A stretch of DNA of 64,000 nt from Anaerolineales bacterium (GTDB taxonomy: Bacteria; Chloroflexota; Anaerolineae; Anaerolineales; Villigracilaceae), in contig JAGUZU010000115.1 of NCBI GenBank assembly GCA_020060625.1, positions 1-64,000 on the forward strand. The letters are read 5' to 3'. Below, piece by piece: positions 1-64,000 of the stretch. The stretch's first letter is position 1; each line of letters starts with the position of its first letter. Position numbers and translations under genes: made by a program. A model generated the notes under the pieces. The model made no database searches. It was not told the DNA's origin and saw nothing but the letters and a program-made list of their open reading frames with translations.

Positions 1-980
<980 letters not shown>

Positions 981-1272
981 AAAATATCACTCTTGCGAGT
1001 GTTAGTTACGGATTTACTGGTTCAACAAAATGTTGCTTCCTATCACTTTTCAGTTGTTAAGGTGCTTGCCAATTGAGCGGACGCTATTTTATCTGCCCAA
1101 CAACCGTCTGTCAAGGATTCGCACAGACGAAAACACCGATGCCTTTCCTTCCGCATCGGCTCATCAGACTGCAAAACCCTTCTGCTTTGTGTCTCTGATG
1201 TAAGACGGTTTCTCAGTTGTCAACGATCTGTCTTGGGAGACGAAATCTTTTGTTTTGTACTGGCGAATGATG

Positions 1273-1300
1273 ATTATATGTATTTCTCCCACTTTGTCAA
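1273..1300 (-). promoter_or_regulatory. Sigma70-type promoter upstream of 16S rRNA
   Basis: Minus strand reads TTGACA-N16-TATAAT (-35 at 1295-1300, -10 at 1273-1278), both consensus hexamers. Confidence 0.75.
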
Positions 1301-1341
1301 TACCTGCCAGACAATTAAACCTTAAAAAATCGCATCAATTT

Positions 1342-1795
1342 TCAAACTGATTCGCCGAACTCCATCGCATACGACTCGATCATTCGGGCCGCCTCCCCAA
1401 CCCCATCCTCGCCTCGTATTATCTGACCTGTAGCCTGCGCCCGCTCAAGAACAATCTTCGACCCCGCCTCAGGCATGGCGCTGACCATTCCTTCCACCGA
1501 AAGTTGACTTGCACGAATCGGCTTGGGACCAACGCCAATGGCATGGATTCTGCTTCCCCAAAGCGGCTGGTCTGTCGTGAACGGCGCAACGACTTGCGGA
1601 ATGCTTGACAACAACCCATTTGAAGGGATGACAAAGTTTTCGCTTAGACAATCCTGTTTTGCGGCGGACTTGTTCAAATCCCATCCTTGATGTCAGCATG
1701 GTGATGTTGGGGTAATCGCCTGTGGGCGTGAACATGGGAAAGGTTTGAATGTGAATATCGGGGATGTTCATCTTTGGACGATGGACCATTGACAA
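1342..1795 (-). pseudogene. Glycosyltransferase (GT1/UGT-like) remnant, frameshifted and truncated
   Basis: One frame carries PMFTPTGDYPNITMLTSRMGFEQ; another carries the UGT-like C-terminus SIPQVVAPFTTDQPLWGSRIHAIGVGPKPI. The catalytic middle and N-terminus are missing. Confidence 0.6.
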
Positions 1796-1824
1796 TTGTC
1801 CATCGTCTACGGTCTATCGTCTGT
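1776..1824. repeat. 7-bp-period degenerate tandem array with complementary arms
   Basis: GGACGAT GGACCAT TGACAAT TGTCCAT CGTCTAC GGTCTAT CGTCTGT, in phase up to the recR stop codon. Confidence 0.8.
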
Positions 1825-2429
1825 CAGTTCATTTCCTGCCTGCCAGACAATGCTCGCAGCAAAGTGTTTTGATCGGCATATTCCAAATCACCGCCGACGG
1901 GCAGACCGCGCGCAAGGCGGGTGACTTTGACGCCCATCGGCTCGAGTTGTCCACGAAGATAGAGCGCGGTTGCGTCACCTTCCATGCTGGGATTGGTGGC
2001 GATGATAACCTCTCCCACTCCCCCACGCGCCACGCGTTCGGCAAGTTGCTTGATCTTCAGATCGTCAGGACCGACGCCTTCGATGGGAGATAAAACTCCC
2101 TGCAGGACGTGATACTTTCCGTGAAAGCCGCCCGTGCGTTCGAGCGCAAGAACATCCAAAGATTCCTCAACGACGCAGATGAGAGATGAATCTCGTTTTT
2201 GCGATTCGCAAACCTCGCAACGTTCACGCCCTGCGTCGGTAATGTTGAAACATTCCGAGCAGAAGGCGGTGTTGGCTTTGAGATTCGCCAGCGCCGTGGA
2301 CAAATCCTGCGCGACATCTTCGGGTGCGCGAAGCAGATAAAACGCCAAACGCGAAGCAGACTTGGGTCCGATGCCAGGCAGGCGTTCGAGGGCGGTGACG
2401 AGGGATTGAATGGATTCAGGGAGAAGCAT
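1824..2429 (-). CDS. recR: Recombination mediator RecR
   Basis: LPGIGPKSASRLAFYLL, a C4 zinc motif (CSECFNITDAGRERCEVC) and a Toprim region; next to ybaB and dnaX. Confidence 0.96.
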   Translation of the reverse strand: MLLPESIQSLVTALERLPGIGPKSASRLAFYLLRAPEDVAQDLSTALANLKANTAFCSECFNITDAGRERCEVCESQKRDSSLICVVEESLDVLALERTGGFHGKYHVLQGVLSPIEGVGPDDLKIKQLAERVARGGVGEVIIATNPSMEGDATALYLRGQLEPMGVKVTRLARGLPVGGDLEYADQNTLLRALSGRQEMN

Positions 2430-2439
2430 GGTTTATTTA

Positions 2440-2534
2440 TGTCGTTGCGAGGGCGCTCTTGCTCTTTGCCCGAAGCAATCTCCTAATTCCTTGGGGATTG
2501 CTTCGTCGGGAAGAACACCCTCCTCGCAATGACA
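2440..2534. repeat. Dispersed palindromic element, GTCATTGCGAGG...CCTCGCAATGACA family, copy 1
   Basis: Terminal inverted repeats (tgtcgttgcgaggg / ctcgcaatgaca) and an internal inverted pair gaagcaatctcc / ggggattgcttcg. Confidence 0.85.
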
Positions 2535-2540
2535 TTAATA

Positions 2541-2870
2541 TTAGAAAGGCATCCCGCCCGCCAGCGGGCCCATCAACTTCTGTTGAAGTTCACGCGATTG
2601 ATCGAGCGCCATGTTGACAGCGGATAAGACCATGTCTTGCAGCATTTCGGCGTCTGCGTCTTTGAGGAAATCGGGGGAAATCTCAACCGATTTGCATTTC
2701 TGGTCGCCCGTCATGACGACTTTGATCGCGCCGCCGCCCGCCGTTGCGGATACGGTCTCTTCGGCAAGTCTCGCTTGCGCTTCTTCCATTTGTTGTTGCA
2801 GTTTTTGCAACTGCTGCATCATTCCGCCCTGTCCGCCCATGGCGGGTGCTTTGTTAAATCCTTTTGCCAT
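2541..2870 (-). CDS. ybaB: YbaB/EbfC family nucleoid-associated protein
   Basis: Small Gln/Lys-rich protein with the YbaB C-terminus (VEISPDFLKDADAEMLQDMVLSAVNMAL); synteny with recR and dnaX. Confidence 0.93.
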   Translation of the reverse strand: MAKGFNKAPAMGGQGGMMQQLQKLQQQMEEAQARLAEETVSATAGGGAIKVVMTGDQKCKSVEISPDFLKDADAEMLQDMVLSAVNMALDQSRELQQKLMGPLAGGMPF

Positions 2871-2880
2871 AATTAAACCT

Positions 2881-2936
2881 CGTTATTCGATATTCGTTGT
2901 TCGATATTCGACACCCGCTTACCGAGTATCGAATAT
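2881..2936. repeat. 7-bp-period degenerate tandem array
   Basis: CGTTATT CGATATT CGTTGTT CGATATT CGACACC CGCTTAC CGAGTAT CGAATAT between ybaB and dnaX. Confidence 0.8.
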
Positions 2937-2943
2937 CGTGTTC

Positions 2944-4500
2944 CTACTCATCCATATCCACGATCTCGCCACCATGCTGGATCGCGGCGGCGACCATGCC
3001 GTCTTGCGAAACGTGCGCGGGGAGTTTGCCTTTGGCGTTGGTGACCACACAGCGCACAGACAAATCCACATGGAAGTGGTCTTTGATGAGGCGCTGGATG
3101 GTTTCGATCTGGTCGGGTTTGTTGAGTTTTTCCACCAGCACGTCGCTTGCCATGCCGAGGATGAGGGTCTTGCCTTGCACGTCGATCATCTTGACCGAGT
3201 TCATCAACGCGCCGAGATTTGCCTGGGCTTTGGGAAGCGTGTTGATGAGCGACTTCCACGCTTTGACGATGTCGCCCGAGTTGAGCGCTGGCTTCTCTTC
3301 GGGACTCAACGCTTCTTTCTTAACTTCGGGCTTGGATTCTGCTGCGGGAGCGGATACAGGCTCGGGCGGAGTCCGAGGCGCCCCCCCTTGCGTCCCCCCC
3401 AAGGTTGGGGGGGATTGAGGGGGGGTATCGTCCACGATCTCCGCAAGGGCGAGTTCCAGACTCAAAGAGGGCTGCCATCCGCCTCTTAGATCTGTCGCCG
3501 CATTGTTGAATATTTTCATCATGCGCAGAACATCTGTGGACGTGAACGCTTTGGCGTGCGACTCCATTTGGGTTTTGACTTCGCGCGTGGCTTCGACTTG
3601 CTCGGCGTTGCCCATTTGAATGAGCATCAGCCCGCGCAGGTATTCGACAATTTGACGCGCCAGCGAGCGGGGATCGGCTCCCGAATCGAGGGCGTGATGG
3701 ATGGTTTCGAGTCCGCGCGCGGGTTGATGGTCGAGGATGGAGGCGATGACATCCAGAACGGTTTGGCTGGTAGCCGTGCCGAGGACTTGCTGCGCGAGAG
3801 CAAGCGTAATTTTTGTACCCGTGGAAGAAAGCTGGTCGAGCAGCGATTGCGCGTCGCGCATTCCACCCGCTGATTGACGGGCGATGAGCGTGAGCGCTTC
3901 TTCGTCGGCTTGGATGTTTTCGGAGGCGGCGATTTCTTTTAAGTTGGAAACAATTTCATCAACGGGGACGCGGCGGAACTCGTGGCGCTGACAACGTGAG
4001 AGTACTGTCGCGGGGATTTTATGAATTTCAGTCGTCGCCAAAACGAAGATGGCATGAGGCGGGGGTTCTTCGAGAGTCTTAAGAAGCGCGTTGAATGCTC
4101 CGCCCGACATCATGTGAACTTCATCGATAATATAGACTTTATATTTTCCCTGTGTGGGAGCGAAATTTATCTTATCCCGCAAATCTCTGACATCGTCAAC
4201 GCCATTATTCGAAGCCGCGTCAATTTCGATCAAATCCATAAAGCGATTTTCGTTGACGGCTTTGCAGTGATCACATTCGTTGCACGGACGTTGTTTTGGG
4301 TCTTCGTTGAGACAGTTGACCGCCTTCGCCAGCAAGCGCGCGACGGTGGTCTTGCCCGTTCCACGCGGACCTGCAAAAAGGTAGGCGTGACCGACTCGGT
4401 CTGCCTTGATGGAGTTGGTCAACGTCTGGATGACGTGATCTTGTCCGATGACGGTGTCCCATTGTTTGGGACGGTACTTGCGGTAGAGGGCTTGGGTCAT
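2944..4500 (-). CDS. dnaX: DNA polymerase III subunit gamma/tau
   Basis: YRKYRPKQWDTVIGQDHVIQTL, Walker A GPRGTGKTTVARLLAKAVNC, zinc-binding CNECDHC. Confidence 0.96.
   Translation of the reverse strand: MTQALYRKYRPKQWDTVIGQDHVIQTLTNSIKADRVGHAYLFAGPRGTGKTTVARLLAKAVNCLNEDPKQRPCNECDHCKAVNENRFMDLIEIDAASNNGVDDVRDLRDKINFAPTQGKYKVYIIDEVHMMSGGAFNALLKTLEEPPPHAIFVLATTEIHKIPATVLSRCQRHEFRRVPVDEIVSNLKEIAASENIQADEEALTLIARQSAGGMRDAQSLLDQLSSTGTKITLALAQQVLGTATSQTVLDVIASILDHQPARGLETIHHALDSGADPRSLARQIVEYLRGLMLIQMGNAEQVEATREVKTQMESHAKAFTSTDVLRMMKIFNNAATDLRGGWQPSLSLELALAEIVDDTPPQSPPTLGGTQGGAPRTPPEPVSAPAAESKPEVKKEALSPEEKPALNSGDIVKAWKSLINTLPKAQANLGALMNSVKMIDVQGKTLILGMASDVLVEKLNKPDQIETIQRLIKDHFHVDLSVRCVVTNAKGKLPAHVSQDGMVAAAIQHGGEIVDMDE
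3381..3426. repeat. G/C-tract palindromic element embedded in dnaX
   Basis: ccccccttgcgtcccccccaaggttgggggggattgagggggg; translates as PPQSPPTLGGTQGG in the variable tau region. Confidence 0.75.
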
Positions 4501-4504
4501 TTTA

Positions 4505-4690
4505 GGTTTCAGATGTCAAGTATCAGGTTACAGGTTGAAGGTTACAGGTTGAAGGTTACAGGTTGAAGGTTACAGGTTGAAGGTTACAGGTTGAAGGTTA
4601 CAGGTTGAAGGTCGAAGGTCGGACGATATTCGATAATCGAAATTCGAATATCCAGTAAACGTATATCGTTTTACGGAACACGATATACGG
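4505..4690. repeat. Long in-phase 7-bp tandem array (GGTTACA/GGTTGAA grading into CGATATT-type heptads)
   Basis: From 4526: (GGTTACA GGTTGAA)x6, GGTCGAA, GGTCGGA, CGATATT, CGATAAT, CGAAATT, CGAATAT; phase appears kept on both sides. Confidence 0.9.
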
Positions 4691-5162
4691 CTCTTAAGTT
4701 CCCTTGCGCATCGAACAGCCTTGCATTCTCGCCAGAACTCCAAATGGCATCGCCTAAGCCCCAGTACAGGTCAATGACGGTATCTGTGCCTGCGTTGGTG
4801 TGGACTTGCACGGCGCCGTTGGGATACAACGTGAGTTTTGGGAACGTAAAGGTATTGCCGTTCTCATCCTTTAACTGCCAGGACGCCAAATCCAACTCAC
4901 CTTCGCCTTCAAACTTGATGACGACAATCTCGGAATTCACCGCCCCTGCGCCGACCACACTGCTGATCTTCACGGGAACGTCCGTTTGCAGTTCATCGCT
5001 GGTCACAGCGCCCGCGTCACTGACAGGAGCAGGTTGCTGTGCCACAGCGGGCTGGCTGACTGCGCGGGAATTGCGGTCATACCAGAATAGGATTCCGCCC
5101 GTCACGCTCGCCGAAACGAAGACATTCAACAGCAGGTATTGGATGAGTTTTCTGCGATCCAT
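4671..5162 (-). CDS. Membrane-anchored lamin-tail-domain (LTD) protein
   Basis: N-terminal TM helix, then LDLASWQLKDENGNTFTFPKLTLYPNGAVQVHTNAGTDT...LYWG, typical of LTD. Confidence 0.75.
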   Translation of the reverse strand: MDRRKLIQYLLLNVFVSASVTGGILFWYDRNSRAVSQPAVAQQPAPVSDAGAVTSDELQTDVPVKISSVVGAGAVNSEIVVIKFEGEGELDLASWQLKDENGNTFTFPKLTLYPNGAVQVHTNAGTDTVIDLYWGLGDAIWSSGENARLFDAQGNLRAVYRVP

Positions 5163-5193
5163 GATGTGCGAATCATAGCACAGAATTGTGGAT

Positions 5194-5291
5194 TGTCATT
5201 GTGAGCCGCGCTCTTGTTCTTCGCGGCGAAGCAATCTCATGATTAACTGGGGGATTGCTTCGGGCGGGAGAACACCGCCCTCGCAATGACA
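5194..5291. repeat. Dispersed palindromic element, GTCATTGCGAGG family, copy 2
   Basis: tgtcattgtgag...gaagcaatctc...gggattgcttcg...cctcgcaatgaca. Confidence 0.85.
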
Positions 5292-5294
5292 TGG

Positions 5295-6236
5295 CTACTT
5301 CTTCATGGAAATGGCAACCCAATCCTTCATTTGACGGATCTCGCCTCGCTTCAACCCCTTGGCTTGACCAGCCTCTATGACATTTTCCGCCTGATGATCG
5401 AGAATCCCACTTAAGATGATCTCACCATCTGGCTCGATCAAGTCTGCCAGCCCCGCATCGAAGAGACGGATAAGCACGGGCGCAAGGATATTCGCCACTA
5501 CCAACGGCGCAGACTTGAACGGGAAGTTGCCCTGCAAAATCTCAGCCACCGAACCCTGCCCAAGCAGAAGTTCCTCCCCCACCCCATTGACATTCGCATT
5601 CTCGCGCGAATTCCTGACAGACTCAATGTCAATATCCACGCCGAGGACGGAGGTTGCGCCGAGCTTAATAGCAGCAATGGATAAGATTCCTGAACCACAT
5701 CCTACGTCGATACAGGAAAGAGGAAAGATGAAAGAATCGCCTTCTTTTGTCTTTCTTCTTTCCTCAAATGATATTTCCATCAACTCCAAACACAACTGCG
5801 TGGTCGGATGCGTGCCTGTGCCAAACGCCATACCCGGATCAATTTTTATGGGAGTTCGTTTCGGATCGGGATTCTCCAGCCACGCAGGCAGGATCAGGAG
5901 TCGCTCACCGATGAGAATCGGCTTGTAGTGCTGCTTCCAGGCTTCCATCCAGTTTTGATCCGCGATCTGTTTGTAGGTGGGAGTCGGTACGGGTGTAATC
6001 ATCCCCAAATAATAGAGCGATTCCTCTATTTTCTGTCGCATCTCTTCGAGTTGATCGTTGACTTCCAAGTACGCGCGGACAGTGATGGGACCCGTTGCCG
6101 TACCTTCATCCTCGTCGTTGACAAAACGCACGCCCTGCTCGGTCATGACGCCGTTGGGCGCAAATCGTGCCAGCACATCTGCAACGGATTCGGCGAGGTC
6201 GCCATCTACGGTCAGGGAAACTTCAAGCCAGTTCAT
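5295..6236 (-). CDS. prmA: Ribosomal protein L11 methyltransferase
   Basis: PGMAFGTGTHPTTQLCLELM, DVGCGSGILSIAAIKLGA, VVANILAPVL motifs. Confidence 0.95.
   Translation of the reverse strand: MNWLEVSLTVDGDLAESVADVLARFAPNGVMTEQGVRFVNDEDEGTATGPITVRAYLEVNDQLEEMRQKIEESLYYLGMITPVPTPTYKQIADQNWMEAWKQHYKPILIGERLLILPAWLENPDPKRTPIKIDPGMAFGTGTHPTTQLCLELMEISFEERRKTKEGDSFIFPLSCIDVGCGSGILSIAAIKLGATSVLGVDIDIESVRNSRENANVNGVGEELLLGQGSVAEILQGNFPFKSAPLVVANILAPVLIRLFDAGLADLIEPDGEIILSGILDHQAENVIEAGQAKGLKRGEIRQMKDWVAISMKK
5716..5764. repeat. 7-bp-period hairpin array inside prmA
   Basis: GGAAAGA GGAAAGA TGAAAGA ATCGCCT TCTTTTG TCTTTCT TCTTTCC; encodes part of a poorly conserved-looking stretch just before the SAM-binding DVGCGSG motif. 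Confidence 0.75.
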
Positions 6237-6574
6237 TTTTTGTCCGCCTTATAAAATCGAATCTGCGCTTTCTCAAGTGTAACCAAGCCCGCCTTGATAT
6301 GCGGGTCAATGATTTCAAGAAATGCTTCGAGGCGTTCCCTCGTATCTACGACCTCGACAACGATGGGCAAATCCTCTGAAAGACGTTCGATCTTGAAGGT
6401 TTGAATGACGCGGGTGTTCGCGCCAAAGCCCATCATGCCACGCAGGACGGTTGCGCCTGCCAAACCGCGGTCACGGGCTTGCAGGACGATCCATTCGTAG
6501 AGCGGTTTATGTTCGTGTTTGTCAGACTCGCCGATGAAAATACGGAGCAGGCAGCCTTCTTCAGGTAGTTGCAT
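6233..6574 (-). CDS. DUF190 family protein
   Basis: LRIFIGESDKHEHKPLYEWIVLQARDRGLAGATVLRGMMGFG; adjacent to crcB. Confidence 0.9.
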   Translation of the reverse strand: MQLPEEGCLLRIFIGESDKHEHKPLYEWIVLQARDRGLAGATVLRGMMGFGANTRVIQTFKIERLSEDLPIVVEVVDTRERLEAFLEIIDPHIKAGLVTLEKAQIRFYKADKK

Positions 6575-6576
6575 GA

Positions 6577-6960
6577 TTACCTCCAGATCAAATACGAGAC
6601 GGTACGTCCCAGCCAGACGGCAAATAGACCGATGACCACGTTCGCGCCAATATTCGCCAATGCGCTCATCATCTGACTATCACGCGCCAGATTCAATGTT
6701 TCATTTCCAAATGATGAAAAAGTGGTGAAGCCGCCGAGAATGCCGACAAAAACAAACAGGCGCGACTCACTGGTGAAGAGACCACGGCTTTCCGCAAGTT
6801 GGGCAAGAAAACCGATAATGAAACAACCGAGCAAATTGACCGCCAGCGTCCCATACGGAAAGCCGACACTTTTTGTGGCTTGCTGCATGTATCCGCTGAC
6901 GGTGTATCTCAGCACTGAACCAATAAACCCGCCAATACCGACAAGAAGAATGTTTGTCAT
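6577..6960 (-). CDS. crcB: Fluoride channel/exporter CrcB
   Basis: GGFIGSVLRYTVSGYM, FPYGTLAVNLLGCFIIGFL, GILGGFTTFSSFGNET. Confidence 0.95.
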   Translation of the reverse strand: MTNILLVGIGGFIGSVLRYTVSGYMQQATKSVGFPYGTLAVNLLGCFIIGFLAQLAESRGLFTSESRLFVFVGILGGFTTFSSFGNETLNLARDSQMMSALANIGANVVIGLFAVWLGRTVSYLIWR

Positions 6961-6972
6961 AAATACCTTTTT

Positions 6973-7063
6973 GGACGATGGACCATTGACCAAGGACGAT
7001 AGACGAACTTTCCATTGTCGCTGGTCTACCGTCTATCGTCAATTGTCCATCGTCTGTCGTCCG
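6973..7063. repeat. 7-bp-period hairpin array
   Basis: GGACGAT GGACCAT TGACCAA GGACGAT AGACGAA ... TCGTCAA TTGTCCA TCGTCTG TCGTCCG; runs into the 3' end of the NUDIX gene. Confidence 0.85.
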
Positions 7064-7509
7064 AGCGCTGCCCAGCGGATCAAATCCTTCTCCGCGAAGA
7101 GCATGATGGGCAGGTCATTCACATCGAAGTATTTCATCTCCGAAATTTCATGCGACGGTTTGAACTCGCCGCCTGTTATTTTACACAGATATGTGACACC
7201 AAGATGAGGAAATTCTCTTGCGCTAGCGACCTTCAACAATCGAATCACTTCGATCTGCATGCCTGTTTCTTCGTGAAACTCACGGACTACTGCCTTGATG
7301 GGTTGCTCCTTGTATTCAAGCGCCCCGCCGGGAATCCCCCACTCAAATTTGCGATAGGTATGTTTGAACAGCAGAATCCTCCCCTGCTCATCGAAAACCA
7401 GCGCCGATACACCCGCATTGAATTTTGGCTGGGTCAGTCTGGTGACAAGGACATGTACCCACATCGGTAACAAACGCCAGAGGCGCATTAAAGGTTTAAT
7501 CATGGTCAA
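7039..7509 (-). CDS. NUDIX hydrolase
   Basis: Nudix box GGALEYKEQPIKAVVREFHEETGM. Confidence 0.93.
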   Translation of the reverse strand: MTMIKPLMRLWRLLPMWVHVLVTRLTQPKFNAGVSALVFDEQGRILLFKHTYRKFEWGIPGGALEYKEQPIKAVVREFHEETGMQIEVIRLLKVASAREFPHLGVTYLCKITGGEFKPSHEISEMKYFDVNDLPIMLFAEKDLIRWAALGRQTMDN

Positions 7510-7532
7510 GCGATTATACAGGCATTACGAAC

Positions 7533-7588
7533 CGCAGAGGCGCAGAGAACTCAGAGTTTTTTCTCTGCGAACTCCGCGTCTCTGCGGT
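7533..7588. repeat. 8-bp-period hairpin array
   Basis: CGCAGAGG CGCAGAGA ACTCAGAG / CTCTGCGA ACTCCGCG TCTCTGCG, two complementary arms. Confidence 0.75.
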
Positions 7589-7623
7589 CAGAAAATAAAT
7601 CGAGCGGACATTCCATCCGCTCG

Positions 7624-7658
7624 TTCCATCGTCAATCGTCCGTTGTCCATCGTCGGCG
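7624..7658. repeat. 7-bp-period array next to the dnaJ stop codon
   Basis: TTCCATC GTCAATC GTCCGTT GTCCATC GTCGGCG. Confidence 0.65.
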
Positions 7659-7661
7659 GCG

Positions 7662-8780
7662 CTACCCGCCCAACGCCTCATTCAACCAATCCAGGAACCC
7701 CTTCTCCTGCGGCTTGACCGTCGTGCCGAGGCTCTCGGCTAGTGTCTCGAACAACGCGCGCTGTTCTTTCGTCAACTTGGTGGGAACCGCCACATTGACG
7801 ATCACACGCTGGTCGCCGCGGTCTTTGCGCCGTAAATAAGGCACGCCTTTGCCCCTCATCGTAAAGACCTTGCCCGGTTGTGTGCCAGCGGGAATTTTCA
7901 ACTTCTCGTCGCCGTCCAGGGTTGGCACTTCCACTTCCGCGCCGAGAACCGCTTGCGCCACGTTGATATCGAGGTTCAGCAGAATATCGTTCTCGCGACG
8001 TTTGAAGAACTGATGCGGTTTGACATCCAACACCAGATACAAACTGCCGTTCGGACCGCCGTATTCGCCCGGCGCGCCTTCTCCAGACAAACGGATCTGC
8101 GTGCCGTGGTCAACACCGGCGGGAATCGACACTTTCTTCCTGACCTTCTTACGCTCCAGACCGCTCCCGCGACAGGTCGTACAAGGCGACGAGATCGTCT
8201 CGCCGCGACCATTACAAGCGGGGCAGGTCGCCGTCTGCACCATCTGACCCAAAAAGGTCTGGCGCACCTGACGCACTTCACCTTGCCCGTTACAGGTCGA
8301 GCATTTCACAGGTGATGTGCCGGGTTCGGCTCCATTGCCGTTACAGCGCGAACAAGTCTCTTCGCGGGAAAACTCCACTTCTTTCTCCACGCCGAAGACC
8401 GCCTCCTCAAAGGTAAGCGAAACCTGCATTTGCAGATCCCGCCCACGGCGCGGAGAGCGGCGTGAACGTCGTCCAGTGGAAAAACCAAATCCGCTGAACA
8501 AGTCCTCGAAAATATCGTTGAAGTCAACGGTGTAATCGTGATATCCGCTGCCCATGCCGCCCAAGCCCGCCTTGCCAAAGCGGTCATAACGCGCGCGCTT
8601 CTCGGCATCCGAAAGCACACCGTACGCCTCGTTGACTTCCTTGAACTTCTCCTCGGCGTCGTGTTCCTTATTTACGTCGGGATGATACTGGCGCGCGAGT
8701 TTGCGGAACGCGGCTTTGATCTCGTCATCGCCCGCGTTCCGTCCCACTCCCAGAACATCGTAATAATCTTGGTTGCTCAT
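7662..8780 (-). CDS. dnaJ: Chaperone protein DnaJ
   Basis: J domain [33 protein letters not shown]; four CxxCxGxG-type zinc repeats. Confidence 0.97.
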
Positions 8781-8790
8781 ACTTCGTTCA

Positions 8791-8877
8791 TGTCATTGCG
8801 AGGAGGGCGCTCTCCCCGACGAAGCAATCCCCACATTGGCAGGAGATTGCTTCGGGCTGTCGCCCTTCGCAACGACA

Positions 8878-8878
<1 letters not shown>
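8791..8878. repeat. Dispersed palindromic element, GTCATTGCGAGG family, copy 3
   Basis: tgtcattgcgaggagg...gaagcaatcc...ggagattgcttcggg...cttcgcaacgacac. Confidence 0.85.
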
Positions 8879-10758
<1,880 letters not shown>

Positions 10759-10770
10759 GAGTTCTCCTAA

Positions 10771-10840
10771 GTTTCAGGTTGAAGGTTGAAGGTTGAAGGC
10801 TCAAAACTTTCAACCTGTAACCTTCAACCTTGAACCGAAT
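10771..10840. repeat. 7-bp-period hairpin array between dnaK and grpE
   Basis: GTTTCAG GTTGAAG GTTGAAG GTTGAAG GCTCAAA ACTTTCA ACCTGTA ACCTTCA ACCTTGA ACCGAAT. Confidence 0.85.
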
Positions 10841-11392
10841 TTACTGCGCCACTCTCACCATCGCGGGTCGGATCACGCGCTCGCCGAGCATGTATCCGTT
10901 TTGAACCACTTCGATCACGAATCCGCTTTCGACGCCGTCGGCGGGTTCGTGCGAGATCGCCTCGTGGAAGTTCGGGTCGAACGCCGCGCCCTTCGCCTCG
11001 ATGCGCTTCACGCCTTCGCTTTCGATGATCGTTTGCAGTTTTCGCACGATCAACTCGATGCCGCCCGCCCACGCATCGTCGTCGGGACGGTTTTGCAAGG
11101 CGCGCTCCAGATCGTCCAGCACGGGCAGCACCTTCTTGACGATGTCGCCCTTCATCGTTGACCTCATCAACTCGTTATCGCGTTCCACCCGCTTGCGATA
11201 ATTCTGAAACTCCGCCTGCGAGCGCAGCCAACTATCCTTGAATTCGGACGCCTTCGCCTCCGCCTCTTCAATCTGACGCTTCAACGCCTCAGACTCATCC
11301 GAGGCTTGCCCTGCCTCCTCAGGCATTTCCACCTCTGCGGCTTGAGTTTCTTTTATTTCTTCCTCGTGTTTGTGTTTCTTCTTATCGGTCAT
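10841..11392 (-). CDS. grpE: Nucleotide exchange factor GrpE
   Basis: SWLRSQAEFQNYRKRVERDNE and GYMLGERVIRPAMVRVA. Confidence 0.96.
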   Translation of the reverse strand: MTDKKKHKHEEEIKETQAAEVEMPEEAGQASDESEALKRQIEEAEAKASEFKDSWLRSQAEFQNYRKRVERDNELMRSTMKGDIVKKVLPVLDDLERALQNRPDDDAWAGGIELIVRKLQTIIESEGVKRIEAKGAAFDPNFHEAISHEPADGVESGFVIEVVQNGYMLGERVIRPAMVRVAQ

Positions 11393-11411
11393 ATTCTCAC
11401 TCTCGTTGTTA

Positions 11412-11532
11412 TGTCATTGCGAGGGCGGTGTTCTTCCGCCCAAAGCATCGCGTGGCGCCATGGCGACACAATCTCCAATAATGCAGGGGATTGCTTCGTC
11501 GCTGCGCTGAAGCGCCACTCCTCGCAATGACA
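11412..11532. repeat. Dispersed palindromic element, GTCATTGCGAGG family, copy 4
   Basis: TGTCATTGCGAGG...CCTCGCAATGACA terminal inverted repeats. Confidence 0.85.
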
Positions 11533-11538
11533 TGATTA

Positions 11539-12582
11539 TTATTCACTCGAAATATTGTCGTTCACCAGCTCGCTCAACAAACCGGCGACGTAGCGCACGG
11601 TTGGAATGGTCTTCGCGTATGCCATGCGCATCGGACCCAGCACGCCGAGCGCGCCCGTCGCCATGCCGGGAACGCCGTACCGCGCGATCACCAGCGAGCA
11701 TTGACGCAAGTCTTCCCATTCGCCTTCGCCGCCGATCAACACCTGCAATGTGCCGATATTGCTGTTGAGCGTTGTACGCGCCAGCAAATCCTGAAGGGTG
11801 GCAGGCTCTTCGAAAATTCGTAATGCCCGCCGCGCATCATCGGATTCGGCAAATTCGGGCTCGGCAAGCACGTTCGTCAAACCGTCGGTGTATATCTCAC
11901 CTGAAGAACGTTCCGCCATGCGGCGCATCTCCTGCCGGATGAGGATGAGAATGTCTTGATCGAGCGGGTCGGGACGGGCTTTCAGCGAGAAAATGGCTTG
12001 GGCGGTCAGACCCGCTAAAAGTCCGTTGAGACGCGCTGCCGTCTGGCTGAGTCGTTCCTGGGCGACAGGTTCCGCCAGAGTCAAAATCTGCTGTGAAACT
12101 TCCCCACCCATCATCACCAGAACCATCAAGACCTGCCTGCCTTGCGTGGAGATGAGTTCGACGTGTTTGAATTTGGTCTGCTCCACGTGCGGCGCGCTGA
12201 CGACGGACACGCCCTGTGATTGGTTGGCAAGAATGGACGCCGCAAGGGTCATCCACTGGTCGAGTTCGGGGCGGGATTGGTAGAACTGGTGCGAGATGGT
12301 GTGCTGCACGCTTTCGGGCAGTTCCGCATCCTGCATCATTTCGCTGACGAAATAACGGTAGCCTTCCTCAGTGGGGACGCGCCCTGCCGAAGTATGCGGC
12401 TGGCGCAGGTAGCCCATCTCCGTGAGCGCCGCCATCTCGTTGCGGATGGTGGCGGATGACAGGTTAAGGTGGTAATGCTCCGCCAGCCGTTTCGAGCCGA
12501 TAGGCTGGGCGGAGTCGATGTAATCACGAATGATTAAAAGGAGAAGGGTTTTTTGGCGCTCGGAGAGGTTAGTCATACTCAA
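11539..12582 (-). CDS. hrcA: Heat-inducible transcription repressor HrcA
   Basis: LSERQKTLLLLIIRDYIDSAQPIGSKRLAEHYHLNLSSATIRNEMAALTEMGYL; upstream of grpE-dnaK-dnaJ. Confidence 0.97.
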   Translation of the reverse strand: MSMTNLSERQKTLLLLIIRDYIDSAQPIGSKRLAEHYHLNLSSATIRNEMAALTEMGYLRQPHTSAGRVPTEEGYRYFVSEMMQDAELPESVQHTISHQFYQSRPELDQWMTLAASILANQSQGVSVVSAPHVEQTKFKHVELISTQGRQVLMVLVMMGGEVSQQILTLAEPVAQERLSQTAARLNGLLAGLTAQAIFSLKARPDPLDQDILILIRQEMRRMAERSSGEIYTDGLTNVLAEPEFAESDDARRALRIFEEPATLQDLLARTTLNSNIGTLQVLIGGEGEWEDLRQCSLVIARYGVPGMATGALGVLGPMRMAYAKTIPTVRYVAGLLSELVNDNISSE

Positions 12583-12585
12583 AAT

Positions 12586-12612
12586 TTAGCACTCCCGAAA
12601 CGAGAGTGCCAG
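12586..12612 (-). promoter_or_regulatory. CIRCE element (HrcA operator)
   Basis: TTAGCACTC-N9-GAGTGCCAG, matching TTAGCACTC-N9-GAGTGCTAA at 16 of 18 positions; 4 bp upstream of the hrcA start. Confidence 0.93.
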
Positions 12613-12728
12613 CCTTCGAGAAACAATGATAACAGCGCAAAAAAGGGAAGTCAATAAGAAGAGTGTAAGAAAAGAATTCGGTCTGCGGCTGTTTGCGCGT
12701 TAATCCCTTGACAAATCTTGCATTTTAT

Positions 12729-12760
12729 TTATAATCGTTCTAAATTTGGAATTGTTATAA
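12729..12760 (+). promoter_or_regulatory. Two PerR/Fur-like boxes upstream of the Fur-family gene
   Basis: TTATAATCGTTCTAA (12729-12743) and TTGGAATTGTTATAA (12746-12760) resemble the 7-1-7 TTATAATNATTATAA consensus. Confidence 0.45.
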
Positions 12761-12772
12761 ATAAGAGAGATT

Positions 12773-13219
12773 ATGTCCAATCTAAACACACTTACCTCCA
12801 CCCTGCGGGAAGCAGGAATGCGGATCACGCCACAGCGGGTTGCAATCTGCGAACTGCTGGCTGCCAGCCAGGAGCATCCCACCGCGATGATGATTTATGA
12901 AGAATTAAAACCACGCTTTCCTTCACTCAGCCTTGCGACGGTGTACAACACGCTCGATACGCTGGTCGGCTTGGGCGTGGTGAATGTGCTGGGTCACGCA
13001 GGCGATGACAAGGTCCATTACGATGCGGATACCGAGCCGCACGTCAACCTTGCCTGCATTTCGTGTTCGCGCATCATCGACATTCCCAGCGAGCATGTCA
13101 CCCATTTGGATTCTGAAATCACCGCCGCTTCGGGTTACAAACTGCTTGGAGCGCGCGTTCTGTATTACGGGTTGTGTCCCGATTGTCAAAAGAAAAAAGC
13201 GAAATCAACGAGGCTGTAA
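12773..13219 (+). CDS. Fur/PerR family transcriptional regulator
   Basis: REAGMRITPQRVAICELL, FPSLSLATVYNTLDTLVGLG, two CxxC motifs (CISC, CPDC). Confidence 0.93.
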   Translation: MSNLNTLTSTLREAGMRITPQRVAICELLAASQEHPTAMMIYEELKPRFPSLSLATVYNTLDTLVGLGVVNVLGHAGDDKVHYDADTEPHVNLACISCSRIIDIPSEHVTHLDSEITAASGYKLLGARVLYYGLCPDCQKKKAKSTRL

Positions 13220-13221
13220 TA

Positions 13222-15555
13222 ATGAATTCAAAGTTACCGAAACAGGAAATCCGCTGTACGGAGGTTTTCTCCGATACCCTGCGCGGTTATGCGGGAATCC
13301 AGGAGGTTGATTACGACTACGCCAACGGCAGGTTGAAAGCCGTATACGACCCGCGCCTGATCAGCAACGAACGCGCATTGGAGGTCGTCAATCATGCGGG
13401 GCGCGAGGCGTCCATGCGGGTGGCGCAATGTGAGGCAAAACGCGAACGCGGCGAGGAAGCCTGCGCCGACTGCGCGGGCGAACTTGCGGCGCAGCTCGCC
13501 CGTCAATATGAAACCGCCGCATCCATGCCAACGGCTACATTCCACAGGAACACGATTGAAGTGAAGCTCAATGCTCCCCGTCTGGCGACCAGTGAAGACG
13601 TCGAGATCGAGGCGGAGTTTTTGAGTCCTGCCAAAGCGGAGAAAAAGTCCGCCGCGATTCCCATCGAAAAGATCGAAGTGGCATTCACCGTCATCAACGC
13701 CATCACCGCGCTGACGGCTTTCCTCGGCTCAGGCTGGGGATGGAATCCCGCGCTCATCTTTGGTCTCTATTCTGTTGCGTACGTCACAGGCGGATGGTTT
13801 GGCGTGATAGCAAGCATCGAAGCATTGAAGGAAAAGACGATCAACGTGGATCTGCTGATGATCCTCGCGGCGCTTGGCGCGGCGGCAATTGGTCAGCCCG
13901 CCGAAGGCGCGACGCTGCTCTTCCTGTTCTCGCTTTCCAACACGCTGCAAACCTACGCGATGGATCGCAGCCGCAAGGCAATCGAAAAACTTTTGGATCT
14001 GCGTCCCGCGCAGGCCACGGTGCGTCGCGGCTCACGTTTGGTGACGCTGCCCATCGAACAACTGACGCTCGGCGATGTCGTCCTTGTGCGACCGGGTGAA
14101 CGCTTCCCCATCGACGGCGAAGTCACCACCGGCGAATCGGACGTCAACCAGGCGACCATCACAGGCGAATCCATGCCTGTGCATAAAAAGGAAAGCGATC
14201 TCGTTTTTGCAGGCACGGTCAATGGAACCGGCTCGCTGGAAATCCGCGTGACGCGCCTCGCCAAAGACACCACGCTCGCGCGCATCGTGAAAATGGTGGA
14301 AGAGGCGCAGTCCACGAAAGCCAACACCCAGCACATGCTGGATGCGTTTGAGCAGCGTTATGCCATCTTCGTTCTTGGCGCAGCGGTCCTGCTCATCTTC
14401 GTTCCGTGGCTGGCGCTCGGTCACGATTTCCATCCCACGTTCTATCGCGCGATGACCTGGCTTGTCGTCGCTTCGCCGTGCGCGCTGGTCATCTCCACAC
14501 CCGCGAGTATCCTCTCCGCCATTGCGAACGGCGCGCGCAACGGCGTGCTTTTCAAAGGCGGCGTGCATCTCGAAAAGACTGCCACGTTGAAAGCGCTTGC
14601 CTTCGACAAAACAGGAACGCTCACCAACGGCTCGCCCATGCTGACCGCGATACAGTCCTTTGGAGATATGAAGGAGGATGAAATTCTACGACTCGTCGCC
14701 GCATTGGAATCGCGCTCCGAGCATCCGCTGGCAAAGGCAATCGTGCAGGCGGCTCATTCCCGGACATTGAACCTGCCACCGTCCATGAGATTTCGCGCCA
14801 TCCCCGGGCAGGGCGTGGAAGGCGTCGTCGAGTCTCGTCATTTGTGGGTGGGCAATGAACGCATGTTCATCGAGCGCGATGTGGAAATTCCTGCGGAAAT
14901 TTTGAGCAAGGCAAGCGACATGCAAGGCGAAGGTCAGACGGCGATGTTTGTTTATTCCCTCACACCCAACCCCTCTCCCGGAAGGCGGGGTGAGTTTCTT
15001 GGGCTGATCGGCGTCGCGGATACGCTCCGCGAAGATGCCGTGGAAATGATTCAGGCGCTCAAGTCCGCAGGTATCGAACACGTCGTCATGCTGACGGGCG
15101 ACAACGCCAAAGTCGCTGCGAAGATCGCCGCCCGCGCAGGCGTGGATGAATTCCACGCGGACTTGCTGCCCCAGGACAAGGTTACAGTGTTGAAATCCCT
15201 TCAGAAGAAATATGGTCCAATCGCGATGGTGGGAGACGGCGTGAACGACGCTCCCTCGCTTGCCACCGCCGACATCGGTATTGCCATGGGCGGCGCAGGC
15301 ACGGACGTGGCCATCGAAACCGCGGACATGGTCTTGATGTCCGACGACCTGCACAAAATCCCGTTTGCGATTGGGCTGGCGCGTCAGGCACGCAAGGTGG
15401 TATGGCAAAACATCACGTTCGCGCTGGCAGTCATTGTGCTGTTGATCGCCGGAGCGTTCGGCGCGGACCTGGCGCTTCCGCTTGGCGTGCTGGGACACGA
15501 AGGCAGCACGGTACTGGTCGTGTTGAATGGCTTGAGGCTGTTGGGATACAAATAG
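13222..15555 (+). CDS. Heavy-metal P-type ATPase, P1B-4-like
   Basis: TGE loop, DKTGTLT, GDGVND, SPC in a TM helix (VVASPCALVIS), C-terminal HEGSTVLVVLNGLRLL. Confidence 0.92.
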   Translation: MNSKLPKQEIRCTEVFSDTLRGYAGIQEVDYDYANGRLKAVYDPRLISNERALEVVNHAGREASMRVAQCEAKRERGEEACADCAGELAAQLARQYETAASMPTATFHRNTIEVKLNAPRLATSEDVEIEAEFLSPAKAEKKSAAIPIEKIEVAFTVINAITALTAFLGSGWGWNPALIFGLYSVAYVTGGWFGVIASIEALKEKTINVDLLMILAALGAAAIGQPAEGATLLFLFSLSNTLQTYAMDRSRKAIEKLLDLRPAQATVRRGSRLVTLPIEQLTLGDVVLVRPGERFPIDGEVTTGESDVNQATITGESMPVHKKESDLVFAGTVNGTGSLEIRVTRLAKDTTLARIVKMVEEAQSTKANTQHMLDAFEQRYAIFVLGAAVLLIFVPWLALGHDFHPTFYRAMTWLVVASPCALVISTPASILSAIANGARNGVLFKGGVHLEKTATLKALAFDKTGTLTNGSPMLTAIQSFGDMKEDEILRLVAALESRSEHPLAKAIVQAAHSRTLNLPPSMRFRAIPGQGVEGVVESRHLWVGNERMFIERDVEIPAEILSKASDMQGEGQTAMFVYSLTPNPSPGRRGEFLGLIGVADTLREDAVEMIQALKSAGIEHVVMLTGDNAKVAAKIAARAGVDEFHADLLPQDKVTVLKSLQKKYGPIAMVGDGVNDAPSLATADIGIAMGGAGTDVAIETADMVLMSDDLHKIPFAIGLARQARKVVWQNITFALAVIVLLIAGAFGADLALPLGVLGHEGSTVLVVLNGLRLLGYK
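14958..14996. repeat. LTPNPSPxGRGE-type palindromic element inside the P-type ATPase
   Basis: ccctcacacccaacccctctcccggaaggcggggtgag; translates as SLTPNPSPGRRGE. Confidence 0.75.
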
Positions 15556-15561
15556 ATTTAA

Positions 15562-15598
15562 AAAAAGAGCGCCGGAGACTTTCCGGCGCTCTTTTTAA
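15562..15598. terminator. Intrinsic terminator, possibly bidirectional
   Basis: aaaaagagcgccggagactttccggcgctcttttt between convergent genes. Confidence 0.85.
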
Positions 15599-15606
15599 GT
15601 GGCGCG

Positions 15607-17796
15607 TTAAGGGGTCGGCGTGGCAGGACGCCAGGCGGGGTGGTAATCCTGTGACCGGTCAGTAGTGAGGCGGGTTCGGTCGCCGCCGGAGAGAGTCATG
15701 TAGAAGATATCCAGATTGTTCGCTTCGCCCGCGCCCTCATAAGCCAGGTAAAATCCATCCGGCGAGTATTCCACATTTTGAATGAGTACCATGCTCAATC
15801 GCACGCGCAATGCCTGCTCGGTGGAACGATCCGTTGCGGAGACGCTCATGAGATAAGGATTGCAAAATGTGGTTGCGCATCGTTGCGTGAACAGGATCAA
15901 ATCGCCTTTGGGAGACCAGTCGGGCAAAAAGTCGGTGTAGGCTGTGCCGCTGCGGACGATCTGGACCTGCTCTGTTCCATCCGCATTCATCATCCAAATC
16001 TGATAAACACCCAACCGCTTGACGACATAAACAAACTGGGAGCCATCCGGCGACCACGCCGGCATACGGGATTCAAATTTCTGCGCGCCGCTGGTGATTT
16101 GCGTCAAGGAGAGGTCTTCCAGATCTATCGCGAATATCTCCATTTGACCGGTGCGCAGCGAAGTGAATGCGATCGTTTTTCCGTCGGGCGACCACGCCGG
16201 GTCGAAGTTCCCCCCGGGGGAGGCATCCAGCGTTGTCAGCCCGCTTCCATCCGCATTGATGATATAAAGACTCGCATTGTAGTAAATGTCTTCCAGACCT
16301 TTACAGGGTGAGATGAAGACCATGCGTTGTCCATCCGGCGACCAGGAAGGTTGACATGCGCCGTTCGGCAGATCGGTAATTTGAGTTTCCTCGCCAGCGC
16401 CAAGATCAACAAGGAAGATTTGGGGCGTACCAAAACGGTTGGAAACATACGCAATCTGCCCCGCCCCGCCGCCGGGGGCAGTAGCAACGCCTGCCGGAAT
16501 TCCAGGCGTGCCGGGGGTTTCGTCAACTGCGGGTATGAACGTGTTAGTCGGCGCCAAAGTGAGTGTTGGAAGTTCGATGGTGGCGGTCAACGTTGGTTCG
16601 GGAGTTTCCGTTGGAATTGGCGTTGGCGTGGACGATGGCGTTGGCGTATTTGTGCTGGTCGGCATGATGAATGGAATCATGGCGCGCACATCGGCTGGGA
16701 TGACGCCCGGGGCAAAAAACGGGACCGCCAATAAAAGCAGAAGAATTAATACAAATAGAAAACGAACCAAGGCGCCGCGGCGCTTGCGTTCGCGTTCCTT
16801 CTGACGCTTCAACGGGGAAATGAACGGTTGTTCCTCATGATGGGATGTTTCCGGCGGAACGGGTCCCTTTGGAGGACGAGACGGTTTCTCTTTCGTTTCC
16901 ACAACCGTATCTTTCGCCCCAACAGCGGGAATTTCATCCGGCGGAGGCGGAGCCACCGTATAACTGCCTGCTATCTTCTGGGTCTTGGATTTCGAGGCAA
17001 GCAGAGACTTCTTGAATTCCTCCGCGGTTTGGAAACGGTCGCTGGGGTCAACCGCCATGGCTTTTTCAATGGCAGCAGACAAACGACGCGATACTTTCGG
17101 ATTCCTTTTTCTCAATGGGGTGAGCTGCGCGTTATCCATGGCGCGCGCCAACCCGTCTTCAGGAATGACCCCGCTCAATGCGGCGTATAACGTCGCGCCC
17201 AGGGAATAAATATCCGTGCGCGGGTCCGTCCGCGCGGTGCCGTATTGTTCCGGCGGGGAATAACCGGGCGTCATGGCGCGCGCGCCTGTGGTGGTTGCCT
17301 GATGCGCGCTCTGATACACCTTCGCCAGACCGAAATCCACAAGGAAGATGTGACCGTCCGGCGTAATCTTCACATTGCCGGGTTTGATGTCGCGGTGCAA
17401 AATGGGGGGCTTGCGGGAGTGCAGGTAACCAAGCGCGTCACAAATGGAAGCGCCAATGTGTACCGCATCATCATCATCGAGCATCCCCAGCCGCTCCATA
17501 CGGTAGCGCAGGTCCTCGCCTTCGATAAAGTCCATGATGAGATATTGCCCCTGATCGCCCATCACAAAATGATCGGAGACACGCGGCAAATTGGGATGAC
17601 GCAAATTTGCCAGAATCACCGCTTCGAGGCGAAACTGGCGGGAATATTCGTCGGTCGTGAACAGGTTTTCCTTGAGGGCAACTGGAACGCCGAGGTTCTC
17701 ATCCACAGCGCGATAGACCGACCCCATGCCGCCCTGACCGAGAATTTCAACAACACGATAGCGATTATGAAGTAATGTATCTTTTTCCAGCGTCAT
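15607..17796 (-). CDS. Ser/Thr protein kinase with C-terminal TolB-like beta-propeller
   Basis: EILGQGGMGSVYRAVDE, HRDIKPGNVKI, DFGLAKV; TM helix; PT-rich linker; repeated PxWSPDGxxI motifs. Confidence 0.93.
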   Translation of the reverse strand: MTLEKDTLLHNRYRVVEILGQGGMGSVYRAVDENLGVPVALKENLFTTDEYSRQFRLEAVILANLRHPNLPRVSDHFVMGDQGQYLIMDFIEGEDLRYRMERLGMLDDDDAVHIGASICDALGYLHSRKPPILHRDIKPGNVKITPDGHIFLVDFGLAKVYQSAHQATTTGARAMTPGYSPPEQYGTARTDPRTDIYSLGATLYAALSGVIPEDGLARAMDNAQLTPLRKRNPKVSRRLSAAIEKAMAVDPSDRFQTAEEFKKSLLASKSKTQKIAGSYTVAPPPPDEIPAVGAKDTVVETKEKPSRPPKGPVPPETSHHEEQPFISPLKRQKERERKRRGALVRFLFVLILLLLLAVPFFAPGVIPADVRAMIPFIMPTSTNTPTPSSTPTPIPTETPEPTLTATIELPTLTLAPTNTFIPAVDETPGTPGIPAGVATAPGGGAGQIAYVSNRFGTPQIFLVDLGAGEETQITDLPNGACQPSWSPDGQRMVFISPCKGLEDIYYNASLYIINADGSGLTTLDASPGGNFDPAWSPDGKTIAFTSLRTGQMEIFAIDLEDLSLTQITSGAQKFESRMPAWSPDGSQFVYVVKRLGVYQIWMMNADGTEQVQIVRSGTAYTDFLPDWSPKGDLILFTQRCATTFCNPYLMSVSATDRSTEQALRVRLSMVLIQNVEYSPDGFYLAYEGAGEANNLDIFYMTLSGGDRTRLTTDRSQDYHPAWRPATPTP

Positions 17797-17931
17797 TAAG
17801 AAACCTTAGCCCTGCCCGGGAACAAAGCCAATTCAAACAAAATCACATCCGGTCAAAGCGGACGCGTCCTTCGCTCCCATGAAAGCATTTTGCAGATGTG
17901 GTGAACAACGACGCATTATATCAGATTGAAG

Positions 17932-18918
17932 TTAATCCGAAGCAGATGTAGTTAAATTGAAATGTCGAAAGAGCCGGGGCGCGCCGCCCGTCACCCACCA
18001 GCCCACCAGCGCATAACGGACAAAGCGCAGGGTGTATACGAGTACACTGTCGCCGCGCGGGAATATCTCTCCCAGCCCCATCCACAAGACGAGGACGCCT
18101 ATAAGACCGATCACATAACGAAGCGCCCGCTTCCACACCGGACCCGAAACCTGGTGACCGCCCATCGAGTTGATCCACGCCAGACCGAACGCCAGCCCGA
18201 AGAAGGACCCGGCTGAGGTGAAGATTCCGTTCGGGTCAACGGGATCAGGCGTCTCGGTCGAGGCGAGAAGCGCGTTCTGCATCCAGGAGTCAGGCAGCTG
18301 GTAATTTCCACGAAAGGCAGCCATCGTCATCCCAACGGCTACAAAGATCATCGAAGCGATAAATGCAATGACGGTCTGCTGTTTGAAGGTCTTGCCGGAA
18401 AGCCATGCGGCGGCTGAATCCCAAAACCGCATGAAAGCCCAAAGAACCGCCGCGCCGATCAACCAGCCTGCAATCACATCATGCGGGAAGTGCGCGCCAA
18501 GAAACGCGCGCGAAAAACCGATCAGGAAAATGACCGCAACACATACAGCCCAAACCCATGCCTTGCGCAGGGATGCGGCGATGACGCCCCAAACGGCAAC
18601 GGCGTGCTGCGCATGACCGGAGGGAGCGCCAAACGATGTTTCGATCCATAACGCCCGCACGTGCGAACTGACCCAATAGGGACGCGGTCCGGCAAAAAGC
18701 AGTTTCGCCGCGAAATTGAAAATGTTGCTGGTCGCCAGAATAAAGCCAACCCGCAGCCCAAGCCCGGCGTCGATGCTCCAGTAGAGCAGGGGCAGAACGA
18801 GAAAGAAAAATTCTTCGGTGCCAAGCTGGCTAAAGAAACGCATGGGGGCGATCAACCAGTCTCCCATGCCTTGAAGGGCGATTACGAAAGTGATGCCGCC
18901 ATCAATCAGGGTCTGCAT
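17932..18918 (-). CDS. PAP2-family phosphatase-like membrane protein
   Basis: AGPRPYW, APSGHAQHAVAVWG, SRAFLGAHFPHDVIAGWLIG match the three PAP2 motifs. Start reset from the ORF track to MQTLIDGG. Confidence 0.88.
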   Translation of the reverse strand: MQTLIDGGITFVIALQGMGDWLIAPMRFFSQLGTEEFFFLVLPLLYWSIDAGLGLRVGFILATSNIFNFAAKLLFAGPRPYWVSSHVRALWIETSFGAPSGHAQHAVAVWGVIAASLRKAWVWAVCVAVIFLIGFSRAFLGAHFPHDVIAGWLIGAAVLWAFMRFWDSAAAWLSGKTFKQQTVIAFIASMIFVAVGMTMAAFRGNYQLPDSWMQNALLASTETPDPVDPNGIFTSAGSFFGLAFGLAWINSMGGHQVSGPVWKRALRYVIGLIGVLVLWMGLGEIFPRGDSVLVYTLRFVRYALVGWWVTGGAPRLFRHFNLTTSASD

Positions 18919-18989
18919 ACCATCCTCCAGTGGGGTTTTTGAGCCTTTTGCAATTGACGAAGATGCTCCGTCCATTGTACACTCAAAGA

Positions 18990-21341
18990 ATGGAAAAATC
19001 ACCTGCGCGCTGGTGGGACACGCCCTCCGCTCTTCTATTATTCATTGCGGTTACGATCTCCGCGCTGCGCCTGCAATCCACCAACTGGACGGATGGACTT
19101 GGCTATGTGCTGAACATTGCATTAATGGGCTTGTTGGCGGGGCTTGCGTTTGGGCAAAGCAAATTTCAACGACGCGCCGTCGTGATCCTATCCCTCGGCT
19201 ATATGACGGCGGCTTTTATTTCTCAATGGCTGGGATTTATCCGGTTTTCAGGCGAGGAATTATTTCTTGAAACAACCTACCTCGGAGATCGGCTGTCCAT
19301 TCTTGGGGAGAAATTGCTAACCAGCCTGGGGAACTTCGCCGCCGGCAAACCCATCGAAGACCCGTTGTTCCTGATCGCTTTATTGTCCATTCCGTACTGG
19401 CTGGTTGGGCTGTTCAGCGGCTACCAATTGACCCGACATGGAAACGCGCTGGCATCCATCCTGCCGGGCGGGGGAATGATGTTCATCATCTACCTGAGCC
19501 ATTACACCACTCGTGATTACAACTGGCTCTTCGCCGCCTATTTGTTCATCGCGCTGCTCCTGATAAGCCGCCAGAAATACATTGCCGACAAAAGGCAGTG
19601 GTCGAAAAATCGCGTGCAGGTCCCAAGAGAGACCAGCGTGGACATGAACAGCGCCGCAATCCTCAGCGCGGCAATTCTGATCACAACCGCGTGGGCTCTT
19701 CCCTATATCCTCCCATTCCACGAGCAGGGCAGGGAAAACTGGCAAAGAATTCAGGACGAGTGGTTTTCCCCGGACGATGAAGAAGTATTTACGTTCATCA
19801 ACAGGGAAGCCGCCGGTCCCTCCCCTTTTGGTTCGTTGAGAACCGAACTGGCGCTCGGCTCCCAAACCCCGCAAAGCGACGGGATCGTGTTCGTGGTTAA
19901 TGCGCCCACCGCGGTTGCGGATGTGCCGCGCTTATACTGGCGCGGGTATACCTATGATCGTTTTGAAGGCGGGCAATGGCAAAGCGCGCAATTGGAAACC
20001 GCAAACTTCCGCCCGCAGGACGGCGATTTCGAGAACCCGGAATGGGCTGGGCGCGTCAATCTGATTTTTACATTTACAGTCCGAGGGAGGGGACAAAACA
20101 TCTTCCTGATCCCATCCCAGCCTGCGTGGGTGAATCGCAATGCAAAAGTCCTGTTCTCCGAGGCGTCAGCGGATGATCAAATCATGGATGTGATGATCGT
20201 TCAGGCGTCGCCGGCGCTTGAAGCGGGGGACACGTACCGCGTCCGCGCTTTGCTGGCAAATCCCATCGCCTCCGAACTACGGGACGCCGGGGATGACTAC
20301 CCGGAGTGGGTCACTGACCGATACCTTCAACTGCCGAACGATTTTTCGCCGCGCATTGCAGCGTTCGCCCGTGAAATCACCGCCGCCTACGACAATCCTT
20401 ACGACCAGACGCTCGCCATCACCAACTATCTTCGCAATGAAATCGAATATGTCTCTGAAGTAACCATTCCAGAAGGAACAAACGATCCGTTGGAATATTT
20501 CCTGTTCGAGAGCAAACAGGGTTTCTGTAATTACTACGCCAGCACGGAAGTGTTGATGCTGAGGTCTATTGGCATTCCCGCGCGCCTCGCGGTGGGGTAC
20601 GCCGAAGGTGAAGCGGACGACTCGGAACTGGATGAGTTCATCTACATTGTCCGGGAACGCGATTTCCACGCCTGGCCCGAGGTTTATTTCCCTGAATACG
20701 GCTGGATCGAATTCGAGCCGACCGGCAACCAGGAACCGCTTGAACGGTTGGATGAACGCGAGGGAAGACCCGCCCCAATTCCTGATACCTTGCCGACAAT
20801 CCAGGTTCCTTTGCTCCCGGAGCAGGAACAGGAAGCGCTGCCGGAAGAGACAGGCGGCGAAGAAACACCGGAAGCCGTCTCGCGCATATCCTTTAGGTGG
20901 CTTGGTTGGCTCGCAGGGATGCTCCTGCTCGCGGCTGTCGCTGCCTTCGCAAAGAGGCGATACGCCCCGGACACGCCAGCCGGAACCATCCTCGTTACCA
21001 TCATAGAGCGGAGCGGATGGCGCCTCCCTGTGTGGTTGAACAGGTGGCTCGCCTGGATCACCCTTTCACCCATCGAAAAATATTTCCAAAGCGTGAACGT
21101 CAGCCTGCACTGGATGGGAAAATACCAGCCGCCTCACGCCACAGCCGCCGAGCGCGCGGAATCTTTGCAAAAACTCCTGCCGTCCGCCTCTGACTCCATC
21201 GAAGCCCTGCTGACCGAACATCAGACATCTCTGTTCAGCCCAAATAACGGGGACGAACTGCTTGCGCGCCGCGCCGCATGGAACATCATCCGCGAAACCG
21301 TACGTGTGAGACTAAAAACCATATTCTTGGGATACAATTAG
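18990..21341 (+). CDS. TgpA-like transglutaminase-domain membrane protein
   Basis: N-terminal TM helices; catalytic region SKQGFCNYYASTEVLMLRSIGIPARLAVGYAEGE...HAWPEVYFPEYGWIEFEPT; DUF4129-like tail. Confidence 0.9.
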   Translation: MEKSPARWWDTPSALLLFIAVTISALRLQSTNWTDGLGYVLNIALMGLLAGLAFGQSKFQRRAVVILSLGYMTAAFISQWLGFIRFSGEELFLETTYLGDRLSILGEKLLTSLGNFAAGKPIEDPLFLIALLSIPYWLVGLFSGYQLTRHGNALASILPGGGMMFIIYLSHYTTRDYNWLFAAYLFIALLLISRQKYIADKRQWSKNRVQVPRETSVDMNSAAILSAAILITTAWALPYILPFHEQGRENWQRIQDEWFSPDDEEVFTFINREAAGPSPFGSLRTELALGSQTPQSDGIVFVVNAPTAVADVPRLYWRGYTYDRFEGGQWQSAQLETANFRPQDGDFENPEWAGRVNLIFTFTVRGRGQNIFLIPSQPAWVNRNAKVLFSEASADDQIMDVMIVQASPALEAGDTYRVRALLANPIASELRDAGDDYPEWVTDRYLQLPNDFSPRIAAFAREITAAYDNPYDQTLAITNYLRNEIEYVSEVTIPEGTNDPLEYFLFESKQGFCNYYASTEVLMLRSIGIPARLAVGYAEGEADDSELDEFIYIVRERDFHAWPEVYFPEYGWIEFEPTGNQEPLERLDEREGRPAPIPDTLPTIQVPLLPEQEQEALPEETGGEETPEAVSRISFRWLGWLAGMLLLAAVAAFAKRRYAPDTPAGTILVTIIERSGWRLPVWLNRWLAWITLSPIEKYFQSVNVSLHWMGKYQPPHATAAERAESLQKLLPSASDSIEALLTEHQTSLFSPNNGDELLARRAAWNIIRETVRVRLKTIFLGYN

Positions 21342-21369
21342 AAAAATCCAAGCCCCGCTCACACACCGC

Positions 21370-23082
21370 ATGAAGACCGACAACACCCGACCAACAACCC
21401 TGCACGATCAACTGCTGGCGCTCAGCGTCGAAGCGGGAAGAATTCGCGCCGAGTTGGAATCGAGCACATTAAAACTCCCCAAAGAGACCGCGAACAATCT
21501 GCGCTACCTGCAATCCACGTTGGAACAGATCGGCGAAAAGATCGAACTATTCCAAAAGGAACACAGCAACATGCTCGCGCTCGCCGAAGTTGGGCAGGTG
21601 ATCAACTCCTCGCTCGAACTCGATGAAGTTCTCCGCATTGTGATGGATAATATTGTCCGTCTCACGAAGGCGGAACGCGGCTTTCTCATGCTCCGCAACG
21701 AGCAGGGCGAAATGATCACCCGCATCGCGCGCAACTGGGAAATGGAGTCCATCAACTCGTCGGAGAAGAACGTCAGCCGCACCATCGTCCAGCGTGTGAT
21801 CGATTCGGGCGAATCCATCGTCACCACCAACGCCCAGGAAGACCAGCGGTTTGTCGGTCAGGAAAGTATCGTAGCGTTCAACCTGCGATCCATCCTGTGT
21901 GTCCCGCTCAAGGTGAAGAACGAACTCATCGGCGTCATCTATGCGGATAACCGCATCCGCGCCGGCATTTTCGCGGAAAGCGAACGAGACCTGCTCGAAG
22001 CGTTCGCAAACCAGGCGGCGGTTGCCATTGACAACGCCCGCCTGTTCTCCTCGCTGAAACAAACACTCGAAGAAGTGACCGCGCTCAAAAACCTGATGGA
22101 TAACGTCTTCGCCTCCATCGCCAGCGGCGTGATTACGGCGGATGTGCAGGACCAGATCACGCTTGCCAACAAAGCAGCGGAAACCATCCTCGGCGCTTCG
22201 ACGCAGGAGATCATCGGTCACCGCCTGAACGAAGCGCTCGCCTCCGCCGCCATCGAACTCGAACCATATCTGACGGAGATCCGCAAATCCGACAAACCCA
22301 TCGTTGACTTCGAGATCAACCACAACCTGCCAAAGCGCGGATGGGTGAACTGGCGGTTGATCCTCTCCCCGCTCAAGGATGGGGCGCAGAAAACCCAGGG
22401 CGTGGCAATCGTTTTGGACGACCTGACAGAACGAAAGAAGTTGGAGGCGCAGAGACGTCTCTTCGAGCGGATGGTCTCCCCTGCCGTCATCGAACAACTC
22501 GACCCGAACAGCCTGCAACTCGGCGGCAAACGCACGGAGATCACCGCCTTGTTCGCCGACATCCGCGGTTTCACGACCTACAGCGAGAGTATGCCGCCGG
22601 AGAAATTAGTGAGCATTCTCAATCGGTATCTTGCCGCCATGGCGGAAGCCGTGCTGGCGCAGGAAGGCACGATTGACAAGTTCATGGGCGACGCCATCAT
22701 GGCGTGGTTCAATGCGCCTGTGCCGCAAAAGGACCATACGCTGCGGGCGGTAAAAACCGCGCTTGCCATCCGCGACTCGGTGGAGAATTTATACAAGGAA
22801 CTTCCAAAAGACTCGCATCTAGCCTTCGGCGTGGGCATCCACTGCGGCGACGCCGTGCTGGGGTTGATCGGCACGGAACGCAGGCTGGAATACACCGCCA
22901 TCAGCGACACCGTGAACACTGCCAAGCGCATCCAGGAAAATTCGGCGATGAATCAAATCCTCATCAGCCGCGAAGCGTACGAACGCGTGGAAAAACAAGT
23001 GAAGGCAAAACCACACGCCAATATGAACGTCAAAGGGAAGACCCAGCCGATTGAAGTCTATGAAGTGCTGGGGCTGAAGTGA
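21370..23082 (+). CDS. GAF-PAS class III adenylate/guanylate cyclase
   Basis: GAF region (VPLKVKNELIGVIYADNR), PAS region, cyclase ALFADIRGFTTYSESMPPEKLVSILNRYL...GDAIMAWFNAP. Confidence 0.92.
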   Translation: MKTDNTRPTTLHDQLLALSVEAGRIRAELESSTLKLPKETANNLRYLQSTLEQIGEKIELFQKEHSNMLALAEVGQVINSSLELDEVLRIVMDNIVRLTKAERGFLMLRNEQGEMITRIARNWEMESINSSEKNVSRTIVQRVIDSGESIVTTNAQEDQRFVGQESIVAFNLRSILCVPLKVKNELIGVIYADNRIRAGIFAESERDLLEAFANQAAVAIDNARLFSSLKQTLEEVTALKNLMDNVFASIASGVITADVQDQITLANKAAETILGASTQEIIGHRLNEALASAAIELEPYLTEIRKSDKPIVDFEINHNLPKRGWVNWRLILSPLKDGAQKTQGVAIVLDDLTERKKLEAQRRLFERMVSPAVIEQLDPNSLQLGGKRTEITALFADIRGFTTYSESMPPEKLVSILNRYLAAMAEAVLAQEGTIDKFMGDAIMAWFNAPVPQKDHTLRAVKTALAIRDSVENLYKELPKDSHLAFGVGIHCGDAVLGLIGTERRLEYTAISDTVNTAKRIQENSAMNQILISREAYERVEKQVKAKPHANMNVKGKTQPIEVYEVLGLK

Positions 23083-23147
23083 AGGAATAGGGAAAATTCT
23101 CGAAACAATGAGTTTTGAGAACTCTTTTTGTTTTCCCGCTGCATACC

Positions 23148-23266
23148 AACCGCTAATCGCTAATCGCCAACCGCTAACCGCCAACCGCTAACCGCCAACC
23201 GCTAACCGCTAACCGCTAACCGCCAACCGCCAACCGCTAATTGCTAATCGCTATCCGCCACTCGCT
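23148..23266. repeat. 17-copy 7-bp tandem array (AACCGCT/AACCGCC)
   Basis: AACCGCT AATCGCT AATCGCC AACCGCT AACCGCC ... ATCCGCC ACTCGCT, continuous in phase, reaching into the 3' end of the peptidase ORF. Confidence 0.92.
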
Positions 23267-24360
23267 CTCTCCACAAACCGCGCCACACTTTCCATCCCCT
23301 TCGTCACCGGTTCAACATCAACATATTCGTCCATCGTGTGCGCGCCGCCGCCGGTGGTGATTCCCATGACAACCGCCGGAATGTTTTGGCTCAACGGCAC
23401 GTTCGCATCGGTGGAGCCGGACGTAAGAAACGCAGGCAAGCCCTGTTCCCGCAAACACGATACTGCCAGCTGCACAAGCGGATGTTTCGCCGAGATCTCC
23501 CCTGCGGGTCGTTCGCCGATCACTTCCGCCACGATCTTTACCTCGCGGCGGCTTGTGTGGATCAGTGTATCCTCCACCTGATGCGCCAACTTTGTCAGTA
23601 TGGCGGGGTCTTCCGAACGCAGATCCAGCTCGCACTTCGCCTCGGACGCCAGCACATTAACCCCGGTCCCGCCGTGAATCGTGCCGACATTCATCGTCGT
23701 GCGCGGCTCGCGCGGCAGGCGTATCGAGGTCAACTGCGTCACCAGCGAAGCCAGCTCATGCACCGCCGAAGGCTGACCATAATCCGACCATGAATGTCCG
23801 CCCGCCGTTTTCGCCGTGATGCGATACCGCTTCACGCCAATTGCGCGATGATAAACATGCCCAAGCGCAAGCCCCTCCAAAACAAGATACCCGATCACCT
23901 CTCCGCCAAATCGTTCCACCACGCCGCGCATTCCGCGCAGGTCGCCCAACCCCTCCTCGCCCACATTCGCCACAAACCAGACATCATGACCCAACTTCAC
24001 GCCCCTTTCGTGAAATGACTGGATGATTCCGAACAACGCCGCAACGCCGATGGAATTATCGCCGATGCCCGGCGCATAAATTCGATCCGCCTCTTTCCTA
24101 ATCTGAAGGCTGACACTCGGCGGAAACACAGTATCCAAATGAGCCGACACGACCAACGCCTTCGCCTTTTTCTGTTTCCCCGGCAGTCTCGCATAGACGT
24201 TCCCAAGCGAATCCATCGAAACATCTTTCAGTTTCTCTTTTTCAAAAAGGTTTCGCACAAATTCGGCGCGCGCGCCTTCCGAAAAAGTCGGAGCGGGAAT
24301 CTGCTGGATTTGCATGGCAAGGTCAATGAGGCGGGATGTGAGGTTCATGAGTGAGTCCAT
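23251..24360 (-). CDS. M20-family metallopeptidase (PepT-like)
   Basis: VVSAHLDTVFPP, APGIGDNSIGVAAL, VANVGEEGLGDLRG, SGSTDANVPLSQNIPAVVMGITTGGGAHTMDE. Confidence 0.88.
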   Translation of the reverse strand: MDSLMNLTSRLIDLAMQIQQIPAPTFSEGARAEFVRNLFEKEKLKDVSMDSLGNVYARLPGKQKKAKALVVSAHLDTVFPPSVSLQIRKEADRIYAPGIGDNSIGVAALFGIIQSFHERGVKLGHDVWFVANVGEEGLGDLRGMRGVVERFGGEVIGYLVLEGLALGHVYHRAIGVKRYRITAKTAGGHSWSDYGQPSAVHELASLVTQLTSIRLPREPRTTMNVGTIHGGTGVNVLASEAKCELDLRSEDPAILTKLAHQVEDTLIHTSRREVKIVAEVIGERPAGEISAKHPLVQLAVSCLREQGLPAFLTSGSTDANVPLSQNIPAVVMGITTGGGAHTMDEYVDVEPVTKGMESVARFVERASGG

Positions 24361-24398
24361 TCGTGATGCGTGATGCGAAAACTCCTGCGTAAAGATGA

Positions 24399-25409
24399 CT
24401 ACACGATCCTTGCCATTTCCTGCAAAGCGTGCAAACGGGCTTCGGCAAGCCCAGGCATCACATCCAACGGGTAGAAAGGTCCGCTCCCCTCTATTTTAAG
24501 CGAGGCAGATATGCTTCCATGCAGTACCGCCAGAAGAGGATCGTTCGTCCTTTGAATACCGGCGATAAATCCCCCGCCAAACGCATCTCCTGCGCCGGTG
24601 GGGTCTGCCAGCCGCGAAGGATAGGCGGGGACTTCGTACCGACGATTGTTGACCACATCATACAGGATTTGCCCAAGTCCGCCGCGTTTGATGACAATGA
24701 TTTTTGGTCCATACTCACTGACCCTGCCTGCCATCTCCCACAGGTCATTGGTCTCGCCCCAGAAAAGCGCGCGTATCTCCTCTTCGGACGGCAGGAACGC
24801 AGTCACGCCTTGCAGGACGACTCGCAGGTCCCGCCAAAAAGTTGGATTCATGTAACTCGGAGCAGGGTCCAGGCTGACAGTCTGGTTTGAGCCGCTTCCA
24901 AAGAGGTTGACCATCTGGCTCTGGCTGGTAAAGTCAAAGGGGCAGATGTGAATAAAGCGGGCATTTCGAAAATCCTTTGGAACATCCAAAGCGGCGGGGG
25001 AGGCGGCATTTTGCATGCGTTTTTTTTGGGGGGCTTCATCGGGATGTTGATATCCAAGCAACGATTTTGGGAAGGGAAGTCCGCGGCGCGCAAAATGGGA
25101 AACCGCGCTGGAGTGACTGCGCTCATTGGTTTCGGTGTATGCAATGAAGTTCCGCATGTCCATGCCCTGCGATTCCTGCAAAACATGAATGCCGCGTATG
25201 TCAAAACCGCGCATTCCAAGATCGTCCAGCCACTCGCGCGGATATTCGTTGTTCGCGCGGGAAATCAAACCGATGGAGGAATCCCATACGGCAAGTCCGC
25301 CCGCGGCATACAACAGATTGCCGCCCGGCGAATCCAACAATGGACTGCCCGAGGGCGGCAGAAGAAAATCACGGGTAAGTTTGCCTGCAATAGCAAAGGT
25401 GGGATTCAT
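24399..25409 (-). CDS. PfkB-family carbohydrate kinase
   Basis: C-terminal DPTGAGDAFGGGFIAGI; N-terminal gly-rich YAAGGLAVW. Confidence 0.88.
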   Translation of the reverse strand: MNPTFAIAGKLTRDFLLPPSGSPLLDSPGGNLLYAAGGLAVWDSSIGLISRANNEYPREWLDDLGMRGFDIRGIHVLQESQGMDMRNFIAYTETNERSHSSAVSHFARRGLPFPKSLLGYQHPDEAPQKKRMQNAASPAALDVPKDFRNARFIHICPFDFTSQSQMVNLFGSGSNQTVSLDPAPSYMNPTFWRDLRVVLQGVTAFLPSEEEIRALFWGETNDLWEMAGRVSEYGPKIIVIKRGGLGQILYDVVNNRRYEVPAYPSRLADPTGAGDAFGGGFIAGIQRTNDPLLAVLHGSISASLKIEGSGPFYPLDVMPGLAEARLHALQEMARIV

Positions 25410-25410
25410 T

Positions 25411-25438
25411 CGATTTACAATTTACGATTGGTTTACGA
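25411..25438. repeat. Short 7-bp-period array
   Basis: CGATTTA CAATTTA CGATTGG TTTACGA between a start codon and the next stop codon. Confidence 0.5.
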
Positions 25439-25981
25439 TGCACGCATCCACGCGGGTTTCTTTGCCGCCACTTTCTTGAACGTGGGGCAGTCCTTTTGAT
25501 GAGCGCCAGGCAAATACCCCGTGGACATGAGAAATTCGTTCACGATCTCGCCGCCGGTGAAAACGAAGGTTTTTCGAAACAACTTCGTCCACTCCTCTTT
25601 CGTAAGCGGGTGATTCTTATCGAGCCAGTTTTTAAATGAGCCGTGTTCTTTTTTTAGTTCGAGAATCTTCTGCGCGTTGACAATCGCCGCGTTGACCTTC
25701 AAGCGGTTACGGATAATGCCCGCGTCCGCCAGCAAACGGGTGCGGTCTTTTTCGGTATATTCGGCGATTTTTTCGATCTTGAAACCATGATAGGCTTTAC
25801 GAAAGTTGCCGGCTTTTTTCAGGATGGTGATCCACGAAAGCCCCGCCTGGTTGATCTCAAGGATGAGGCGCTCGAAGAGTTCATCGTCCCTGTCGAGCGG
25901 AAATCCGTACTGCGTGTCATGATAGTTTTTATTGAATGTATCTTCAGGATTGTTGTTGCAGTAATCACAGTAGGTGGTCAT
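25433..25981 (-). CDS. tag: DNA-3-methyladenine glycosylase I
   Basis: YHDTQYGFPLDRDDELFERLILEINQAGLSWITILKK; ADAGIIRNRLKVNAAIVNAQ. Confidence 0.93.
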   Translation of the reverse strand: MTTYCDYCNNNPEDTFNKNYHDTQYGFPLDRDDELFERLILEINQAGLSWITILKKAGNFRKAYHGFKIEKIAEYTEKDRTRLLADAGIIRNRLKVNAAIVNAQKILELKKEHGSFKNWLDKNHPLTKEEWTKLFRKTFVFTGGEIVNEFLMSTGYLPGAHQKDCPTFKKVAAKKPAWMRAS

Positions 25982-26376
25982 GTGCCGTAAACCTCGAATT
26001 TCAACTCGGGTGCCAGAACAAGCGCAAGCCGTTTATCGCGTGTGAGGACGGCGAGTCCCGTAATTTTACCGGTGGCGGAAATCAAAGCATCCATCCAGCC
26101 AAGCCCGGAATCGGCATACTTCTGCATCCACGCGCCTGCCAGACGGGCGATATCCGAGTCGAGCGGGATGGGAACGAACCGTTCCATCAACGATTCATGC
26201 CGTTCCAATTCCTCCGGGCGCAATCCGCGCCACAATTCCGCCTCGGTAATGACGGACACATACGGCAGAAGCGACCCATCGAGGATCGCTTCAAAATGCG
26301 GTTTGACAAAGTCCCTGCCGCGATAAATGTCGATTAATGCGTTCGTATCGAACAGAAATTCGGTCTGCCTAGCCAT
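25978..26376 (-). CDS. PIN-domain toxin (VapC-like)
   Basis: FLFDTNALIDIYRG, ITEAELWRGL, GWMDALISATGKITGLAVLTRDKRL; overlaps the upstream antitoxin. Confidence 0.85.
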   Translation of the reverse strand: MARQTEFLFDTNALIDIYRGRDFVKPHFEAILDGSLLPYVSVITEAELWRGLRPEELERHESLMERFVPIPLDSDIARLAGAWMQKYADSGLGWMDALISATGKITGLAVLTRDKRLALVLAPELKFEVYGT

Positions 26377-26677
26377 TCTTCCAATCGCTCTCCCATCTCG
26401 CGCGGCACTCGCCAACCCAATCCTCCGTGATGTCGGCGCGCTCCATCCACATACCAAAGACATTGCGGACCATTGCCGCCTTCGCCGGGGATAACCTGAC
26501 GCGCTTCGTGCGTTCGTATTCGCGCACGCTCAGGATGACTGCGACGGATTTCCCGTCGCGTTCCACATAGATGGGACCGCCTGATTTGGCGACCTCGCGC
26601 AGAACGCGCCCAAAACGGTTCTTTACCTCGGTGGCGGGAAGATATTTAACAGGCATGACATCCTTCCTTTTAGCCAA
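26369..26677 (-). CDS. Phd/YefM-type antitoxin
   Basis: YLPATEVKNRFGRVLREVAKSGGPIYVERDGKSVAVILSVREYE. Confidence 0.83.
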   Translation of the reverse strand: MAKRKDVMPVKYLPATEVKNRFGRVLREVAKSGGPIYVERDGKSVAVILSVREYERTKRVRLSPAKAAMVRNVFGMWMERADITEDWVGECRARWESDWKNG

Positions 26678-26749
26678 CTAAAATGGCTAATTGAATTCTA
26701 CCATTCTTGTATGAAAAATCAAGGCGGCAACGGGCGCGAGTATCTTCTG

Positions 26750-27292
26750 CTACTTAAAAATGGAGGCTTGTTTTTCCACATCGTCGAAATGCAATTGGTC
26801 GTGATAAATGCCGATTCGCAGGACAACGATCAAGTTGCACCATCCAAATAAAGGATCAAAGAGATACAGGTTGCCCAGCACATCTTCATCCCTGCCTTCG
26901 TAGAATTGACGAATGCGGGCATGCAGTTCGCGCAATTCCGATTTGAGCTGCGCCAGCGGAACGGGCTTGCGGGTGTTGAAGCGCGGAGTCCACAAGAAGC
27001 CAACCCACTGCGGAAATTTCGGGTCGCGGTACAAGTCTTCGATTTCGGTGACGTACGGGCGGTTGCGGCGTAAACGTCCGTACCAGCCAAACCAGTTCCA
27101 AAGTTTCGTGACCGCCGGAAGAAAGGACGCCATCAGCAGGTAGTTGTGGTCGAGGATTTCGCCGATGCTCCACTCCTTTGGAGCGGGTCGCTGCCAGAGT
27201 TGATCGTCAGTCAATCCATCCAACAAGGAGAAAATGGATTCACGCTGGGAGTCCATGAGATCAAGGTAATTTGCAACGATTTCGTTCACCAT
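26750..27292 (-). CDS. DinB-family protein
   Basis: MDSQRESIFSLLDGLTDDQLWQRPAPKEWSIGEILDHNYL; C-terminal YHDQLHFDDVEKQ. Confidence 0.75.
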   Translation of the reverse strand: MVNEIVANYLDLMDSQRESIFSLLDGLTDDQLWQRPAPKEWSIGEILDHNYLLMASFLPAVTKLWNWFGWYGRLRRNRPYVTEIEDLYRDPKFPQWVGFLWTPRFNTRKPVPLAQLKSELRELHARIRQFYEGRDEDVLGNLYLFDPLFGWCNLIVVLRIGIYHDQLHFDDVEKQASIFK

Positions 27293-28399
27293 CTACCCCA
27301 CCACCCGCATCTCCCTCGGCATATCGGAGAGACTTTCCGCGCCGTCTTCGGTAATGACCATATTATCCTCGACCCGCGCCCCGTTACGTCCGTTTAGATA
27401 AATGCCGGGTTCCACGGTAAACGTCATGCCGGGTTCAAGCAGTTGCGTGTTGTCGCCGCGAATGTATGGACCTTCGTGGCTTTCCATGCCAATGCCATGA
27501 CCCGTGCGATGGGTAAAGTATTTTCCATAACCGGTTTTCTCGATCACACCCCGCGCGGCTTTATCCACCTCCGCGCAGGAAACACCCGGCTTGGCGGCGG
27601 CGCGACCTGCCGCGTTCGAATCCTGGACGATCTGGTGAATCTTTTTACACTCGTCGTCCACTTCACCCACTGCAAACGTGCGAGTCAAATCCGAGATGTA
27701 GCCGTCATACGCTGCGCCCCAATCCACCACGAGCAGGTCGCCAGCCTGAAGTTTTCGTTCGCCCGGCGTTGCGTGCGGGTTCGCGGAATTCGGTCCCGCG
27801 CAAATGATCGGCGCAAACGGGATATCCGCTTCGGAGCCGTGATGGAACAACTGCACCATCAACTCGGATGCCAGCTCGCGCTCGGTCATTCCGATCTTAA
27901 TCTGCGGGATGACCGCCTCCAGCGCGGACTGCGCGATCTGCACGGCTTTCCGCATCGCATCCAACTCGACCGAATCCTTTTTGAGACGCAATTCCGCAAG
28001 CACATCGCTCGCATCGGGGAAGTCCGCTTCGGGCGCGCCCGCCTTGACGTGACGGAATTCCATCAACCGCAGTTGACGCGGCTCGACTCCAATGCGCTTC
28101 GCACCCAGACCGAGAGCCTGCGCCGCCTTCCGAAAAGCCTGATCCCACTCTGACGGTTTTTCGCCATAGGCAATCGGCTGAACTTTATACGGGAATAAAT
28201 CCACTTTGGGAAGTTCAAGTTCGGGCAAAACGAGGACGGGGTCTTTATCGGGCATGATGAACAAAACAACGGGGCGCTCCATCAAATGGAAGTTCAGCCC
28301 GCTGAGATACTTCAGCGTGGGACCCGGATTCAGAATAACAGCATCCAGGTTCGAGGTCCGCATTGAGGCGGTGAGTTTGTCCAAACGGGATTTAATCAC
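27293..28399 (-). CDS. Xaa-Pro peptidase family (M24)
   Basis: LLVVDWGAAYDGYISDLTRTFAVG, HRTGHGIGMESHEGPYI, EPGMTFTVEPGIY. GTG start proposed; the upstream ORF extension overlaps the neighbouring SDR gene. Confidence 0.92.
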   Translation of the reverse strand: MIKSRLDKLTASMRTSNLDAVILNPGPTLKYLSGLNFHLMERPVVLFIMPDKDPVLVLPELELPKVDLFPYKVQPIAYGEKPSEWDQAFRKAAQALGLGAKRIGVEPRQLRLMEFRHVKAGAPEADFPDASDVLAELRLKKDSVELDAMRKAVQIAQSALEAVIPQIKIGMTERELASELMVQLFHHGSEADIPFAPIICAGPNSANPHATPGERKLQAGDLLVVDWGAAYDGYISDLTRTFAVGEVDDECKKIHQIVQDSNAAGRAAAKPGVSCAEVDKAARGVIEKTGYGKYFTHRTGHGIGMESHEGPYIRGDNTQLLEPGMTFTVEPGIYLNGRNGARVEDNMVITEDGAESLSDMPREMRVVG

Positions 28400-28409
28400 G
28401 AGAGGTCTC

Positions 28410-29231
28410 CTAATCCAATTTATGTTTGATCTTCGAGAAGAGATATAAAATCCAATCCACAATAACGGGGAAGAGCGTGTCGAATGTGGTGATGATGCGA
28501 AACCACCAGGGAATGACCAGACTGCGGCGCGGGCGTTTGGCGACGTCCACGATGCGGCGGGCAACGTATTCGGAGGTCATGCGCAGTTTGAATTTATGGC
28601 GAAAGGAACCGTAGGCTTTGTTCCTGCCGATGTGCTGGCCGAACTCTGTAGTGGCAGGGCCCGGGTAGATTCCGCTGACCTTGATTCCGAACGGCGCGAC
28701 TTCGCGGCGAAGCGCGTCGGTGAAGGCGCGCGCGCCGAATTTGCTGGCGGAATAACTGGTGATAAGCGGCGGCGAGATCAACCCCGCAACGGAAATCATG
28801 TTTATGATGTGACCCTCGCGGCGCTGAATCATGTGCGGGAGCGCCCTGCGGGTAACCTGCATCGTGCCGATCAAGTTGACGCGAATGAGCAGGTCAATAT
28901 CGCGTTCGGCGGAATGCTCCTCGAACCATGCCACCCTGCCAATGCCGGCATTGTTGAAAAGAATGTCTATCTGCCCATACAAATCCAACGCGGATTTGAC
29001 CATGTTGTCGATGTCGTCGGGGTTGACGATGTCCATCGGGACGGCGATGGCTTCGCCGCCTTCATCCTGAATGCGGTCTGCAAGCGTTTGCAGACGGTCA
29101 ATGCGGCGGGCGGCAAGCACAAGTTTGCAGCCTTCGGCGGCAAAAAACCAGGCGGCGTCCTCGCCAAAACCGGAGGATGCGCCGGTGATGAGGACAACTT
29201 TGTTTTCGAGAGGGATGGGAGAAAAAATCAT
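28410..29231 (-). CDS. Short-chain dehydrogenase/reductase
   Basis: VVLITGASSGFGEDAA, LFNNAGIG, YSASKFGARAF. Confidence 0.93.
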   Translation of the reverse strand: MIFSPIPLENKVVLITGASSGFGEDAAWFFAAEGCKLVLAARRIDRLQTLADRIQDEGGEAIAVPMDIVNPDDIDNMVKSALDLYGQIDILFNNAGIGRVAWFEEHSAERDIDLLIRVNLIGTMQVTRRALPHMIQRREGHIINMISVAGLISPPLITSYSASKFGARAFTDALRREVAPFGIKVSGIYPGPATTEFGQHIGRNKAYGSFRHKFKLRMTSEYVARRIVDVAKRPRRSLVIPWWFRIITTFDTLFPVIVDWILYLFSKIKHKLD

Positions 29232-29243
29232 GGCGAGGCAATT

Positions 29244-29299
29244 GTAAAACGAAAAACGCAAAACGCAGCATGACAATTGCGTTTTGCGTTTCGACGCCT
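29244..29299. repeat. 7-bp-period hairpin array
   Basis: GTAAAAC GAAAAAC GCAAAAC GCAGCAT GACAATT GCGTTTT GCGTTTC GACGCCT. Confidence 0.75.
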
Positions 29300-29313
29300 C
29301 GCTCGATACTATT

Positions 29314-29685
29314 TCAGGAAAAAATTGACAAACTGGAAATGAAACGAAAATCCTTGACGTTCAAGGTATACAGTGGAATATCGTATCGAATGGCAGTCGC
29401 TGCTATCAGGGCATCTGGTATGGTCAATCAGTGACTTAGCGTATATTGCTCGACCAATTCCAGATATAAATTCGAAATCTCGTCATCAATGGGTAATTGT
29501 TGAAACAGGGAGATGTGCTCTTTTAATTTCCGAAGTTCCCGCTTATCGTGAGCGCCATATAATAACTCACCCGCCGTCACAACACTGATTGCAAGGCCGG
29601 ACACACCAACCTTAACGAACGTTTCAACAACATCCGCGCGTCCTTTATAGAACTCAATCAGCACATTTGTGTCACAAAGGATCAT
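29314..29685 (-). pseudogene. VapC-like PIN toxin with an in-frame TGA
   Basis: ORF ends at TGA (29428-29430) after LVEQYTLSH; the same frame continues LTIPDALIAATAIRYDIPLYTLNVKDFRFI, the expected PIN C-terminus. Confidence 0.8.
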
Positions 29686-29906
29686 GCACGCCCAGGCCAG
29701 GCTGACTGTCGAATCTTATCAAGCGTAATATCCCGCTTTGCCCATATCCCCGCCATGGCAAAGAAGTCGGCATTTTTTGCTTTTGAAGAAACAGAGGGGC
29801 GAAAACTTGCAATCGTGACTTTGTCAACGTAATCAAGGGATTTCAGAAAATCCCTTAGCAATCGCGCCTTGCGCCTGTCACTGACTCGAATGGTTATTCT
29901 TTCCAT
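29682..29906 (-). CDS. Putative antitoxin partner of the interrupted vapC
   Basis: 74-aa ORF overlapping the PIN start by 4 bp; MERITIRVSDRRKARLLRDFLKSL. Confidence 0.6.
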   Translation of the reverse strand: MERITIRVSDRRKARLLRDFLKSLDYVDKVTIASFRPSVSSKAKNADFFAMAGIWAKRDITLDKIRQSAWPGRA

Positions 29907-29932
29907 GCTTTGCCTCAGCGCAATTATATCAG

Positions 29933-32407
29933 TTACTCTTCCTCTTGCGCCTCTTCCTTTGGCAATTTCTTTGGCTTCGGCGGGCTGACAACCGCCTGCT
30001 TGCTAAGCGCGATCTCCAGCACCTCGTCCATGTGCTTGACGGGGATGATCTTCAATTCGGATTTTGCAGTCTTGGGCAGGTCCACCAAATCCTTGAGATT
30101 CTTCTCAGGCAGGATGACCGTTTTCAGTCCGGCGCGATGCGCGGCAAGGACTTTTTCGCGAACACCGCCAATCGGAAGCACCCGTCCGCGCAGGGTGATT
30201 TCGCCTGTCATGCCGACGTGACGATGTACGGGGCGTCCCGTCAATGCCGAGACGATTGCCGTCGCCATTGTGATGCCTGCGGACGGTCCATCCTTCGGGA
30301 TGCCGCCTTCGGGCATGTGAATGTGAATATCGAAGCGCTCGAACACTTCCATGTCAATCTTCAACACTGCCGCGCGCGATTTGATGTAGGTCAGCGCGGC
30401 ATGCGCCGACTCCTGCATCACCTCACCCATCTGACCGGTCATCTGCACGCCGCCCTTGCCTTCGAGAATGGCAACTTCCACAGACATGATCTCGCCGCCG
30501 TTTTCCGTCCATGCCAGGCTGGTGGTCACGCCGACTTCATCCGTCTGCTCGGCTTCGGGCGGAATGATCTGCTGCGGTCCGAGGAGTTTTTCGATCATCG
30601 CGGCAGTGATCGCGGCGGGATACTTCTTCCCTTCCGCTTTCATGCGCGCGACTTTGCGGCAGACGCGTCCGATCTCGCGCTCCAAATTGCGGACGCCCGC
30701 TTCATACGTGTACTCGCGGATGATTCGCTGCAACGCGGGGATTTCGAATGTCACGCCAAGTTCTTCGATGCCGTTCTCTTCGATCTGGCGCGGGATGAGA
30801 TAACGGTTGGCGATCTCGATCTTTTCCTCTTCGATGTAACCGGGAAATTCGATCACTTCCATGCGGTCGAGAAGCGGAGAGGGAATGCTGCCCAATGAAT
30901 TCGCCGTCGTTATGAACATCACCTTGGACAAGTCAAACGGCAGTTCGAGGTAGTGGTCGCTGAAGGCGTAGTTCTGCTCCGGGTCCAGCACTTCAAGCAT
31001 CGCCGAGGCGGGATCGCCGCGGAAGTCCGAATACAGTTTATCAATCTCATCCAGCATGAAGAGCGGATTGGACGTGCCAGCCCGCTTCATCGTCTGGATG
31101 ATGCGACCGGGCAGCGCGCCGATGTACGTGCGGCGGTGTCCGCGAATCTCGGCTTCGTCACGCACGCCGCCCAGCGACACGCGCGCGAACTTGCGTCCCA
31201 GCGCGTCGGCGATGGAACGCCCAAGCGAGGTCTTCCCCACCCCGGGCGGACCGACGAAGCACAGGATCGGCTGGCGTTCCTTTTTGGGCTTCAACGAGCG
31301 TACCGCAATGTATTCAAGGATGCGATCCTTGGCTTTCTTCAAACCATAATGATCGCGGTCGAGGGTTTTCGCGGCGTTCTTCACATCGAGATTATCCGGC
31401 GTGGAATTGCTCCACGGCAGGTCGAGGATCCAGTCAATGTACGTGCGGATGATTCCCACTTCAGGAGCCATGGGCGGCATCTGGTTGAGGCGTTCCAACT
31501 CCTTGAACGCGACCTTCTTCGCTTCTTCGGGCAGGTTCGCCTCTTCCAACTTCTTCTTCAATTCCACCGCATCGCGCGTGAAGATATCGCCTTCGCCCAA
31601 CTCGGTCTGAATCTGCTTCATCTGTTCGCGCAGATAAAATTCACGCTGGCTTTTATCCACTTCGTTTTGAACACGCGCGTGAATCTCGTCCTCCAGTTCC
31701 AGCACATCCACTTCCTGGGCGAGCAGGTTGTTCAATTGGGTCAATCGCATCTTGGGATCGAGGATCAACAACAGGCGCAGTTTGGCTTCGTACGTCAACG
31801 CCAAAGACGTGGCGATCATATCCGCCAGCCAGCCTGGCTCCGAAATATTCAACGCGTACAAATGCGCCTCTTCGGGAATCGAGCGATCCAGTTGAATGCA
31901 CCGCTCGAACGAACTCAACACCGAGCGCATCAATGCCTGTGTTTGCCTGTCTGCCGTGGATGGTTCATGGATGATCCGCGCGCGCACCTTGATATACGGT
32001 TTCACGCGCGCAAATTCCACGATCTCCACGCGGCGGCGTCCCTGCACCAGCGCGGAACGCGAGCCATCGGGCATGGTCAGCAGGCGCCCGACTGCCATCT
32101 CCACGCCAATCGGCAAAAAGTCCTCCATGCCGGGATCATCCACATCCGGGTCGCGCTGGGTCAAACCAATGACGGTCTGTTCACTGCGCTGCGCCTCATG
32201 CAATGCCAATAACGAAGCCTCGCGCCCTACAAAAATCGGCGAGACCATGCGCGGGAACACCACCATGTCGCGTAACGGTAAAACAACCGCCTCGATCAAA
32301 CCGTCGGCGTTCGGCTCCATATTGGGAATCCGATACAGTTCCTCGGTTCGTTGGGAGAGCGTCAGGTCGAAATTATCTTCTTCTTCTTGCCATGTCGGTT
32401 GGGTCAT
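29933..32407 (-). CDS. lon: ATP-dependent protease Lon
   Basis: FVGPPGVGKTSLGRSIADALGRKFARVSLGGVRDEAEIRGHRRTYIGALPG; catalytic PKDGPSAGITM. Confidence 0.97.
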   Translation of the reverse strand: MTQPTWQEEEDNFDLTLSQRTEELYRIPNMEPNADGLIEAVVLPLRDMVVFPRMVSPIFVGREASLLALHEAQRSEQTVIGLTQRDPDVDDPGMEDFLPIGVEMAVGRLLTMPDGSRSALVQGRRRVEIVEFARVKPYIKVRARIIHEPSTADRQTQALMRSVLSSFERCIQLDRSIPEEAHLYALNISEPGWLADMIATSLALTYEAKLRLLLILDPKMRLTQLNNLLAQEVDVLELEDEIHARVQNEVDKSQREFYLREQMKQIQTELGEGDIFTRDAVELKKKLEEANLPEEAKKVAFKELERLNQMPPMAPEVGIIRTYIDWILDLPWSNSTPDNLDVKNAAKTLDRDHYGLKKAKDRILEYIAVRSLKPKKERQPILCFVGPPGVGKTSLGRSIADALGRKFARVSLGGVRDEAEIRGHRRTYIGALPGRIIQTMKRAGTSNPLFMLDEIDKLYSDFRGDPASAMLEVLDPEQNYAFSDHYLELPFDLSKVMFITTANSLGSIPSPLLDRMEVIEFPGYIEEEKIEIANRYLIPRQIEENGIEELGVTFEIPALQRIIREYTYEAGVRNLEREIGRVCRKVARMKAEGKKYPAAITAAMIEKLLGPQQIIPPEAEQTDEVGVTTSLAWTENGGEIMSVEVAILEGKGGVQMTGQMGEVMQESAHAALTYIKSRAAVLKIDMEVFERFDIHIHMPEGGIPKDGPSAGITMATAIVSALTGRPVHRHVGMTGEITLRGRVLPIGGVREKVLAAHRAGLKTVILPEKNLKDLVDLPKTAKSELKIIPVKHMDEVLEIALSKQAVVSPPKPKKLPKEEAQEEE

Positions 32408-33707
32408 TCAAAACTTTCCATTCTCTCATTACTTCCGCGGTCACGAACATCGAACCGGCGGATAACACAATGCTACCATCTTTTGACGACATTTCCAGCG
32501 CGTGACGCAGCGCTTCCCTGACGGGAACCACCGCCTCCGACTCCACCCCAGCCTGCCCGGCGAGACCCTGAATATGCTCCACGCTCAAAGCCCGCGGATG
32601 ATCGGCTCGCGTGACGATGAGTTTCCTGATCTTCGGTCTCATCGCTTCAAACATGCCGGGAATGTTCTTATCCTCCGACGCGCCAAAGATGAGATAGACG
32701 GGTTTGCCGGGGAAATAGGTCTCCAGCGTTTCGCTCAGCCTGGAAAACGAATCCTGATTATGGGCGGAATCAAATATCAGCGGAGGGTCGAGGCGGGCGA
32801 CCTCGAAACGGGCGCGCCACTGCGTTTGAGCAAATCCCGCTTGGATGTGCTCATCCGAAATTCGAATCCCGCTGGCTTTCAAAGCTGCGTATGCTGTCGC
32901 CGCGTTCTCGATCTGGTGAGCGCCGAGCAGCGGAATTTTGAACGCTTCGCGTGAATTTTGAATTCTGAATTTTTGCCCCGCCAAAGACGCCTCGATCAAC
33001 TCAAACATTATGTCTTTGCCAACCAGCGTGAACTCGCAATTCTTTGATTTGGCTGCGCGCAGGAGAACTTCGAGCGCCTCATCCACTTGCGGGGCAGAGA
33101 CAACCGGCACGCCTTCTTTGATGATGCCCGCCTTCTCGCCCGCGATGAGCGTCAGCGTGTTGCCCAGCACCGCCGTATGGTCATACGAAAGCGACGTGAT
33201 AACTGAAACCTTCGGCGTGACAACGTTGGTCGCATCCAGCCTGCCGCCCAAGCCGACTTCAAACACCGCCGCGTCCACACCGCTCTTTGCAAACGCCATG
33301 AATGCCAACGCAGTCGTAATTTCAAAGGTTGTGAGTTTGGGAATCTGCGCCACATACGGTTTGATCTCTTCCACCAACTCGATCAACAACTCATGCGAGA
33401 TCGGTTCTCCATTGATTTGGATTCGTTCGGTGTAGTCCAATAAGTGCGGCGATGTATATAAACCAACCTTATAACCTGCGGCTTGCAACCCCGAAGCGCA
33501 CAACGCCGAGACCGACCCTTTCCCCTTCGTCCCCGCCACGTGGATGATGGGATATTTCGCCTGCGGATTCCCGAGCGAGTTCATTAGCGCGAACATGCGG
33601 TCGAGGTTGAAATCCGCCTTCGCCAATTCGGACGAATGTTTCAGGCTATAATCCACGAAGGAATACAGGTAATCGAGGGCTTGGTTGTATCGGGTTTCGA
33701 TGTCCAT
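32373..33707 (-). CDS. folC: Folylpolyglutamate synthase / dihydrofolate synthase
   Basis: IHVAGTKGKGSVSALCASGLQAAGYKVGLYTSPHL; LIFDSAHNQDSF. Start reset to MDIETRYNQALDYL. Confidence 0.94.
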   Translation of the reverse strand: MDIETRYNQALDYLYSFVDYSLKHSSELAKADFNLDRMFALMNSLGNPQAKYPIIHVAGTKGKGSVSALCASGLQAAGYKVGLYTSPHLLDYTERIQINGEPISHELLIELVEEIKPYVAQIPKLTTFEITTALAFMAFAKSGVDAAVFEVGLGGRLDATNVVTPKVSVITSLSYDHTAVLGNTLTLIAGEKAGIIKEGVPVVSAPQVDEALEVLLRAAKSKNCEFTLVGKDIMFELIEASLAGQKFRIQNSREAFKIPLLGAHQIENAATAYAALKASGIRISDEHIQAGFAQTQWRARFEVARLDPPLIFDSAHNQDSFSRLSETLETYFPGKPVYLIFGASEDKNIPGMFEAMRPKIRKLIVTRADHPRALSVEHIQGLAGQAGVESEAVVPVREALRHALEMSSKDGSIVLSAGSMFVTAEVMREWKVLNDPTDMARRRR

Positions 33708-33717
33708 GATTGGGATT

Positions 33718-33755
33718 GTAAATCGAAAATCGTATATCGCAAGTCGAAAATTGTC
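33718..33755. repeat. 7-bp-period array
   Basis: GTAAATC GAAAATC GTATATC GCAAGTC GAAAATT, ending at the ATG of the duplicated DUF503 fragment. Confidence 0.65.
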
Positions 33756-33756
33756 A

Positions 33757-33791
33757 TGCTCGCCACCCTCGCCATCCATCTCCGCATCCCC
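33757..33791 (+). repeat. 35-bp direct repeat, copy 1 (5' fragment of the DUF503 gene)
   Basis: TGCTCGCCACCCTCGCCATCCATCTCCGCATCCCC, identical to 34589-34623. Confidence 0.95.
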
Positions 33792-33843
33792 GCTGGCACA
33801 GTTATCGAAAGCTGCATTTTGTTTTGAAGTAAAATAAGCAAGC

Positions 33844-34239
33844 ATGAAAAAAACACCCCCTTCCAAACCCCGCAAGGTAAAAGAAGCGACAATCGAATAT
33901 GCTGTGAGGAAAATCAAGGTTAATTCGGCGGTTGTCAGGGAGCGGATTCCCTTTGACCCCAAAAAGATCGCCGCATTCTGTAAACGCTGGAAGATCTCGG
34001 AATTTTCCTTTTTCGGTTCCGTCCTGCGGGAGGATTTTCGTCCCGACAGTGATGTGGATGTGCTTGTCAGTTTTGAGCCAAATGCGGGATGGAGCCTCTT
34101 CGATTTGGTATCCATGCAGGAAGAACTGGAAGTCATGTTCAAACGCAAAGTGGATTTGGTCGAAAAGGAAGCGATACGTAATCCATACCGCCGTCACGCC
34201 ATCCTTGCCGGACGGGAGATTATTCATGCGATCAACTGA
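33844..34239 (+). CDS. MNT-domain nucleotidyltransferase antitoxin (MntA-like)
   Basis: GSVLREDFRPDSDVDV fits the GSX10DXD motif; followed by a HEPN gene. Confidence 0.9.
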   Translation: MKKTPPSKPRKVKEATIEYAVRKIKVNSAVVRERIPFDPKKIAAFCKRWKISEFSFFGSVLREDFRPDSDVDVLVSFEPNAGWSLFDLVSMQEELEVMFKRKVDLVEKEAIRNPYRRHAILAGREIIHAIN

Positions 34240-34585
34240 ACGGGATGCGGCATATATTTGGGACATGCTCGATGCCGCCCGAAATATTCAAAGTTTCATG
34301 TCCGGGATGCGATATGAGGAATTTCTAAAGGACATAAAACTTCAGTATGCGATTGAGCGCTGCGTGGAAATCATGGGGGAGGCACCCCGTCGCATTTCAG
34401 ATGAACTGAAAGAAAATCACCCCGAAATTCCGTGGGGACGTATCATCGCCCAACGGAATGTGATCGCTCACGAATATGACGACGTCAAGCAGGAACGAAT
34501 GTGGCTGATTGCCACTGTTCATGCTCCTGCTTTGATCCCCGATTTGGAAGCCATCCTTCCTCCTCTCCCGCCGCAAATCGAATAA
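34226..34585 (+). CDS. HEPN-domain toxin (HepT-like)
   Basis: RNVIAHEY fits RX4HXY; DUF86-like; overlaps mntA. Confidence 0.9.
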   Translation: MRSTERDAAYIWDMLDAARNIQSFMSGMRYEEFLKDIKLQYAIERCVEIMGEAPRRISDELKENHPEIPWGRIIAQRNVIAHEYDDVKQERMWLIATVHAPALIPDLEAILPPLPPQIE

Positions 34586-34587
34586 CC

Positions 34588-34869
34588 TTGCTCGCCACCC
34601 TCGCCATCCATCTCCGCATCCCCCTCTGCGCCTCGCTCAAAGACAAGCGCGGACGGATCAAGCCGCTCATCTCGCGTTTGCGGCGCGAGTTCAACGTCTC
34701 TGTGGCGGAGATGGACTTGCACGACAAATGGGATGAAGCCGTCATCGTCTGCGCGATGGTGGGAAACGACCACGCCTTTTTACAATCCGCGCTGCAAAAT
34801 GTGGCAAAATGGGTGGAATCCAACTGGACGGATGGGGACGTCTGGGATACAAAGATCGAGATGGTTTGA
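34588..34869 (+). CDS. DUF503 family protein
   Basis: LLATLAIHLRIPLCASLKDKRGRIKPLISRLRREFNVSVAEMDLHDKWDEAVI; TTG start. Confidence 0.85.
   Translation: MLATLAIHLRIPLCASLKDKRGRIKPLISRLRREFNVSVAEMDLHDKWDEAVIVCAMVGNDHAFLQSALQNVAKWVESNWTDGDVWDTKIEMV
34589..34623 (+). repeat. 35-bp direct repeat, copy 2
   Basis: Identical to 33757-33791; forms the 5' end of the intact DUF503 gene. Confidence 0.95.
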
Positions 34870-34942
34870 AGGTTGAAAGGTTAGAAGGTCGAAAAGTTGG
34901 CAAGTTGAAACGTTCAAACCTGCAAACTTTCCAACTTTTTAA
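34863..34942. repeat. 8-bp-period hairpin array
   Basis: GGTTTGAA GGTTGAAA GGTTAGAA GGTCGAAA AGTTGGCA AGTTGAAA CGTTCAAA CCTGCAAA CTTTCCAA CTTTTTAA; includes the DUF503 stop codon. Confidence 0.85.
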
Positions 34943-34964
34943 CCGAAAGAAAAAGGAGCTATTC

Positions 34965-35756
34965 ATGGATTTACATCTCAAAGACAAACGCGCGTTCGTC
35001 GCCGGCTCTTCGCAGGGATTGGGCTACGCCGCCGCGCTGGCGCTGGCAAAAGAAGGATGCAAGGTCGCCATCAACGGGCGGGATGAAGCCAAGATCAGAG
35101 CCAAAGCGGAAAAACTGCAAAAGGAAACAGGCTCGCAGGCAATCGGTCTCACCGGAGACGTCAGCCTGCCGGATGTGCCGGAAAAACTCATCCAGCAAAC
35201 TGCCGATGCCTTCGGCGGGCTGGATATCCTCATCACCAACACGGGCGGACCCACGCCCGGCTCGATTGACGCGCTGGACGAAGCCGCATGGCAAAAGGGA
35301 ATTGACCTGTGCCTCATGTCTCACGTCCGTCTGATAAAATCGGCGCTTCCATACTTGCGGAAATCTGACTCTGCCAGCGTGTTGACCATCACCTCGCTGA
35401 CGGTTCGCCAGCCCATCCCCAACCTGCTCATTTCCAACAGTGTGCGCCTGGCAACAATCGGGCTGACCAAATCCCTTGCGCTGGAACTTGGCAGGGAAGG
35501 CATCCGCGTCAACTCGATCCTGCCCGGTTGGACGGAAACCGAACGGGTGACGGAAATCTTCGAGGTCCGCGCGGAGGCGAACAAGACCACCATCGAGGAA
35601 GAAGCGAAGCGGCAGGCGGCGGATATCCCATTTGGGAGAATGGCAAAACCCGAAGAGTTCGCCAATGCCGCGGTATTCCTGGTCAGCCCTGCCGCATCCT
35701 ACATCACCGGCGTCATGCTCAGCGTGGACGGCGGCGCGATCAAAGGCAATTTCTAG
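34965..35756 (+). CDS. SDR oxidoreductase (3-oxoacyl-ACP reductase-like)
   Basis: AFVAGSSQGLGYAAALALAKEG, ITNTGGP, GIRVNSILPGWTETERV. Confidence 0.9.
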   Translation: MDLHLKDKRAFVAGSSQGLGYAAALALAKEGCKVAINGRDEAKIRAKAEKLQKETGSQAIGLTGDVSLPDVPEKLIQQTADAFGGLDILITNTGGPTPGSIDALDEAAWQKGIDLCLMSHVRLIKSALPYLRKSDSASVLTITSLTVRQPIPNLLISNSVRLATIGLTKSLALELGREGIRVNSILPGWTETERVTEIFEVRAEANKTTIEEEAKRQAADIPFGRMAKPEEFANAAVFLVSPAASYITGVMLSVDGGAIKGNF

Positions 35757-35769
35757 CCAGGGAATTTGA

Positions 35770-37275
35770 ATGAGTAAACTTTCGCGTCTTACCCGTAACT
35801 CGCTGATCGTAGCGTTCTTCTTTTTTATAGACAAGATTTTCGCCTTCGTCCGCACGGGCATCGTCTCGCGCATCTATTCGGACGAAGTGCATCTGCTCGA
35901 TACGTTCAACGCGGCAAACAACCTGCCGGATGTGTTGTTCGCGCTGATCTCAGGGGGGGCGCTGGCAATGGCATTCATCCCGTTGCTGTCGGAGTATCTC
36001 ACCACCAAAGACCGCGCCGCCGTATGGGATCTGTTTTCGCGCGTGGCAAACTTCGGTTTTGTGGTGACGGGTTCCATCGCAATTCTGATCGCCATCTTCG
36101 CGCAGCAGATCGTGGATGCAAACCTCGGCATTGCCCCCGGCTTCGGCGAGGAGCAGCGCAAACTGCTCGCGGAGTTGATGCGATTGAATCTCATCGGCAC
36201 CATCATCTTTTCGATCAGCGGACTGGTGATGGCTTCGCTCCATGCGAACCAGCATTTTGTTCTGCCCGCCATTGCGCCCAGCATGTACAACATCGGGCAA
36301 ATTTTCGGCGCGATCTTCCTCGTTCCCCGCTTTGGGATTTACGGGCTGGTCTACGGCGTGATCATCGGCGCGGCAATGCACTTGCTCATTCAAGTTCCGG
36401 CGTTGATCAAATTCGGCTTTCGTTGGACTCCCTCGCTCGACATCCGCAACACCGGTTTGATGAATGCCTTGAAACTGATGGCGCCGCGCCTGCTTACAAT
36501 GGGCGGCATCCAAATCATTTTCATCGCGCGCGATAACCTCGCTTCGCGGCTCGACCAGGTCGGCGCTGTGACCTCGCTCACCTACGGCTGGATGATCATG
36601 CAGGTTCCCGAAACCATCCTTGGGACAGCCATCGCCACCGCCCTGCTCCCAACCCTTTCGGAACTCGCCTCACGCCGCGACTGGGCAGAGTTCGGCGCCA
36701 CAGTCGAACGCGCCCTCCGGGTCTTGATCTCGCTCTCGCTCCCCGTTGCGGCGGTCATGTCGGCGGGGATTCATCCGCTCGTCCGCGCAGTCTTCGGCTT
36801 TGACGAAGCGACATCCGTTCTCATCACCTGGACAACCCGCGCCTATCTCGCCACGTTGACGGGGTATGTCATCCACGAAATCGCGGTGCGTTCCTTCTAC
36901 GCCCGCAAGGAGCCGATGATCCCGCTCTATGCGGTCTTCATCCGCCTCGCCATCTTTTTGACGATAGGCATCATCGGTGTCGCCTACTTCGACGAGATCG
37001 GCGCGCCCGTCATCGCTTTTGCAGAGATCGCCCTGCTGGTTGAAGCAATCATCCAACTCGTCTGGCTTTCGAGACGCACGCACGAGCCGCTCAAAACCGG
37101 GAATGCCATCGTCAAAGGACTGATTGCGGCGGTTGTGGGCGGAATCGTCACATACGCGGTTGCGTTATACTTGCCCGGCGGCGCCATCTCCACCGCGCTG
37201 ATCGGCATGGTCGTCGGCGGCGTGATCGCGCTGGGAATCGTCTGGTCTGAGGCGAAACTGCTCTTCAACTTGTAA
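35770..37275 (+). CDS. murJ: Lipid II flippase MurJ/MviN
   Basis: Polytopic; SRIYSDEVHLLDTFNAANNLPDVLFALISGGALAMAFIPLLSEYLTTK. Confidence 0.9.
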   Translation: MSKLSRLTRNSLIVAFFFFIDKIFAFVRTGIVSRIYSDEVHLLDTFNAANNLPDVLFALISGGALAMAFIPLLSEYLTTKDRAAVWDLFSRVANFGFVVTGSIAILIAIFAQQIVDANLGIAPGFGEEQRKLLAELMRLNLIGTIIFSISGLVMASLHANQHFVLPAIAPSMYNIGQIFGAIFLVPRFGIYGLVYGVIIGAAMHLLIQVPALIKFGFRWTPSLDIRNTGLMNALKLMAPRLLTMGGIQIIFIARDNLASRLDQVGAVTSLTYGWMIMQVPETILGTAIATALLPTLSELASRRDWAEFGATVERALRVLISLSLPVAAVMSAGIHPLVRAVFGFDEATSVLITWTTRAYLATLTGYVIHEIAVRSFYARKEPMIPLYAVFIRLAIFLTIGIIGVAYFDEIGAPVIAFAEIALLVEAIIQLVWLSRRTHEPLKTGNAIVKGLIAAVVGGIVTYAVALYLPGGAISTALIGMVVGGVIALGIVWSEAKLLFNL

Positions 37276-37338
37276 ACCATCGCTTAAAACCCGGTTAGGA
37301 AAAACCGGAGCCATTCAAAGGAATGTATAATCACTGCC

Positions 37339-38376
37339 ATGTCTGAACATACTGGAAACACACAACCCGTCCAACCTCCCAAGGTAGATGACACCCAGCC
37401 GATCAAGGCGGTCAGGAAACCATCGAAATGGCGCTCGGCGCTGATCAGCATTCTGGGATTTCTCCTGCTGGTCGGTCTGGGCGGATTCGCCGGGTACAGT
37501 TCCGGCATCGGCGCGCGGACTTCCGCCGAAAGAGCCATCCTTGCCGAACAGCTCGCCGAACAATTTTCCTTCGCGCTTGTGGACATTCAATTCGGGCGTT
37601 ATGAAAACGCAAAACAACGCCTCGAATTCATCATAGACAAAGACCCCTCCTTCCCCGGCGTGCAGGAAAAATTGACTGAAGTCCTCGTGCTAAGTTCAGT
37701 CCCCACGCCTCTCCCCACGCCGACGCTGACTCCCACGCCCGATTTCAGCGGCGCCGAAAGCGCCTTCGCGCGCGCGCAGGAACTCATCCGCGCGCAGGAT
37801 TGGGCAGGCGCATTGGAAGCCCTCGACACCATCCGCAAACTCGACCCGAGTTACAAATCCGCCCAGGTGGACGGCATGTACTACTTCGCCCTCCGCAACC
37901 AGGGGTATGACCTCATCACCAAACACGGCAACCTCGAAGGCGGCATCTATTATCTGACGCTCGCCGAACGCTTCGGTCCGCTCGACAACAGCGCCAATGG
38001 TCTGCGCGAAGGCGCGCGCGCCTACATCACAGGCGCAAGTTTCTGGGAACTGAACTGGGAACAGGCGGTCGTTTACTTCTCACAAGTCGCCTCCGGCTGG
38101 CCCTCCCTCTGGGATGGAACCATGACAGCCTCCCAGCGTTACTTCATCGCATTGGTTCGGTACGGCGACGAGTTTTTCGAACAGCAGGCATACTGCGCCG
38201 CCTACGAGCAATATGAAGCCGCGGGCGCATACGGCGCTTTGGACGGGGCATCCGCCAGCAACGCCAACCAGGCATACCAACAATGCTACCCGCCAACAGC
38301 AGAACCCGTTTACGTCGAGCCGCCCACCGAAGAGCCTTCCCCCACCGAAGAGCCGCCGCCCACCGACGCTCCCTAA
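37339..38376 (+). CDS. TPR-like repeat protein with one TM helix
   Basis: N-terminal TM helix, helical repeats, Pro/Thr/Glu-rich C-terminus. Confidence 0.65.
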   Translation: MSEHTGNTQPVQPPKVDDTQPIKAVRKPSKWRSALISILGFLLLVGLGGFAGYSSGIGARTSAERAILAEQLAEQFSFALVDIQFGRYENAKQRLEFIIDKDPSFPGVQEKLTEVLVLSSVPTPLPTPTLTPTPDFSGAESAFARAQELIRAQDWAGALEALDTIRKLDPSYKSAQVDGMYYFALRNQGYDLITKHGNLEGGIYYLTLAERFGPLDNSANGLREGARAYITGASFWELNWEQAVVYFSQVASGWPSLWDGTMTASQRYFIALVRYGDEFFEQQAYCAAYEQYEAAGAYGALDGASASNANQAYQQCYPPTAEPVYVEPPTEEPSPTEEPPPTDAP

Positions 38377-38379
38377 TTC

Positions 38380-38886
38380 ATGCAGACGCCTTCTTCATGG
38401 ATTCTGGCAGTCATCTTCTGGCTGCACATGCTGGCAACGGTGACGTGGATCGGAAGCCTCGCAGCGGTCAACATCCTTGTCCTCCCCGCTTCACACCGGA
38501 CCTTGAGCCTGCCCGACCAATTGAGTTTTATCTCCGCCCTGCAAAAGCGGCTCGAGCCGCTCGCCTGGTTTTGTATGGGACTTTTACTGGTCACGGGACT
38601 TTTCCAACTCAGCACCAGCCCGCACTACGACGGTTTTCTCTCGCTCAGCACGCAATGGTCGCTTGCCATCCTCGTCAAACACGGATTTGCCGTCCTCATG
38701 GTCGTGGTCAGCGCGATCCAAACCTGGGAGGTCCTCCCCGCCATTCAACGGGCACTGATGAGAAAGGAAAATGCGGATGAAGCCGAACTCGCAAAACTAC
38801 AGCAGAAAGAATTGCTCATCCTGCGAATTAATTTAATCCTTTCCGCCCTGATCCTCGGAGCCACCGCGCTGGCAAGAGTTTCGTAA
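38380..38886 (+). CDS. CopD-like membrane protein
   Basis: FWLHMLATVTWIGSLAAVNILVLPA; four predicted TM helices. Confidence 0.6.
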   Translation: MQTPSSWILAVIFWLHMLATVTWIGSLAAVNILVLPASHRTLSLPDQLSFISALQKRLEPLAWFCMGLLLVTGLFQLSTSPHYDGFLSLSTQWSLAILVKHGFAVLMVVVSAIQTWEVLPAIQRALMRKENADEAELAKLQQKELLILRINLILSALILGATALARVS

Positions 38887-38888
38887 AT

Positions 38889-38924
38889 CAAAAGACCGCC
38901 GTTTTGAGACGGCGGTCCTTTGAT
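38889..38924. terminator. Bidirectional intrinsic terminator
   Basis: atcaaaagaccgccgttttgagacggcggtcctttgat between convergent genes. Confidence 0.8.
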
Positions 38925-38936
38925 TCATGCCACAAT

Positions 38937-40289
38937 CTATAACCGGATCAAGCTCTTCTCTTCCACAAGCACGCCGGTCAGATCATAAGCCAATGCTCCG
39001 GTAATTCGCACGGGGACAATATCTCCCACGTTCGCCTTGCCTTCAATGACAACCACGCCGTCAATTTCGGGCGCGTCGCGGTAGGAACGCCCAATGGAAA
39101 TGCCGTCGTTATAACCTTCCACGAGCACGTCCAGCGTCTTGCCGACGTAAGATTGATTGACTTGCAGGGAAATCGTCTGTTGGAGTTCCATCAGGCGGTT
39201 GTACCGCTCCTGTTTGACAGAGGCAGGTATCGGGTCGCCGAGAGGCGCGGAAGTTGTCTCCGGCTCGAAGGAAAATTGAAAGCCCCCGGCGCGGTCAAAG
39301 CGAATCTCCTGCATGAAATCATACAACGCCTGAAACTCCTCATCGGTTTCGCCGGGGTAGCCAACGATGAAAGTCGTGCGCATGGCAATATCCGGCATGG
39401 CGGCGCGCATTTTCGCAAGCGTCTTGTAAACCCAATCCATGTTGGACGGACGCTTCATGCGGTAAAGCGTTTTCGGGTGCGCGTGTTGAAGCGGCATGTC
39501 GAGATACGGAAGCGCCTGCTTGCGCGTCGCCATGGCTTCGATCAGGCGATCCGTCACGTAACCCGGATAGGCATACATGATGCGAATCCAATCCACATCG
39601 GGAACGGCATCGGTCAGCTGCTCCAGCAAAATGGCGAGACCATCCTTCATGCCGAGGTCGTGACCGTAATCAGTCGTATCCTGCGCAATGAGTACAAGTT
39701 CGCGCGCGCCGTTATCGCGCAATATCCGCGCTTCATTGACAATGGATTCGATGGGACGTGAAACCGCCGTTCCTTTGATGAGCGGGATCGCGCAAAACGC
39801 GCATGGGCGGCGGCATCCATCCGCCACTTTGATGTACGCGCTCGTACCCGCCACGCTGACCCGCAGCGCATCGCGTTCATCCGAGCCGACGGTGGGAGAT
39901 TCTGGCAAATGATAGATCGGCTGGGGATGTTTGCTCTTCCGCAACTCGCCCACCACTTGAACGATGTCCATCCAGCGGCGCGTGCCGAGAATGCCATCGA
40001 TGCCGGGGACTTTCCGCGCCACTTCCACGCCGTAACGCTGGGTCAGGCATCCCGCCGCGATCAGCACCTGGTTCTTTTTCTTCGACTGGGCAAGTTCGCC
40101 CAACACTTTATAGGATTCCTCTTTTGCAGGACCGATAAACCCGCATGTATTCACGATCAACACCGATGCTTTGGACGGGTCTTCCACGGGGCTGTACCCA
40201 TCCTGCTGGAGCAATTGCGCCATCGAATCCGAGTCAACTGTATTTTTTGCGCAGCCAAGCGACACTAAATGAAATGTATTTTTTGACAC
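38937..40289 (-). CDS. rimO: Ribosomal protein S12 methylthiotransferase RimO
   Basis: LVSLGCAKNTVDSDSM; radical-SAM CRRPCAFCAIP; TRAM C-terminus. Confidence 0.95.
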   Translation of the reverse strand: MSKNTFHLVSLGCAKNTVDSDSMAQLLQQDGYSPVEDPSKASVLIVNTCGFIGPAKEESYKVLGELAQSKKKNQVLIAAGCLTQRYGVEVARKVPGIDGILGTRRWMDIVQVVGELRKSKHPQPIYHLPESPTVGSDERDALRVSVAGTSAYIKVADGCRRPCAFCAIPLIKGTAVSRPIESIVNEARILRDNGARELVLIAQDTTDYGHDLGMKDGLAILLEQLTDAVPDVDWIRIMYAYPGYVTDRLIEAMATRKQALPYLDMPLQHAHPKTLYRMKRPSNMDWVYKTLAKMRAAMPDIAMRTTFIVGYPGETDEEFQALYDFMQEIRFDRAGGFQFSFEPETTSAPLGDPIPASVKQERYNRLMELQQTISLQVNQSYVGKTLDVLVEGYNDGISIGRSYRDAPEIDGVVVIEGKANVGDIVPVRITGALAYDLTGVLVEEKSLIRL

Positions 40290-40332
40290 GATGGTTTCCT
40301 GTAAAAATTTCTCTATCGTACATTTGAGAATT

Positions 40333-40387
40333 GGGACGCAGATGAACGCAGATTAAAATCAGCGAAATCAGCGTTTGTCAGCGTCCC
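40333..40387. repeat. Intergenic hairpin element (GACGCAGATGAACGCAGAT type)
   Basis: gggacgcagatgaacgcagatt / aatcagcgtttgtcagcgtccc arms. Confidence 0.65.
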
Positions 40388-40456
40388 ACATGGGTTTTGT
40401 ACGGTAGAAGAGGTAAAAATAATCATGCTGCCTGACCGTCACGTGAAAAACGCGGA

Positions 40457-42025
40457 CTACTGATTTGCCGGCGGAGTCGCCGTCGGCGTGACCGAAGGCG
40501 TGCGCGTCGGCGTGACGATGGGCGTATTCGTCGGCGTCGGCGGGATGGTGGCAGTGGGCGTGGCAACGCCGGATTCCAAATACACGCGGCTGACCACTTC
40601 CCCAATACCGCCCATGATTCCAAGGTCGCGCCCATTATACGTGACTCGCAGCGCGGACGCGTTGCCCGTCAATATCACCACCTGATTCTCCGCCTCGAAC
40701 ACCTTCGTCTCGCGCGGAACCATGCGCCCTTCGAACGCCACTTCTCCATCCACAGAAATACGGACAAACACCCGTTCCAGCGCAAAAATGCTGACCGTCA
40801 CATTGGCAGTGGTCTCCGGCGTCGGCGCGCCCGGCGCGGCAGGTTCATCCCCGCCCCCAATCGGCGTTGATAATGGAAGGCTGCCAGCGGCTTCGATGGT
40901 GGCTTCGAGCGAAGCCGTCGGAGTTGGAGCGTCGCCGAGAACGTCCGCGATGGATGGCGCGGTTGGTTGAGCCTGCTCTTCTTCGGCTTGCGAGTTCATC
41001 ACTCGCCCCACGCCCCAGATCGCCAATGCCGTCAGCAGGGCAATCATCACCACGCCAAAGATCAGATCGCCCGCAATGAACGTTCGCAAAAGCGGCATGG
41101 ATGTGATCACCTGAGTCTGTATTTTTTCACGCGGCGTTTCCGCATATTTCTCGCGGTGTCTTGCTTGCAGCGCGTCGGCAAACCGCAGCAGGATCGCATC
41201 GGTATCCAGGTCGAGAAATGCCGCATAACTCGCCAGCATCCCGCGCGTCTGCACAGGCGATGGCAGCTCATCGAACGCGCCTTTCTCCAATGACTTTACA
41301 AACGCGGCGCGCAGGCGGGTATGCCGCTCCACCTCTTCAACCGTCAGGCTGATCAACTCGCGCCGCTCGCGCAATTGCGCGCCGATTTCCGCAAGAATCG
41401 CGTCGGCGGGCAGGCTTGGCTGCGGCGTCTCGACCTGCTCCTCGACCTGCTTTTCCATTTCCGGGATGACATTCGACTCATCCATTTTGACTTTGAATCG
41501 AACCAGGGATTTCAACTTTGCAAAGAGACCCGGCTTCGCCTCTTCCCCCGCCCCGGCTTGGTCTATCTCTTCAAACAGAATCTCAGCCTCAGCCTTAACC
41601 TCCTCCGTCTCCGCTTCGGGTTTTGGTTCGGGAGACAAAGTCTCGGCGGCAGATTCAGGCTTGGGCTGGCGGGCAAACCAACGGGTCCAGAAACGAGGCG
41701 ATGGGGTTTCCTTCTCCTCATCGGTCAACGGCGGGACTTCCGTCTCCACCAGGTTGACCTGCGGCAATGGTCCGCTGACTTCTTCGGGCGCGGGCGCGTT
41801 ACGCTGCATCTCCGCGATGATCGAGTCAATGTCGAGGTCGAGATAATCGGCATAGTTTCGTAAAAACCCGCGCCCCTGCGCGGCGGACGGCATGACGGAA
41901 AAATCGTCCGCTTCCAACGCCTGCAAAAAGAGTTTTCGAATGCGCGTTTCCTCCGACGCTTTTTCGAGCGTAAGATAACGGGCTTCCCTCGCTTTTTTGA
42001 GTCGCTGACCTATGGTTTCCGGCAT
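40457..42025 (-). CDS. RodZ-like protein with two tandem HTH domains
   Basis: IGQRLKKAREARYLTLEKASEETRI...LRNYADYLDLD repeated as IGAQLRERRELISLTVEEVERHTRL...LASYAAFLDLD; TM helix; PT-rich tail. Confidence 0.82.
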   Translation of the reverse strand: MPETIGQRLKKAREARYLTLEKASEETRIRKLFLQALEADDFSVMPSAAQGRGFLRNYADYLDLDIDSIIAEMQRNAPAPEEVSGPLPQVNLVETEVPPLTDEEKETPSPRFWTRWFARQPKPESAAETLSPEPKPEAETEEVKAEAEILFEEIDQAGAGEEAKPGLFAKLKSLVRFKVKMDESNVIPEMEKQVEEQVETPQPSLPADAILAEIGAQLRERRELISLTVEEVERHTRLRAAFVKSLEKGAFDELPSPVQTRGMLASYAAFLDLDTDAILLRFADALQARHREKYAETPREKIQTQVITSMPLLRTFIAGDLIFGVVMIALLTALAIWGVGRVMNSQAEEEQAQPTAPSIADVLGDAPTPTASLEATIEAAGSLPLSTPIGGGDEPAAPGAPTPETTANVTVSIFALERVFVRISVDGEVAFEGRMVPRETKVFEAENQVVILTGNASALRVTYNGRDLGIMGGIGEVVSRVYLESGVATPTATIPPTPTNTPIVTPTRTPSVTPTATPPANQ

Positions 42026-42039
42026 GGATGTATTTTATT

Positions 42040-42076
42040 ACAAACATCACCGACTTTTTGTCGGTGATGTGTTTGT
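42040..42076 (-). terminator. Hairpin terminator downstream of rplI
   Basis: acaaacatcaccgactttttgtcggtgatgtgtttgt. Confidence 0.65.
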
Positions 42077-42079
42077 GTT

Positions 42080-42628
42080 TTATTCGGCTGTTTCTGCGGG
42101 CGCTTCGGCGGCAGGTTCTTCCGGTTTTGCGGGAGGCGCCGCCTTTTCTTCTTCGACGGCTTGGGTCACGCTTTCCGGGCTTTCGCCTTCGCGATAGACG
42201 ACAAGGTTGATTTCGGGAACAAGGTCCATCGTCAGGCGGACGTGCGCGGTGAACTGTCCAAGCGAGCGGATCGGCTGGGTATCCACCTGCTGACGCTTGA
42301 TCTCGAAGCGGATCTTTTCGCTCAGCGCGGCGGCGATCTCCTGGGTGGTGATGGAACCGTAGAGTTTTCCGGTTTCGCCAGCCTTGGCGGGGAAGGTGAG
42401 GGTCAGCCCGTTGATCTGGTCGGAGATGCCCTTGAGTTCGTCGTTCAACGCGCTGCGGCGGATCTCAGCCTGCGCTTTGATCTTCTCGATCTGTTTCATG
42501 GCGCCTGCCGTGGCAAGCACGGCAAGTCCCTGCGGGATGAGGAAGTTGCGCCCGTAGCCGTCGGCTACTTTTTTTACGTCCCCGGCGCGTCCAAGTTTGT
42601 AAACGTCCTTGATAAGCAATACTTTCAT
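42080..42628 (-). CDS. rplI: 50S ribosomal protein L9
   Basis: MKVLLIKDVYKLGRAGDVKKVADGYGRNFLIPQGLAVLAT. Confidence 0.97.
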   Translation of the reverse strand: MKVLLIKDVYKLGRAGDVKKVADGYGRNFLIPQGLAVLATAGAMKQIEKIKAQAEIRRSALNDELKGISDQINGLTLTFPAKAGETGKLYGSITTQEIAAALSEKIRFEIKRQQVDTQPIRSLGQFTAHVRLTMDLVPEINLVVYREGESPESVTQAVEEEKAAPPAKPEEPAAEAPAETAE

Positions 42629-42745
42629 TTTCGTTCAAGCCCTTTCCGGCAAAGAGATGTCAGGGTGAAGGGTACAACGCCCTGCGGGGCAGGATTGTAC
42701 CACAACCGGGTTTGCCAATGGGGAAAAATGCGTTAAGATAATGAC

Positions 42746-43123
42746 ATGTCGCAACTCCCCATCAAATTCCGGCGTGTGGCAACATTTGCGGGTGTTTTTG
42801 TATTGATCCTGTTTGTGATCGAATTCAACTCGCGCCTCGAAGAGCTGAACCATTTGAACGACCAGCGCGACCAGGCGCGCATTCTCGCAACCGAGGCGAT
42901 GCAGACCCAAATGGCTCTCCAAACCCAGGTTGCCTACGCCGGGTCAACGGAAGCGGTGGAGGAATGGGCGCGCACGGAGGGTCATTATTTGCAGGAAGGC
43001 GACCAGCCGGTAATCCCTCTCGGAGTGCCGGGCAGCGAGCCTGTGATCGTAAACACGCCGGTTCCATCGCCCACGCCCATGCAAAACTGGGAAATCTGGC
43101 AGACCTTGTTCTTTAACCGATAA
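42746..43123 (+). CDS. FtsB/DivIC-like septum formation initiator
   Basis: Single TM then coiled coil; C-terminal VEEWARTEGHYLQEGDQPVIPL. Confidence 0.7.
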   Translation: MSQLPIKFRRVATFAGVFVLILFVIEFNSRLEELNHLNDQRDQARILATEAMQTQMALQTQVAYAGSTEAVEEWARTEGHYLQEGDQPVIPLGVPGSEPVIVNTPVPSPTPMQNWEIWQTLFFNR

Positions 43124-43136
43124 GTCCTATCCGATC

Positions 43137-45668
43137 ATGGAAATCAGCCTGCCAATCTATCTGGTATCGTTGGGATGTCTGGTTGTCGTGATCGTCGGCA
43201 TTGGCATCCGGTCGTTCATCGAATGGCGAAGACCGGGCGCGCGCACGCTGGGGTTATTGATGCTCTCCATGTCAGTCTGGGCGGGGTTTTACATGCTCGA
43301 AATCATGCACCCGTCCCTGCCCGTAAAGATCGCCGCGAGAAAGATCCTCTATCTTGGAATGTCGCTCTCGCCCGCATTCTGGCTGGGGTTTGCCATCAGG
43401 TACACTGGTTTCGGCAAGTTGTGGTCGAAACGCGGACGTCCGTTTTTCTTTGCCATTCCCGGAACCGTCGCGTTTTTACTGGGAGCCACGAACGAGCGGC
43501 ACAAACTGATCTGGGAAACGATGACCAGCCCCCCCGTCCAGCCCGGGGCGCTCATCCTCGAGCTGGGAGCGGGGTTCTGGATATTTGCCATCATCGCCTG
43601 CATTTTGCTGGGCATCGGCATGGGCGTGTACCTGCTGGTCTTCCTGCAAAGCGAAAAACATCTCCGGGTCAAGACCGGCATTGTCCTGGTCGGCGCGTCG
43701 ATCACTTTTCTGGTAAACATCTTTTTTCTGACAGGGAGGAACCCGCCAACGGTTGACCTCACGCCCCTGTCTTTTATATTCATCGCGCCGTTTCTTGCCT
43801 TCGGCTTCTTTCGGTTCGGGGTGTTCAGCCTGCTGCCGCTTGCCTCCATGATGGTGATGGATCGCCTGCAGGACGCCATCATCGTCGTCAACACAAGCGG
43901 GCACGCCACCGACATCAACCATGCCGCCAGGGAACTGCTGGGAATCGAGACGATCCAGGAAGGGACACCCGTCTTCGACATCCTGCCGCAGCCTGAACGC
44001 TTCAAAGCGATTTGGGATTCGCCCAACACGGTTTTGAAATTGGAACTTAAACGAGGCGGGATTGCCAACTGGTACGAAACAAGCGTCATGCGATTGCAGA
44101 GCGACGGGCAGATTTCCCTGGGGTGGGTGATTGTCCTGCACGACATTACCGCCGAGCAATTGCTTCTCAAAGCCGAAAAACGGCGTTCGCAGCAGCTCGC
44201 GCTGCTGGAAGAGACCGGCAGGACCCTCGCCGATAGTTTCGACGAGAAGGAAATCCTTCAGCGCGCCGTCAACATGATCATCCAGCGCTTCAGATACCCG
44301 GAAGCCGCCATCTCCATATTAACGGAAGACAACATGCTTGAAGTGTCCGTCATCGCCGGAACAGCCGACTTCGGCTATCAACCGGGCTTCCGGCAGGAGA
44401 TGGACGCCGGCATCATCGGGCATACCGCAAACATCCAGCGCACCTACGTCTCCGACCACGTTGCCAGCGACCCCTATTATTTCTCGAATGACATGCACTT
44501 CGGCTCCGCCATTTGCACGCCGATCTGGAAGCAGGGAAAACTCTACGGCGTGCTGTACGTGGAAAGCGCCGAACCAGTAACCTTCGACGATCTCGATGTA
44601 AAAACCCTCGAGACCTTTTCCAGCCAGATTTCCGCCTCCCTGCAAAGAGCATCCCTCCATGCCGAAACACAGGAAAGCCTGCGCGCCCTCTTTGCAATGC
44701 AGACCATTTCAAAATCCATTGCCAGTTCGCTCGATCTTGAAACGATAGCCGGGCGGGTCGTCCATGGATTAAAAGAAGCGTTCGGGTATTCGCATGTCAG
44801 CATCTACCTTCTGGAGGACGACTACCTGAATCTAGTCACCGAAGTCGGCTACCCCGAAGAATTGACCATCGAAAAGATACACATCAGCCAGGGCGTCATT
44901 GGACGCGCGATCCGCACAAAAACGGTGCAATTCATCGAAGATACAACAAAAGAAAACGTATTCCTGAAAGCGGACGACAACATCGCCAGCGAAATCTGCA
45001 TTCCCCTCCTGAAAGAGAATGCCGTATTGGGCGCGCTGAACGTCGAATCCAACAACATGCGCAAACTGACCCAAACCGACGTCAGCCTCCTTTCCACCCT
45101 TGCCAGCCCGATCGCAATCGCAGTGGATAACGCCCGACTCCACGCCCAGGTTAAAAAACTCGCCACCACCGACGCCGTCACCGGGCTTGCAAACCGCCGC
45201 GTTTTCGAAGAGACCCTGGTCGCCGAAGTCGAGCGGGCGCGCCGCCTGGGAATGAACGTCTCCCTCGTCATCTTCGACATCGATTCCTTCAAGGAATACA
45301 ACGATACCTACGGGCATCCCGCCGGGGACACCCGCCTGAAAGCCATGGCGAAAATGATCCAGAAAAAACTGCGCAGTTACGATCTTGCCGCCCGATACGG
45401 AGGCGATGAATTCGCCATCATCCTTTCGAATACAGACCGGAAAGACGCGCTGGCATTCGCACAGCGACTCCACGAAGCCTCGCAAGTTGGTTCTCCGCAT
45501 CCGCCCCAAAATGGGCTGGGCGTGCCGGGCTATACCCTGAGCATGGGAATTGCAACCTTCCCCGACGATGCAAAGACCCACGCCGAACTGCTCGTCGCCG
45601 CCGACAATGCCGCGCTCAGGGCAAAACACCTTGGAAAAAACCGCATCCAACCCGCCTCCGAACTTTGA
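43137..45668 (+). CDS. 7TM-PAS-GAF-GAF diguanylate cyclase
   Basis: N-terminal 7TM, PAS and two GAF-like regions, C-terminal YGGDEFAIIL. Confidence 0.9.
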   Translation: MEISLPIYLVSLGCLVVVIVGIGIRSFIEWRRPGARTLGLLMLSMSVWAGFYMLEIMHPSLPVKIAARKILYLGMSLSPAFWLGFAIRYTGFGKLWSKRGRPFFFAIPGTVAFLLGATNERHKLIWETMTSPPVQPGALILELGAGFWIFAIIACILLGIGMGVYLLVFLQSEKHLRVKTGIVLVGASITFLVNIFFLTGRNPPTVDLTPLSFIFIAPFLAFGFFRFGVFSLLPLASMMVMDRLQDAIIVVNTSGHATDINHAARELLGIETIQEGTPVFDILPQPERFKAIWDSPNTVLKLELKRGGIANWYETSVMRLQSDGQISLGWVIVLHDITAEQLLLKAEKRRSQQLALLEETGRTLADSFDEKEILQRAVNMIIQRFRYPEAAISILTEDNMLEVSVIAGTADFGYQPGFRQEMDAGIIGHTANIQRTYVSDHVASDPYYFSNDMHFGSAICTPIWKQGKLYGVLYVESAEPVTFDDLDVKTLETFSSQISASLQRASLHAETQESLRALFAMQTISKSIASSLDLETIAGRVVHGLKEAFGYSHVSIYLLEDDYLNLVTEVGYPEELTIEKIHISQGVIGRAIRTKTVQFIEDTTKENVFLKADDNIASEICIPLLKENAVLGALNVESNNMRKLTQTDVSLLSTLASPIAIAVDNARLHAQVKKLATTDAVTGLANRRVFEETLVAEVERARRLGMNVSLVIFDIDSFKEYNDTYGHPAGDTRLKAMAKMIQKKLRSYDLAARYGGDEFAIILSNTDRKDALAFAQRLHEASQVGSPHPPQNGLGVPGYTLSMGIATFPDDAKTHAELLVAADNAALRAKHLGKNRIQPASEL

Positions 45669-45669
45669 C

Positions 45670-46962
45670 ATGAATCGACTTGACCTCTTCCCCATCTCCA
45701 CAAAAATCAAAAATGACCGTCTGACCGTCGCCGGGCATGATCTCGCCGAACTTGCAGAAAAGAACGGGACGCCGCTCTATGTATATGACCGCGCCACGCT
45801 CGACGACGCCGCTTTGGGATATAAATCCGCGCTCGCTTCATCCTACCCGGAGCCTGCCTCTGTGACCTATGCCGGGAAGGCATTCCTCTGCCTCGCCCTC
45901 GCGCAATGGACTCAGTCGCATGGATTGACCGTTGATTGCACCGGCGAAGGGGAGATTGCCATTGCCGCGGCGGCTGGTGTTCCGCGAGAAAATATTCTGG
46001 CGCATGGGGTCAATAAATCGAACGAAGATTTGAAAGCGGCAAAAAAACATGCTGGAATAATCGTGGTGGATAACCTCAGTGAATTAAACCGAATTACCAA
46101 TTTACCAATTACCAATCCACCAACTCTATGGCTCCGCCTCCTCCCCGGAGTCTCAGTCACCACCCACCACGCCCACACACAGACGGGTCATCAAGAAAGC
46201 AAATTCGGCATGACGCGCGGAGAAATTCTCGAAGCGGCGAATTTGTGCAGAGAAAATAATTTGCCGTTGAATGGAATCCACTTTCACCAAGGTTCCAACT
46301 TCCGCGACCCGGAGCCGTTGATTCCCGCCATTGAAATGGCGCTCGACCTTGCAAAAGAAATCGGCTTTTCAGGCGAGTGGCATTTCTGCCCCGGCGGCGG
46401 CTGGGGCGCGGCATATCATGAAGATGAATTGCCGCATCCTTCCATTGAAAGTTATGTGCGCGGAATTGCGGAAGCCGTCATCGAAGGCTGTCAGTCGCGC
46501 GGGCTTGACCTGCCTCATTTGCACCTCGAGCCGGGGCGCAGCCTCGTGGCGCGGGCGGGGGTGGCGGTCTATCGCGTTGGGGCGGTCAAAAAACGCGGCG
46601 ACAAAACCTGGCTGCTCACTGATGGCGGCATGGCGGACAATCCGCGGTTCGCGCTTTATGGGGCGGGATATTCTTGTTTAACGGTATCAGGCGTCGGCGG
46701 GGAAAGAAGCGGGAAAGTATCCATTGCGGGACCGTATTGCGAGTCCGGGGATATTGTCATCGAAGATTTGCCCATGCCCAAAATCAAAGCGGGAGATTTG
46801 ATTGCCATCCCGGTGGCGGGGGCGTATCATTTGAGCATGTCGTCCAATTACAACGGGGCGCGCAGACCTGCGGTTATCTGGTTGGAAGAAAGGGATGCGA
46901 GGCTGATCCAGCGCAGGGAGACGACGGATGATTTGCTGCGACGCGACCTGCCGCTGGGTTAG
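45670..46962 (+). CDS. lysA: Diaminopimelate decarboxylase
   Basis: PLYVYDRATLDD, VTYAGKAFLCLALAQW, FHQGSNFRDPEPLI, EPGRSLVARAGV. Start reset from the ORF track. Confidence 0.92.
   Translation: MNRLDLFPISTKIKNDRLTVAGHDLAELAEKNGTPLYVYDRATLDDAALGYKSALASSYPEPASVTYAGKAFLCLALAQWTQSHGLTVDCTGEGEIAIAAAAGVPRENILAHGVNKSNEDLKAAKKHAGIIVVDNLSELNRITNLPITNPPTLWLRLLPGVSVTTHHAHTQTGHQESKFGMTRGEILEAANLCRENNLPLNGIHFHQGSNFRDPEPLIPAIEMALDLAKEIGFSGEWHFCPGGGWGAAYHEDELPHPSIESYVRGIAEAVIEGCQSRGLDLPHLHLEPGRSLVARAGVAVYRVGAVKKRGDKTWLLTDGGMADNPRFALYGAGYSCLTVSGVGGERSGKVSIAGPYCESGDIVIEDLPMPKIKAGDLIAIPVAGAYHLSMSSNYNGARRPAVIWLEERDARLIQRRETTDDLLRRDLPLG
46088..46125. repeat. Mixed 7/8-bp-period array inside lysA
   Basis: AATTACC AATTTACC AATTACC AATCCACC, translated RITNLPITNPPT. 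Confidence 0.5.
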
Positions 46963-47636
46963 CCGCGTTCGACCATTTGCGCCAATCCTTTGCGGTCGGT
47001 CAGCACAAATTCGGTGCGGGTGACTTCGATCAGTTTCTTATCCGAAAAACTGTAGAGCGCGCGGCAGACCATTTCGCGGGTGGTGCCGATGTGCGCCGCC
47101 ATTTCGTCGAGCGTTAAATGGCGGGAGATGGCAGCATCGCCGGCTGTATCGAAGTTTTCGAGCAGGAGCCGCGCCAGCCTGCCCGCCACCGGATGAAAAG
47201 CCAGTCCCTCCAAAATTTCACTGGCGCGCTCCATACGACCCGCCATCAGTCGGCTGAGTTCCCAGGAGGCTTTTCCGTTGCGAAACAGGAGGGGGAGGAT
47301 ATCCTGCCGCGCCCAAAGATAAAGCGAGCTATCTTCGCGCGCTTCCAGCGTGACGGGCATGGGGGCTTCGTCGTGGAAGAACGCCATCCCCCAAAACAAC
47401 TCGCCCGCGCCAAAGGACGCCACGCGCAGAACGCGCCCCTCGCCCGATTCTTTCACCGCTTCGATCACCCCGTTTTTCACCAATAAAAGATAAGCCCACA
47501 CGTCTCCATACAGGATGATCTTTTCGCCCTTTAAATAGGAACGGGTGGATGCCAATCGCGACGCCTCCTCCAAATCAGAGTCGGAGAATGCGGTAAAGAC
47601 GGGGTTTTTCAGAAGGAAATCGGGAAGATGCTTCAT
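46959..47636 (-). CDS. Crp/Fnr family transcriptional regulator A
   Basis: cNMP-binding-like N-terminus; HTH HLTLDEMAAHIGTTREMVCRALYSF. Confidence 0.88.
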   Translation of the reverse strand: MKHLPDFLLKNPVFTAFSDSDLEEASRLASTRSYLKGEKIILYGDVWAYLLLVKNGVIEAVKESGEGRVLRVASFGAGELFWGMAFFHDEAPMPVTLEAREDSSLYLWARQDILPLLFRNGKASWELSRLMAGRMERASEILEGLAFHPVAGRLARLLLENFDTAGDAAISRHLTLDEMAAHIGTTREMVCRALYSFSDKKLIEVTRTEFVLTDRKGLAQMVERG

Positions 47637-47680
47637 CGGTAAACCTCCTAACGGAAGGAATTTCAGCGCATGAGTAAATT

Positions 47681-48361
47681 TTACTCGACCCCAACCAGAC
47701 GCTCCAACGCCTCCCGATCATGCAGAGTAATGCTGGCGCGCGTCACATGGAGTAGCCCATCCCGCTGAAGTTGATAAAGAGTGCGGCACACCACCTCGGG
47801 AGAGGAAGCCACCATGGACGCGATCTGGTCGAGGGTCAAATCGCGCTGCGCTGAAGTCTCCGAAACAGGCACTTGTTCCAACAGTAATTTTGCCAGCCGA
47901 TTTGTGACCGGGTGAAAAGCGAGATCGAAGATCGTCTCCCGCCGCTTGCGGATCAATTTTATCTGGCGGGCGACCAGGGCGCGGATGGCGTCGTGATTTT
48001 CAAATAGGATGTTTAGAACCTCTTCGCCATCCCACTGATAAACAATGCTTTCCTGAACCGCCTCCATTGTCGAAGGCATGGGACCTCCATCGAAAAGCGT
48101 GTGCGCCCAAAATTCCTCCTGCTCCTCCCAGGTGGAAACCACGTAGCTCCGTCCGTCTGGCGAATGGATAACGGAGCGCAGTCTGCCGGATGAGATGAAC
48201 AACACGTTCGTCCAATCGTCCCCCTGCCAGAAAAGGGTTTCATCGCGTTTGAGAACCCGCCGAACAGCAAGCGAAACCAGTCGTTCCTTCTGGCTGGCTG
48301 TAAATTTCCCCAACACCTCGGCATTTTCCAATAAGTCGGACAGCGGGCGCATGGTTCTCAT
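47681..48361 (-). CDS. Crp/Fnr family transcriptional regulator B
   Basis: RDLTLDQIASMVASSPEVVCRTLYQLQRDGLLHVTRASITLHDREAL. Confidence 0.88.
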   Translation of the reverse strand: MRTMRPLSDLLENAEVLGKFTASQKERLVSLAVRRVLKRDETLFWQGDDWTNVLFISSGRLRSVIHSPDGRSYVVSTWEEQEEFWAHTLFDGGPMPSTMEAVQESIVYQWDGEEVLNILFENHDAIRALVARQIKLIRKRRETIFDLAFHPVTNRLAKLLLEQVPVSETSAQRDLTLDQIASMVASSPEVVCRTLYQLQRDGLLHVTRASITLHDREALERLVGVE

Positions 48362-48382
48362 TCCTTTCGAAATATGAGGCGT

Positions 48383-48402
48383 TTGTCACAAATTCTTGAC
48401 AA
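48383..48402. promoter_or_regulatory. Candidate Crp/Fnr-type operator upstream of regulator B
   Basis: TTGTCA-N8-TGACAA inverted repeat. Confidence 0.4.
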
Positions 48403-48467
48403 AAGTCAAGGCAGGAGAGAGGGAAGTTGGATACGATATACACATAGCGCGGCAAGCCGCAGCCAAA

Positions 48468-48494
48468 GTAAGTCGGATTGGCAATCCGACTTAC
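48468..48494. repeat. Perfect palindrome GTAAGTCGGATTG-G-CAATCCGACTTAC
   Basis: 13-1-13 inverted repeat in an intergenic region. Confidence 0.85.
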
Positions 48495-48590
48495 GCGCAA
48501 AATCTTCGCGGTAGGCGTAGTTTTTACAGAGCAATACTATATTATCATACCCTGAACGTTATCCAGGGCAATCATAAAAACGGAGGATAA

Positions 48591-49475
48591 ATGTTACTTT
48601 CCACATCCCGCCAGGTACGTCTCGCAGTCGTCACCCTTGTGGTGATTGCCGCAATTCTCATGATTGCGGTCATTCCGTTCATCGGGTTTGACATGGTCAA
48701 CCCGATTGTCCAGGGACAACAAGCCCGCATCGAAAAGTTCAAGGCAGAAGGAACCCCGGAAATGGCGGTTCAAGCCGCGCTGTTGGAACTGACAGTCTGG
48801 CTGGTTTCTTTCTTCTACCCGTTCTGGAGTGTGCTTTCATTGGCAGCCGGTATTGCGCTATTGGTGATTGCCAAAGACCTCTATAACGGAGAGAAATGGG
48901 CGCGCGGATTTGCTTTGTTATGCCTGGCAATCCCGGCAATGGGCGGCGCGTACATGATCGTGCCGTGGATGAACTTCGTCGGAAGTGTGAAGGGCGGATT
49001 CCCGCCAGCGGTCATTATCATGTCAATTGGCCTGATCCCGTACTTCGCCCTGCTCCTGCTAGAAAAGGGTGACTGGATGCAGAAAGTTGTGGACTTCCTG
49101 GTCTTCCTGATGCTGGGAGTTATCTCCGCTGAATCCTTTGCCAACGGGCACGCCGCCTTCCGAATCCTTTATGGACACCCGAAGCGGCCTCTCTTTGCCG
49201 AGGACATTTCCATCACCTATGTCGGCTGGCTGGGACTGTGGATCAGCGCGGCATTGACCATTGCAGCCATCTACCTGCTTGGCAATCGCAAACTCTCCGG
49301 CTGGTATTATGCCTATATTGGCGCGTGGGTGGCCATTATTGCTGGCGGCGCCACACACTACGTCCGCCATGCTACCAATGACTACCTCTACAACGTGCTA
49401 ATGGGAGTGAGTCTAGTTGTCATGCTTCTCATCCCTGTTTTCAAGCAACGCCTGTTGAAAGAGTATTCAGGCTAG
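48591..49475 (+). CDS. Uncharacterised polytopic membrane protein, family A copy 1
   Basis: About 7-8 hydrophobic segments; resembles 54729-55574 in length, hydrophobic pattern and the RKxSGW segment. Confidence 0.75.
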   Translation: MLLSTSRQVRLAVVTLVVIAAILMIAVIPFIGFDMVNPIVQGQQARIEKFKAEGTPEMAVQAALLELTVWLVSFFYPFWSVLSLAAGIALLVIAKDLYNGEKWARGFALLCLAIPAMGGAYMIVPWMNFVGSVKGGFPPAVIIMSIGLIPYFALLLLEKGDWMQKVVDFLVFLMLGVISAESFANGHAAFRILYGHPKRPLFAEDISITYVGWLGLWISAALTIAAIYLLGNRKLSGWYYAYIGAWVAIIAGGATHYVRHATNDYLYNVLMGVSLVVMLLIPVFKQRLLKEYSG

Positions 49476-49539
49476 CCGCATTCTCCTTTGCAGCCCGGGT
49501 CCAGAGCCGACTGGTCCCGGGTTTGCTTTTAACATCTCA

Positions 49540-49956
49540 TCATCCCAACACCCGCGCCCGCTGGTGCATTTTGACAGCAGGAAATAGGAACAGCAATCCA
49601 CTCAAAGCCAGCATGGACAAATCCAGCCAGGGGTCGAGCAAGCCGCTTCCCAGGACGGCGTGATTCATCAAGTCCTGAGCATAGGTCAGCGGGGAGTTGG
49701 ATTCTTCGGGAACCAGCCCGATCTGCCGTTTGGCGGGATACGCGTCGCGGGACAGGTCATGCCCGTTGACCAGGATCCGCCCCTCGGTCGGGGTGAGAAG
49801 CGTGGTCAACATCCGCTGGGTGGTCGTCTTCCCCGCGCCGTTCGGTCCGAGAAATCCGAAGATCTCGCCCTGTTCGACGGTGAAGTTGATGTGGTCCACC
49901 GCCAGGAATTTATCATAGTATTTGGTCAGGTTTTCTACTTCGATGGCATGGGTCAT
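49540..49956 (-). pseudogene. ABC ATPase-ABC-2 permease deletion fusion
   Basis: Walker A FLGPNGAGKTTTQRML and KRQIGLVPEESN joined in frame to SPLTYAQDLMNHAVLGSGLLDPWLDLSMLALSGLLFLFPAVKMHQRAR; no signature motif or Walker B. Confidence 0.8.
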
Positions 49957-50570
49957 GATTCGTTTTCTTTCTCCCCACTTCCTATGGGAGAGGGGTCGGG
50001 GGTGAGGACTTTCTCCGCAATCACCCAGGCGTTGAATTTGCTCGTTTCGATACGCACGCGGGCATTGGGGTAATTCAGCAGTTCGGCAATACGCGGCGGG
50101 GAGAGGAAATGACTGCGCATCAGCGCGAGTTTTTCGGCAAGGGCAAGCAGTTTCACACCGAAGAGACGCAGGTCGGGTTCTTCGATGACGAGCCGCCCGC
50201 CAGGCTGGAGCGTGCGCCAGAGTTCATCCAGCGTGCCGCGCTGGTCGCAGACGTGATGAAGCGCGTCCACCATGATGATGCGGGCGAAGGTTTCATCGTC
50301 GAAGGGCAGTTTTTCGGTGTGCGAGCAGACAGGGCGCAAACCGTCTTTTCGGCGGGCTTCGGAAAGCATTTTGCAAGACATATCCGCCACAATAACAGAG
50401 TCGGCTTTGCCATTCATGAATTGCGCGACGCGCCCTGTGCCGCCGCCCGCGTCGAGCAGCGCTCCAGAGACAGGCAGGTCTGCGAACTTCCACATCTCCT
50501 GCGGGTCTTTGGGCGGGATGAAGGTTTCGTAGATGGGCGCGAGAAAATCGAAATGATCGAAGATGGGCAT
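49953..50570 (-). CDS. Class I SAM-dependent methyltransferase
   Basis: LLDAGGGTGRVAQFMNGKAD; LPFDDETFARIIMVDALHHV. Confidence 0.88.
   Translation of the reverse strand: MPIFDHFDFLAPIYETFIPPKDPQEMWKFADLPVSGALLDAGGGTGRVAQFMNGKADSVIVADMSCKMLSEARRKDGLRPVCSHTEKLPFDDETFARIIMVDALHHVCDQRGTLDELWRTLQPGGRLVIEEPDLRLFGVKLLALAEKLALMRSHFLSPPRIAELLNYPNARVRIETSKFNAWVIAEKVLTPDPSPIGSGEKENES
49967..50009. repeat. LTPxPSPxGxGE-type palindromic element at the methyltransferase 3' end
   Basis: ctttctccccacttcctatgggagaggggtcgggggtgagg; translates LTPDPSPIGSGE. Confidence 0.75.
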
Positions 50571-50579
50571 GGGGTTTCC

Positions 50580-51395
50580 TTAACTCAGGCTCTCATGCAA
50601 AAACCCGCCGACCTGCTGCCAGAATTGCGGATGGGTGTTGCAGTCGCTGTGTCCTTTGCCGGGGACGATCCACAAGCGCGTCTTATCGGGACTTCCAGCG
50701 GCATGCAGCGCCCGAGCCTGCTCCAACGGGACGGTTTCGTCGTTCTCGCCGTGAACGATGAGGAAGTCCGCCTTCGATTTGGGGAGATTGTTGAGCGGGG
50801 CAATGGTATCGAAATCCAGCCCATAGCGGCGGCGCATGTATGCCAGCAGGAACGACGCGGCAAAGGCTGGCACGCGCCGCTTGCGGAACTCATACTTCAT
50901 CACTGCCACCGGGTGCGAGATCGCGCCCACGGTGACGACGCAGCGAATCCGTTCATCCCAGCCTGCGGCGTTGATGGCGGCTCCCCCGCCGACGGAAAGA
51001 CCGAGGACGCCTATTCCGTTGGAATCGAGCCGGCGGTTTTGCAAAAAACCCACAGCGGACAAGACATCCTGCGAAAACGTGCCGACGGTGGGATGTTCGA
51101 CGGGGGAACTGCTGCCATGATTGCGGGCGTCGAAAGCCAGCAGGTTATACCCCAACGGAGACAACGCCTGGATGTAAGGCAGGGTACGCGCAAGGTTGCG
51201 CCCCCAACCATGCAGCAGAATCAAGGTGGGCGCGGCAGGCGTGGATGGAATCCACCAGCCGTATAAATGCGCTCCGTCCGTGGCGGGAATTTTTACTTCA
51301 TCGAACGGCAAGCCGTATTTTTCAGGTGTGACGCGATGCGGTTCGATTTTGTACTCGTACATGCGGTCAATCAGAGAGTCTAAAAAGAATTTCAT
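50580..51395 (-). CDS. Alpha/beta hydrolase
   Basis: LILLHGWGRNLARTLPYIQAL; GLSVGGGAAINAA; catalytic GKGH near the C-terminus. Confidence 0.88.
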   Translation of the reverse strand: MKFFLDSLIDRMYEYKIEPHRVTPEKYGLPFDEVKIPATDGAHLYGWWIPSTPAAPTLILLHGWGRNLARTLPYIQALSPLGYNLLAFDARNHGSSSPVEHPTVGTFSQDVLSAVGFLQNRRLDSNGIGVLGLSVGGGAAINAAGWDERIRCVVTVGAISHPVAVMKYEFRKRRVPAFAASFLLAYMRRRYGLDFDTIAPLNNLPKSKADFLIVHGENDETVPLEQARALHAAGSPDKTRLWIVPGKGHSDCNTHPQFWQQVGGFLHESLS

Positions 51396-51417
51396 GGCTG
51401 GCTCCAGTGGGAAGATG

Positions 51418-52140
51418 TCAGTTCTCCAACCAGTTCAGTATATCGAAGATTTTCCCATCTGCCGCAGGGCGGGAATCCGCCAGACAAAAATGTTCCACGC
51501 CGAGGAAGAGACGCTGCCGCGCTTCGGGCGCTTCCAGGATGGGCGACTCGCCGGACTGCGTGCGATGACAACGGATGGCGGACATCTTGGCGTTCCAAAC
51601 CGCTGAAACATCCACCGTCAGCGCGATGGATTCATCGGACACGGCGCGGATTTGCTTCATGCCCAGGCTCTCCGCCAGCGAGCGCGGCACAGCCAGCGTG
51701 TAAAGCGCGGCGACTTCTTCGGCGCGGCGGAAGGCTTCGGCGGCGGCTTGCCCTATGGAGATGTGGTCGGGATGACCCGAAAGACCGTCCGCGCCAAAGG
51801 TCAACATCACCTGCGGGCGAGTTTCTTTCACGACTTGCAGGATTTGCGCGGCGAGTCCTTCGGGGTCGGCTTCGGCAAGTTGCCCGTCCTGATAGTCGAG
51901 CAGAATGGGCGGGAGCAACCCCAGCGCGGCGCAGGCGCAACGCAGTTCCGCTTCGCGCACGGCGGTCAATTCATCGAGCGAGCAAAGCGGCGGATTTCCG
52001 CGTGACCCCGCCTGCCCGCGCGTGGCGGTCAGAACCTGGACGCGCGCGCCGCGACGAGCAAGCAGGGCGAGAGTCCCTCCGGAGCGGAAGGACTCATCGT
52101 CGGGGTGGGCGAAGACTGCCAGCAGATTTGCGCCGGTCAT
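51418..52140 (-). CDS. PIG-L/LmbE-family deacetylase
   Basis: LLAVFAHPDDESFRSGGTLALLARRGA; SGHPDHISIG. Start reset to MTGANLL. Confidence 0.9.
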   Translation of the reverse strand: MTGANLLAVFAHPDDESFRSGGTLALLARRGARVQVLTATRGQAGSRGNPPLCSLDELTAVREAELRCACAALGLLPPILLDYQDGQLAEADPEGLAAQILQVVKETRPQVMLTFGADGLSGHPDHISIGQAAAEAFRRAEEVAALYTLAVPRSLAESLGMKQIRAVSDESIALTVDVSAVWNAKMSAIRCHRTQSGESPILEAPEARQRLFLGVEHFCLADSRPAADGKIFDILNWLEN

Positions 52141-52364
52141 GATTTGACTTGCGCGCCCTTTCGTTTCCACTTTGTCCAGTATGGCAGCAGCCATAGATAC
52201 GTGCCGCTGATCGCCATGATGATCATAAATACAGCCTGTATCCGCTGCGCGGTATCGCCAAGCGGTGTGCCGCGCATGAAGATGACGGTCAGCAGTAGTG
52301 TAACGAAAGGCAGTACCAGCCAGCGGTGAAACCTGCGAAACCATTTGTTTAGAAATTTGTTCAT
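52137..52364 (-). CDS. Small membrane protein (two TM helices)
   Basis: 75-aa ORF, overlaps the PIG-L start by 4 bp. Confidence 0.6.
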   Translation of the reverse strand: MNKFLNKWFRRFHRWLVLPFVTLLLTVIFMRGTPLGDTAQRIQAVFMIIMAISGTYLWLLPYWTKWKRKGAQVKS

Positions 52365-52401
52365 GTTTCCTTATTCCTTGAGTGTTTTGATTTAACCTTT
52401 G

Positions 52402-52848
52402 TCATTTTTCATCATCCCTGGATTCCGCCGTCTGAAGCGCCTTCGCCAAAAGTTCCAGCAGCGTATCCTGTTCCTGTTGCGTCAACCCAGACAGGATGAG
52501 TTCCAATTTTTGGCGGCGAAAGTCCTGTGATTGCTGCTGGAGCGATTGTCCTTTTGCCGTCAAAAAGAATTGAACAGCGCGTTTATCCTGCGGGTGTGAT
52601 TTGCGCTTCAACAAGCCCGTCTCCTCCAGCCGCCGCACGCCAACACTGACAGTGGGCGGCGTCAGATTCAACCCGTCCGCAATATCCTGCACGCCGCACC
52701 CATCTGAGGCAGCGATCCAATCCAACAGCGCCATCTGGGCGGGCGAGACCAACGCGGTTCCCGACGATGGACTACCCATCCCCAGTTTCCGCAGGCGATT
52801 CATAAGCGCGAGGAATGCTTCTCCAGATTCGGTCATTTTATTTGGCAA
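52402..52848 (-). CDS. MarR-family transcriptional regulator
   Basis: MALLDWIAASDGCGVQDIADGLNLTPPTVSVGVRRLEETGLLKRKSHPQDKRAV. Confidence 0.9.
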   Translation of the reverse strand: MPNKMTESGEAFLALMNRLRKLGMGSPSSGTALVSPAQMALLDWIAASDGCGVQDIADGLNLTPPTVSVGVRRLEETGLLKRKSHPQDKRAVQFFLTAKGQSLQQQSQDFRRQKLELILSGLTQQEQDTLLELLAKALQTAESRDDEK

Positions 52849-52869
52849 AGCCTTGCTCCCATCAATTAT

Positions 52870-52886
52870 TTAGTTAGCCTAACTAA
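52870..52886. promoter_or_regulatory. Perfect palindromic operator candidate upstream of marR
   Basis: TTAGTTAG-C-CTAACTAA. Confidence 0.65.
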
Positions 52887-52976
52887 TTATAGGTGTGAAC
52901 TTTTTCCTGTCAAGGGCGTGAACAAGATGCGAAACACCCCGGTATTTGCTTTAAGGCAAAGAGGTTGTCATCTATT

Positions 52977-52992
52977 TGTGATAATGTTCACA
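52977..52992 (+). promoter_or_regulatory. Crp-type palindrome
   Basis: TGTGATAATGTTCACA = TGTGA-N6-TCACA, 57 bp upstream of the lipoprotein start. Confidence 0.75.
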
Positions 52993-53048
52993 TATAGATG
53001 ACGCTAAAAAACAGCGTCATGAAACCATTCTTAATAAGGAGCGAAGAA

Positions 53049-54581
53049 ATGAAGAAACTGCATTTTGTATTTGCGGCGTTGATCACGGCGGCATTGATCC
53101 TGGCTGCCTGCGCCCCCGCCGCAACCAGCCAGCCTCCGCCCGCAGCCGCCACCGAGGTCCCGGCGGAGGAATCAACCGAGGTCCAGGAAGAGGCGCTGCC
53201 CGTCGAGGAGGAGGCCGGTTTGTGGACCCAGGATTACATCACGCAGGTTCCGCCCATCATGATGATTGATCCGTATTTCCAGATCTTCGGACAGTCGCAA
53301 ACAGCGGTCCCCTACACGTATGAAAATGCCGTGAAACTCGCCGGGCATTCCTGCGGCGCAACCGCGGGCGCATGGACGATTGCGCGCAAGGCGCTTGAAG
53401 CACTGTATCCCGACGGGGAAATTCCCGTGCGCGGGCAGATCGCGGTGGAAGCCCCGGGCGCTGAAGATGAGTGGTTCGTGGGGGTGTTTGGCGAGGTGAT
53501 CACCTTCGTGACCGGCGCATCTCCCAAGACTGGCTTCATCGGCGCGGAGTTCGGACAGACGAACAATCTCTTTGTGCGCCAGAACAAAATGACCTATCCC
53601 GATGAGCCAACCGGCACGCCTCCCCCCCAAATGGAGTGGGTTTTCACTCGCCTGGATACCGGCGCGAAAGTGGGCGTGAATTTCAACCTGGCAGTCATCA
53701 CCCCTGTGGCAACCCCCGAACGCCAGGAAATGGGCAAGAAGATGGCGGCTGGCACAGCCACACCCGAAGAAGCGGCTGATTACTACGAATACTGGAATGC
53801 CAGGGCAAAATTCGTCTTCGAAAATGCGGACACCTTGGAGGGCTTCTTCAACGTCAAAGTCTACCAGGAGCCGACTACCGCCCCCGATGCGAACATAAAA
53901 AAGACTGCGCCTGCCTCGGCTGAATCTTTTGCCTGGGAGCAGGATTACATTACCGAGGTTCCGCCAATCATGATGAGCGAACCGTATTTCGACATCTTCG
54001 GGCAGACCGCGGGTCCGGTCCCATACTATTATGAGGAGGCCGTCAGGTTAGCCGGGCATTCCTGCGGCGCAACCACTGGCGCGTGGATCATCACCCGCAA
54101 GGCGCTTGAAGCGTTGTATCCCGACGGGGAAATTCCCGTGCGTGGTCAAATCGCGGTGGAAGCCCCGGGTGCCGAAGATGAATGGTTTGTCGGCGTGTTC
54201 GGCGAAATCATCACCTTTGTCACCGGCGCATCGCCTCACACCGGCTTCATTGGCTCCGAGTTTGGACAGGTCAACGACCTCTTTGTGCGCCAGAACAAAA
54301 TGGTCTATGCGGAAGAACCGACCGGACAACTCCCCCCGATGCGGGAATGGATATTTACACGGCTGGATACGGGCAAGAAAGTGGGGGTGAAATTCAACCT
54401 CGTAATCATCCTGCCGATCCCGACCCCGGCGCGAACGGAAATGGGCAAGAAAATGGCGGCTGGCACAGCCACGCCTGAAGAAGCGGCTGATTACCAGAAA
54501 TACTGGAATGACAGGGCGATATTCGTCCTGGATAATGCCGACATGGACGGCTTCTTCACCGTGACCGTTTACGAGGAGTAA
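53049..54581 (+). CDS. Lipoprotein with two tandem FmdE-like domains
   Basis: Lipobox LILAACAP; two about 237-aa repeats each with AGHSCGATxGAWxIxRKALEALYPDGEIPVRGQIAVEAPGAEDEWFVGVFGE(V/I)ITFVTGASP. Confidence 0.65.
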   Translation: MKKLHFVFAALITAALILAACAPAATSQPPPAAATEVPAEESTEVQEEALPVEEEAGLWTQDYITQVPPIMMIDPYFQIFGQSQTAVPYTYENAVKLAGHSCGATAGAWTIARKALEALYPDGEIPVRGQIAVEAPGAEDEWFVGVFGEVITFVTGASPKTGFIGAEFGQTNNLFVRQNKMTYPDEPTGTPPPQMEWVFTRLDTGAKVGVNFNLAVITPVATPERQEMGKKMAAGTATPEEAADYYEYWNARAKFVFENADTLEGFFNVKVYQEPTTAPDANIKKTAPASAESFAWEQDYITEVPPIMMSEPYFDIFGQTAGPVPYYYEEAVRLAGHSCGATTGAWIITRKALEALYPDGEIPVRGQIAVEAPGAEDEWFVGVFGEIITFVTGASPHTGFIGSEFGQVNDLFVRQNKMVYAEEPTGQLPPMREWIFTRLDTGKKVGVKFNLVIILPIPTPARTEMGKKMAAGTATPEEAADYQKYWNDRAIFVLDNADMDGFFTVTVYEE

Positions 54582-54608
54582 CAGGCGGGCAGAATTTCAC
54601 AAACTACA

Positions 54609-54640
54609 GACAGGCAGCCCACACAGGCTGCCTGTCCTGC
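54609..54640 (+). terminator. Hairpin terminator
   Basis: gacaggcagcccacacaggctgcctgtc followed by ctgctttt. Confidence 0.65.
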
Positions 54641-54681
54641 TTTTCCCCGTTTGACTTAACGCAAAGAAACCAGACACATAT

Positions 54682-54697
54682 TGTGATACATTTCACA
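54682..54697 (+). promoter_or_regulatory. Crp-type palindrome
   Basis: TGTGATACATTTCACA upstream of 54729. Confidence 0.75.
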
Positions 54698-54728
54698 CAG
54701 AAATCAAATCATCCACAAGGAGAATGTT

Positions 54729-55574
54729 ATGAAAGACACATCTCAAAACAACCGCCTGATCCTTGCCGTACTGGCTGTCGTCGTCGGCTTGTTCATGATT
54801 GCGGTTGCGCCTTTTCTGATCCAAACTTCGTTGGACCGGGTCATTGCGGCATTGCAGGTTGTTTCAGCGGAAAAACCGGCTTATGCCAGCGGCATCCTGA
54901 TCTTCTCCTACGCCTTTCCCTTGTACCGGGGATTGATCTTCATCGGCGGGATCGCCCTGCTCTGGCTTGCCGGTCCGATCCATCGCGGGGAGGAATGGTC
55001 GTTTCCAGCCGGATTGTTGGCGTCGGCTTTTCCATCCGCGGGCGGGATGTTCATGATGATGCCCTATGTTTCCTTTGTGGACGGCTTCCCCCTTCCAACA
55101 GCGGTCTCGATTGTGGGGCTGATCTTCTTCTGGACGTTCATCCTATTGCGCAACGTGGATAAATGGCTGAAATGGGGTCAATTCCTCGCGCTGACCTTTG
55201 CAGGGATGTTGACCACACACGCCTTCATCGTCGGAACCGGCAACCTGCGCACGTTGTTGACGCGCCCCGGAAAACCGATGTACGACGGGCTGGGAACCTG
55301 GGTGCTGGCATGGTCGCAGCCGATCCAATGGATTTGCGTGATATTACTCTTCGTCGCCATCTATCAGATCGCCGCCCGAAAATTCTCCGGCTGGTGGCTG
55401 GCATTGATCTCGGTGACATCCCTCGTGGCAATTGATGTGCCGATGCAGATCATCCGCCTCACCCTGACGGACTCCACTGCCTGGGATTACACCTACGGCT
55501 TGCCGGTCATCATCGGATTGCTGTTTACCCTGCTCTTTCCAAAGTTCAAGAATGCGTTGACCGCCGAAGAGTGA
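54729..55574 (+). CDS. Uncharacterised polytopic membrane protein, family A copy 2
   Basis: Resembles 48591-49475; about 7-8 hydrophobic segments. Confidence 0.75.
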   Translation: MKDTSQNNRLILAVLAVVVGLFMIAVAPFLIQTSLDRVIAALQVVSAEKPAYASGILIFSYAFPLYRGLIFIGGIALLWLAGPIHRGEEWSFPAGLLASAFPSAGGMFMMMPYVSFVDGFPLPTAVSIVGLIFFWTFILLRNVDKWLKWGQFLALTFAGMLTTHAFIVGTGNLRTLLTRPGKPMYDGLGTWVLAWSQPIQWICVILLFVAIYQIAARKFSGWWLALISVTSLVAIDVPMQIIRLTLTDSTAWDYTYGLPVIIGLLFTLLFPKFKNALTAEE

Positions 55575-55593
55575 GGCGGGCACATTCTCCTTA

Positions 55594-55625
55594 CACCCCC
55601 GTCCCTGTTTTTCAGGGGCGGGGGC
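55594..55625 (+). terminator. GC-rich hairpin
   Basis: acacccccgtccctgtttttcaggggcgggggc. Confidence 0.6.
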
Positions 55626-55632
55626 AAACATC

Positions 55633-55797
55633 ATGAAAATTCATCCCCGCTATTACCCCGCCATCATCATCGCCGCGTATGTGGTTTTCCTGCTGATCGG
55701 CTTCCTGCTTGGCTTCCTGCCCGAGCGCGGAGGCGAAGGGTATGGAGGAAGCGCGTCGATGCAACTCGCCTGTTCGACACTCGGAATTCCGACATGA
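55633..55797 (+). CDS. Small single-TM protein (54 aa), absent from the ORF track
   Basis: MKIHPRYYPAIIIAAYVVFLLIGFLLGFLPERGGEGYGGSASMQLACSTLGIPT; ATGA overlap with the next gene. Confidence 0.5.
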   Translation: MKIHPRYYPAIIIAAYVVFLLIGFLLGFLPERGGEGYGGSASMQLACSTLGIPT

Positions 55798-56636
55798 CCA
55801 CGCCCAAACCCTTCACGCTCGCCAAAAGCCGCCGCGCCATTCAATGGATGGTTGTGGTCGGGACGCTGGTCATCGGCTTGCGCCACATCATGCCGGGTGA
55901 AGCCTCGCGCGGTGGATCGTTCGACTCATTCTGCGCCTTTGGCGGGATCGAAACCATCCTGCCTTATCTTTTCACCGGACACACGCTCAAATCCACGAAC
56001 CTGCTCAATTTCTCGGTTTTGCTTGCCACATTGGGAGTCGCGCTCGTGGCGGGACGCGCCTTCTGCGGCTGGTTGTGCGGACTTGGCGCAATTCAAGATT
56101 TCGTCGCAGAGTGGACGCGGAAGCTTTTCGGCGAGAAGCGTCACATCCGCGGCAGACAGAGCAAAACCATTTTGCCCCTGCGCCTGCCCCCCGCCGTAGA
56201 CCGTCCATTGCGTTATGCAAAGTATTTTGTGTTGGCAGCGATTTTAATAACCAGTCTCTACATGGTATTTCCGCCCCTGCGCGAGTTCTGTCCTGTGCGC
56301 GCCGTATTCGGTCTCAAGATGACCACGCTGCTGTGGATCACGCTCGTCGTCTTTCTGGCAGGCTCGATGTTGGTGGAACGTTTCTGGTGCAAATATCTCT
56401 GTCCGCTCGGCGCGGCGCTTGCTGTCTTCAACAAAATCTCGCCCGCGCGCCTCGTCATGGACCATCATCACTGCAACAACTGCGGACGCTGCGACATCGA
56501 ATGCTCGATGGGCATCGCCGACGTGCCGCATCAACTCGACCATCCCGAATGCGTGCGCTGCATGGAATGTCTCGACACCTGTGCTCGGGAAGGGTCGCTC
56601 ACTCTTCAAATCGGATACAAGGAGAATCAAATATGA
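55794..56636 (+). CDS. NapH/NosR/CcoG-like membrane polyferredoxin
   Basis: GRAFCGWLCGLGAIQDF, FWCKYLCPLGA, CNNCGRCDIECSMG, CVRCMECLDTC. Confidence 0.88.
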   Translation: MTTPKPFTLAKSRRAIQWMVVVGTLVIGLRHIMPGEASRGGSFDSFCAFGGIETILPYLFTGHTLKSTNLLNFSVLLATLGVALVAGRAFCGWLCGLGAIQDFVAEWTRKLFGEKRHIRGRQSKTILPLRLPPAVDRPLRYAKYFVLAAILITSLYMVFPPLREFCPVRAVFGLKMTTLLWITLVVFLAGSMLVERFWCKYLCPLGAALAVFNKISPARLVMDHHHCNNCGRCDIECSMGIADVPHQLDHPECVRCMECLDTCAREGSLTLQIGYKENQI

Positions 56637-57442
56637 AAAACAATTACAAACTCGGAGCCGCGTTGGCGGCGATTGGCGTCTTGGCAGGGATTTTATGCCT
56701 GTATTTCCTGGCGGCAACGTATAACACGGTCATTCACACCCATTTCGATGCCGGGGAATGGGAGGAGAGCAATACCGTGCGGGTGGTCTACGCCATACTT
56801 GGCTGGCTGGGGACAGCCGCCGGCGCTCTTTCGGCATCCGTTTTATGGGGTTTTATAAAGAAACAGGATTGGGCATGGTTCTGGGGATCCATAGCCGCGA
56901 CCATTCTCCTGCTCGCCGGGTTCTTCCCCATGATTCCCGCCGCCGACAGTGGTTTGCCCGTCCCCACGCTTTGGGTATTCCTTCTGGCTGCGGTCATGTG
57001 GTTTGGGATGCTCTTCATCGGCGGCGTGGACAAAAAGATCATGGGATTAACGTTTACCGCCGGTCTGGCTTACGTTTTGACCTTCATTGACGGCGTGGCG
57101 CCGCTCTCCAAATTTCAAAGCACGTTCCAGGCGCCGGAGGCGTTTATCCAGAATCCAAACACCTTTTGGAACGGGATGTACGTTCTCTCGCAACAGGTGA
57201 ACTGGTGGGGCGCGGCGGCGTGGGCGGTCTTCATCTTTGCGGCATTCAAACAGAAATCGTGGTCGGTTCCGGTGGGCATTTTCGCCGCCGTCATGTCCAT
57301 GATCGGCGGGTATCCGATGGGCATCCATAATGTAGCGGAGGTCCAGCGCTTTTCGATGTTCCTCCCGGCGCCGATCTTAAGCACGATCCTGTTGATTGTG
57401 CTGTTGCTGCCCGGAACGCAAAAATTACTGGGAGTCAAATAA
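56633..57442 (+). CDS. Uncharacterised polytopic membrane protein, family B copy 1
   Basis: Closely similar to 57476-58267 (GWAWFWG/DWAWFWG, FIGGV, LAYVLTFIDGV); ATGA-coupled to the polyferredoxin. Confidence 0.78.
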   Translation: MKNNYKLGAALAAIGVLAGILCLYFLAATYNTVIHTHFDAGEWEESNTVRVVYAILGWLGTAAGALSASVLWGFIKKQDWAWFWGSIAATILLLAGFFPMIPAADSGLPVPTLWVFLLAAVMWFGMLFIGGVDKKIMGLTFTAGLAYVLTFIDGVAPLSKFQSTFQAPEAFIQNPNTFWNGMYVLSQQVNWWGAAAWAVFIFAAFKQKSWSVPVGIFAAVMSMIGGYPMGIHNVAEVQRFSMFLPAPILSTILLIVLLLPGTQKLLGVK

Positions 57443-57475
57443 TCTTATACTTAACATCAAACAAGGAGGTTTGCC

Positions 57476-58267
57476 ATGAAAGGCAATAATAAGTTAGGCG
57501 CAATATTGGCTGTGGCTGGCATTCTGACCGGCTTGCTCGTGCTGTTTTTGATGGCAAGCATCTACCAGGTCAATATTGACGGAAAAATGGCGGGGGAACG
57601 CCCTGACGAAGCCATTACGGTGCGGATCGTATTTGCCATACTCGGCTGGCTGGGTGTTGCGGCGGGAGCGCTTTGGGTGATGGTGCTGTACGGTTTCCTG
57701 AACAAGGCAGGCTGGGCATGGTTTTGGGGGACGGTGGCGGCGACCATCCAAATTCTGGCGGGCTTCTTCCCCATCATCCCGCCATCCAGCATTGGTTTGC
57801 CCGCGCCGACCATGTGGGTGTTCATCATCGCGTTTGCGTTGTGGTTTGGGATGCTTTTGATTGGCGGCGTGAGCGGAAAGATCATCACGCTCGCATTCTT
57901 CAGCGGGCTGGCTTACGTGCTGACCTTCATTGACGGCGTCGGCGCGATCTCGCGCCACCAGACTGAGGCGAAGGGCTTTATCAGTTCGATGTATGCCATG
58001 TCGCAGATGGTGAATTGGTGGGGCGCGGCGGCTTGGGCGGTGTTCATCTTCGCGCTGGTGAAGGGAAAATCTTGGGCGCTGCCGTTGGGGGTCTTCGCAA
58101 CCGCCATGTCGATGTTTGGCGGATTCCCCGTCGGCGTGACCGATGTCGTCGTGAAAGGACGCTTCTCCATGTTCCTGGTCGCGCCGGTAATAAGCGCGGG
58201 GTTGCTCGTTTACCTGCTGCTTCCGTCCACGCGCAGGATGATCGAGGCGTGGAGCGCGGCAGCGTAG
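57476..58267 (+). CDS. Uncharacterised polytopic membrane protein, family B copy 2
   Basis: Tandem paralogue of the preceding CDS; SD aaggagg. Confidence 0.78.
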   Translation: MKGNNKLGAILAVAGILTGLLVLFLMASIYQVNIDGKMAGERPDEAITVRIVFAILGWLGVAAGALWVMVLYGFLNKAGWAWFWGTVAATIQILAGFFPIIPPSSIGLPAPTMWVFIIAFALWFGMLLIGGVSGKIITLAFFSGLAYVLTFIDGVGAISRHQTEAKGFISSMYAMSQMVNWWGAAAWAVFIFALVKGKSWALPLGVFATAMSMFGGFPVGVTDVVVKGRFSMFLVAPVISAGLLVYLLLPSTRRMIEAWSAAA

Positions 58268-58348
58268 AAAAAAGCCTGTAGATGGCTGGCAGGCGAAACG
58301 TCCGGCGTGAGGCGGTTGGAATCTGTCGAGTCAAGCGTGAACCAAATA

Positions 58349-58364
58349 TGTGATGTATGTCACA
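58349..58364 (+). promoter_or_regulatory. Crp-type palindrome
   Basis: TGTGATGTATGTCACA upstream of 58445. Confidence 0.75.
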
Positions 58365-58444
58365 GAATTTTGCGCGCAAGTTGTGTCATAATTCACTAAA
58401 GGCAACCGCGTGGAGTTGCCGCCAGTTTCAAAAAGGAGAATGTT

Positions 58445-59050
58445 ATGTTCACGCTTGACAACCTGTTTCTTTTGTTGACCGGCTTGATCGCCGCGTACCT
58501 GTGCTGGTACTTTTGGCAACGGTACAACCTGCATAAAGCGCTGCACAACCTCTATTATTTGATGGGGTTTGCAGTGCTTTTGGTTTCGGGGCTTTTGCTC
58601 ATTTTCCTCGGCTTGGGGATTTTGGCTTCGCCCTATGTGTTGACCGTCGCCAGCCTGATCCCGCTCGGCATTTCGATGGGATTGGCGGAGGAATACTTCC
58701 CGAAGTGGAAGAAAGCCTTTAAATGGTTTGCGGCGATTGGTTTCCTTGCCATCGCCATCACCAGCATCGGCGGGATGGATGCGTTGAAGAAGATTGCCGT
58801 GCCGTTGTTCCATGGTGTGGCGGGGTTGGTCATCTTCCTCGGTCCATTCTATGCGAAAGGCGCGCCGAAGGGATTCTTCTGGGTCGGCATCGGCGGCTTG
58901 TTGATCGGCTTGGGCGGGATTGCGCTGGCGTTCATTTCAATGGGCGCGCAATTGCTGTTCTTCAGCCCTGAGTTTGTGATGATGATCCTCACTCCCCTGC
59001 TTTTCCTGATGACGGGCGCGTTCGCAATCGGATTTGCGAAGAAAGGATAG
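58445..59050 (+). CDS. Uncharacterised polytopic membrane protein, family C copy 1
   Basis: Paralogous pattern to 62668-63273: LLLLTG, HGVAGxxIFLxP, VGxGGxLIGxGG. Confidence 0.72.
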   Translation: MFTLDNLFLLLTGLIAAYLCWYFWQRYNLHKALHNLYYLMGFAVLLVSGLLLIFLGLGILASPYVLTVASLIPLGISMGLAEEYFPKWKKAFKWFAAIGFLAIAITSIGGMDALKKIAVPLFHGVAGLVIFLGPFYAKGAPKGFFWVGIGGLLIGLGGIALAFISMGAQLLFFSPEFVMMILTPLLFLMTGAFAIGFAKKG

Positions 59051-59054
59051 ATTT

Positions 59055-59106
59055 TCCCTCACCCCTTGCCCCTCTCCCAATGGGAGAGGGGTTGGGGAGA
59101 GGGCGC
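59055..59106. repeat. LTPNPSP-type palindromic element, intergenic copy
   Basis: ccctcaccccttgcccctctcccaatgggagaggggttggggagaggg. Confidence 0.8.
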
Positions 59107-59143
59107 AAGTATTTGTCTTTTGTCAAAGACGGACAGGCTGATT

Positions 59144-59159
59144 TGTGATATTTTATACA
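59144..59159 (+). promoter_or_regulatory. Degenerate Crp-type site
   Basis: TGTGATATTTTATACA; left half consensus, right half ATACA rather than TCACA. Confidence 0.4.
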
Positions 59160-59193
59160 AAGGTCTGCCGCAATCATTTAGGAGACAATACCC

Positions 59194-60729
59194 ATGCAGT
59201 TTCTCAAAAACCGTTTCGATTACCTTTTCCGCTCCACGCGTGGACTGACACTGGTCGCCATTGCGGTGGTTTCCATTGTCACCGCCATCTTTGGCACACT
59301 TTCGGGACCGATGGTGGAATGGGGCATCAAGGATATCACCGTGCGCCTGCTTGGCATGAAGTTGGTGGAAGCCGAACGCGAGGGGCGCATCATCATGCTC
59401 TATCACACGATCGCGATGACCGTCACCGCCATCGAGGTCTATTTCATAACCGAAATGCTGCCGATGAAGCGCCACGAGCAGTCCATCGTCAATGGGACGA
59501 TTACAGTCGGCTACCTGACGGCGGTCGTTTTCGGCTTGCTCTTCGCCTATTGGGGTCACAACTTCACCTTTCACGGGTTGTTCCTCGTGGGGCAATCGCT
59601 GGTTTTCTTTGCAGGCATCCTGCTGACCATGGCGCTCAACCCCTGGCGGAAGGAATACCGCCTCGAAAAAGACTCGCCCTATGTCCGTTCCAAAGGCGGG
59701 TTGGATTTGGAGCGCATGGCATTCTTTGTCATGTCCATTGCCATGTTGGTTTCCGCCACCTTCGGCGCGGTGACAGGCTCATTCTGGGGCAACGGTCACG
59801 AAACCTTCCTTGGCGAAGACCTGATCCGCATGCCACACAAAACCGAATTGCAGAAAGCCATCATCGGACACCTGCACATCATGCTGACCCTGCTGGCAGT
59901 GGGCATTACTCTCATCGTCGGGCGCTGGGTCAAATTCAAGGGCATCTTGCAAAAGATCGCCATGCCGCTGATGGTGATCGGCATCATCGGCACCACCGCA
60001 GGCGCGCTTTCCGTCGTCTGGCTGGAATGGGCGCATACCATCATCTACGTCGGCTCGACCTTCATCATGCTGGCGGCGTTGATGTACGTCATCTACGCCT
60101 GGGACACACTCATCAAGGAAGGCACGGCGGGAATCAAAAAGCCCGGCTTTTTCCAAAAAATGGGAGCGCTGCTGAAGGACCCGCTCAAATTCGGTCCCGG
60201 CTGGCAGATGGTCTTCATGAATTTCACTGTCAGCGGCGTGGGTATTTTCATGGCGGTCAAACTGACGGAGATTTTCCGCGTTTGGCCCCATCGGGAGGAA
60301 CGCATCATCCTGACCGGTCATTGGCATATTCTCTCCGGGCTGATCGCCACCATCATCCTGATGTATTTCGCCGATCTTTCGGGGTTGAAGGGCAAAATTC
60401 GCCAATGGTTTGGCTGGCTCGTCATCATCATGTCTGACATTGCCTTCGCATCCGTGACCGTCTTCTCGATGAAGCGGCTCTTCGTCACCGAAGCCGAACA
60501 GCAAAGCATCGTCAACTGGTTGATGTTATTCACCGACATAGGCTTGGCGATGGTGCTGGTCGCGCTGGCGGTCTTCATGATTTGGAGGTTGTACGACTTG
60601 TTCCAAAAGAAAGGTCATTGGGCGAACGAATATGCAACGGAGCGAAGGATCAACGCGGAGGCGGAACTCGCGGAACAGAAGCGCAAACTCGAAGAACTTA
60701 ACGCCATCTTGAAGGAGGTGTCGAAATGA
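59194..60729 (+). CDS. Polytopic membrane protein with intramembrane His motifs (GHLH and GHWH)
   Basis: Many TM segments; MLYHTIAMTVTAIEVYF, IIGHLHIMLTLLAVG, WLEWAHTIIYVGS, LTGHWHILSGLIATI. Confidence 0.7.
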   Translation: MQFLKNRFDYLFRSTRGLTLVAIAVVSIVTAIFGTLSGPMVEWGIKDITVRLLGMKLVEAEREGRIIMLYHTIAMTVTAIEVYFITEMLPMKRHEQSIVNGTITVGYLTAVVFGLLFAYWGHNFTFHGLFLVGQSLVFFAGILLTMALNPWRKEYRLEKDSPYVRSKGGLDLERMAFFVMSIAMLVSATFGAVTGSFWGNGHETFLGEDLIRMPHKTELQKAIIGHLHIMLTLLAVGITLIVGRWVKFKGILQKIAMPLMVIGIIGTTAGALSVVWLEWAHTIIYVGSTFIMLAALMYVIYAWDTLIKEGTAGIKKPGFFQKMGALLKDPLKFGPGWQMVFMNFTVSGVGIFMAVKLTEIFRVWPHREERIILTGHWHILSGLIATIILMYFADLSGLKGKIRQWFGWLVIIMSDIAFASVTVFSMKRLFVTEAEQQSIVNWLMLFTDIGLAMVLVALAVFMIWRLYDLFQKKGHWANEYATERRINAEAELAEQKRKLEELNAILKEVSK

Positions 60730-61682
60730 AACGGACACTTTTCATCCTGACCATGCTTGCGTTGACCCTCGCCTCCTGCGGAAATGCCCCCAGCATTGGC
60801 TCCATTACGCCTCCCTTCATAGACCCGGGAATTGATCCTGAATCCTGGGCTTTGATCCCCGCTGGAGCCTTTCCCTATGGTCAGCACGACCATATCACCG
60901 AAGTTGACCATGACTACGAAATGATGGTCACGCCGGTCACCAACGAGCAATATGCCCGCTTCCTGAACGAAGCGCTGGCTGCAAGCGTGATAAGCGTCGG
61001 CGAGGTGGAAGTCGAAGCCGGAGAGCAGGTTTGGGTCGAAGTGGGAGCGCATGGTTTTTATCCCGGCGATCCCTACGACGGGTACAAGCACGAAGAGGAG
61101 ATCAAGCTCGGCGATAAACTCTACTTCCCCACCGAAGCGGATGGGGCGCGCGTCACGTTCGACGGGCAGACCTTCCGCGCCATCCATGAATACAGCAATC
61201 ATCCCGTTACGATGGTGACGTGGTTCGGCGCGAATGCCTACTGTGAATATTTCGGCTGGCGCCTGCCGAGCGAGATCGAATGGGAGAAAGCCGCGCGCGG
61301 CACGGAGTTGGTCGCAGAGCGCGGACATGGATTGCCCTTCCCCTGGGGCACGCACATCGAAGGCAACAACGCCAACTATTACTCGTCGTTCGACCTGTTC
61401 GAGAAGATGTTCGGCAAACTCGGCAACACCACGCCCGTCGGCTTTTTCAATGGAAATGTGTACGACGGCTACGAGACACTCGACTCCGCCTCGCCCTATG
61501 GACTATACGACATGGCTGGCAACGTCTGGCAATGGACGGGCGACGATTATCCCAAACAGCATTACCGCCACATGCGCGGCGGAAGTTTCTACTCGTACGA
61601 AGTTGACCTGCGCGTGTGGAAGTTCAACAGCGCGGGACCGCAGCATTACAGTCCGCAGGTCGGGTTCCGCTGTGCGCGGTGA
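60726..61682 (+). CDS. SUMF1/formylglycine-generating-enzyme-fold lipoprotein (NirV-like)
   Basis: Lipobox LTLASC; PVTNEQYARFLNEAL, WRLPSEIEWEKAARG, YDMAGNVWQWTGDDY, MRGGSFYS, VGFRCAR; ATGA-coupled to the upstream CDS. Confidence 0.85.
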   Translation: MKRTLFILTMLALTLASCGNAPSIGSITPPFIDPGIDPESWALIPAGAFPYGQHDHITEVDHDYEMMVTPVTNEQYARFLNEALAASVISVGEVEVEAGEQVWVEVGAHGFYPGDPYDGYKHEEEIKLGDKLYFPTEADGARVTFDGQTFRAIHEYSNHPVTMVTWFGANAYCEYFGWRLPSEIEWEKAARGTELVAERGHGLPFPWGTHIEGNNANYYSSFDLFEKMFGKLGNTTPVGFFNGNVYDGYETLDSASPYGLYDMAGNVWQWTGDDYPKQHYRHMRGGSFYSYEVDLRVWKFNSAGPQHYSPQVGFRCAR

Positions 61683-61686
61683 AGAA

Positions 61687-61774
61687 GTAAACATGTAGAC
61701 AGGTAAACAAGTAGACAGGTATACTTGCCGCCTGAACATGTGTACTTGTGTACGTGTATACCTGTCTACCTTTA
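61687..61774. repeat. 8-bp-period hairpin array
   Basis: GTAAACAT GTAGACAG GTAAACAA GTAGACAG GTATACTT GCCGCCTG AACATGTG TACTTGTG TACGTGTA TACCTGTC TACCTTTA. Confidence 0.88.
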
Positions 61775-61783
61775 GGAGTTACC

Positions 61784-62668
61784 ATGTCCATCGCCCAATC
61801 GCAAATCGTAAATCTGAAATCCAAAATCGGCGCCTACTGGGCGCTGACCAAACCCCTGCAATCGGGCTTGCTGCTTGCGACGGGATTGGCGGGTTATATG
61901 AGCGCGCGCTGCCCCGTTCTTAACATCGGCACGATTTTGGGATTGGCAATCAGCCTCTTCCTTGCCATTGCAGGCAGCACCGTCCTCAACATGTGGTGGG
62001 ACCGCGACATAGACGCCAAGATGGGGCGCACGCAAAAACGCGCCACCTCATCGGGCTTGGTAAGCGAAAACGAAGTCCTGCGCGTCGGTTTGCTCCTTTC
62101 GATAATCGGCGTCGGCTGGGCGGTTGCGATGGACGCGCTCTACGGGCTGATCGTCTTTGCAGGTCTGTTCTTCGATGTGGTCGTGTACAGCATCTGGCTC
62201 AAACGCCGCACCGCCTGGAGCATCGTCTGGGGCGGCGTTTCGGGCGCCATGCCCATCCTCGCGGGGCGCGCGCTCGGTCTTGGCTTTATTGACTGGATCG
62301 GCATCACCCTCGCGTTCGGCGTCCTCCTCTGGATACCCACCCACACGCTCACCTTCAGCATGAAATTCGCCAAAGACTACGAAGCCGCCTGCGTGCCAAC
62401 CTTCCCCTCCGCCTACGGTCTGACCGCCACCCGCATAACGATTGCCGTTTCATCCGTGCTGGCGGCGGCGGCAATGGTCGTGGCGGGTTACGGCATCGGC
62501 ATGGCATGGGGCTTCCTGCGATTGCTTGGCGTGCTTTCGGCGGGGCTGCTCATACTTGCCCTCGTGATGACCTTCCGCCCATCCGAGCGCGTCAACTTCG
62601 GTTTGTTCAAATATGCATCCATCTACATGCTCGCCGCGATGATCCTGGTTGTGCTTGAGGTCATGTGA
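61784..62668 (+). CDS. ctaB: Protoheme IX farnesyltransferase (heme O synthase)
   Basis: UbiA fold: AGSTVLNMWWDRDIDAKMGRTQKRATSSG, WSIVWGGVSGAMPILAGRA. Confidence 0.9.
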   Translation: MSIAQSQIVNLKSKIGAYWALTKPLQSGLLLATGLAGYMSARCPVLNIGTILGLAISLFLAIAGSTVLNMWWDRDIDAKMGRTQKRATSSGLVSENEVLRVGLLLSIIGVGWAVAMDALYGLIVFAGLFFDVVVYSIWLKRRTAWSIVWGGVSGAMPILAGRALGLGFIDWIGITLAFGVLLWIPTHTLTFSMKFAKDYEAACVPTFPSAYGLTATRITIAVSSVLAAAAMVVAGYGIGMAWGFLRLLGVLSAGLLILALVMTFRPSERVNFGLFKYASIYMLAAMILVVLEVM

Positions 62669-63273
62669 TGAAACTATCCCCTTCCGACCGCGTTCTGCTC
62701 CTGCTTACAGGCATCCTTGCCGGGTATCAAGTCGCAGTCGGCATAGACGGCTTCGACACGCTGCCCATCATTGCCTACACCGTCGGCTTTGGCGTTCTAC
62801 TCGTGGCGGGATTATTGATCTTCATCCTCGGCTTCGATGTGCTGGATTCGCCCCTCGTGGTCATCGTCTCGACGATCATCCCGCTCAGCCTTGCGACTGG
62901 GCTCGCCTGGCAGTACCTCGCCTCCTATCGGACCTCGTACCTGGTCTTCGCCATTGTCAGTTTCCTCGCCGTGATCTTGACCCGCGCGATTCCCATGCGG
63001 AACAAGTTCCCCGTTTTCGTTCTCGCCGTCACACACGGCGTGGCAGGCATGACGATATTCCTGCTTCCCATCATTCTCTCCATTCAGGGAAAAACTCCGC
63101 CACTGTTCGCACTGGTCGGTGTGGGCGGCGCATTGATCGGCGTGGGCGGGCTGCTGTTATCGTTTCTGAAAACAGGCAAACCGATCTTATCGAGGGAAAT
63201 AATTTTGAAATTATTCCCCGCCCTGCTTCTGCTGACAACGGCGTTTTTCGTGGCAGGTTTCAAATTCGGGTAA
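62668..63273 (+). CDS. Uncharacterised polytopic membrane protein, family C copy 2
   Basis: Paralogue of 58445-59050. Confidence 0.72.
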   Translation: MKLSPSDRVLLLLTGILAGYQVAVGIDGFDTLPIIAYTVGFGVLLVAGLLIFILGFDVLDSPLVVIVSTIIPLSLATGLAWQYLASYRTSYLVFAIVSFLAVILTRAIPMRNKFPVFVLAVTHGVAGMTIFLLPIILSIQGKTPPLFALVGVGGALIGVGGLLLSFLKTGKPILSREIILKLFPALLLLTTAFFVAGFKFG

Positions 63274-63278
63274 CGCGC

Positions 63279-63317
63279 AAACCCTAAAGGTTTTGGAAAC
63301 CTTTAGGGTTTATTTTT
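63279..63317 (+). terminator. Intrinsic terminator
   Basis: aaaccctaaaggttttggaaacctttagggttt followed by attttttga. Confidence 0.85.
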
Positions 63318-63332
63318 TGAAAGGAGTACAAA

Positions 63333-64000
63333 ATGTCCACAAATAGTTTCTTCGCAAAGTTCCTTCGTTTCATCGGCATCCTGCTGATGGGGTTGACGGG
63401 CGGAGTAACTCTGCTCGGCGGCATCGGCACGACCTGCGCCGCGCTCTTCCCCACCAACTATGAAAGCATGGCGGCGCTCGCGCCCTTACAATGGTTGTAC
63501 ATCCTGTTCGTCATAACAGGGATTGCCATTGGGGTTTGGGGAATTTGGGCGACCATCAAACTCGTAAAGGGGATGTCTGACTCCTACAAAATGAGCCTTC
63601 AGGCATTGGTCGCAGGCGTGGTCATTGGATTCATTCACATCTACACTTCACGCGCCTTGCGCGGCGCGTCCATGCCGGTGGATGCGGTGGTGTACATCAC
63701 CATGCTGACGCTGGTCATCTTCCTGCTTTTCCGCATCCCGTCCATCTGGCAGGGCGTGGACTTCACGAAAGCCAGGACGAAAGATAACCTGCCCGCAGGC
63801 GGGGCAACAGCGATCTCGCTTGGAATCATGACGCTCACGATCCAATACACGATGGCTTCCACGCATACCTGGGGCGGCGTGAACTATGCGGATGTCTTCA
63901 ACACGTCCATGACGATCATTGGGGTTGGGTTATTGCTCTTGGGGGTGGGACTCTTCGTCGGCGCGGCGAAGGTTTGGGAAACAGGAAACAGGCTTCAAGT
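63333..64000 (+). CDS. Polytopic membrane protein, truncated by window edge
   Basis: Open frame MSTNSFFAKFLRFIGILLMGLTGGVTLLGGIGTTCAALFP... to the window end; SD gaaaggag. Absent from the ORF track because it has no stop. Confidence 0.7.
   Translation, partial: MSTNSFFAKFLRFIGILLMGLTGGVTLLGGIGTTCAALFPTNYESMAALAPLQWLYILFVITGIAIGVWGIWATIKLVKGMSDSYKMSLQALVAGVVIGFIHIYTSRALRGASMPVDAVVYITMLTLVIFLLFRIPSIWQGVDFTKARTKDNLPAGGATAISLGIMTLTIQYTMASTHTWGGVNYADVFNTSMTIIGVGLLLLGVGLFVGAAKVWETGNRLQ

Follow-up and report, generated by a model that had tools for sequence, protein, structure and literature searches.

The 5′ end of the DUF503 gene is a recurrent entry site for small toxin-antitoxin and defence modules in one genus of Anaerolineales

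Introduction

How can a small toxin-antitoxin (TA) module come to lie at the very start of a conserved gene while that gene stays intact? This question is raised by a contig of an Anaerolineales bacterium, in which an mntA-hepT pair is placed between two copies of the 5′ end of a DUF503 gene. The movement of solitary TA modules without a transposase between genomes is a long-standing open question. In the MntA-HepT family, HepT is an RNase toxin that MntA silences by nucleotidylation.

A sequence-only reading of this locus had interpreted it as a TA cassette that was inserted at the DUF503 start with target duplication. Here, we analysed the locus in the window, that is, the whole stretch of 64,000 nucleotides, in 386 kb of the window's own genome (G000) and in a survey of 57 genomes from one Anaerolineales genus. 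The genomes are mostly metagenome assemblies, and the named relatives are Chloroflexi/Anaerolineales MAGs.

Results

An exact 35-bp repeat flanks an MNT/HEPN module

The sequence TGCTCGCCACCCTCGCCATCCATCTCCGCATCCCC (35 nt) occurs twice in exact form, at 33757-33791 and at 34589-34623 of the forward strand with a spacing of 832 bp, just as the sequence-only reading had described. The 386 kb were scanned for exact direct repeats of at least 20 bp at a spacing of 0.3-4 kb, and this repeat is the longest one found. The runners-up are at most 29 bp long and some of them are located within one internally duplicated ORF. At 52998-54581 the window contains a 527-aa ORF with two tandem copies of one domain, a period of 711 bp and several exact repeats of 20-28 bp.

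The right copy is the functional 5′ end of the DUF503 gene (34588-34869, forward strand), the target of the insertion, which is intact, codes for 93 amino acids (Pfam PF04456, E 5e-28) and starts with TTG at 34588. The left copy, termed D′, reads as an ATG-LATLAIHLRIP stub. The base preceding the repeat is A at the left copy, resulting in ATG, and T at the right copy, resulting in TTG. The left flank is formed by a divergent folC-like gene on the reverse strand (32373-33708), which starts approximately 48 bp from D′.

The mntA-like gene (33844-34239, forward strand) encodes a minimal nucleotidyltransferase antitoxin of 131 aa (NTP_transf_2, PF01909, 1.5e-16), and the hepT-like gene (34226-34585, forward strand) a HEPN ribonuclease toxin of 119 aa (HepT-like, PF01934, 4.4e-23); the two reading frames overlap by 14 nt. 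The translations contain the MNT motif GSx10DxD in the form GSVLREDFRPDSDVD and the HEPN motif Rx4-6HxY in the form RNVIAHEY, with four residues between R and H. Both motifs are typical of MntA-HepT. These are the only genes recognised in the 832-bp unit, and the pair lies exactly between the copies, as had been claimed; PADLOC matched the MNT gene only. Upstream of mntA, positions 33818-33843 of the forward strand (TTTTGTTTTGAAGTAAAATAAGCAAGC) are the probable promoter or leader of the TA operon and match the type-1 modules of G019 and G053. A scan with the consensus sigma-70 promoter gave no match at 33818-33843, and a search for structured RNA in the region found none. At the right junction (34586-34588, forward strand) the hepT stop codon is located 2 bp before the DUF503 start codon, the first base of which is T, whereas the empty site has the host-type ATG. 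Judged by its sequence, the pair is a regular representative of a known class of TA modules; what sets it apart is that it is placed at one gene start again and again. The same genome encodes another MNT/HEPN pair elsewhere, which is more distant (G000:C99:11198-11524; L114, L126).

An insertion sequence or transposon was rejected as the vehicle: no transposase was recognised in the 832-bp unit and no inverted repeat was listed at its ends. An integrase-encoded genomic island was rejected as well, with no integrase in the window unit and none recognised in the cargo ORFs of the other inserts, about 18 of whose proteins were scanned with Pfam and the others read by eye.

The site is empty in the closest relative by DUF503 and occupied repeatedly in the genus

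In G021, the closest genome by DUF503 (97% aa), folC is located 48 bp from DUF503, which is present in a single copy with an ATG start; this is the empty site that the sequence-only reading had proposed to look for. The alignment of G000 with G021 is continuous from folC through the leader to DUF503 position 35, and it is picked up again at the right copy. According to this alignment via the folC leader, D′ at 33757-33791 is most probably the displaced original start of the DUF503 gene. The empty site thus bears out the insertion, while the notion of a one-off 35-bp duplication was given up in favour of a recurrent hotspot with a segment of approximately 63-69 bp. The restoration of an intact DUF503 with a TTG start held as well, and TTG is also found in several insert-bearing relatives. 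In G067 (L070) the site is empty, yet DUF503 has a TTG start, which might be a scar or a plain mutation.

The folC-DUF503 gap could be measured in 41 of the 57 genomes, those with both genes on one stretch. The junction is empty or nearly so (30-147 bp) in 18 of the 41, and carries inserts of 0.6-4.6 kb in the other 23. A host tree of folC, DUF503, SDR and MurJ shows at least 11 changes between the insert and the empty state. In this genus, the DUF503 5′ end beside folC repeatedly serves small, self-contained TA/defence modules as their point of entry. With genomes that are mostly metagenome assemblies, an assembly artefact or a chance repeat comes to mind. It is hardly credible here: several assemblies that are independent of each other show the same architecture, in one case on a 3.1-Mb contig (G017), the positions include mid-contig ones, and no comparable repeat was found in 386 kb.

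The junction carries different types of cargo

Type-1 MNT/HEPN modules are located at the junction in G000, G017, G019, G053 and G061. A second MNT/HEPN family (type 2) is found in G050 and G065; G006, where the locus is close to a contig edge, has just the MNT gene of this type. A DUF433/DUF5615 pair is present in G017, G019, G049, G057 and G071; the Pfam matches of DUF433 and of DUF5615 are both slightly under the curated cut-off. DUF433 has been predicted to be the antitoxin of PIN-type toxins (PMC2701414). Further cargo includes MazE/VapC (G060), PIN (G001), several single membrane or unknown proteins, and a restriction-modification (R-M) type gene in G058 (L086; judged by eye). In G070 (L201, ~4200-4434) a fragment of an R-M gene lies at the contig end behind a DUF503 5′ piece of about 25 bp. 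Some inserts at the same site have no duplicated DUF503 copy (MazE/VapC in G060, G024, others). The TA cassette of the sequence-only reading is therefore one cargo among several, and not every insert comes with a duplication.

The cargo adjoining DUF503 is mostly oriented toward DUF503, and its stop codon is at most 4 bp from the DUF503 start in about 10 cases. No recombinase or integrase gene was recognised among the inserts, for which about 18 cargo proteins were scanned with Pfam and the rest judged by eye from translations. In G004 (L055) a Y1_Tnp-like transposase gene is located directly before DUF503 (-827 to -131 relative to DUF503), and a weak match to the DUF503 5′ end is found at -986.

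Close homologues of the type-1 HEPN protein (at least 75% aa) are all at the folC-DUF503 site (5/5), as are those of type 2 (at least 86%; 2/2), and DUF5615 is at this site in five of seven genomes. DUF433/DUF5615 modules at other loci (G005, G042) have no DUF503 copy. In other Anaerolineales, more distant relatives of type 1 (L141, L142) precede an M16-peptidase-like gene and have neither direct repeats nor a DUF503 copy. Since the same cargo families occur at other loci without D′, D′ belongs to the DUF503 site and not to the cargo family.

Truncated DUF503 copies define a longer repeat unit

Altogether, 10 truncated DUF503 5′ copies were identified in nine genomes (G000, G017, G049, G050, G053, G065, G070, G071 and two in G019); the short piece of G070 is located 170 bp from folC. 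The copies stand before two types of MNT/HEPN, the DUF433/DUF5615 pair or the R-M gene fragment. A genus-wide blastn search yielded no convincing DUF503 5′ copy away from the folC/DUF503 locus. The sequence-only reading had named two observations that would speak against it. A repeat that is not followed by a module was not found. A module without duplication was not seen in clean form; in G017 and G061 no DUF503 copy could be detected immediately to the left of the type-1 module, an arrangement that decay or displacement could explain.

In three genomes the copy ends at a defined position of DUF503, namely at 63 (G019), 65 (G017) and 64 (G053); the others end at approximately 66-69 or are degenerate. 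In the sister pair G061/G017, positions -666..64 of G061 correspond to -1569..-839 of G017, and 1..281 to 1..281. These alignment blocks mean that G017 carries an extra DUF433/DUF5615 module together with a duplicated DUF503 1-64. Such a clean 64-bp duplication, like the three copies that stop at 63-65 bp, fits a target-duplicating insertion, in which a long-stagger cut (or repair copying) duplicates about 63 bp of host DNA and decay or deletion later shortens the left copies. The own-lineage DUF503 ranks 1-4 of 48 as the match for D′ in six of eight copies, and the D′ copies of G053, G017 and G019a are mostly own-lineage-like along their full length; plain target duplication also predicts such copies. 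We nevertheless consider this explanation rather unlikely, because of the left ends of the modules.

Past position ~35, the D′ copies of G019″, G049, G050, G071 and, weakly, G000 continue into a common GCTGGCGCAGT-like sequence, which is followed by CTCAAAG. Between type-2 MNT/HEPN and DUF433/DUF5615 modules, the left-end segments give alignment scores of 19-49, far higher than the shuffle maxima of 12-16. Modules of unrelated type are alike down to the promoter; the DUF433 module of G019″ and the type-2 module of G050, for instance, score 49 with a shuffle maximum of 13. Left-end segments that are common to unrelated cargo types in different hosts argue against a mere duplication of host DNA.

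The window copy points in the same direction. Its first 35 positions match the genome's own DUF503 to 100% (best other genome 89%), whereas past position 35 D′ is no more similar to its own DUF503 than to that of other genomes. The plain target duplication proposed earlier does not account well for a left copy that is host-like over 1-35 only, which is unexpected for a transposase-style event. The bases beyond position 35 resemble a continuation of module type that has degenerated (GCTGGCACAGT-TATCGAAAGC). Positions 33792-33817 of the forward strand probably continue D′ on its 3′ side in degenerate form and contain the module-type motif GCTGGCRCAGT-NNNTCAAAG (compare the left module ends in G019, G049, G050 and G071); taken alone, this stretch has weak pairwise similarity to the other left-end motifs. 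The true repeat unit is approximately 63-69 bp of DUF503, of which the 35 bp in the window are the identical part. Since D′ is identical to the own DUF503 over 1-35 and its remainder is no closer to the own gene than to others, we read the window as the product of a crossover inside the D′ segment.

The leader between folC and DUF503 is one of six clusters of AT-rich intergenic repeats of the aaatcgNaaatcg form in 386 kb (25423, 33720 and 61796 in the window; L195), and similar sequence is found at the right end of the inserts in G006, G049, G057 and G071. This repeat was rejected as a recombination substrate, as it has only six clusters in 386 kb and is not specific. A viral origin of the DUF503-like site was rejected too, the degenerate pattern being absent from the viral collection. 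When the right DUF503 copy was compared with empty-pair controls, no clear sign for or against a foreign 5′ end emerged; the left-copy rows of G019, shifted by one base, were left out of this comparison.

Arrays of modules are reordered

Two genomes carry arrays. The order in G017 is MNT/HEPN - D′ - DUF433/DUF5615 - DUF503, and in G019 it is D″ - DUF433/DUF5615 - D′ - MNT/HEPN - DUF503. Type-1 MNT/HEPN and DUF433/DUF5615 are thus in opposite order in the two genomes, with D′ copies in between.

These arrays resemble integron arrays, and the DUF503 5′ copies occupy the places where attC sites would stand. An IntI-like integrase (TIGR02249) is over the cut-off in 34 of the 57 genus genomes (e.g. 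L204, L205, L206, L207), and chromosomal integrons seem to be common. Integron cassettes that were placed by IntI at a secondary site would also explain modules of one or two genes in mostly one orientation. This origin is very improbable for several reasons. Many inserts have the cargo stop 0-4 bp from the DUF503 start (2 bp in the window), which leaves no room for an attC. Of five DUF503 5′ copies, four are less well folded than their shuffles and one is better by a small margin, G000 (98% complete) has no IntI over the cut-off, and an attC-type insertion gives no ~63-bp duplication.

An exchange between strains by homology was considered as well. Here, incoming DNA with a module and DUF503 would recombine through DUF503 on the right and be joined illegitimately on the left, so that the gene start of the recipient stays behind in truncated form, and D′ and DUF503 would then serve as arms for cargo swaps. 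The right junction is indeed at or very near the DUF503 start and the left one variable (absent, 35 or 63-69 bp), and the sister species G050 and G071 are alike in the D′-promoter segment with different cargo. Random illegitimate joining, however, would not be expected to give the longer copies a left end that hardly varies, and we regard this course as improbable.

Discussion

The folC-DUF503 junction is a hotspot at which an empty site, a duplication of host sequence, arrays in reversed order and left-end segments common to unrelated cargo are found. We favour, with a slight balance of probability on its side, recurrent insertion with a long DUF503 5′-end duplication by a single crossover of a circle that carries this segment. 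A typical module would consist of a DUF503 5′ end of approximately 63-69 bp, a promoter and a TA operon, with its right end abutting the DUF503 start codon. A single crossover inside the DUF503 segment would link a circle that carries this segment and the module to the DUF503 gene of the chromosome. The result would be a truncated host gene start on the left and a complete DUF503, often with TTG, on the right, directly behind the last gene of the module. We infer that a reverse crossover between the copies could free the circle and bring back the empty site with its ATG, and repeated rounds would lead to arrays. The crossover may be the work of RecA, for which ~63 bp of identity would be enough in principle, or of another recombinase. 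The module may persist with the help of TA addiction and of its co-transcription with DUF503. In the sequences analysed, neither a recombinase nor a circle nor an excision product was seen.

A further reading, offered tentatively as a possibility, is cassette capture that is integrase-less (or trans-acting), with the DUF503 5′ end as the attachment site. Circular TA/defence modules with a DUF503-derived site of ~63-69 bp would enter, leave and stack in arrays, and the gene would always be restored.

Old presence followed by repeated loss could account for some of the pattern. The divergence of the cargo between species is about that of the host genes (nucleotide identities are similar), and for the type-1 module host-like relationships were not rejected in an AU test (p 0.106); horizontal transfer of this module was therefore not accepted on the basis of tree conflict. 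Repeated loss, brought about by recombination of D′ with DUF503, therefore has to be considered no less seriously than repeated gain. Several independent gains are still needed for the distinct cargo types and the opposite orders.

The start of a conserved gene may act as a reusable docking point without loss of the gene. The modules look like plug-in cassettes, many of them with a partial DUF503 copy on the far side, so that the gene is kept whole. One site in one genus combines empty sites, apparently fresh and decayed insertions and reordered arrays. Since all these states coexist there, the movement of TA modules becomes directly testable.

Comparison with known systems shows where the DUF503 site is ordinary and where it is not. 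The window module corresponds to described MntA-HepT modules (PMC2701414, PMC4621449) in gene order, sizes, NTase and HepT domains and the GSx10DxD and Rx4HxY motifs. We found no published account of such insertions at DUF503 in the open-access literature. Integrative elements of the SXT/R391 type enter the 5′ end of prfC and restore the gene. In both cases the target gene receives a new 5′ end from the end of the element and keeps its function, but the DUF503 units are only ~0.8-1 kb long and have no integrase or transfer genes. Chromosomal integron cassettes are likewise small co-oriented modules with a recombination-like segment in between and a reshuffled order. The DUF503 site differs in having no attC, attI or integrase at the locus, and its repeat is the 5′ end of a gene. 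If the cassette-capture reading is true, this would be integron-like gene collecting built on the start of a protein-coding gene.

The closest parallel concerns R-M genes, for which Nobusato et al. reportedly described insertion with long target duplication in 2000. Such R-M insertions have been characterised by "long and variable target duplications" (PMC3031569) and by a flanking direct repeat (PMC4978471). The likeness lies in a self-contained addictive module without its own transposase, a long direct repeat of host sequence (35 bp in the window and 63-69 bp in relatives) and a relative whose site is empty (G021 in the case of the window, G061 in that of the G017 module); in G070, moreover, an R-M gene fragment stands behind a DUF503 5′ copy. 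The DUF503 site differs in that its cargo consists mainly of TA pairs, the same gene start is used over and over, the longer repeats hardly vary in length (~63-69 bp) and arrays are formed; these four features are new. It also differs in that the target gene stays intact, often with an altered start codon.
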